Origin: a virus
Virus record (IMG/VR): IMGVR_UViG_3300017967_000114
Coordinates: 1-31,541 of that record
Strand: one strand, 5' to 3'
DNA length: 31,541 bases
The number at the start of each line of letters is the position of its first letter. Within the stretch, counting starts at the first letter, position 1. The notes under the pieces were generated by a model. It did not search any database. It was given only the letters and a program-made list of their open reading frames with translations, and was not told the origin of the DNA. This document shows positions 1 through 31,541 of this stretch, piece by piece. The position numbers were made by a program, and so were the translations under genes.

Positions 1-315
1 CCTAAGAACATGCCGAGGCACAAGGTCATAAATGCAATTATCATCCAAGTTGATCTGCGATTGAACAATCGCTTTAACATGAGCTTGAAGCCGTCGCTCT
101 GCAAAATTATAACGATCACGAAGATGATCAGGAGTAACTTCTCCAATACTTTTACCAGAAACCCATAGCTCCGCGAAATCCACATTATAATCCTCCAAGT
201 GTGCTGACCAAGACCACGTTAAATCCAAGTTGCGAGGCAACTTATCAAAATAAAACTCTCCGTTGTAAAATACTCCTTTGCAGTCTCGCTTGTCGTCAAG
301 TGTTTGAAATGTCAT
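1..315 (-). CDS. Hypothetical protein, N-terminal part (runs off window edge)
   Basis: An open frame reads from an ATG at 315 to the left edge without a stop, giving about 105 residues. The ATG follows a strong ribosome binding site (TTGGAGGCACA) and begins 12 bases after the stop of the gene before it, so it belongs to the same operon. The visible part is soluble and mixed in charge, with Trp-rich (LTWSWSAHLEDY) and Arg-rich (LRDRYNFAERRLQ) stretches. I see no signal peptide, membrane segment or family motif I can name. Its place after the baseplate genes would allow a tail or lysis role, but that is only position. The C-terminus is outside the window. Confidence 0.75.
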   Translation of the reverse strand, partial: MTFQTLDDKRDCKGVFYNGEFYFDKLPRNLDLTWSWSAHLEDYNVDFAELWVSGKSIGEVTPDHLRDRYNFAERRLQAHVKAIVQSQINLDDNCIYDLVPRHVLR

Positions 316-327
316 TGTGCCTCCAAT

Positions 328-1584
328 TTAATATATTGTAACACTTTGCATTCTATTTGTCAAGTCCTTTTTAAGATTTCTTTTGTTTACCTTCGAGAAT
401 ACTCCACCATCCTTGAATTTCCTCACTGACGTGAATTTTTCTGCTATCAATCGCACTACTTCATCTCTGCCATATCTTTCAATATACTGATTCATATCTC
501 TTTTAAATGTCATTAATTCATTATCATTTAAAGGTTTATCTTCTTCTATATTTCTTATATTAATATATAAATTAATAAATAAATTATTATTACTTATTAA
601 TCTACTAATAACATTATTATTAATATTTTCTTTATAAGAAGTTTCTGATATAGTCTTACCATTACATGGTTTTAATGTTTTAACATAGTTTTTTTTGTTG
701 ACAAACACTCTATAAGATGTTATAATATTATCAAAAAGTTTATCAAAATCGGAGGTGTAAGTTTGTTTGTATCTCGTACTGAAAGCACTCTGCGTAGAGC
801 CTATAAGATACCGAGCCATATAACGCTTGGTTATTGGTGACTCTAGGTCAGCAACTAACATATATGGAACGTTTTTATTAACGGAAAAGCCTGTCTCTTT
901 TGCAAAATTGAGAAACAGAGGAAATGTTGTATTCCTGATAAACAAATCATCTTTGATCTCGTCATTATCTGCCGGAAGATCAGCGATTGTTACAGCCAGT
1001 CCTGTGCTAAATATGGAACTTTGTGTACTTAACATAAAGCCAGAAAAAGTCAAAGGAAATGTGGGCCCTAATTGCTCACTGAATTTTACAAGGTGATTAA
1101 CATACTGTTCTACAGTTTTAACATCTTTTTCTCTGTTCTCGGCAAATAGGTAGTCGTTATTGAAAGTGTCGAGCACTGTTGTGATATAATCTCTATAATC
1201 GTCTGCTGGATCTAGATAAGCGTTATATGCCACCAAATCGGTAAAGAAGGGATCGTTTTGAGGTATTTGGCCTAATTTGCACGAGCGGAAGAATTTTTCA
1301 GAGAGCGTTGCAAACATGTCGGCGACAAAATCCATCAAAAATGGAGTGGCTTCTGGTTGCCTTACATATGGAACCGCTTTAATAAATTGAGTGTCTGGAT
1401 AAACAGGGCTCAATGATGGATCAACACGTCCATAATAAACTCTCTCTGCAAAGTTGAAATCGGTTATTGGTTTAATATCAAGACCGTCCTCATCCCTTGC
1501 ATAGGCTCCGTAGTTGTAATTGTTCCTCTGGGCCATGAGGTTTTTGGTTTGGTTTGTATCGTTCTTTCCGTTAAATCTAGCCAT
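328..1584 (-). CDS. Putative virion structural protein of the baseplate region, 418 aa
   Basis: The frame is full length with an ATG start, 8 bases after the stop of the large hub-like gene. I do not recognise the family. The N-terminal 30 residues are Asn/Arg-rich and probably disordered. Residues around 60-260 look like a compact alpha/beta domain with many aromatics, and the C-terminal third is Asn- and Lys-rich. Lying immediately after a tape-measure, initiator, LysM and hub series suggests a baseplate or tail-tip component (inference from position). The part coding for about residues 308-348 (bases 541-660) is exceptionally AT-rich, 16 G/C in 120 bases, unlike the rest of the window. No transmembrane segment or catalytic motif is apparent. 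Confidence 0.8.
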   Translation of the reverse strand: MARFNGKNDTNQTKNLMAQRNNYNYGAYARDEDGLDIKPITDFNFAERVYYGRVDPSLSPVYPDTQFIKAVPYVRQPEATPFLMDFVADMFATLSEKFFRSCKLGQIPQNDPFFTDLVAYNAYLDPADDYRDYITTVLDTFNNDYLFAENREKDVKTVEQYVNHLVKFSEQLGPTFPLTFSGFMLSTQSSIFSTGLAVTIADLPADNDEIKDDLFIRNTTFPLFLNFAKETGFSVNKNVPYMLVADLESPITKRYMARYLIGSTQSAFSTRYKQTYTSDFDKLFDNIITSYRVFVNKKNYVKTLKPCNGKTISETSYKENINNNVISRLISNNNLFINLYINIRNIEEDKPLNDNELMTFKRDMNQYIERYGRDEVVRLIAEKFTSVRKFKDGGVFSKVNKRNLKKDLTNRMQSVTIY

Positions 1585-1592
1585 TGTTTATC

Positions 1593-4500
1593 TCAATATA
1601 AATAATTACCAGTTGGATCACCATTTTCATCTAACTCTTGAGCAAATACCGCATCGCCTTCGCTGTTATAGTAAGTCACTAGTGTTTTATCATCATTAAC
1701 TACAAATGATTGGTAGCTGAAAGTTTGCCCATCTATAACTACTGCGGTCTCGTTTTTATCATTGGCACCTCCTGCTTCTTTTAAGGCTTCAATGACTCTA
1801 CCAGCAGCAGGAGATGAAGGTGGCGATTCACTGGGTGAAGGTGCAGTAATATCTTCAGATTCTTGTATCTCTGCTTCTCTTGCAAGGTTTTTCAGATAAT
1901 CTGATTCTTCTCGAATTAAAGTATCACAGAAATTTGGATCGGGATCTGGCGGCGCAGTTGTAATATCATTTTCGGCTCCATCTTTTGGTTGATTATTTCC
2001 TTGAACAAGTGCCCTAGTAACTCCGTCGCCGGGATATACAAACATTGCCTCGACATCAGTTTTAAAAGAGCCGTTTGAAATAATTGAATTTACTCTTGTG
2101 ACGAGATGATAGCCTCCAAGACCAAGTTTGTTTGCAATGGAATTTGGATCCGACGGAATAAATTCATTACCGCCAAGACCAAAAGGGTTAATAAATAATG
2201 TCATACCGGGGTAAAATAAAGTATTACCGAATAATTTTAGCGATGCTTTATAAACAGCAGCAAGTTGTAATAAATCATCAACTCCACGAGATTGTTCAAA
2301 CCTAGCCTCTCGGATATACTCCATATCAATCTTACTAAACTTAACTTCGTTTAATATACCTCTATCTGTTCCAATCTCAAAATGATAGACTCCACGATCC
2401 ACGTCATCAAAATAATTTCCGAGACCTTTGTTGGTTATTGTGTTATAGACTGGTATAATGAAAACATATGTCACCAAATCTGCAATATCTGCTGGTTCTC
2501 CTGTTTCTGTCTCGGCTGTTAGGGGGAATAAGTCGTTATTTGAAGGATCTGCAATATTTATAATGTAATCATTTTTGGTTGTTTTACCAGTGAGCACATC
2601 CCCATTGGTAGTGACAGTAGTAGAATTAAATCTAAAAGATTTATTATAATCACGATTTAGACATGTATCAATGAGAGCATCAACAATTAGATTATTTAAT
2701 AAATCTCGGATAAAATACATAATTGCATAAGATTTGCGCTCTGGTTTTACAATTGTTTGTGTATACCACTCTTTAAAGTAATTGATTGAAATTGGTATTT
2801 GAGCAACATTGATGGTATAGCCTGTCTCGCCGCTCAAATAAGCCTCGAGTTCAATGCTTGGTAAAATAAATTTAGTTTTATCAATCTTTGGATCACCAGA
2901 TTCACCGTACATTGAATCAAGGATTATATAAAACAAATCTCCGAGATAGAAAAATTGAATAGAATTTTCTTGTTCTTCAGTATTATAAGTTTTTACTGCT
3001 TCAGATATGGAAGGCATTTTGGTAAAAGCGCCTGTTTCTCTAAAGTCTCCATCGTCTTTTACAACAACATTAAAGATCTTGTTTTTCTCATACAATTTAT
3101 TTATAATTCTTTTTTGTACGGTCCTAACCTCGGCTTTTTCTTGGCCATTGAAGATTGACTTTAATTGTGCTATTTCACCCGGAGTGCATTTCTTTTTTGC
3201 TGATGCTAGTTTTTCTTCTCTTGCTTTTCTTGATGCAATAATAGCTGGATCAGACAGCGCATCAAATCTTGTTGTTTTTAATTGTGACTCAATATAAGCC
3301 CTATATTCACCTGTAACGGTCACTGTTCCAGTTTTATCAAAATCTAGATCATGCTCCACCATTGTGAGATAGAATGATTTATTCATCTTCACAATTGCAT
3401 TTTTAATGGCAGATGCGCTAAGTCCTCGCTTATTACAAGCAGAGATAAATTGCTGATCGTTTTCATTTGGAACCTGCCAACCAACATCTGCTCTAATGCG
3501 ATAATACTGTGGATCGTACTGTTGTCGTAATTGATTGTTTGTAACCTGCGGATTGTCTTTTTGGTCGAAAAGAATTAAATCAACAAATCGTGCCTTGGCT
3601 GCTTTTCCTTTTGAGTCAACTGTATCAAATGGGGTGACAAAGTCTTTAAAATCTTGAAAGAACAATTTGATTCCAAACTTAATATCATTCTTTGCTGTTG
3701 CTGGTGATGCGCCCTCAAAACTAAAAGAAATTTCTTTAATACCATATCCAGAGCCTCGTGTCACAATTGAATTGTCGGAGAACAAATTAGACATATAATT
3801 ATTGTTATAACTGTTATTTCGAAAAACAAATTCAACTTGACGAAGATTGTCGCCGGTTCCAAACACTTTAAACAAACGAATCTTTGGAACAAGAAATGCT
3901 TGAATATCTGGTGTAATATTTAAGAAATCTTTTATTGTATCACCTTTTGGAGCAGTCAAAGTATTAACAAATGTTGAATTGTCTTCACCGTCAGTAATCA
4001 TATAAAAGCGATCATTATAAACGCTATTATCATGCCATGTGGATTTATCATCAGAACTTATATCATCAGAGTAATAACTTTTAAGATTATTCATATGCAC
4101 CAAGAGAACGCATTGTTGATAAAATCTTTGACGTTGTTCGATTTCTGCTTCGGAAAGAGGAGAGGAATCTTCAATTCGACCAGCAATGCCTGAATTACTT
4201 GCTTCTTCAATTGCCGCTGCGTTTGCACCGTTCAGTGCATTGGCTGCCTCTTCGGGTGTTATTGTGCCATCACCATTTGCAGCCACAAGCCTATTCCAAA
4301 GTTCAATTCTTCTATTGTTTTCAAATTCTTTAAAAGATCTCTTTGATATTTTTTCTGCTAATTTATCTGTGTCATCATTAAAAGTTGTGAGGGGATTGCT
4401 ACCTCGTCTGAGAACTCCTTGCAAATATGTTGTATAAGACTCAACAAATAAATCATTGTCAATACTGCTCACATTAGTGGTATTTAATGTGGATCCTCCT

Positions 4501-5180
4501 CCTAAATCACTTGTAAAATTTATGGAGGATGCTCGTAGTTCTGCAATCTCTGGTTCGGTCTCGGCTATGGTATCAAAACTGGCTTTAGGAATTCTCCCGC
4601 CGGTCGCTTGCGCTAAATTGCTCGTGCTCTCTCTTAGCATATATTTAGTTTGATCAGCAATCTGAACATGATGCAAATCATCTAATCTAACTCCGCCTGA
4701 ATCTAAAGTTTCTCTTACTTTTTTCGCAGATTCGACATCAAATTGATTGCCGCTTCTTATGATTGCTGAAAGTTCTGATGGTATAGAATTAGGATTTTTA
4801 ATAATCGCTTTTATTATTTTTTCAACATAATCTTCATCTTCGGTAAAAAGATTATCTTGTAGGAAATCAGTCCTGTTATTTAGAAATAACTCCATTTCTG
4901 CTAGAGTAATTCCACCACTCTGAATATTTTCGGCTACTTGGCTTGAATATTCCTCTATAAATAAATCAAATGCAAATACATCATACGAAATTGTGTTTAA
5001 AAAACCTTGCCACAATGATGATCCGTTTTCAAGTTCATCATAATCATCTTCATCTACACTTTTTAAATAACTTTTATAATCGTTATTTGTTAGAATTTGT
5101 TTGGCTAGATCAAAATCATATTTTTTGTTTTCGTAGATCTGACGTAGAATAGTTTCTTTTTCTTGTTCAGTTAATGCCAT
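1593..5180 (-). CDS. Large baseplate hub-like structural protein, 1195 aa
   Basis: Translation is probably coupled to the LysM gene before it, since the ATG shares a base with that gene's TAA (TAATG). The first ~330 residues are acidic and helical. The middle has beta-rich stretches with alternating aromatics. Residues about 985-1050 contain the YPGMTLFINP...GGYHLVTRV...G.FKT.VEAMFVYPG pattern, which resembles the segment of gp27/gpD-type baseplate hub proteins where a domain closes with a 'G-x-Y-x-V-x-x-V' strand pair. A Pro/Ser/Glu-rich linker (about 1070-1130) and a small C-terminal beta domain follow. Coming after a LysM protein and a tube-initiator-like protein fits a hub role. The protein is far longer than T4 gp27 (about 390 aa), so it may combine hub with other baseplate functions. 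Domain assignment is by eye; the large structural role is fairly sure and the exact equivalence is not. Confidence 0.75.
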   Translation of the reverse strand: MALTEQEKETILRQIYENKKYDFDLAKQILTNNDYKSYLKSVDEDDYDELENGSSLWQGFLNTISYDVFAFDLFIEEYSSQVAENIQSGGITLAEMELFLNNRTDFLQDNLFTEDEDYVEKIIKAIIKNPNSIPSELSAIIRSGNQFDVESAKKVRETLDSGGVRLDDLHHVQIADQTKYMLRESTSNLAQATGGRIPKASFDTIAETEPEIAELRASSINFTSDLGGGSTLNTTNVSSIDNDLFVESYTTYLQGVLRRGSNPLTTFNDDTDKLAEKISKRSFKEFENNRRIELWNRLVAANGDGTITPEEAANALNGANAAAIEEASNSGIAGRIEDSSPLSEAEIEQRQRFYQQCVLLVHMNNLKSYYSDDISSDDKSTWHDNSVYNDRFYMITDGEDNSTFVNTLTAPKGDTIKDFLNITPDIQAFLVPKIRLFKVFGTGDNLRQVEFVFRNNSYNNNYMSNLFSDNSIVTRGSGYGIKEISFSFEGASPATAKNDIKFGIKLFFQDFKDFVTPFDTVDSKGKAAKARFVDLILFDQKDNPQVTNNQLRQQYDPQYYRIRADVGWQVPNENDQQFISACNKRGLSASAIKNAIVKMNKSFYLTMVEHDLDFDKTGTVTVTGEYRAYIESQLKTTRFDALSDPAIIASRKAREEKLASAKKKCTPGEIAQLKSIFNGQEKAEVRTVQKRIINKLYEKNKIFNVVVKDDGDFRETGAFTKMPSISEAVKTYNTEEQENSIQFFYLGDLFYIILDSMYGESGDPKIDKTKFILPSIELEAYLSGETGYTINVAQIPISINYFKEWYTQTIVKPERKSYAIMYFIRDLLNNLIVDALIDTCLNRDYNKSFRFNSTTVTTNGDVLTGKTTKNDYIINIADPSNNDLFPLTAETETGEPADIADLVTYVFIIPVYNTITNKGLGNYFDDVDRGVYHFEIGTDRGILNEVKFSKIDMEYIREARFEQSRGVDDLLQLAAVYKASLKLFGNTLFYPGMTLFINPFGLGGNEFIPSDPNSIANKLGLGGYHLVTRVNSIISNGSFKTDVEAMFVYPGDGVTRALVQGNNQPKDGAENDITTAPPDPDPNFCDTLIREESDYLKNLAREAEIQESEDITAPSPSESPPSSPAAGRVIEALKEAGGANDKNETAVVIDGQTFSYQSFVVNDDKTLVTYYNSEGDAVFAQELDENGDPTGNYLY

Positions 5181-5512
5181 TACTTCATCACCTGCACGAC
5201 TCTAGCCAATGGGCGAGGAATCATTAATGTATCTCCGACTTTGATATCTCCCTCGAATGGAAGTTTGTTGAATTGCGCAATGACATACCAATACTTTGGA
5301 TCACCGTAAAATTTTTCGGAGACCTTGTAAAAATTGTCATTTGCTTGCCAATAATACTTGGTTAACTCAAGATTATTGATTTGTTCTTTGGAAGGATATG
5401 TAAGTTTCTTTGTTCGATATTGTTCGATTTGTTTTATATTTCTGTTCTCGAACAATTCTTCGTATTGTGGGTGTCTATTGGTTGCTTTCTTTCGATTTGT
5501 GTTTCTAGCCAT
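5180..5512 (-). CDS. LysM-domain baseplate protein (gp53/XkdP-like), 110 aa
   Basis: Residues about 52-101 form a LysM-type module: YYWQANDNFYKVSEKFYGDPKYWYVIAQFN leads to the closing GDTLMIPRP. LysM modules occur in small baseplate proteins of many contractile phages (T4 gp53, XkdP/gpX-like proteins), where they help join wedge, hub and tube parts. The N-terminus (about residues 1-45) is basic and probably extended. The start has a good SD (GGGAG) and the gene is separated by only 2 bases from the one before. The adjacent initiator-like and hub-like genes support a baseplate role rather than cell-wall lysis, and no catalytic domain is fused to the LysM. Confidence 0.85.
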   Translation of the reverse strand: MARNTNRKKATNRHPQYEELFENRNIKQIEQYRTKKLTYPSKEQINNLELTKYYWQANDNFYKVSEKFYGDPKYWYVIAQFNKLPFEGDIKVGDTLMIPRPLARVVQVMK

Positions 5513-5514
5513 GA

Positions 5515-6255
5515 TTAGTCTCCCATCGTTGTATTAACGGTGCTGTTTGGATTTGTCAAGAGGCCGAGGTCATTTGCGGTGACAGTTGAGCCATCGTCAA
5601 CAACCGGCAAAGCGTCGGAGTTAAATGGAAAGCCGGGCAGTTTTGATTGATTATTAAGAATCAGATTCTCTTGATGGAGAACGTTAAAGGTGCAAGATAG
5701 AGAAATCACCTTTGGATAAAACTTGCCATTATGAGCAAACATTCCTTCATCAAGTTTTGGCTGCCAGTTGATCCCATCGACCCAGCCCAAAAGACCATCA
5801 TCAGTGCCGGGCGTTGATGTTGATATTAAATTTGCAAACTTAAGTTTCAACAAGGGTGGTTTTGTTAAAGAGTTTGCCAATGTGGCAGAAAAACCACCTT
5901 CATCTTGACCTTCCGGAGTAAAGTTTTGAGTTGCAGAATAGTTTGGATAAAGCATTTGCACTAATACAGAGCACTTATGAAGATTGTTTTTTGCATCAGA
6001 AAGGTCATACGACGGAATGTCCCAACCAACAGTTATTGTTCTCTTTGTATTGTCAAATGTTGGTATTGGGTCCATGCGCCCAAATACATTCTCTGCATTC
6101 CATGTTGATGCAAAGTTTTGAGAGAAGTCGGTCAAGAATGCCTTAAAAATTACATTAACACCAGAAATCATGCTTTTAAATTCAAGCAAGGCACCGGTTT
6201 TTGTTGCATATTCGGAGGAATTGTCCGAGGAATTAAAATAATAATTTGGAATCAT
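5515..6255 (-). CDS. Putative baseplate tail-tube initiator/cap protein, 246 aa
   Basis: The central part holds the pattern AFLTDFSQNFASTWNAENVFGRMDPIPTF.NTKRTITVGWDIPS...A..NL.K.SVLVQMLYP. I associate this pattern with small tube-fold proteins that sit next to LysM proteins in contractile phage baseplates and seed the tail tube, as T4 gp48/gp54 do. The first ~35 residues are polar and Asn/Ser-rich, and the last ~35 are a Pro/Thr/Asn tail. The ATG follows an AAGGT ribosome site 10 bases upstream, and the gene sits 12 bases after the tape-measure stop, in the usual tape measure, initiator, LysM, hub order. The role rests on pattern and neighbourhood and has no sequence-level proof. Confidence 0.6.
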   Translation of the reverse strand: MIPNYYFNSSDNSSEYATKTGALLEFKSMISGVNVIFKAFLTDFSQNFASTWNAENVFGRMDPIPTFDNTKRTITVGWDIPSYDLSDAKNNLHKCSVLVQMLYPNYSATQNFTPEGQDEGGFSATLANSLTKPPLLKLKFANLISTSTPGTDDGLLGWVDGINWQPKLDEGMFAHNGKFYPKVISLSCTFNVLHQENLILNNQSKLPGFPFNSDALPVVDDGSTVTANDLGLLTNPNSTVNTTMGD

Positions 6256-6267
6256 GATTATGTTACC

Positions 6268-8775
6268 TTATTTCTGGACTGCCGTAATTACTGCTTCGTT
6301 GAATTCTTTGTCTCCGATTGAAACTTTGACCTCCAATCCTTCTAGATTGAGCACATTTTCTAGGTTACTCACAACATTAACACTTGCTGCTGTTATTTTT
6401 GCGCCGGTCATAGAGTCCTTGGCTGTTCCTGTGCTTAACAGTGCAAGGTTCTCCAACACAGATGATACTTTAACTTTCTTTCCGTCAAGAGCATTAACAG
6501 CCGCTGACAATTCGAGCATTCCAACAGCCATGGTTGAAAATACTTCGCCAAGTGCTGCAACATTTTCCATGGAGATATTTGATATTGCTTGAAGACCATC
6601 TGAAATTGATTTTAAAACACCGACAGGCAACAGATTTAACGCGGCGGCTAGTGCGATCAAAGCAACCGACAACGCTGCAAATCCTGCTAATGCCATACCA
6701 CCAACAATTGGATTTGTAGCAATAGCGCCAAGTATTAATGCAATTGCCGTAAGTCCTCCAATAAATATGAGGAAATCCGTTAGCATACCGCTTTCGAGTT
6801 CAGACAGTCCTTTACCGAGAAGAACAGCCGCCAATCCAATACCAATTAGGCCACCAACCAAGATTGCAATCGCAGGCCCACCCCTTATAACAGATTTGGC
6901 TAATATTTCCATTGCTCTTCCAATGCCTGTTGCAATCTGCATCATAGCACCGGACACACTGGGAGCGGCAGCATTCATTTCGGCTGCTGCCGCAGCGGTT
7001 TTGCCCGCTGTCAAGCCCAACATATTTCCAAGCGTCCTAAGAGGGCCAAAGATTGTTGCAAATATGGCTTTAACACCAGCAAATGTCTTAAATGCCAAGA
7101 AAAGAACTAAAATACTGGATGCGATGCCTGTTAAAAATTCTTGTGTATCTTTATCAAGATCTCCAAAAAAGTTTAAAACAACATCTAAAGCACCATGAAT
7201 ACTCTCAAGAATTGGAATAACTCCGATTGCAAACTCTGCTGCGATTAATTTGAACTTTTCCTGAATTGGAATGGTTGCTTGAACAGCATCTTCAAATTTC
7301 TTCTGCACCTCGGCTGATTTGCTCATGGCATCTTGGTAGTTTCTAAATTGTCCGATATCCATTCCAAAAATACGTTGAGCTTCTGCAAGATCATCAATAC
7401 CAGCAGCCGCAGCAATTGCTTTCTGTGTGAAACGATCCATATCTTTAAACGATCGACCTTGTGCTTGCATGTTTGCAATAAGAGTCTCAATTCTTTGTTC
7501 TTCTGATTGTCTCAAGAGATCAACAGCGGACATTTGAGTTCCCAATATTGCGTTCAATTTACCTGTTGTATCGGCTGCCGAAGCAAATGTGTCAAACTTT
7601 CCGGCCAATCCAAGAAGCTTGCTCATCTCGACACCAGCGACCTTGGCAGCCGCAGCAAGACCCTTGAATACTTCCTGAGAGCGATCGCCGTATACTGCAA
7701 GAGTTGGAAGCGCTGCTTGAAAATCTTTTGTTATTTGACCGGAAGTCATACCCAATTCTCGGCCCATCATTGCCAATTCTTTTGTAACACGAACACCTTC
7801 TTCTGCTGTCATTCCCAAGTTCTGGTTGAAAAAGTTGATAAGACCAGCGGATGTATCAGCGGACACACCAATTCTTTCAAGTTGGGCGACATTTGAAACT
7901 AAAGCTGCTTTTGAGTCAGATGAAATATTAACAAAGTTTGTAAAACCTGCTGCGAGGCTTTGTGTTGCTTTTCCAGCACCATCCATTGTAACGCCAAGAT
8001 AGTTGCCTTGTTGTTGTGCGTCGCGCATTGTTTGATTGAACTGATTCCCGAAGCCTGTTGCTGAAGCAAACGCTGTCGAGGCAGCATCCAAAGCCATAAC
8101 AAGAGTAAAAGTTGAATCTGCAACGACATTTAGAAGATTACCGGCAATATTTGTGAGATTAACTGTATCTATAATTGCTTGACGAAAGTTTTGTTGAGCC
8201 TCTTCGCTATTTGCAAGTTCTTTTCCAAGTTTGCGAAAACCTAGAACTTGCTTAACAAGAGGGCCTTTGCCAAATATGATCATTTTCTGTCCAAGAGAAT
8301 CAATTGATCTTTCGTATTTATTTGCTGTTTTTAAAGATTCTTTCCTAGATTTATCAACCGCTTGTGCTTCAGTCCTCAAAGCCGCCGCAGACTTTCCTTC
8401 TGCATTTAAAGCAGCAGTTAAATTTTTAATTTGTTTTTCTAATCTCTGTGCTTCTTCGGTATTTACCTCATTGAAGGTAAGCATTTGTTTTTGTCTTTCA
8501 AGCAAGTCAGCAAGAATTTCTAATTGCTCTTGCCTTGCTTTCTTTTCTGCTACAATTCTTTGAGTTCCATCTTGAACTGCATTTGCAAGATCAATATTAA
8601 CCTGAAGTTCTTTTAATTTTGCATCGGTTAAATCATTTAATGTTTTTATATTTTCTGCATCAACTTTTATGCGTGCTTGAGTTGCCTTTTTTAAGCCAAT
8701 TTCCTCAAGATCGTCAGAGGATAGGTCTTTTAGTGCTGCTTTTAATTCTGCTATTGTGAATGTTTTTTCAGACAC
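6268..8775 (-). CDS. Tail tape measure protein, 835 aa
   Basis: This sets tail length during assembly and is likely ejected with the DNA. The N-terminal ~150 residues are helical and coiled-coil-like, rich in Ala, Lys, Glu and Leu. A long Ala/Gly-rich helical body follows. From about residue 550 there are several strongly hydrophobic segments (for example SSILVLFLAFKTFAGVKAIF, GPAIAILVGGLIGIGLAAVLL and LIFIGGLTAIALILGAIA), which are typical of tape measures. The start is a GTG with a GAGGA site just upstream, and the gene begins 3 bases after the stop of the preceding gene. At about 1.5 angstroms per helical residue, 835 residues imply a tail of roughly 125 nm (inference). It lies between the tube/chaperone genes and the baseplate genes, as expected. 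Confidence 0.9.
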   Translation of the reverse strand: MSEKTFTIAELKAALKDLSSDDLEEIGLKKATQARIKVDAENIKTLNDLTDAKLKELQVNIDLANAVQDGTQRIVAEKKARQEQLEILADLLERQKQMLTFNEVNTEEAQRLEKQIKNLTAALNAEGKSAAALRTEAQAVDKSRKESLKTANKYERSIDSLGQKMIIFGKGPLVKQVLGFRKLGKELANSEEAQQNFRQAIIDTVNLTNIAGNLLNVVADSTFTLVMALDAASTAFASATGFGNQFNQTMRDAQQQGNYLGVTMDGAGKATQSLAAGFTNFVNISSDSKAALVSNVAQLERIGVSADTSAGLINFFNQNLGMTAEEGVRVTKELAMMGRELGMTSGQITKDFQAALPTLAVYGDRSQEVFKGLAAAAKVAGVEMSKLLGLAGKFDTFASAADTTGKLNAILGTQMSAVDLLRQSEEQRIETLIANMQAQGRSFKDMDRFTQKAIAAAAGIDDLAEAQRIFGMDIGQFRNYQDAMSKSAEVQKKFEDAVQATIPIQEKFKLIAAEFAIGVIPILESIHGALDVVLNFFGDLDKDTQEFLTGIASSILVLFLAFKTFAGVKAIFATIFGPLRTLGNMLGLTAGKTAAAAAEMNAAAPSVSGAMMQIATGIGRAMEILAKSVIRGGPAIAILVGGLIGIGLAAVLLGKGLSELESGMLTDFLIFIGGLTAIALILGAIATNPIVGGMALAGFAALSVALIALAAALNLLPVGVLKSISDGLQAISNISMENVAALGEVFSTMAVGMLELSAAVNALDGKKVKVSSVLENLALLSTGTAKDSMTGAKITAASVNVVSNLENVLNLEGLEVKVSIGDKEFNEAVITAVQK

Positions 8776-8778
8776 TTA

Positions 8779-9126
8779 TTAGTCCTCGTCTTTAAACGGC
8801 CATGTGATTCCGGTTTTGTTTTCAAAGTCACCAACGGCTTGATCCAATACAATACGTTGTTTATTGGTCATTGGGTGGTCTTTGCCAAATTGTGCGTAAG
8901 CCTCAAGGTAATCTTTTTCAGCAAAAAGAGCCTTTGCATATGCTTTGACATCTTTTTGTTCGCCTCGAATGATAAACTTCAACGATTGTTCTTCTTCATT
9001 AAGGTTTGCAACAACATTGACATCTTTACCATACATATATTTAAGCAAAGCCTTGCTCCACTGCCCAAATGCATTAATCCAAGCCTCGGTTAGAAGTCTG
9101 GGATCTCTTGTTAAATCAATCTTCAT
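8779..9126 (-). CDS. Small conserved-looking tail-region protein, 115 aa, unknown function
   Basis: I take the ATG at 9126 because GGAG lies 9 bases upstream. An in-frame TTG at 9141 overlaps that ribosome site and is unlikely to be used. The protein is soluble, mixed in charge, and mostly helical, with central strands (VNVVANL, LKFIIRGE). It ends ITWPFKDED, with an acidic tail. I do not recognise the family. It is the first gene after a terminator and a candidate promoter, directly before the tape measure. In many phages that position holds a tail chaperone or a protein binding the tape measure, but this is positional inference only. Confidence 0.8.
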   Translation of the reverse strand: MKIDLTRDPRLLTEAWINAFGQWSKALLKYMYGKDVNVVANLNEEEQSLKFIIRGEQKDVKAYAKALFAEKDYLEAYAQFGKDHPMTNKQRIVLDQAVGDFENKTGITWPFKDED

Positions 9127-9146
9127 GACAACGGTCTCCAATACAG

Positions 9147-9153
9147 TAATTAG
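9147..9153 (-). promoter_or_regulatory. Candidate late-promoter motif CTAATTA before the 115-aa gene/tape measure
   Basis: ACTAATTAC on the minus strand, 20 bases before the ATG at 9126 and 6 bases after the terminator T-run. Same 9 bases as upstream of the tube genes. See the finding on the shared motif. Confidence 0.5.
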
Positions 9154-9159
9154 TTTTAT

Positions 9160-9183
9160 AAAAAAAATGCCCTTGCGGGCATT
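9160..9183 (-). terminator. Intrinsic terminator after tail-assembly genes
   Basis: Read on the minus strand, a perfect 7-bp stem AATGCCC/GGGCATT with a GCAA tetraloop is followed by a run of T. It begins 2 bases after the stop of the short +1-frame ORF and ends before a candidate promoter, so it separates the sheath/tube/chaperone genes from the tape-measure and baseplate genes. Confidence 0.88.
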
Positions 9184-9185
9184 AA

Positions 9186-9389
9186 TTATGATTTCTTCCG
9201 TGCTTTTTCCATTTCTTTCTTTTCATCCTCGAATTGTTTTTGCAAACGCTTCACAAACCAATTTCGAAGACCCACGGGGAGGTTGTAGGCCTCAATAAGA
9301 GACCATCCACCAAAATGTTTAAGCAAAAAGAACTGTTCGTAAACAGATTCGGAATATTTATCGGTCAGGCCAAAGAAAGTCGGCCCCAA
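9186..9389 (-). CDS. Short ORF in +1 frame to gp26-like gene; probable tail-assembly (gp51-like or frameshift) product
   Basis: The convincing protein is the C-terminal ~58 residues: DKYSESVYEQFFLLKHFGGW, then an LPVGLRNWF segment, then a highly charged helix ending EKARKKS. It overlaps the end of the gp26-like gene in the +1 frame. No ATG gives a sensible start, because the ATG at 9479 lies deep in the overlap and would add meaningless sequence. Two ways to make it are visible. One is a TTG at 9389, 5 bases after a GGAGGT inside the upstream gene, giving 67 aa. The other is a +1 ribosomal frameshift near the upstream stop, for instance at CTT-T (9375-9372), which would fuse it to the zinc-ribbon protein. 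In T4, gene 51 likewise follows gene 26. A terminator follows at once. The start coordinate is therefore tentative. Confidence 0.65.
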   Translation of the reverse strand: MGPTFFGLTDKYSESVYEQFFLLKHFGGWSLIEAYNLPVGLRNWFVKRLQKQFEDEKKEMEKARKKS

Positions 9390-10200
9390 AGGGCACCTCC
9401 ATTTCCTGATCAAAGCCACAATTCGAACATTCAAAATGCTTCTGGACTTTAACATCAGGATTGACCAATTTATAAGCATTTCTTAAAAATCTTGCGTCAC
9501 GCAAAGGCATGTTATCAACATAATGATTAATAACGTTTCTTTGAGAGTTGCCTTGCACTGATACAATCATCATTTTGTACTGATCGGTCATTCCTGTCTC
9601 TTGCATCATGCCTTTTTTGCGAGATTCGGCCATTTTTGTGATCTGTTTCTCGTCATTTCCGGTCAAAACTCTGATTTCAACCTCAAATTTGCTAAAAGGC
9701 ATGGTCAAAAGGAAATTATTGTTCTCGGTCTTTCTAATTCCAAGTCCCTCATCAACTTTTGACTCATTTATGTGCGGATTTGCAAGGTCAAATGACTCAT
9801 GAGACTTTGTACCGCAGTTAGGGCATACAACTTGAGTCTCATAATCGCTTCCATAGCCTGTTGAGCGCGCAGCGATTAAGATTGCATTCTTATCTCCAAT
9901 CAAAAGATCATTGACTTTGATGTTTTTGTCAACAATAATGTTCTGAAGGAAGCGATCAATTGCAACACCTTTCTTGAGGAGCGTCTTTGATGTAAGGATG
10001 TCCTCTTCTTTGGCTGTCATATACCTAATCTCGATTTCTTCTTTTCCATGGAGCGGATGATCGGCAGGATAAAGCAAACCTTTTGATGGAATATCCACCA
10101 ATTCCGTGGGAGCGACAAACTCAAGCGGGTTCAATGCCGCTGTTGGCTCCGAATCGATTGTTTGAGGTCCGATTCTATCCTCATTATTTCTTGTAGTCAA
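9358..10200 (-). CDS. gp26-like baseplate/tail-assembly protein with zinc ribbon, 280 aa
   Basis: The protein carries the DIPSKGLLYP motif (about 36-45) and the RYMTAKEEDIL segment that mark the gp26-like 'T4 baseplate' family found in many myoviruses. Two CxxC pairs are visible, C126/C129 (CPNCG) and C258/C261 (CSNCG), which probably bind one zinc ion together. The start is a TTG, supported by a GAGGTG ribosome site 4-5 bases upstream and the absence of a suitable ATG. The last residues (MEVPFGADFLWPDR) run straight into a second ORF in the +1 frame, so a longer recoded form is possible. T4 gp26 is assigned to baseplate hub assembly. The position between tube and tape-measure genes also matches that of tail assembly chaperones in other phages. 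Confidence 0.8.
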   Translation of the reverse strand: MTTRNNEDRIGPQTIDSEPTAALNPLEFVAPTELVDIPSKGLLYPADHPLHGKEEIEIRYMTAKEEDILTSKTLLKKGVAIDRFLQNIIVDKNIKVNDLLIGDKNAILIAARSTGYGSDYETQVVCPNCGTKSHESFDLANPHINESKVDEGLGIRKTENNNFLLTMPFSKFEVEIRVLTGNDEKQITKMAESRKKGMMQETGMTDQYKMMIVSVQGNSQRNVINHYVDNMPLRDARFLRNAYKLVNPDVKVQKHFECSNCGFDQEMEVPFGADFLWPDR

Positions 10201-10211
10201 ATTTCACCTCG

Positions 10212-10835
10212 TTATGCTACAGTTGGGTCTGTGATATCACCGGTATTATTCTCTTGATTTACTTGCTCTCCGGCTTGGACATTATCAACAGCGACGGGGA
10301 CAAAAACAGGATTAACAGAAAGTCCATCAATTTGAGCCCAGTCATAGGTTATTGTAAGTTCGATTGAAACCAGATCATCTGTTGAATAATCAAGGCTTCC
10401 AAAGTTTACAGATTTTAAAATTGCTCCTCGAAGCTTCCATTCTTCAAGAACGTTGCCTTTTTCATCTAATTGATTTATTGAAATAGCATCGAAATAAGCC
10501 TCAGTTTTTGACTTCGAGATGCCATCTATATATTGCTCTATATTTGCATAGTTAGGGTAAATATAACCGAAATTAAAGGCTTTATTCAGCAGCAATTGCG
10601 TCTTATTTGATGTGTCGACAATAGAGATTGTAACATCGTTCCAAGTGAGAATGCCCGGATACTTAAATTTATGATTTATAAGTTGATATTCGTTTGTTGA
10701 AATCTCGTATGATGGCTTTGTAACCGACTTGGCCCAATACCAAATGGCTTCTCCATCTTCAACACCATCGTTGGCATCTAGAATGGAGAAGCGATATTGT
10801 CTTTTAGGGGCTGCGTTGTTGGTCCAAAAAGCCAT
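10212..10835 (-). CDS. Tail tube protein, second copy, 207 aa
   Basis: This is a gp19-type tube subunit; stacked hexamers form the inner tube inside the sheath. It starts MAFWT, followed by KRQYRFSILD, and has the family's later YPGILTWNDVTISIVD and 'D-Y-S-x-(D/E)-D-L-x-x-(I/V)-x-L-T-I-x-Y-D-W-A' stretches. It is clearly paralogous to the gene immediately before it, which shares the same N-terminus, YPG..W..V, and LTI.YDWA segments. It is 13 residues shorter and differs most in the middle and tail. ATG start with an AGAGGT site, 10 bases after the first copy's stop. Having two tube genes suggests either two tube sections or one copy specialised for an end of the tube. Confidence 0.88.
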   Translation of the reverse strand: MAFWTNNAAPKRQYRFSILDANDGVEDGEAIWYWAKSVTKPSYEISTNEYQLINHKFKYPGILTWNDVTISIVDTSNKTQLLLNKAFNFGYIYPNYANIEQYIDGISKSKTEAYFDAISINQLDEKGNVLEEWKLRGAILKSVNFGSLDYSTDDLVSIELTITYDWAQIDGLSVNPVFVPVAVDNVQAGEQVNQENNTGDITDPTVA

Positions 10836-10845
10836 TTAACCTCTA

Positions 10846-11508
10846 TTAGGATCCAAAACTCGGATCGTTGTCTATATTTCTACCTTCATTATTTGGAGTG
10901 TAATCAGGACCCTCAGAAGGATTATCACCGACATTAAAGAAAGTTTCTTCTTGTTGGAAATCGGGATGAGTTTCAGGGAATGTACATGTGGCCCAGTCAT
11001 ATCTGATGGTCAAATCAACTGTTCTAAGATCTTCATTTGAATAATCAAGATCTCCAAACTTTGCTGATTTAATAAATGGCTGATTAAGGGTCCACTTTTC
11101 TACAACCGCACCATCTGCTTTTAACACTTCAATAACAATTAATTGCAATCCAGCATCAATTGAAGCATTCTTGGAAATAGTGTGAAACTGATCTGGGTCT
11201 GTGTTTTCTGGAACCATATAACCAGAATTAATTAAAATCTGGTTCATAACACCAACAGCATCAGGAGAAATGGGATCAACTAAGGTCATTGTAACTTCCG
11301 ACCACGATACTTTACCGGGGAAATAATACTTACCTCCAAGATAATGATGTTCGGTTTCACCTAGATCAAAAGACGGAGTAGTTACAGTCTTCGCCCACCA
11401 TAAAATGCCTTCAATTACTGAGTTACCGCTTGCATTATTCGATACGAATTGAATTCTGAATCTAAAGTTTCTTTTAGGTTCTACACCTGCTGAAGTCCAA
11501 AAAGCCAT
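10846..11508 (-). CDS. Tail tube protein, first copy, 220 aa
   Basis: A gp19-like tube subunit. The MAFWTSAGVEPKRNFRFRI N-terminus, the YFPGKVSWSEVTMTLVDP segment and the DYSNEDLRTVDLTIRYDWA segment are typical of the family and repeat in the downstream paralogue. The C-terminal ~35 residues are an Asn/Pro/Gly/Asp-rich tail absent in that form from the second copy. ATG with a GGGAG site. A candidate promoter motif (CTAATTA) lies 21 bases upstream, in the gap after the sheath gene, so the tube genes may be transcribed more strongly than the sheath, as tube and sheath subunits are needed in hundreds of copies. Confidence 0.9.
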   Translation of the reverse strand: MAFWTSAGVEPKRNFRFRIQFVSNNASGNSVIEGILWWAKTVTTPSFDLGETEHHYLGGKYYFPGKVSWSEVTMTLVDPISPDAVGVMNQILINSGYMVPENTDPDQFHTISKNASIDAGLQLIVIEVLKADGAVVEKWTLNQPFIKSAKFGDLDYSNEDLRTVDLTIRYDWATCTFPETHPDFQQEETFFNVGDNPSEGPDYTPNNEGRNIDNDPSFGS

Positions 11509-11529
11509 TATATTAATCTCCCTTTATTG

Positions 11530-11536
11530 TAATTAG
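11530..11536 (-). promoter_or_regulatory. Candidate late-promoter motif CTAATTA before the tube genes
   Basis: ACTAATTAC on the minus strand, 21 bases before the ATG at 11508, in the 37-base gap between sheath and tube genes. Confidence 0.45.
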
Positions 11537-11545
11537 TATAGATCA

Positions 11546-14470
11546 TTAGAATTGAACTCCGGATCTTGTGATTACAAAGTCAACTGCAATAAACTCAATT
11601 GCTTTGGCTGGCTTCACATAGATCTTGGCGTAGAGGATGTTTCTGTCCTGAAGATCTGGAGTGGTTGTGGTTGAATCAAGAACAACTTTGAATTCTGTAA
11701 TTCCGCCTCGTGCTTTAATTCTGTTAAGCACGCGTTCTGCTCTACTCTTGAACTTGTTCCAAGTAACTTGGATGTTCTGGTCGAACAGAATAGTATTAGC
11801 AATTCTGCCGATTCTCTTCTTGAGATAAATCATCATGCGACGAACGTTGATTCTGTCAAGAGCCGATGGAGTCTGCTGGAGTGTCTTCTGACCGAAGATT
11901 ACAAACTCTCCTTGGAGTCTAGCAATTGGGTTAACATCAAGTTCATAGAGGTCATCACGATTTGCTTTATTCATGGTCTCAACAACTGAAAGCGTGCTAG
12001 GTCCGTTGGTTCCACCAAGGTTTGTAAGTCCGCCACGATTGAATCCGGCAGGAGCAAACCAAGGAGCGGTAAGCGCTTGAGATCTCGCAAGAGCACCACA
12101 GGCAGCAACCGAAGGAGGAACAGGAGTCACAACTGTATCACCTTTCTGCTGGACTCTAACCCATGGGTGATATGCGGCAGCGTATGAGGAATCAAAGTTT
12201 CTGTTTCGAACATCAGAAATAACAGTTGCAAGTGAGCCTTTGCCTTCTAGAGAAGGTGTTGTTTCTGCTGCGGTTGTGTACGCATTCTCAAGGTCAATGA
12301 TTGCAAGAGAATCTTGACGCTCATCAACAACTTCAATCATTCTATTGGTGATATCAGAGTTGTTAATACCGGGCAGAAGAAGAAGATCCATCTCAACAGT
12401 TTCTGGGTCCTCAGCAATATCGAGAGCCTTGTTCAAACTGTAGTATGTGTAACTTGTTGATTCGCTTGATCCAATGACACCACTTCGGTTATTAAAAGGC
12501 TCAAGTTCGGTAATTTTAAGCCCATCAAAGCCACCAAAGAGTGGGACAATGAATTGTTTAATTTTTGCATCAATAAGTGCTTGATCACCATTGGTCGCAG
12601 TATAAGATGTACCAGCCAGACGAGAACCAGAAACATGATATGCTCTAACATTTGTTGAGTCATAAACAACATCATCAAGTGAGAAGATAAACGAAGTTTC
12701 TGTAGCATCGGCAGCAGTGCCTGTATTTGCATGAGCATCAAATCCACGAGGCATTGCTCGGAAAAGATCTCTGTATGATTGATCTAGCAAGTTAGATGAA
12801 GAAAGTTGCTGATTAACACCGAACAAGTCGGTTACTTTGTAGTTGGCATTCTGAACGCCTTTTGAATCAACGGTGGTTAGTCTCAACGATGGAAACTTAA
12901 ATGTGACGATTCTTTCGTCTGCACCATCTTTTGACCCCACAAGAGCAAATCCACTTTGATCAGCATCAGCGATTTCTTCTGGAACACCGGGAAGGTTACC
13001 AGAACCAACAACCATTGCATGAACAAGGTTTGAACCGTAATTATCTGGGCTTACTGGTCGTGAATTACTACCAGATAGGCAAAAGTTCAAGAACTTTTGA
13101 GGACCGTAGAAACCAAATGGGATTGCATATTCGTCTTGAGGCTGCTGATCATTCTTAAGAGCGTCAGCCATTTCAATTCGGATGTAGTCAGATTGATTGT
13201 TGTATTTTCCAACCATATTGAATTTCTTATCACCGTCATCCCAGACCATATTCATATCACCAATTCTTTTAAGAATGTAGTTGTCTGAAACAGGATTCAT
13301 AGAAAGGTTTGAGAATTGTTCAACAAGCCTTTTGGTTCCCCACTCATAAACACTGAGAGTGAAGGTTGAGTTCTTATTGACCTCGGTCCCAAGTTTGAGG
13401 CCTTCGATAGCACAATAATACTGATCTTGAAAGGACTTGCCTTCATGAAGAGCAATAATACGGAAAAGTTTTTCAGCATTTTCTGGAGTATAATTTGTAT
13501 TGTCCTCAGAAGGATCTCTGTTAATAATCCAGCCAGATTTAGCAGCAGTTGCAGCAAATTCATGATCTGAATATTCTGTCAATGATGGGCGACCAGCACC
13601 GGGAACAACGCCGGTTGAACCAGATGCCAGACCAAGCATAATCCCCAATTGCTCTCCTGCTGTACCGGTAGAAGAGCCGTCTCGATTAAGCATTTCTTCA
13701 AATGTTTCACCAAGCCAGTAAGTTTTAATATCAGTACTATCGTTAATATTGGAATTGACTTTATGAGGTGTGGTATTAAAAACAGTTCTAATATAATTCT
13801 TGCTTCCGGGTGTAAAGTCAAATACAACGTTGTCAACAACAGCACCGTTATTATCTTTAACCAACGCTCTAAAAGTAGAACCATTACCACTTGCAAGAGA
13901 ATTAATCATCACAGCGGAACCAGTACCTTGCGTAGTTCCAGCATTATCAGCAATTGTACCCGAAAGTTCAATTGAACCTTCGTTAACATAGAAAATTGCC
14001 GCAAGCGAACCACTAGAATTGGCTTGAGGGCTTGAACTGGAGGGAGCAACGAAAAGACCAAAAGCACCACCTGATGCAGAGTATGCTGTATCAAGGCTGT
14101 TGGCAGTATCCCACCCTGCTCTACCGGCAGTGGTTGCATTATCTGACTGTTCACCCAAAAGACGAACGAAAGTAATTGGTGTATCGTTTGCTGCAAGCCA
14201 TGCTTCAGCAGCAATACCAGCGTAAGTTGGAGCAACAGTGTTGCCTTGTCTCCAAATATCCATTGGGCCGGGCTGTGGGCCATATACAGGATTACCAAAT
14301 ACTGTGACAAAATCATCAAACGATTGGATTCTAATTGGCTTCATTGAAGGTCCACGAAGGGCACGACCAATTAAAAGCGGACCGTCTTCCTGCAATTGTG
14401 CTGGAACAGTGCTTTGATCAACCTCGGTCAATTGGATGCCGGGAGAAATAAAATCAAACTTTCTAGGCAT
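11546..14470 (-). CDS. Contractile tail sheath protein, 974 aa
   Basis: This is the gp18-like sheath subunit that contracts to drive the tube through the host envelope. The N-terminus FISPGIQLTEVDQS..P and the ALRGPSMKPIRIQSFDDFVTVFG stretch are the family's tube-proximal domain. The C-terminal ~130 residues (ARLQGEFVIFGQKTL, INVRRMMIYLKKRI, ending AVDFVITRSGVQF) form the conserved core and linker arm. It is much longer than T4 gp18 (about 660 aa). The extra length lies in the middle (about residues 130-650), where surface-exposed protruding domains are inserted in this family. ATG with a GGAG site. A 60-base leader with a candidate promoter (CTATTTA at 14502-14508) precedes it. Its presence makes the phage a myovirus. 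Confidence 0.95.
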   Translation of the reverse strand: MPRKFDFISPGIQLTEVDQSTVPAQLQEDGPLLIGRALRGPSMKPIRIQSFDDFVTVFGNPVYGPQPGPMDIWRQGNTVAPTYAGIAAEAWLAANDTPITFVRLLGEQSDNATTAGRAGWDTANSLDTAYSASGGAFGLFVAPSSSSPQANSSGSLAAIFYVNEGSIELSGTIADNAGTTQGTGSAVMINSLASGNGSTFRALVKDNNGAVVDNVVFDFTPGSKNYIRTVFNTTPHKVNSNINDSTDIKTYWLGETFEEMLNRDGSSTGTAGEQLGIMLGLASGSTGVVPGAGRPSLTEYSDHEFAATAAKSGWIINRDPSEDNTNYTPENAEKLFRIIALHEGKSFQDQYYCAIEGLKLGTEVNKNSTFTLSVYEWGTKRLVEQFSNLSMNPVSDNYILKRIGDMNMVWDDGDKKFNMVGKYNNQSDYIRIEMADALKNDQQPQDEYAIPFGFYGPQKFLNFCLSGSNSRPVSPDNYGSNLVHAMVVGSGNLPGVPEEIADADQSGFALVGSKDGADERIVTFKFPSLRLTTVDSKGVQNANYKVTDLFGVNQQLSSSNLLDQSYRDLFRAMPRGFDAHANTGTAADATETSFIFSLDDVVYDSTNVRAYHVSGSRLAGTSYTATNGDQALIDAKIKQFIVPLFGGFDGLKITELEPFNNRSGVIGSSESTSYTYYSLNKALDIAEDPETVEMDLLLLPGINNSDITNRMIEVVDERQDSLAIIDLENAYTTAAETTPSLEGKGSLATVISDVRNRNFDSSYAAAYHPWVRVQQKGDTVVTPVPPSVAACGALARSQALTAPWFAPAGFNRGGLTNLGGTNGPSTLSVVETMNKANRDDLYELDVNPIARLQGEFVIFGQKTLQQTPSALDRINVRRMMIYLKKRIGRIANTILFDQNIQVTWNKFKSRAERVLNRIKARGGITEFKVVLDSTTTTPDLQDRNILYAKIYVKPAKAIEFIAVDFVITRSGVQF

Positions 14471-14501
14471 TAATATACTCCTTATAAATTTATAATCATA
14501 T

Positions 14502-14508
14502 TAAATAG
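14502..14508 (-). promoter_or_regulatory. Candidate late-promoter motif CTATTTA before the sheath gene
   Basis: CTATTTAATATGAT on the minus strand, 31 bases before the sheath ATG. A TATGAT box like a bacterial -10 element follows it directly. The 60-base gap has no other purpose that I can see. Confidence 0.5.
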
Positions 14509-14530
14509 TATCGATTAGGATCAATAGTAA

Positions 14531-15370
14531 TTATTCTCGGTATTTCTGTTTATTTACAGTGCGCCATGGTAATTGGTCTCCAACCATGACCCTTTCTCTA
14601 CTCATTTTAACTTCAACATAGTTCTCTCTAACGACAACTTTTGGCTTTTCTCTGTTAACACCTTCGCCCATTAAATATCCTAAAACTTTAATTGTAACTT
14701 TGGTCTCGAAGTATCTTTCATCTTCGCCAAGATTAACAATGTTTGATTCTGGGTTGAAGTCTTGCTGAATAAATGCCTCGTATCTGTGGCCATCATTATC
14801 AAATAAGAAATGATTTACACCGCCTGTCCGAGTAACAAAAGGCGTGATAATTTCATTTAATTGCTGAAGGTATTCAGTTCTTACGGTAATTTCATAATTA
14901 CATGTGACATAAGTTGGGAGAGGCATTTCAATTGTCTCATAGACAATCTTCTTATTATTGGATCTGCCTGTATGGTCTCCGGTTTGAAGTTCTCGAGCCT
15001 TATCAGCGTTTGCAAAGTTTCTTGTTTTAGTTTGAACAATACGGCGAGTTACAGCGGTTGCACCGCCTTTGTAGTCAGAATTGTCAGGCAAGTGTGCGTA
15101 ATGAGTGCCTCGAAAAGAAGGATCTTTCACCATTGAAGTTCTGTGAATTGATATAATTGGCAATTTTAATTTACCAGAGGAGTCACGCAGATCTTTATTA
15201 TTTTTAATTTGGAATGATCGTTCCGCTGATAACCAAAGACAAGGAACTTTTTTAAAGCCGGCGTTTGTCGTTGTATGAAGGTCTAGCGACTCATTCAGCC
15301 AGTTATACAAACCAACGTCAATTGTCTCAATTGTCGAGGGCAAAAATGGAATCTCTTCTACTTCACTCAC
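14531..15370 (-). CDS. Tail sheath stabiliser / tail terminator, gp15-like, 279 aa
   Basis: The gp15 family closes the head-proximal end of sheath and tube and connects to the neck. The family-like order here is: PIISIHR, then KGGATAVTRRIV (compare KGATSVVSQ in T4 gp15), then YVTCNYEITVRTEYLQQLNEI with ITPFV (a strand-helix pair like that of gp15), and finally a long strand, YFETKVTIKVLGYLMGEG. Length is close to T4 gp15 (272 aa). I place the start at a GTG (15370) that overlaps the upstream stop by 8 bases and has GGAG 9 bases before it. A TTG further upstream in the same frame lacks support. Immediately upstream of the sheath gene, as in T4. Confidence 0.75.
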   Translation of the reverse strand: MSEVEEIPFLPSTIETIDVGLYNWLNESLDLHTTTNAGFKKVPCLWLSAERSFQIKNNKDLRDSSGKLKLPIISIHRTSMVKDPSFRGTHYAHLPDNSDYKGGATAVTRRIVQTKTRNFANADKARELQTGDHTGRSNNKKIVYETIEMPLPTYVTCNYEITVRTEYLQQLNEIITPFVTRTGGVNHFLFDNDGHRYEAFIQQDFNPESNIVNLGEDERYFETKVTIKVLGYLMGEGVNREKPKVVVRENYVEVKMSRERVMVGDQLPWRTVNKQKYRE

Positions 15371-15857
15371 CGTTAAATACTCCGTCTCTTGCCCTAGTGC
15401 AGGTTGCAGTAACTTCAAAGCGATGCTCGATTTGTCCGAACAATTGTTTTGGTTCGCTTAATTTTACTATCTCATAATAAATATCGCCGTATTTGACGAA
15501 ATCTCCTTCACGGACAAAAAGATTTTGGTCTTCTGTTAATCTTCTCTTATGAAAGTTGACAACAATCCCTGTTTGTTTATCAAGCCCATAGCCTTCAAGA
15601 TACGTTGTTTCAACGCCTTCATAGTTTACAAGTGCGTGAACTCTGATCGGGTGCAAGAAAGTTTTTTCAATGGCCTCGCCATATACCGGATGGAAGTTGG
15701 TTCTTTCGATATCAATTGGAAAATAGAGGATCTGTTGGCCGATGACTCTTTCGATGATCTCATCATTGACCTGCTTAACAAGGTTTCGCTCCTTCTCTCC
15801 GAGAAAGAGAGGAGGCGGGGGAGATGCGGGTTTCGACCATTTATTGTCTTCTGACAT
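15363..15857 (-). CDS. Putative head-closure / neck protein, 164 aa
   Basis: This small beta-rich protein is placed between head-side connector genes and the sheath terminator. The segment FPIDIERTNFHPVYGEAIEKTF and the stretch FVREGDFVKYGDIYYEIVKLSEPK resemble gp14/SPP1-gp16-type neck or head-closure proteins, in which a 'd-v-Y-G-e' loop and a G-D-x-V-x-Y-G-x-x-x-Y-E-I strand pair recur. The Pro-rich N-terminus (KPASPPPPLFLGEKE) is probably flexible. ATG with a GAGGATAG site and only 3 bases after the previous stop, so co-translated. The assignment is from motif shape and position. A tail-completion function is an alternative. Confidence 0.6.
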   Translation of the reverse strand: MSEDNKWSKPASPPPPLFLGEKERNLVKQVNDEIIERVIGQQILYFPIDIERTNFHPVYGEAIEKTFLHPIRVHALVNYEGVETTYLEGYGLDKQTGIVVNFHKRRLTEDQNLFVREGDFVKYGDIYYEIVKLSEPKQLFGQIEHRFEVTATCTRARDGVFNGE

Positions 15858-15860
15858 TTA

Positions 15861-18401
15861 CTATCCTCGAATCACGCGAACCTTCATTCGCTTTTTGCTT
15901 TCATTTGTAGGCTCGGCTGGAACAAGTTCTCGCATCTTTGCTTTTAGAGGCTCGGAATAGGCCAAGATCAGTTCGGCCATCTCGCCTTCGTCGTATTGTT
16001 CCAAGAGAGCAGCGAGGGCAACTTTTTCTGCCTTTGTACTTACATCACTTTGGTCAAGATCCATACGAAGGTTAAAATAGTCATCAACCTGACCATTGGG
16101 ATCTTCTTCAAAGATCTCTTCAACAGAACTGTAATTACTGGGGCCTTCAATCGTGAATGGAATAACTGTGCCTTGCCAACTGTCGCCATCACCAGCAGCG
16201 ATTTGACATTCTTTGTTAATCTCTGTAACTAAAAACTTTTGTAGGGTCTCGTCCTCTCCCAGCATTATAAGAAGAGCAGCGGCTTGCTTTGGAGTATATT
16301 CGCCTCTCTCTTGAAGAACGGAGAGATCAATTGAAAGAGTGCTTGTAAATGTAACATCGGTTTGTATTTCAAAAGGCCCGATGTAATCATAAGCTTGGGT
16401 TTGTTCATCCCACTCTTTGTATTGTTGAACAGAGTATTCAATAGCAACCTGTTGTAAATAAAAGTCCGAATCATCAACGAAGCCTGTAACTCCAAGAATT
16501 GTTGTGGCGATTGTATCAAAGCCGTCCTCAACATAAGGATCCGTGGCGAGAGCAATAGACATTCCGCCATCTCTGCTGCTTTCTGTGAGTTGAGCGAGTT
16601 GGTTTGCCAAATCATCAACACTGAACCGCTCTCCTGTCGCCATGCGAGACATGAACTGAAGATCAGGGTACCTGATTCTTACAAACGGAGATGAGAAATT
16701 TGAATCATCTACATTACCGGCGGCATAGACTGCAATCTCTTCTGGCTCAACTTGATCAAAGTTCGCCCAAGGCAAAGAGAAATAATCTATGTAATCCTCA
16801 AAGATTTCATTGATCTTGCTGAAGTTGTTTGCGACATCGACATCTTCTGGGAGAGTGGCATAAACTACAAGACCAACCTCGTCAATTGACGGAACACCAT
16901 TTATGTCGCCAACCTCGATATCAAAATACCATGCTTGTCTTCTACCAGCATCTCGTGCGATTCTTTCCACATCACGCTGCACATCTTCTATGCTCGCTCC
17001 AAATTCTTCATCTGCTTTTGATTCAAGTTCATTCTGAAGAGACCTATCGTATTTCAAATATCCGGATGCTATAATCTTAAGCGGGTCAATATCAAGGGCG
17101 GAGGCGAACATCATAGGAAGATTATCACGGACAGCCATTCCGTTGTCCTCGTAGCTTCCACCAAATCTTTCAAAATTATCAATGCTAAGCAAGGTTGAAC
17201 CGTCTTGGAAGCCTTCAACTTCAGTTTGAAAAATCTTTTCAAGGTCGGCTTTTTGAATGTTTGCGATGTAACTTCTCACATACTCTTTGAAACCGCCGGT
17301 ATCAAGACCATAAACTTTTTGATCGGGAACGGCAAGTGGAATCACATTGTTGGTGTCTGGATCTGTGTATGCTGTTCGTCTAATTCGAATTCGTGATCTT
17401 GGTTCAAGGACGCCCTCTCCGCGTTCGGAATCATAAAACAATTCATCGTCTTCATACTCGTCGAGTGTTTGTTGAGTTGGTTCCATCTCATTCTTTTCAA
17501 ATTCTTCTGCTGTTACAACATAAGAGATCATTCCGTTCGCATAAGCCTCTGCAAGAGCACAAATGTTGAATTGGTCAAATTTATCTTCTCCTTTCATTGA
17601 TGGAGGAGAGTGGCAAGATGTGATCTTTGTAAAGTCAGACATTCTGAAAACGTCAATAGGATGTCGTGAAAAGATTACATAAGCCGGCGCAAACAGTTTA
17701 TCAATTGATTGTTGCATTTTGAAAAGAGCAGCTTGGTCGGCAAACAAGGGCATGTGTTCTGCAAGTCCTGCTCTCAGTCTTTTTCCTAATGCTGCTCCTT
17801 CCTCGCCATAATGATAAAAAGAAAGATGGCTTCGCTTTGGGTTGAGATACTTGTTCATATAGTTTCTCATCCGCTTGCCTATGTCAACCTGCTTATACAA
17901 GTTTATTTGTATTTGGTCTTTAAGTTTTTCTTGTTCTTCGCCTTCGGCTGCGAGAAAGGATTTGTTTAACTCTTTTGCTTCCTCTCTTAGTTTTTCATAA
18001 TCAGCAAATGAATTGGGCATTGATTGAGTCATGGCCTTGTTCATATCTTGCATCAATTTTTGTAAGCCGATGGTTTTAGTGACAGACTTGACGTTTTTGT
18101 CAAATTTGGTACGATCATTTCTGTCTGCTGCGACCAAATCGTATGTCTTCGTAAAATTAAATTCTTTTGGCGGCTTTGGAGTGTTAAAAGTCCAGCCATT
18201 ATCAGTAAGAAACTTAATAACTTTGCTCAAAGGATGTTCGTCGGTTACAACCTCAAAGTTTCCAAGAACTCGGTATCTGTCTCCGAAGATGTTTGAGAAA
18301 GGCAGTTCGCTTGGAGGGATCTCTAATGCTTCCGAAACAAAGTCATATTCTTCTTCGGTTATTTCGCTTAAAACTTGCTTTTTATTGATTTTGATTTTCA
18401 T
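15861..18401 (-). CDS. Large orphan protein between neck genes, 846 aa
   Basis: I do not recognise a structural family. The protein is strongly acidic overall, with a very basic C-terminus (KKRMKVRVIRG). Residues 110-240 are helical and charged. Residues 245-300 carry a striking cluster, SRHPIDVFRMSDF, then TSCHSPP, then C281 in NICALAEAYANGMISYVV, which looks like a compact Cys/His-containing fold. The rest alternates acidic loops with strands. The start overlaps the ribosome site region after the adaptor stop (2-base gap), so the gene is firmly inside the neck operon. Possible roles are a large neck or whisker component or a protein packaged in the head and ejected. Neither is proved. No signal peptide or membrane span. 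Confidence 0.85.
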   Translation of the reverse strand: MKIKINKKQVLSEITEEEYDFVSEALEIPPSELPFSNIFGDRYRVLGNFEVVTDEHPLSKVIKFLTDNGWTFNTPKPPKEFNFTKTYDLVAADRNDRTKFDKNVKSVTKTIGLQKLMQDMNKAMTQSMPNSFADYEKLREEAKELNKSFLAAEGEEQEKLKDQIQINLYKQVDIGKRMRNYMNKYLNPKRSHLSFYHYGEEGAALGKRLRAGLAEHMPLFADQAALFKMQQSIDKLFAPAYVIFSRHPIDVFRMSDFTKITSCHSPPSMKGEDKFDQFNICALAEAYANGMISYVVTAEEFEKNEMEPTQQTLDEYEDDELFYDSERGEGVLEPRSRIRIRRTAYTDPDTNNVIPLAVPDQKVYGLDTGGFKEYVRSYIANIQKADLEKIFQTEVEGFQDGSTLLSIDNFERFGGSYEDNGMAVRDNLPMMFASALDIDPLKIIASGYLKYDRSLQNELESKADEEFGASIEDVQRDVERIARDAGRRQAWYFDIEVGDINGVPSIDEVGLVVYATLPEDVDVANNFSKINEIFEDYIDYFSLPWANFDQVEPEEIAVYAAGNVDDSNFSSPFVRIRYPDLQFMSRMATGERFSVDDLANQLAQLTESSRDGGMSIALATDPYVEDGFDTIATTILGVTGFVDDSDFYLQQVAIEYSVQQYKEWDEQTQAYDYIGPFEIQTDVTFTSTLSIDLSVLQERGEYTPKQAAALLIMLGEDETLQKFLVTEINKECQIAAGDGDSWQGTVIPFTIEGPSNYSSVEEIFEEDPNGQVDDYFNLRMDLDQSDVSTKAEKVALAALLEQYDEGEMAELILAYSEPLKAKMRELVPAEPTNESKKRMKVRVIRG

Positions 18402-18403
18402 GA

Positions 18404-19645
18404 TTACCCCACAAAGATTCCAAGAGGAACTTGTTTTTGAATTGCGTTTGTGTTGTCGACAATGTTTTTGTCTGTCTCGATAAGTTTATCGTATGTCATT
18501 AGATCCAATTGTTCTTTCAATTCTGTGCGTAATTTGTCTTGTTCTTCTTTTGCTTGGCTAAGAAGGTCAGAACCATTAAGAGTTACATTGTCACCGGGAA
18601 TTGGCACATTATTGCCGAATTTTGAGCGAACTTGGCCTAATGTTTCCTTGCTTAGTGCTAAGGCAAAGCGTCTGATCCATTGCTTACCAATTGAATTGAT
18701 GTTTTCGTAAGGAATATTCTCAAATGGAAGCGTATTCATGTTGTTTACGCCATCCTGACCGTCATTATACTCATCAGTCCATGTTGATTCGCGAATTGAG
18801 AACCGAAACCAGAACTTTTCTGGTGAAACAGAGTCGGGAGGTGGGAAAAGTCGAAGATTATTGTTAATAATCTCATATGAATAGTGAGATGTGCGTGTAT
18901 AGAGATGATCTTCGTATTGAATTGCCTGCATTTTGTTCTGCCAAACGGGAACAACCTGCCATGTTGAGTCATCTGCGAACTGTCCGTACGAATGAAGGTT
19001 CCCAACAACGTTGAGACCACCATAATAACCATAGAATCTCCACATTTGTCGAGGAGAAAGATAAAATACGTCTCTGATAACAATTCTTTTTGTTCTATCG
19101 ATGTCCTCGTAGGGAACACCACCGGCTTCTGCCGATGAAGAAACGATTGCTTGGAGATCATAGTCTTGTTGATCTACGACTGTATCAAAAGAAGCTGAAT
19201 AGATTGGAAGAGTTCCACCAATTCCGGCTTCGTGCGAGAACTGTTGGCCTACTTTCAACGCATAACCAAAATTAAACTTTGGATATTTTAACTCAACACC
19301 TGTTTGACCATCGATAACAGCACCGTCTTCATTAAAAGACCCAGTTGGATTTCCTAATGTAGATCCTAGTGTATTTTTTGCTTGATGAAGATTGACAATA
19401 TAAGAATATTCTAATACTGCTTCTTCATAATTTGCATAGACATTCTCTGCTTTGATCTCAAGATCAAGAATGTCACCGCCTAACTTGCGGTATGTATATG
19501 CAACCTGATCTACAGCACCAGATATAAAAGAACCGGTTGTATAAATACCAAAAGGCAGAGATGAAAGAACATCATCTGCCGATCCGGTTGAGGGAAGAAC
19601 AATTGCTGATTGTTGAGAAGTAGGTGTTAAAGTTGGAAATGCCAT
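18404..19645 (-). CDS. Head-tail adaptor / neck protein, 413 aa
   Basis: The C-terminal region WIRRFALALSKETLGQVRSKF, followed by IPIPGDNVTLNGSDLLSQA and a helix KEEQDKLRTELKEQLDLM, is a pattern I associate with head-tail adaptor proteins of large myoviruses. There, helices bind the portal ring and the chain continues into the neck. The N-terminal half has the YTYRKLGGDILDLEI and NVYANYEEAVLEYSYIVNLHQAK helices, followed by beta-rich insertions. ATG with a GGAGGG site. A candidate promoter (CTATTTA, 19667-19673) lies 21 bases upstream in a 52-base gap. Equivalence to T4 gp13 is suggested by position after the capsid gene, but I cannot confirm it by sequence. Confidence 0.65.
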   Translation of the reverse strand: MAFPTLTPTSQQSAIVLPSTGSADDVLSSLPFGIYTTGSFISGAVDQVAYTYRKLGGDILDLEIKAENVYANYEEAVLEYSYIVNLHQAKNTLGSTLGNPTGSFNEDGAVIDGQTGVELKYPKFNFGYALKVGQQFSHEAGIGGTLPIYSASFDTVVDQQDYDLQAIVSSSAEAGGVPYEDIDRTKRIVIRDVFYLSPRQMWRFYGYYGGLNVVGNLHSYGQFADDSTWQVVPVWQNKMQAIQYEDHLYTRTSHYSYEIINNNLRLFPPPDSVSPEKFWFRFSIRESTWTDEYNDGQDGVNNMNTLPFENIPYENINSIGKQWIRRFALALSKETLGQVRSKFGNNVPIPGDNVTLNGSDLLSQAKEEQDKLRTELKEQLDLMTYDKLIETDKNIVDNTNAIQKQVPLGIFVG

Positions 19646-19666
19646 GCATGAACCCTCCGATCATAG

Positions 19667-19673
19667 TAAATAG
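19667..19673 (-). promoter_or_regulatory. Candidate late-promoter motif CTATTTA before the adaptor gene
   Basis: CTATTTACTATGAT on the minus strand, 21 bases before the ATG at 19645. The same TATGAT box follows the motif, then a GGAGGG ribosome site. Confidence 0.5.
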
Positions 19674-19697
19674 TTAAAAGAGGGTGTTGTTTCCCTT

Positions 19698-19904
19698 TTA
19701 CTTTTCAGCGGCTTTAGTTGTTTTCTTTCTTCTTGTTCTTTTGGGCTTTTCTGCTTTGGGTTTCTCTGCTGCTTTCTCAACAACTGGCTCTGGGGCTGGC
19801 TCTGGCTCTGGTGGTGCTTCAACAACAGGTGCAGCCGCTACTTCAGACTGATTTTGTGCTTCTAGTTTTTTTCTAAGTTTATATCTTTTAAAAGACTTAC
19901 CCAT
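19698..19904 (-). CDS. Tiny Lys/Pro/Glu-rich protein, 68 aa
   Basis: A short but convincing gene with ATG, an AGGAG site 7 bases upstream, its own candidate promoter and the capsid terminator behind it. Three parts are visible: a basic N-terminus (KSFKRYKLRKK), a Pro/Glu/Ala spacer (about 28-44, EAPPEPEPAPEPVV) and a strongly basic tail (PKRTRRKKTTK). The composition resembles histone-H1-like or internal head proteins, and no fold is expected. Placement between the major capsid gene and the adaptor is compatible with a minor head protein, perhaps DNA-binding. That is inference from composition and position only. Confidence 0.8.
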   Translation of the reverse strand: MGKSFKRYKLRKKLEAQNQSEVAAAPVVEAPPEPEPAPEPVVEKAAEKPKAEKPKRTRRKKTTKAAEK

Positions 19905-19927
19905 TTTATAACTCCTAAATTATACAA

Positions 19928-19934
19928 TAAATAG
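19928..19934 (-). promoter_or_regulatory. Candidate late-promoter motif CTATTTA before the 68-aa gene
   Basis: CTATTTATTGTATAAT on the minus strand, 23 bases before the ATG at 19904 and 11 bases after the capsid terminator. A TATAAT box follows. Confidence 0.5.
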
Positions 19935-19945
19935 TTAAAAACAAA

Positions 19946-19975
19946 GAAAAACCCCCCGATCCGAAGACCGAGGGG
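19946..19975 (-). terminator. Strong intrinsic terminator after the major capsid gene
   Basis: On the minus strand, CCCCTCGGTC and GATCGGGGGG pair over 10 bp (two G-T wobbles) around a TTCG tetraloop, then TTTTTC. It lies 30-60 bases after the capsid stop. This is the classic design for ending a highly expressed head transcript. Confidence 0.92.
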
Positions 19976-19993
19976 CTGGGTAGTGAGAGAACA

Positions 19994-20009
19994 CTAGTTT
20001 AAAAACTAG
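19994..20009. repeat. Inverted repeat over the capsid stop codon
   Basis: CTAGTTT-TT-AAACTAG, a perfect 7-bp inverted repeat whose left arm holds the TAG stop of the major capsid gene. It lies about 20 bases before the main terminator stem and could protect the mRNA 3' end or slow ribosomes there (inference). Confidence 0.6.
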
Positions 20010-21787
20010 GCCCCAGACTCACCAAGAAGTCCTCGAACGATAACGAGACCGTACATATCAGGACGGACCATCTTCTTAGCGTAACGAGTCATTACACCCT
20101 TACGAGGAACGAAGTCCTCTGGCCCGAAGATGGTAGGTGTGGTTTGCAACGGAACGTATGGAGCATATACGTAACCACTTTCAAGGAAAGAGTTTCCTTT
20201 GCGACCAACAAGAAGGACGGTACGTGGGAAGTAAGGATCCACAATAACGTCGAACTTACGGCTAAGCGAACCAACATTAACAGCACCGATGTCGCCTTTG
20301 TCGGCATCAGCAGTAACGTTTGCACGGAAGCCAGCGGTGAATTCAAGGATGTTAGCGATCTCAGGACCACAAACAACAAAGTTAGCACCACCTCGAAGTG
20401 TCTTTCTATGGATTTGAGCAGAAACATCATTGATGGTTTCAATGAGAGTCTCATACCATTCAGACACAGTACCGGTGAAGTCAGGAGCCTTCGCAGAAGC
20501 ACCAACTTCTTCACCAGTGGTACGATTTACGAAAAGACCCGGTGAACGAGACCAGTAGAAAGTACCAGCAGTTGCACCAACGATAAGGTCGGTCATGATC
20601 TCACGATCAAGTTCAAGTGCAATTTGCTCTGAAAGAATAGAAGTCAATTCAACCTCAGCATCCAAGTTGTGATAAGCGTTGAGGTCTTGTCCCAATTCTG
20701 GGGTCCACTTTGCTTTCAACTTCTTGGTTTCTGCGGTGATCGCTACAGAATCAACTTTAATGTCGATTTCTGGAATTCTTTCGTTGTTCTCGAGATCCCA
20801 AAGGTCATCGCCCTTGATAGATCCAAGACCATTTCCAGCGACGAGATCATCATCGATTGGGAAAGATACATTAACGGTTGCACCAGTGATCGCAATGAGA
20901 CTTGTTCCCAAACCGTTTGCTTCAAGGGTTGTTGACGTAGTAGCACCAGCATATACCATGGTAAATCTGTAGCCACTTTCGCCCGGAAGTTGTGTAACCG
21001 AGCCAGATCCAATTCTAGTACAACGACGTACGTGCTGTGCAGCAGCAGTTGCCGAAGAAGAGATAGCAGTAACATTGTCAACTACAAATTGAGCCAAATC
21101 TGCTGAACCTGTAAATTCCATAACGATTACAGGGAAACCAGCAAGGTCGGCATCATATTGAGTCAAAGAATCAAGAGTTGCTTGATCAGCAGCAGAAAGT
21201 GGGTTATCACCTTCTCCAGCAGCAGCACCGGCAGTACCAGATGCAACCAAAACTGCGCTTGCAAGAGCAGCAACAGCAGAACCAGTAGCAGAAGCGTAAC
21301 CATTATTAAGTCCACGAGGACCACCACCAAGATCGCGAACACGAGAAAGGTCCACACCACCGGTGATTTGAGAAGCCAATTTGCCGCCACCATAGAGAGA
21401 TTCACCAGTTTCATATCCAAGACGATCTGCAACACCAGCAGGGCTGTTGTCAGAGAACTTAAAGTCCATGAAGAAGATGAGTCCAGATGGAAGGCTCATA
21501 GGCTGAACACTAACAAGATCGTTAGCGATAAGTCCGGCGAATACACGACGAACGATTGGGAAAGCCACAGCAGCGAAACCTTCAACATCACCGCTTGCCA
21601 TTGCAGACGATTCGCGAAGAAGTTCCTTTGCTTGGTTTTCAAGAAGACGGGCCATGTTGCTTCTTTGATGATCGTTTGAAAGACCTTCAAGAAGACCGGT
21701 TTGACCCCACTTGTTTAAGAGGGCTTGTCCTTCCTTCGCCATATCGCGTTGGACAATACCTTCTGTAAGGGTTTGTACAATAGACAT
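20006..21787 (-). CDS. Major capsid protein, gp23-like, 593 aa
   Basis: The segment FPIVRRVFAGLIANDLVSVQ (about 76-95) closely matches the PMVRR.FPNLIA.E..GVQP region of T4 gp23. The KAKWTPELGQDLNAYHNLDAE stretch (about 358-378) and DREIM match its central helix, and GYVYAPYVPLQ with FVPRKGVMTRYA matches the C-terminal part. The region between about 110 and 350 is Ala/Ser/Gly-rich and longer than expected, probably an inserted surface domain. I start at MSIVQ (21787) because GGAGGT lies 7 bases before it; an ATG 15 bases upstream overlaps that site. Cleavage by the prohead protease in the N-terminal ~70 residues is likely in this family. A strong terminator follows the gene, as expected for the most expressed protein. 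Confidence 0.95.
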   Translation of the reverse strand: MSIVQTLTEGIVQRDMAKEGQALLNKWGQTGLLEGLSNDHQRSNMARLLENQAKELLRESSAMASGDVEGFAAVAFPIVRRVFAGLIANDLVSVQPMSLPSGLIFFMDFKFSDNSPAGVADRLGYETGESLYGGGKLASQITGGVDLSRVRDLGGGPRGLNNGYASATGSAVAALASAVLVASGTAGAAAGEGDNPLSAADQATLDSLTQYDADLAGFPVIVMEFTGSADLAQFVVDNVTAISSSATAAAQHVRRCTRIGSGSVTQLPGESGYRFTMVYAGATTSTTLEANGLGTSLIAITGATVNVSFPIDDDLVAGNGLGSIKGDDLWDLENNERIPEIDIKVDSVAITAETKKLKAKWTPELGQDLNAYHNLDAEVELTSILSEQIALELDREIMTDLIVGATAGTFYWSRSPGLFVNRTTGEEVGASAKAPDFTGTVSEWYETLIETINDVSAQIHRKTLRGGANFVVCGPEIANILEFTAGFRANVTADADKGDIGAVNVGSLSRKFDVIVDPYFPRTVLLVGRKGNSFLESGYVYAPYVPLQTTPTIFGPEDFVPRKGVMTRYAKKMVRPDMYGLVIVRGLLGESGA

Positions 21788-21808
21788 TTTTAATACCTCC
21801 ATAAATGA

Positions 21809-22987
21809 TTAATCAATGCCAGCGAGTTTTTTCATTCTGTCAGCGAAAGACATGGACTCGGTAACCACGTTTTCTTTGCGCCTAGGCATAATTGCTGAAA
21901 GATTGGATCTTCTATTCACAGACTCGCTCAGTGATTGTGGACCTTTCTTTGCAGAGGATCCCACTGTAGCAGTTAGAGTCTCGTGGAGAGTCTTTGCTTC
22001 TTCAGCAGATGTTGCCTTAGCGATGGCTTCAACAATTTTAGATTTTTGTCGCTCATTCAGGGAGGCATCGCTCAAAGTTTTATTTGAGTAAACAAGACGA
22101 GCATTAGAAACCAATGCTTCATCAAGTTTAATTTTAAGTTGTTCTACAACTTCTAAAAGTTTATGTGAATCTTCGTTTGCTTTCTTGAAAGATTCTTCAA
22201 GTTCTCCGTATTTCTCTTTATACATGTCACATTCTTGATTTGCTTTACGGAGTTCTTCGTCGTATCTAAGAGTTCCTTCATCGGTCACAATATGACCGTG
22301 CTTTTGTTCAGAAACATCAACAACGAGTTCTTCATTAATTTCTTCTTTATCTTCTTCAAGAATATCAGAGACCATGTCAATCATCTCTTGAAGTGTTAGT
22401 TCTTCATCTTCTCCACCGAGGTCACCAAGAAGGTCATCTTCGCCTTCATCTCCACCAAGGTCTCCAAGAAGATCGTCAGTTGCCATTGGTTCTTCACCAG
22501 CAGATGTAGGATCCGCTTCAGCAGCAGCCTTTACAGCATCAAGGTCGATTTCAAAATCGGAAGGATCAAATTCGAATTCCATTGATAGTTCGGCTTGAGA
22601 GTGTGGATCCACAATATTTTGAGGAGCAGAAGCAATCGGAGCAGATGGAGTTGCAGATGTCGCAACAGCACCCATTGCCATTTCTTCTTCATGAAGCATA
22701 TCGGCTTCTTCAAGTTCATCCATTTCGGCAAGGAATACTTTGCCGTCACGGCCTTCAACTTGGACTCCGTCCTCATCGATTTGATGAACTTTCCCAATTT
22801 GATTTGACCCCATATGGCGAACATATGAGCCAACACCAATTTGAGAATCATTGCCTTCAAGCAATGACTCAACTGCCTCTTTTATTTGAGGTGCATACTT
22901 TTCAATAATTGCCTGCTCGGCATTCTTAAGTGCCGCCTCGCGAAGTGCGGTTGCATCAACAATTGCTTGTTCTAACATTGAAGACAT
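21809..22987 (-). CDS. Prohead scaffold/core protein, gp22-like, 392 aa
   Basis: It sits directly before the capsid gene and is very acidic and helical, with a coiled-coil-like region (about 240-300). The end, SMSFADRMKKLAGID, matches the 'R-M-x-x-L-A-G' C-terminus of many gp22-type scaffolds. Two unusual parts are visible. Residues about 50-92 (GSYVRHMGSNQIGKVHQIDE through VFLAEMDELEEA) look like a small SH3-like beta barrel. Residues 171-195 hold an imperfect tandem repeat of DDLLGDLGG(D/E). ATG with TAGGAG 7 bases upstream, and a candidate promoter (23019-23025) 31 bases before the start. The prohead protease probably degrades it during maturation. Confidence 0.88.
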   Translation of the reverse strand: MSSMLEQAIVDATALREAALKNAEQAIIEKYAPQIKEAVESLLEGNDSQIGVGSYVRHMGSNQIGKVHQIDEDGVQVEGRDGKVFLAEMDELEEADMLHEEEMAMGAVATSATPSAPIASAPQNIVDPHSQAELSMEFEFDPSDFEIDLDAVKAAAEADPTSAGEEPMATDDLLGDLGGDEGEDDLLGDLGGEDEELTLQEMIDMVSDILEEDKEEINEELVVDVSEQKHGHIVTDEGTLRYDEELRKANQECDMYKEKYGELEESFKKANEDSHKLLEVVEQLKIKLDEALVSNARLVYSNKTLSDASLNERQKSKIVEAIAKATSAEEAKTLHETLTATVGSSAKKGPQSLSESVNRRSNLSAIMPRRKENVVTESMSFADRMKKLAGID

Positions 22988-23018
22988 TCAATTTCTCCTA
23001 GAAATACTATATCACAAG

Positions 23019-23025
23019 TAAATAG
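23019..23025 (-). promoter_or_regulatory. Candidate late-promoter motif CTATTTA before scaffold and capsid genes
   Basis: CACTATTTACTTGTGATAT on the minus strand, 31 bases before the scaffold ATG, in the 78-base gap after the 771-aa fibre gene. It would drive scaffold and major capsid together. Confidence 0.5.
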
Positions 23026-23065
23026 TGTTTATGATAGGAAAAGGAAGATTAGTATTGTTCTGGGT

Positions 23066-25381
23066 CTATGGAGTCAGATCGGTAGGATCTTCATACCATT
23101 CTTCCATAAATGATTCGCCTGTAATTTCCTCTAGTTTTCGAATCATTCTCTCCATATTAACTCTTACAACTTTTCCTGTTCGCGTGTTTCTCGAGAAATA
23201 TTGCCATTCGCCTTCCGTAGTGTGAGGAGCGATTTGTGTCACGTTGCCATTTGAGTCTCGCACTAATACCTCAGCGTGCCCCGTAACAATTTTAGAATAG
23301 ATGTGTGCATTGACATTGACGCTCGAATGAGCAGTTCTATCAGTACCATCAAAATTCCTACAGTTGAGCCCTAATATGCCTTGAAGTTGTACACTGCCAC
23401 TACCATTTATTGTAAGTATGTCTGCACCGTTCCCATTCCCTTGAGCGTCTCCGTAGAAAATGTTAAATTGTGCGTCTGTCGGAGATCCTTGTGCTGATGA
23501 ACTACCTGCTAAAGTCCACTCGTGGGAGACGGCCCCAATTTGACCGCTTGTATCGGCATTATTCGTGAAACTTATTCTACCATATTCAGTATCATCCTCA
23601 TGAATATGTATTTGCGGTGCGGTGCCAGCCGAATCAGATTCAAGAAACAAAGAAGATCCCGTGATCTCATTGAAAAATGCATTGTTGCCTTGGAAGTTAC
23701 CCTCATCTGTTATTACAGTTCCTCCGGCAGTGGCATACGCAGAGGCGGAAATATGCTGAGACGAAGATAAGGCCATCAATAATTCAAGTTGATATGGACT
23801 AGAATTAAAATCAACAAGAATCGGCTCTGTTGAATCTGGTGCTTCAAAAATAACATATTGATCTGCTTTAAATCTTATTCTATTTTTACCGTCCATTATT
23901 ATGCCATTTCCGCCGGCTCGCTCAGTCATAAACACATCAATAGTGCCATCATCTCCATCAAAGAAAATTCTCGAGGTGCCTGCAAGATAAAGATCGCCAT
24001 TAAGCAATTTAAGGTCGCCCGATCCGCTTATATGTCCTCCGACTTGAAGATCAGCAGAACCAGAAAACCCACCGGCATCATTGAAGACGTCACTTCCATT
24101 GTACCTGAAGTTAGCGTTTGAAGTTATTGTTTGGTTTCCTGCATTGTCAATAAAAACAACAGAAGCACCGTTAGATTGTACCAACGGAACATTGTTAAGG
24201 GTACTTCCGTTTCCTCGGAAGTTCTCAGCATAAATGTCACTAGAAGATGATATTTCGCTTGATGCTGTGATTTCTATAAAAGAAGCATTGCCTCCACTGA
24301 CATCACCCTCAATATCTAAAAACGTCTGCCCTCCGACTATAATCTCTTCTTGTAGATACAAAGATGAACCAGAGATATTCGAAGAAGCAGATATATTTGT
24401 TGTTGCTAATGTTTGAGATCCTGTAAAAAATGTCAGATCTGGAGATCCTGTTAAAGAATCATCATCGTTAAATTGAATCTCTGTATTTGCTCCTCCGGGT
24501 GTTGGGTTGCCTGTTACGCCTGTTAAGCCCGAGCCATCGCCTTCAAAATATGCACCCGATATTGTTGTACTTGCGCTCAATTGTGATACGTTAATATTAT
24601 CGGGCATTCTAGCGTTGTCTAGTTTTCCGGAAGAGATTCGAGCCGCATCTAAACTAATACCGCCTTCTAAAGAAGTAAGAGCCATACTTCTGTTTTCTAT
24701 TGCACTTCCGGATACAAGAATGCTATATGCATTGTTATAAGTTGTCGTTGTACTGTTTCCAATATCAACTTTCAGTCCGGAATCGTCTGCGAGCGCTCCT
24801 TGTGATTTAAGATCTACTGCGAGGTTATTGCCATCGGTGGTCAGGCCAGTCGATGCTGATATTTGAGATCCAGATATTTGTCCTATAAGATTTGCAGCCA
24901 AAATACTGTCAGCAGTAACGCCTGTTATACCAGATCCGTCACCATTAAAAGCACCAGTTATTGATATATCGCCTCCGAATGTGGCATTACCAACATTGTG
25001 AAATGTTCCGGAACCGGATATGTCGCCGTCGACCTCAAGTTCAAATGTTGGTACGGAAACTCCGATCCCTATATTTCCATTCGGAAGGGTGAGATTGCCT
25101 GTTTGAACTTGCACACGATCAGGATTAAGGTTTCCATAAATCGTGAATAACTCAACATTTTCACCAAAAAACTGAATTCTGTCTGTCTCAAAGGATATTC
25201 TAGTATCACTATCACCAGTGTGAGAAACAACACTATCGACCGAAATTGAACTTGCTGATAGATCTGTGAATGTCTTTTGGCCGTTGATTGTTTGATCTGA
25301 AGATGTATCAACCATCCCTTCAATTTCTGGTGTATCGTCTCCAACAAAATTGACTTTGCTTTTTAAAATATTATATGACAT
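23066..25381 (-). CDS. Tail fibre-like protein, 771 aa
   Basis: A long repetitive beta protein built of 'SGS', 'GDGSGLTGVT' and 'NVGNATFGGDISI' type units, which are typical of trimeric phage fibres that bind the host. GDGSG(I/L)TGVT appears twice (about 150 and 290), and a related GNGSTLNNV unit comes later. The N-terminus MSYNILKSKVNFVGDDTPEI resembles that of the 318-aa neighbour. The C-terminal ~80 residues are different and charged: HAEVLVRDSNGNVTQIAPH, then EWQYFSRNTRTGKVVRVNMER and a final helix EEITGESFMEEWYED. That segment resembles the tips seen on marine phage fibres and may be a trimerisation or self-processing end. I see no S74 catalytic signature that I would stand behind. ATG start with a weaker GTAGGT site. 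Confidence 0.8.
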   Translation of the reverse strand: MSYNILKSKVNFVGDDTPEIEGMVDTSSDQTINGQKTFTDLSASSISVDSVVSHTGDSDTRISFETDRIQFFGENVELFTIYGNLNPDRVQVQTGNLTLPNGNIGIGVSVPTFELEVDGDISGSGTFHNVGNATFGGDISITGAFNGDGSGITGVTADSILAANLIGQISGSQISASTGLTTDGNNLAVDLKSQGALADDSGLKVDIGNSTTTTYNNAYSILVSGSAIENRSMALTSLEGGISLDAARISSGKLDNARMPDNINVSQLSASTTISGAYFEGDGSGLTGVTGNPTPGGANTEIQFNDDDSLTGSPDLTFFTGSQTLATTNISASSNISGSSLYLQEEIIVGGQTFLDIEGDVSGGNASFIEITASSEISSSSDIYAENFRGNGSTLNNVPLVQSNGASVVFIDNAGNQTITSNANFRYNGSDVFNDAGGFSGSADLQVGGHISGSGDLKLLNGDLYLAGTSRIFFDGDDGTIDVFMTERAGGNGIIMDGKNRIRFKADQYVIFEAPDSTEPILVDFNSSPYQLELLMALSSSQHISASAYATAGGTVITDEGNFQGNNAFFNEITGSSLFLESDSAGTAPQIHIHEDDTEYGRISFTNNADTSGQIGAVSHEWTLAGSSSAQGSPTDAQFNIFYGDAQGNGNGADILTINGSGSVQLQGILGLNCRNFDGTDRTAHSSVNVNAHIYSKIVTGHAEVLVRDSNGNVTQIAPHTTEGEWQYFSRNTRTGKVVRVNMERMIRKLEEITGESFMEEWYEDPTDLTP

Positions 25382-25396
25382 GTTTACCTACTCGTT

Positions 25397-26221
25397 TTAA
25401 ACTTTTGTTATAATTCTGACTAGTGCTGCGAGATCATCGGCACTAATACCTGTCTGATCAAAATTAACCTTAACCGTGATTGTCTCACCCGGGTCGAAAC
25501 TAATTGGGGGATCAAATGCTTTTACAAATCCCGTGGCACCACTACCACCACCGGCTTTTGTTATAGACATTGAACCAGAATCTACTAATTGATTGTTTTT
25601 ATAGACTCCTCCGATAAACTCGTAAGTTGAGCCGTCAGAAGCATTAAATTGAAATTGGCATGTTAAATGTGTTATCGTTCCACTTAGCGGCATTCTATAT
25701 CCGTAATCATTTGTAGATCCATTAACAGTTGTGGTCTCAATGGGCGTAGAGTTTGAAAAACTAGGATTATAGCCATAATGAAGAAAAGAAGCAGCCCCTA
25801 ATTCATCAACAGGTCTGTATGAAAGATTACCACCTCCATCTGTTGCTATAACTTCGTCGGCATTGCCATCAGCATCTGGCAATTGATAGACAGGGCTCCC
25901 ACTATCTGTAATTACAATGTTAGAACCCGATACGGTCCCAACATCGATAGAGCTTCCATAAAAGTTTCCTTGATTATCAATAACAGTATCTTCGCCCGGC
26001 GGCGCTCCTGCGATCTTGATTGAGTCAGCAAAATAAAAAGTCGAACCGGATATTCCCAAAGAAGACGAAATATGTTGATTATCTATCTGAAGACGAACAG
26101 ACCCAGATGTCTGAAATTCAATCTGGTCTTCGCCAAAATCAATCGCAGTATCTCTTTGAGTGTCGTCCTTAGCCTTAAGGTCCCCAATAACTTGAGGTCC
26201 TACTGAAAATTTATATGCCAT
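25397..26221 (-). CDS. Fibre-like structural protein, 274 aa
   Basis: The N-terminus MAYKFSVGPQVIGDLKAKDD shares the MAYKF.(I/V)G pattern with the 304-aa gene before it. The middle carries 'SGSNIVITDSGS' and 'YQLPDADGNADEVIATDGGG' units typical of fibre linkers. The C-terminal ~130 residues form a separate beta-sandwich-like domain (GYRMPLSGTITHLTCQFQF through GVYKNNQLVDSGSM), of the sort found at fibre tips. It follows a strong terminator and a candidate promoter (CTAATTA 22 bases before the start), so it probably begins its own transcript. ATG with a GAGGA site. Receptor binding is likely but not shown. Confidence 0.78.
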   Translation of the reverse strand: MAYKFSVGPQVIGDLKAKDDTQRDTAIDFGEDQIEFQTSGSVRLQIDNQHISSSLGISGSTFYFADSIKIAGAPPGEDTVIDNQGNFYGSSIDVGTVSGSNIVITDSGSPVYQLPDADGNADEVIATDGGGNLSYRPVDELGAASFLHYGYNPSFSNSTPIETTTVNGSTNDYGYRMPLSGTITHLTCQFQFNASDGSTYEFIGGVYKNNQLVDSGSMSITKAGGGSGATGFVKAFDPPISFDPGETITVKVNFDQTGISADDLAALVRIITKV

Positions 26222-26243
26222 TCTATAATCCTCGCCTTATCCA

Positions 26244-26250
26244 TAATTAG
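26244..26250 (-). promoter_or_regulatory. Candidate late-promoter motif CTAATTA before the 274-aa fibre gene
   Basis: CCTAATTATGGATAAG on the minus strand, 22 bases before the ATG at 26221 and 11 bases after the fibre terminator. Confidence 0.45.
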
Positions 26251-26261
26251 GCATTTGATAA

Positions 26262-26292
26262 TAAAAAGGGAGGTTGCCCGAAGGCAACCTCC
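26262..26292 (-). terminator. Strong intrinsic terminator after the 304-aa fibre gene
   Basis: A perfect 10-bp stem, GGAGGTTGCC/GGCAACCTCC, with a TTCG tetraloop followed by CTTTTTAT on the minus strand. It splits the fibre block in two, and a candidate promoter follows 11 bases later. Confidence 0.93.
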
Positions 26293-26325
26293 AAGAAAGA
26301 ATAGGACAAAAATCCAATCCGAAGA

Positions 26326-27240
26326 TTAGATAATGTACCAGTCACCAGCACCAGCAGAACCTGAGAATACACAGGTTACAGCAGCGCCTTTTGCTTCAAG
26401 AACAAGAAGATCGCCATTGGTTTCATCAGCCATAGTCTCACCAGCAACAGAAGCAGAAAGTGTAATAGCACCATTATTGATGCTTTTAATTCTAACAACT
26501 TTACCGTCTGCACCAGCAGGAAGGTCTAACTGGAAAGCGGTTGCACTGTTTGCAATAGCAAAACCAACGCTAGAACCGATAGTGGCAGTAGAAGTATATG
26601 TTCTTGTTTCAACATTAATGACAGCACCAACAACATTTTCAACGTAAATATTAGCCCAACGCTTAGTAGCGTCTCCTAAGTTAAGTGAGTTGTCAACATC
26701 TGGAAGCCAGTTTTGAGCGATTTCTGCATCAGAACCTGCGTTAATAAAGAACGCAGAACCAGAAACATCACCAGAGGTTGAGATAGCACCATCTGCAACG
26801 GTAACTTGGAATTCACCAGAAGCACCAACAATAAGACCAGTGTGACCTGAGCCGTTAACGGTGAAACCAGCAGAAGCAGTTGCTTGTGAACTGAATGTTG
26901 AAACGTCTGTGTTATTAGCACCAAGTGTGATTGCATTGTTGTCTAAAGTAATAAGACTGGTATCACTTCTAGAACCAATGGTTTTTCCGTCTTCAATTTG
27001 AAGATCCAAGCCATCAAAACCAAGTGAAGCAGAAACATCACCTTCAACATCAACAGAATTTGCTGCAAGAGTCATAAGGTTGGTGTCACCATTAACACCA
27101 ATGGTTTTTCCGTCTTGAATAACAAGATCGAAACCTGAAAGAGTAGACGAACCAGAAATTGTAGATTCACCTACAACGGTGCCCTCTTGAGTTAAATTAC
27201 CCGAGAGTTGCGCTGCACCAATTTGAAATTTATAAGCCAT
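26326..27240 (-). CDS. Fibre-like structural protein with WYII C-terminus, 304 aa
   Basis: The N-terminus MAYKFQIGAAQLSGNLTQEG is followed by two near-identical units of the form 'GFD-L-x-I-(Q/E)-DGKTIG-x-x-x-DT-x-L-(M/I)-TL' (about 33-57 and 79-103). The middle is Ser/Thr/Gly-rich beta. LPDVDNSLNLGDATKRWANIYV is a motif common at the base of fibre tip domains. The C-terminal knob has LDLPAGADGKVVRIKSINNG and ends GAGDWYII, a pattern shared with the 218-aa and 318-aa neighbours. A perfect 10-bp intrinsic terminator follows, and a long structured leader precedes it, suggesting high, independently controlled expression. ATG with GGAGGA. Confidence 0.82.
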   Translation of the reverse strand: MAYKFQIGAAQLSGNLTQEGTVVGESTISGSSTLSGFDLVIQDGKTIGVNGDTNLMTLAANSVDVEGDVSASLGFDGLDLQIEDGKTIGSRSDTSLITLDNNAITLGANNTDVSTFSSQATASAGFTVNGSGHTGLIVGASGEFQVTVADGAISTSGDVSGSAFFINAGSDAEIAQNWLPDVDNSLNLGDATKRWANIYVENVVGAVINVETRTYTSTATIGSSVGFAIANSATAFQLDLPAGADGKVVRIKSINNGAITLSASVAGETMADETNGDLLVLEAKGAAVTCVFSGSAGAGDWYII

Positions 27241-27351
27241 AATTTATATCCTCCATAAAAACGCGCCATGGCGTGTGATGCCGATGAATACGGGATCCAA
27301 CCGACACCACTGGCGCTGTAATAAATAGGACATAAATGTCGTAAGTGACCG
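27241..27351 (-). other. 111-base leader before the 304-aa fibre gene
   Basis: The longest gap in the window. On the minus strand it holds, in order, the CTATTTA motif, a GC-richer stretch, a near-palindrome around CGCCATGGCG (27260-27275, one mismatch over 16 bases), TTTTT and the GGAGGA ribosome site. I see no convincing small gene. It may act as a structured 5' leader, since its GC content is higher than that of other gaps. Confidence 0.45.
27322..27328 (-). promoter_or_regulatory. Candidate late-promoter motif CTATTTA before the 304-aa fibre gene
   Basis: CCTATTTATTACAG on the minus strand, but 81 bases before the ATG at 27240, much farther than the other sites. If used, the transcript would carry a leader holding the near-palindrome at 27260-27275. 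Confidence 0.35.
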
Positions 27352-28308
27352 CTAGTATATAAAGAATTTATCTGAGCCATTTGTATAGATACTTATGGCT
27401 CCATATGGCGACTCTAGGTAAACTTCTGAAACACCATCAATCAAATCAGCAGCAGAGGCAGTGATCTTGATATTGTATGTTTGGGCATCTCCGCCCTCGT
27501 CTTTGATTATGAAGAACTGTCCGTTTTGAAGTGTATTGGCAACAGGCAAATTAATCGTACTCGCAGCACCAATTGTCGCAGTATCAACACCAATAACATA
27601 ATCCGTCGCAGATATTGTGTAAGGAGAAGACGTTACAGATTCTCTTGCCCTGATAATACTGCCGTTTACTAAAATACTTCCTGTAAATTGGTGAGTATCA
27701 TCATCTGTGTCTCCAAACTTAGTTGATCCAGATGCTTCTAGATTAATGACAGTTTTGTTGGTGACATTGATATTTAGTTCATTTGCATTGATGGTGCCGC
27801 TCACATCAAGTGTCCCAGTCAATACAAGAGTATTACTAGCGCTCAAGAACAAAAGATTTGCTGAGCCGCTCGTTGAGTTCGATCCAGTTAAGAACTGTAA
27901 AGAGCCGGTAGGTCCTGCTGCTTGGCCTGAGCCGCCACCGCCGCCTCCTGCTGAAGATGTAACAACAATTCTACCAGAAGGATCAATTCCCAAATAAGAA
28001 GTTGTTGCAATATTCCCTGATACTGGTTCGCTCACAGAAAGATGAGTAAATGAACCAGTTCTTGTTGAAAATGTATCGGTGCCTTGATCAAAAGTGAAAT
28101 TTATATTTCCCTTTAAATTAAATTCTCCGACTTGAGATGTCGGAGCAGCGCCAAAGAAATAAGGAATTCTACCTTCGTCAGCGTTTGTTTGTTCTGCATG
28201 ACTAACATTGATAATGTCAGTGCCATCACCATCGTATGCACCACTAAAGGCGCCCGATAATATTAAGGCACTTTCGCCAACATTTCCAGATAATATGTTA
28301 TAAGCCAT
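27352..28308 (-). CDS. Fibre-like structural protein, 318 aa, paralogue of the preceding gene
   Basis: The N-terminal ~110 residues (MAYNILSGNVGESALILSGA, with a GDGTDIINVS unit) are a fibre shaft start. A Gly-rich hinge (AGGGGGGSGQAAGPTGSLQF) leads to a central segment, SGTINANELNINVTNKTVIN with FGDTDDDTHQFTGSI, that is nearly repeated in the 218-aa gene. The C-terminal knob (INLPVANTLQNGQFFIIKDE) ends NGSDKFFIY. ATG with GAGGA. A variant of the promoter motif (ATATTTA) lies 16 bases upstream. Probably part of a trimeric fibre or of a fibre set displayed together. Function beyond structure is unknown. Confidence 0.82.
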   Translation of the reverse strand: MAYNILSGNVGESALILSGAFSGAYDGDGTDIINVSHAEQTNADEGRIPYFFGAAPTSQVGEFNLKGNINFTFDQGTDTFSTRTGSFTHLSVSEPVSGNIATTSYLGIDPSGRIVVTSSAGGGGGGSGQAAGPTGSLQFLTGSNSTSGSANLLFLSASNTLVLTGTLDVSGTINANELNINVTNKTVINLEASGSTKFGDTDDDTHQFTGSILVNGSIIRARESVTSSPYTISATDYVIGVDTATIGAASTINLPVANTLQNGQFFIIKDEGGDAQTYNIKITASAADLIDGVSEVYLESPYGAISIYTNGSDKFFIY

Positions 28309-28328
28309 GAGTTATTCCTCATAATAAA

Positions 28329-28344
28329 TATTATCTAGATAATA
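28329..28344. repeat. Perfect 16-bp palindrome at a fibre-gene stop
   Basis: TATTATCTAGATAATA, fully self-complementary, contains the TAG stop of the 218-aa fibre gene and lies about 20 bases before the next start codon. It could be a protein-binding site or chance in AT-rich DNA. Confidence 0.5.
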
Positions 28345-28991
28345 AACCAATTAGTTCCACCATCAGAATAAAGAGTTACAGAAGCATTGTCACCAGAAAG
28401 ACCAACGAATGTTCCATGGTCAACAGTATCGCTTGAAGATCTTGAAATAGCAATTTGGTCTGTTGGTGTCTCGGGCCGACCACCACTAAAATCAAATTCG
28501 TCTTTAATAACAATAATTCTACCCGGAAAGACATTAGCAGCAGGCAGTGTGATCGTTGTACCTTCACTGGCTGAATATCCAATAATATAATCTGCCGGGC
28601 CCACTGTGTGGCTGGTGGCAGTTAATCTGTAATAAGAAAAGTACACTCCGCCGGTTATGCTAACACTACCGGTGAATTGATGAAAATCATCTTCTGTGTC
28701 TCCGAACTTTGTCGATCCAGATACATCAATATTTGTGACTGTCTTATTGGTCACATTAATATTAAGTTCATCAGCATTTATTGTGCCACTAACAGTTAAT
28801 GTGCCTTTTAGAGTTAACTCTGGCAAAGTGGCGTCAGTTTCGGCCGATGAACCAGTGTTGAAAACTAATCTAGAAGAACCAGTAATATCTGTCCCAGCAT
28901 GCAAAAACTGAATAGATCCCGTAGGACCTGCTCCGGAGGTGCCTCCACCAGTACTATCGCATTCAATATAAGCCCAGCCGAATTCAGCCAT
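28335..28991 (-). CDS. Short fibre-like protein, 218 aa, shaft-less duplicate
   Basis: It starts MAEFGWAYIECDSTGGGTSG and goes at once into the GAGPTGSIQFLHAG hinge. The INADELNINVTNKTVTNIDV and FGDTEDDFHQFTGSV segments then match the central part of the 318-aa neighbour, and a knob with ITLPAANVFPGRIIVIKDEF ends GTNWFII. It therefore looks like a copy of the distal two-thirds of that gene with a new, short N-terminus. The ATG touches the stop of the 142-aa gene (1-base overlap), so it is translationally coupled to it. Likely a fibre tip or short fibre subunit. Confidence 0.8.
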   Translation of the reverse strand: MAEFGWAYIECDSTGGGTSGAGPTGSIQFLHAGTDITGSSRLVFNTGSSAETDATLPELTLKGTLTVSGTINADELNINVTNKTVTNIDVSGSTKFGDTEDDFHQFTGSVSITGGVYFSYYRLTATSHTVGPADYIIGYSASEGTTITLPAANVFPGRIIVIKDEFDFSGGRPETPTDQIAISRSSSDTVDHGTFVGLSGDNASVTLYSDGGTNWFII

Positions 28992-29419
28992 TAACCTACT
29001 CCGATAGAACCAGACCAGTTAGAACCGGAAGGAGATGCGCCCTCGACTCTACCAATATTAATATTTGTTAAAGATGCATAAACAGAAACTTCATATGTAG
29101 CAGTACTATCATCACTCATAAGATAAAGAGCACTCGCCTTTACATTAAGGGTTGTTGGTCCACCATCGATTGATGATCCAATGAGAATGTAATTTTTAAC
29201 GTCATCTCTCATGCCTCTTTCAGAAAAACTAAGCCTAATTGGTTTTGTAGTTGGCGCATGATTAAGAATTGTAATTTCTTTAGTTACATATGGAAACTCA
29301 ATTTTGTGAAAAACAGTTCCGGATGCCGGTATTGCAGATGATGTAACAAAAGGCGCACCAGATGCTTGATACGAACCAACGTTATTCAGGCCAACCGAAT
29401 ATATAAAACTTGATGACAT
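28991..29419 (-). CDS. Putative small beta-rich virion protein, 142 aa
   Basis: The N-terminus FIYSVGLNNVGSYQASGAPF and the strand-rich body (VFHKIEFPYVTKEITILNHA, IRLSFSERG, ATYEVSVYASLTNINIGRVE) suggest a single beta-sandwich domain. I do not know its family. It is the first gene of the fibre block, directly after bS21. It has a strong SD (AGGAG, 7 bases before ATG) and a candidate promoter motif only 19 bases upstream, in the 27-base gap. It could be a head decoration protein or a fibre-attachment protein. Position favours a surface virion role, and nothing in the sequence decides between these. Confidence 0.75.
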   Translation of the reverse strand: MSSSFIYSVGLNNVGSYQASGAPFVTSSAIPASGTVFHKIEFPYVTKEITILNHAPTTKPIRLSFSERGMRDDVKNYILIGSSIDGGPTTLNVKASALYLMSDDSTATYEVSVYASLTNINIGRVEGASPSGSNWSGSIGVG

Positions 29420-29438
29420 CTCTAATCTCCTATCGTAT

Positions 29439-29445
29439 TAAATAG
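29439..29445 (-). promoter_or_regulatory. Candidate late-promoter motif CTATTTA before the fibre block
   Basis: AAACTATTTAATACGATA on the minus strand, 19 bases before the ATG at 29419 and next to the bS21 stop. A TACGAT box follows, then AGGAG. Confidence 0.5.
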
Positions 29446-29446
29446 T

Positions 29447-29653
29447 TTAACGGCGTCGTTTCGCCATTTCCTTTCTGTGTCTCGCAATTGCTCTTTTCTT
29501 AGCCAATCGTCTTTTAACAGATGGCTTCATGTAATGTCTTCTATCACGGCACTCTTGGATGATTCCAAGTTTTTTGCATTTTCTTGAAAACTTCTTTACG
29601 GCTCTCTCGACTGGTTCGCCTTTTTTGATCTTATATTCGTAGTTGTGTCCCAT
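29447..29653 (-). CDS. rpsU: Ribosomal protein bS21 (phage-encoded), 68 aa
   Basis: A phage-borne homologue of bacterial small-subunit protein S21. After a short lead, the EPVERAVKKFSRKCKKLGII segment followed by ECRDRRHYMKPSVKRR matches the family's 'E-P-x-x-x-A-(L/V)-(R/K)-(R/K)-F-(K/R)-x-x-C-x-(K/R)-x-G-(I/V)' helix and 'R-R-x-x-Y-x-K-P-(S/T)-x-x-(R/K)-(R/K)' region. The rest is a Lys/Arg-rich helix ending KRRR. Length matches cellular S21 (about 70 aa). I use the ATG at 29653, which shares bases with the preceding stop (TAATG); a longer frame from a TTG lies within the upstream gene. bS21 sits near the anti-Shine-Dalgarno end of 16S rRNA, so a phage copy could replace the host's and bias initiation toward phage mRNAs (inference). 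Confidence 0.93.
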   Translation of the reverse strand: MGHNYEYKIKKGEPVERAVKKFSRKCKKLGIIQECRDRRHYMKPSVKRRLAKKRAIARHRKEMAKRRR

Positions 29654-30075
29654 TACTTTTTCTCGTTCATTTTCTGCCAAATGGCAGATGTTTTATTCAT
29701 TAATTTGGAAATGTCAACACCAGCGTCGTTTGGAGCGACTCCGCTAAGAGCGCCCTGTCCTTGTGTATTTGTAGGTGCGGGGGCTGGTGTTGTTCCTTCG
29801 AAAAGATTGATACCATTATAGGCATCTTTTCCAATGGAGTCCATTAGAGTTTTTCTTTTTGCCGCAAGTCTTGCTTTGGCCTCCTCATCGGTTTCCAAGC
29901 GAGGTTGTGGCGGTTGATATTGTTGCTGCTCTACAATTGGCTGAGTGGGTGATTGTTGTGTACCCTTCATGACCTCTGCGATAATCGAAGAAAGAGTTCC
30001 ATCTTCGAACATAACTTCTTTGATGCACTCTTTGATCAGCGGCTTCAATACTTTTTTTAATTCGTTTTTATTCAT
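29653..30075 (-). CDS. Small Gln/Pro-rich head-region protein, 140 aa
   Basis: The N-terminal ~35 residues form an amphipathic helix (LKKVLKPLIKECIKEVMFED). A Gln/Pro-rich spacer (about 38-60, with QPIVEQQQYQPPQPR) follows, then a helix, TDEEAKARLAAKRKTLMDSI, and a polar tail ending IWQKMNEKK. I do not recognise a family. It overlaps the ParB-like gene by 8 bases and bS21 by 1 base, so the three are translated as a unit. Head assembly modules often hold small core proteins of this build next to the protease (T4 gp67/gp68 are such), so a minor prohead core role is plausible but unproved. Confidence 0.75.
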   Translation of the reverse strand: MNKNELKKVLKPLIKECIKEVMFEDGTLSSIIAEVMKGTQQSPTQPIVEQQQYQPPQPRLETDEEAKARLAAKRKTLMDSIGKDAYNGINLFEGTTPAPAPTNTQGQGALSGVAPNDAGVDISKLMNKTSAIWQKMNEKK

Positions 30076-30973
30076 TTTTCCTCATTTTTTTTAAATCAGA
30101 TTTTTGTGGATTATCGAAATTAACTTTACCTTGTTCTAATGCCTTGTTAACTAAAGCCTGCTTTGTGCCTGAATCTGCTGCTTGAGGCATGCCGAGTTTT
30201 CTTTGGAATTTTCCTTTTTCTCTTTGCTGTAGGCCGATGAGATTATTTGCGTACATTTCAGCAGCAGCTTCTTTTGTTGGTTCGCTAATTTTACCAGCAT
30301 TGTGCAACATTTGCAATACTTCATCGCTTATTCTTTCTAAAACATAATTTTTAATTTGTTCTGGTTTTACTGTTAATAAATTGATTTTTGTATCGTTTGT
30401 AACAACATTTCCAGCAAGAGCGGCAATTGCTAATTGAGTTGCTTTCAATGCTTTTTCGGCCCCTTTTTGTCCGGAGCCAAATGCTGGTGCTGACAGATTA
30501 TCAATAGTCATCATAGCTTCTGGATTAGTCATTACGACCTGTGACCATCGATGATGACCATCTAAAATATATTTTCCATCAAAGACTAAAATCGGTATAC
30601 GACCTTCTTTCGAACCCATTGTTACTGTATCTTCTAGAGCATATTCTGTACCGCTGAATCTATTGATCATTTGATCTCCAAGTGATTTTTCTAAGTCAAT
30701 ATCAAATTGAGTCGGAACTAAATTTTTTGCTGCGACAGGTTCGCCACTTGATACAGATATAGCTTCATCAGCGGGGCCACCAGCATCAGATTGTCCAGAC
30801 AAAGCAAGTTTTCTAAATTCTTCATCAGATGCAATCTTCTTCAATAAAGCGGTATAATCATGAAGACCTTTATCAGCGCCGGCTATAAAGGCATCTACCT
30901 TCTCGTTTTCTTTTAAAAACTTACGCCAGTTTTCAAATAGTTTTTGTTGTTTACCATAGCTTGAATAACTCAT
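30068..30973 (-). CDS. ParB/sulfiredoxin-like domain protein next to protease, 301 aa
   Basis: Residues about 88-160 carry the ParB/Srx-type core: VPTQFDIDLEKSL, then RIPILVFDGKYILDGHHRWS at about 125-144. The 'D-G-(H/N)-H-R-(W/L)' motif is the nucleotide-binding (CTP/ATP) loop of ParB-N/Srx folds. The N-terminal ~60 residues are helical. The C-terminal half (about 165-301) is helical and ends strongly basic (KSDLKKMRKNE), suitable for nucleic acid or capsid contact. ATG with AAAGGA, 4 bases after the protease stop. Its place in a head operon suggests a head-assembly or packaged role rather than plasmid-type partition. Nuclease or NTPase activity is possible for the fold but not shown. Confidence 0.8.
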   Translation of the reverse strand: MSYSSYGKQQKLFENWRKFLKENEKVDAFIAGADKGLHDYTALLKKIASDEEFRKLALSGQSDAGGPADEAISVSSGEPVAAKNLVPTQFDIDLEKSLGDQMINRFSGTEYALEDTVTMGSKEGRIPILVFDGKYILDGHHRWSQVVMTNPEAMMTIDNLSAPAFGSGQKGAEKALKATQLAIAALAGNVVTNDTKINLLTVKPEQIKNYVLERISDEVLQMLHNAGKISEPTKEAAAEMYANNLIGLQQREKGKFQRKLGMPQAADSGTKQALVNKALEQGKVNFDNPQKSDLKKMRKNE

Positions 30974-30977
30974 GATA

Positions 30978-31538
30978 TTAATCCTTTAAAATTTTGTTAA
31001 ATAAATTATCAATTTTATTTTCTTTGTGTTCTCGCATCCTGATTGGATCAGCTTTGTAATTCTTTGGATAAACGAAGGCATTCGGAGTTGATGGTTCAGA
31101 AACAATGTCGAAGCAGATCAATTGAAAATCATTCTCGACAACAGTCTTTCCCATACTCTCACGAACCGAACCAAGGCCTCTTGAAGAAATGCCTAACTTC
31201 ACTCCGGCATTAATTAGTTCTTTCAATGTTCTTCCGGATGGGGTGTCAAGAACTTTAATTTTGCCCATGACATCCTTGCCTTCCCACCAGACATCTGTAA
31301 CAATATGAGAGACATTTTTAAGATTCACAACGGAATCATCTGGGTGGTCAAGTTCGCCACAAGCACGATTATCATCAACTACTTTTTTGTAGTTCTTCAA
31401 TTCACGACTTAAAACGTCGTAAGGATAAACTCGACCATTTCCGTTCTGTTTGTCGGCGGTTTGGATACGTCCGGTAAGATACATAGCACCATTAGAGATC
31501 TCCCGCTTCTCTCGTTCAGTCAAGAGATCGGGGCACAT
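30978..31538 (-). CDS. Prohead maturation protease, gp21-like (S77-type), 186 aa or longer
   Basis: This cleaves scaffold and capsid N-termini during head maturation. The typical order is visible: GAMYLTGRIQTADKQNGNGR near the N-terminus, the ACGELDHPD motif with probable catalytic His65, then the GISSRGLGSV motif with the nucleophile Ser118 or Ser119, and FDIVSEPSTPNAFV. These correspond to the His and Ser of herpesvirus-like phage proteases such as T4 gp21. The ATG is 3 bases from the window edge and lacks a visible ribosome site, so the true start may be further upstream and the gene may be cut by the edge. The following gene begins 4 bases later. Confidence 0.9.
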   Translation of the reverse strand: MCPDLLTEREKREISNGAMYLTGRIQTADKQNGNGRVYPYDVLSRELKNYKKVVDDNRACGELDHPDDSVVNLKNVSHIVTDVWWEGKDVMGKIKVLDTPSGRTLKELINAGVKLGISSRGLGSVRESMGKTVVENDFQLICFDIVSEPSTPNAFVYPKNYKADPIRMREHKENKIDNLFNKILKD

Positions 31539-31541
31539 CCC

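Follow-up and report, generated by a model that had tools for sequence, protein, structure and literature searches.

The gp26-like gene and the frame that crosses its end

The stretch of DNA analyzed here (the window, 31,541 nucleotides) is a fragment of a virus genome whose minus strand carries a contractile-tail module. In this module a gp26-like gene and an open frame that overlaps its end, here called X, together occupy 9186-10200 and sit on the way from tail tube to tape measure, as expected of a G/GT-type pair. The features referred to below, in the direction of transcription, are:

11546-14470, minus strand: sheath gene
10212-10835, minus strand: tail tube gene, upstream of the gp26-like gene (phrog_4542, E 4.6e-26; PF06841, E 1.7e-5)
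9358-10200, minus strand: gp26-like gene (PF12322, T4_baseplate; phrog_150), proposed tail assembly chaperone "G", the product of normal translation
9189-10200, minus strand: predicted frameshift product gp26-X, 337 aa, translated with TTTC as one step
9395-9400, minus strand: GGAGGT, SD-like, 16 nt upstream of the first slip codon, with the same spacing in 34 loci
9387-9389, minus strand: TTG, candidate independent start of X (GGAGGT-N5-TTG in the window)
9370-9378, minus strand: proposed +1 shift site TTT-CTT-TGG (TTTCTTTGG), from site conservation, followed by CCT at 9369-9367
9186-9377 (stop included), minus strand: X, the +1-frame domain of 63 aa, proposed "T" part of the fusion, from an alignment of 82 X sequences
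9166-9183, minus strand: intrinsic-terminator-like hairpin AATGCCCGCAAGGGCATT-TTTTTT directly after X, from a terminator scan
6268-8775, minus strand: tail length tape measure gene, downstream (phrog_167, E 5e-7)

The gp26-like gene starts with TTG at 10200 and stops with TAA at 9358-9360, so that its product ends ...GADFLWPDR. This protein matches PF12322 (E 7e-13; 49.2 bits against a curated cut-off of 24.5) and phrog_150 (E 3.5e-17), and contains two Cys pairs as zinc-ribbon halves. A gp26 search found no second gp26-like gene in the 31.5-kb record, itself a fragment. Elsewhere in the module, the sheath gene is unusually long (974 codons), with sheath domains confined to its last third, and two tube-like genes lie side by side (10212-10835 and 10846-11508), PF06841 being weak for both. 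A 114-residue gene at 8779-9123, between X and the tape measure gene, had no family match. The terminator-like hairpin just 3' of X suggests that X is the last part of the gp26 transcript.

The +1 frame stays open between about 9482 and a stop at 9186-9188; it crosses the end of the gp26-like gene, continues beyond its stop and, from 9377, reads FFGLTDKYSESVYEQFFLLKHFGGWSLIEAYNLPVGLRNWFVKRLQKQFEDEKKEMEKARKKS. Taken alone, this open frame is modest evidence and only mildly unusual: an equally long +1 open frame occurred in 18 of 1000 dinucleotide shuffles, and codon-position GC is alike in the +1 frame (0.51, 0.26, 0.44) and in gp26 (0.49, 0.32, 0.41). The frame goes beyond chance because the protein downstream is conserved at this junction in 85/87 loci. 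X has relatives in DUF6760 (PF20546), in a short cyanophage ORF annotated as gp51 and in the C-terminal part of T4 gp51. PF20546 is matched by 20 of 48 aligned X relatives (best E 3e-5) and not by the X of the window, for which single searches against phages gave mostly chance matches, except Microcystis phage Mel-JY01. X has no gp26 domain of its own, and no separate gp51 gene was recognized in the window.

Conservation of the overlap and the site of the probable frame change

The 87-locus set consists of 80 IMG/VR loci obtained by a gp26 scan (37-98% identity), the window and six named records: Mel-JY01, Flavobacterium phage immuto, LR756508, Listeria phage LIS04, Bacillus phage SP-15 and Streptococcus phage GXN1. 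Three loci of the set are cut by a contig end. The first-pass annotation had proposed recoding by a +1 shift and an alignment of homologues as the check; the overlap proved to be conserved, and in 85/87 loci X occupies the +1 frame from this one junction onward. Seven further MAG loci join this +1 group. A scan of genome contigs returned phage-like MAG contigs only. The only exceptions among the 87 are L050 and L051, identical in sequence here, which have TTC-TTC-TGG with X in the -1 frame and reflect either a contig indel or a different slip.

The junction is a nearly invariant TTT-TTT-TGG-CCT-like site. Across the 87 loci the two junction codons are TTTTTT (68), TTTCTT (12, including the window), TTCTTT (4), TTCTTC (2) or TTTCTA (1); the next codon is TGG in 80/87 and is followed by CCT in 82/87. 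All 85 of the +1 loci have UUU-Y in the first or second junction codon, which lends strong support to recoding in the +1 direction. The positions originally given for CTT-T (9375-9372), for GGAGGT (9400-9395) and for TTG (9389) were all correct on re-reading, but CTT-T, then likened to the CTT slip site of prfB, is not the conserved element. The common rule is UUU-Y, present in the window as TTT-C at 9378-9375 in addition to CTT-T, so that the candidate P-site is UUU-C or, alternatively, CUU-U. From the shared site and frame, we consider it likely that ribosomes shift by +1 on UUU-Y. In 60-nt windows after the site, mean z was -0.2 to -0.5, with no strong downstream RNA structure; given these weak values, we claim no stem-loop or pseudoknot.

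Where X begins can be read from the alignment of the +1 frame, in which mean pairwise identity is 0.53 over the eight codons downstream of the site versus 0.20 over the 15 codons upstream. This rise at the slip site indicates that X begins there, and not at a start codon farther up. A +1 stop occurs within 15 codons upstream of the site in 39/78 loci, and in 32/87 loci no ATG, GTG or TTG lies between the last +1 stop and conserved X. For the window itself the +1 frame had been said to lack a plausible ATG; ATGs do exist (9479 and 9455), but they fall in the unconserved stretch.

An alternative is that X is a separate small protein initiated at TTG 9389 from GGAGGT 9400-9395, its overlap with gp26 being a matter of compact packing. 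GGAGGT-N5-TTG would serve well as a start in the window and in L011-L013, and gp26 in the window itself begins with TTG; initiation at TTG 9389 may occur in the window phage and its three nearest relatives. However, just six of the 34 GGAGGT loci keep the TTG (the window, L011, L012, L013, L026 and L041), and at this codon, among 85 loci, TTG is found in 17 and a stop in 25. Initiation there thus cannot be the family's route to X. The 32 loci with no NTG whatsoever and the poor conservation of the +1 frame upstream of the slip site also speak against a TTG start, and a separate start would leave the invariant slip codons unexplained. We regard this alternative, which the first-pass annotation had offered as the rival to recoding, as very improbable.

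GGAGGT is nevertheless kept at the nucleotide level within the clade of the window; other +1 lineages lack it. The codon that has the first G of this motif as its wobble base varies (ATG, TTG, CTG, GTG, CGG) and specifies Met, Leu, Val or Arg, and the Leu codons at this position all end in G, compared with 31% elsewhere. As a clade-wide initiation signal for X it was rejected, 26/34 loci having no properly spaced start codon. It may be a stimulator or, in this phage, may position ribosomes for TTG 9389; we know of no stimulator that its 16-nt spacing fits, in either the prfB or the dnaX model. With the CUU-UGA site of prfB (RF2) the window shares CUU-U and the upstream SD-like GGAGGT. In prfB, however, the A site holds a stop, whereas the A-site codon in the window is CTT or TGG, and the SD spacing is about 3 nt in prfB versus 19 nt (to CUU) in the window, where CUU is moreover not conserved.

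The same frame would be reached by a shift of -2, as occurs in phage Mu, and at TTTTTTT sites a P-site Phe tRNA could indeed move two bases back. Yet in the four loci with TTC-TTT a shift of -2 would land on TCT, and re-pairing also fails in L003 (CTA to TTC); +1 on UUU-Y, unlike -2, works in 85/85, and we hold a -2 shift to be quite improbable. The seven consecutive T found in most relatives might also suggest slippage of RNA polymerase on the T run, which would produce mixed mRNAs. The T runs are of only 3-4, however, in the window and 11 other loci (TTTCTTT) and in four loci with TTCTTT, and the frame of X is unchanged there; runs of this length are too short for transcriptional slippage, to which we give hardly any credence. 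Tested on the 87 loci, four general explanations were rejected: an independent TTG start, a shift of -2, slippage during transcription and sequencing error.

Programmed frameshifting very likely yields a chaperone fusion, gp26-X. Most ribosomes would translate the gp26-like gene and stop at 9358, while a minority would slip by +1 at TTT-CTT-TGG (9378-9370), the most likely event being movement of tRNA-Phe from UUU to UUC. Ribosomes that had slipped would continue into X to give a 337-residue product with the predicted junction ...GADF-F-GLTDKY... for a slip at TTT, or ...GADF-L-GLTDKY... for a slip at CTT. That the shift occurs, with what efficiency and at which exact codon, and that the ratio of the two products is important, we infer from the loci compared.

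A second lineage and the T4 genes 26 and 51

An outward search from T4 gp26 reached a second lineage, comprising cyanophages, pelagic phages, KVP40-like phages, PhiW-14 and Ishigurovirus phages. Here gp26 ends in NNT-TTT-TTC-NNN-stop (TTT-TTT-stop in Melnitz), with X following on in the -1 frame. In an IMG/VR scan started from S-RIM8, 80/80 loci had T_TTT_TTC and X in the -1 frame, and the -1 frame is likewise used by the large-genome records LR756511 and XacN1, whose sites read T_TTT_TT. The cyanophage gp26 and "gp51" (Kyanoviridae, S-RIM8, S-PM2) resemble the arrangement in the window in that X overlaps gp26, lacks a conserved start and has a slip site at the end of gp26; they differ in using the -1 frame at T_TTT_TTC, and their X is annotated as a short separate gene or is absent from the annotation. 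When profiles of the +1 and -1 fusions were compared, the alignment spanned almost their full length and took in X (probability 99.5%, E 3e-22), and X(+1) against X(-1) alone gave a probability of 96% by hhalign. A clear slippery heptamer is missing in VAP7 and T765. An ATG overlaps the gp26 stop in PhiW-14 (L102), VH1_2019 (L105, KVP40-like) and VAP7 (L106), so in these three coupled initiation is possible besides or instead of frameshifting.

X of the -1 type is present in 518 phage records and, among the records listed, is labelled "baseplate hub assembly catalyst" (gp51) or "hypothetical", or is unannotated. Several annotated short ORFs (L100 3232-3369, L101 3223-3366, L002 3833-3943 and L006 3755-3874) are truncated X sequences that start internally and carry the labels "baseplate hub assembly catalyst" or "hypothetical"; in LIS04, ZPAH1, T765 and GXN1, X is unannotated.

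T4 gp26 and gp51 (PF12322, phrog_150) are homologous to the protein of the window in the gp26 domain, with Pfam matches to PF12322 of E 9e-64 (215.6 bits) for T4 gp26 and E 4e-52 (177.5 bits) for T4 gp51, and gp51 carries 48 extra residues. In a 16-sequence search, to which the following E-values refer, the -1 fusion HMM matched T4 gp26 over model positions 10-239, up to the slip site, where gp26 ends in KEFFELL (E 1.9e-23), and Aeromonas phage 31 gp51 over 14-290, across the junction and through X (E 2.7e-18). Profile against profile, the -1 fusion and gp51 aligned with a probability of 99.3%, and X(-1) and the gp51 C-terminus with 97.4%. A profile comparison based on a single sequence gave no significant match to T4 gp51; significance came only when profiles were built from the -1 fusions and from eight gp51 proteins. 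Because the direct comparison of +1 X with the gp51 C-terminus is weak (8.7%), the link between the two runs through the -1 lineage.

In a tree, seven gp26 and eight gp51 proteins form sister clades with joint support of 100/99, the pattern that a duplication leaves. T4 differs from the lineages above in having two divergent genes and no frameshift. The first-pass annotation had suggested that genes 26 and 51 of T4 stand in the same order as the two frames of the window and that the overlap might link T4-type hub assembly proteins to tail assembly chaperones. The second idea is strongly supported, gp51 aligning through X; the first fails, genes 26 and 51 being adjacent yet on opposite strands. 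In RB43 (L192) a gp51-like gene is followed by a gp26-like gene on the same strand, unlike the divergent pair of T4. Relatives in which the two genes are separate, start with ATG and do not overlap had been named at the outset as evidence against recoding; they were encountered in T4-type phages only, where gp51 is itself a gp26-plus-X fusion. The simplest reading of these alignments is that T4-type phages replaced frameshifting by two genes, with 26 as G and 51 as GT.

Relatives with a single fused frame, which had also been sought, do exist. Searching 296 genomes from a single bacterial phylum for PF12322 gave three loci. In two of them, L197 and L198, a single 255-codon frame that adjoins an apparent tube gene encodes both the gp26 domain and a DUF6760/X-like one, and the match of L197 exceeds the DUF6760 (PF20546) cut-off. 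The bacterial loci L196-L198 all have PF12322 and an X-like C-terminus in one frame, with PF20546 detected in L197 and L198; they are possibly phage-like contractile injection systems.

A probable tail assembly chaperone of the G/GT type

The AlphaFold model of gp26-X from the window has a mean pLDDT of 86 and a pTM of 0.73; the final model used an alignment of gp26 rows only, so that X was modeled from one sequence, at a pLDDT of about 50-88. When Foldseek candidates were compared with VIA-align, 3FGX ranked first for this model (Z 6.6, 84/96 residues) and 2OB9, HK97 gp13, second (Z 5.8, 90/104 residues), the next candidate reaching 3.1. For a second, independent model of a cyanophage-type gp26, 2OB9 came first (Z 7.6, 83 residues, rmsd 3.6; next 2.3). 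Both 3FGX and 2OB9 are tail assembly chaperones (PMC9603447). The likeness is middling in Z and limited to the N-terminal domain of about 100 residues; Foldseek E-values were not significant for either model (0.29 and 0.8), and sequence searches of solved structures gave no match. That the same chaperone family stands alone at the top for two predicted models is hard to dismiss.

Since the gp26 models best match chaperones and the gene lies between tube and tape measure, we read gp26/X as a tail assembly chaperone of the lambda G/GT type, made by programmed frameshifting that would here be +1. Chaperones of the lambda/HK97 type occupy the same place between tube and tape measure, and the predicted N-terminal fold of gp26 may resemble theirs. 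Lambda gpG/gpGT and its relatives such as HK97 gp13 (2OB9) likewise have an overlapping downstream frame, with the slip site shortly before the first ORF ends. Lambda, however, shifts by -1 and the lineage of the window by +1, and the window gp26 is about twice the length of a lambda/HK97-type chaperone and has a zinc-ribbon part, no sequence similarity between them being detected. The direction of the shift varies among known members, being -2 in Mu, so a +1 shift bars identity with lambda and not membership of the type. For the chaperone of the archaeal myovirus HSTV-2, compared here by description only, very likely +1 frameshifting has been reported (PMC5009743). If lambda gpG/gpGT is taken as the guide, the gp26 part would bind and coat the tape measure protein, and X would bind the tube, bringing in its subunits.

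It could instead be argued that gp26 and X are parts of the baseplate hub or hub assembly factors, as in the historical annotation of T4 gp26 and gp51 as hub and hub assembly proteins, and that frameshifting only tunes hub assembly. The likeness of two independent models to the HK97/Rbstp2171 chaperone fold, the position between tube and tape measure and the G/GT architecture all argue against this. T4 gp26 and gp51 have, moreover, already been described as hub assembly chaperones, with gp51 reported missing from the particle and gp26 counted among the assembly chaperones (PMC3004832), and we consider the hub reading unlikely. In the record of Acinetobacter phage Octan, gp26 and gp51 are both labelled "tape measure protein assembly chaperone". 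We found no report of a gp26 frameshift in the open-access literature, and a G/GT assignment of gp26/gp51 together with their frameshifts is absent from the literature and records examined.

For the chaperone reading as a whole, it is on balance probable that phages with a T4-type gp26 all share one G/GT system in four interchangeable modes, and that in T4 duplication of the gene into 26 and 51 took the place of an ancestral frameshift. The four modes would be a +1 shift at UUU-Y without a stop codon, a -1 shift at U_UUU_UUC, in-frame fusion and gene duplication. T4 has been treated as the exception to the rule of frameshifted tail assembly chaperones (per a 2016 review); if the reading is true, the old "hub assembly catalyst" gp51 would be the GT partner, and T4 would be no exception to the G/GT rule. 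In the UUU-Y site there would be a natural example of a +1 shift site that is widely conserved and functions in the absence of a stop codon, and the annotation of hundreds of cyanophage genomes, in which X is called a separate "gp51" or missed, would be corrected. If gp26 is G and gp51 is GT, this would also supply one testable idea in the best-studied phage.
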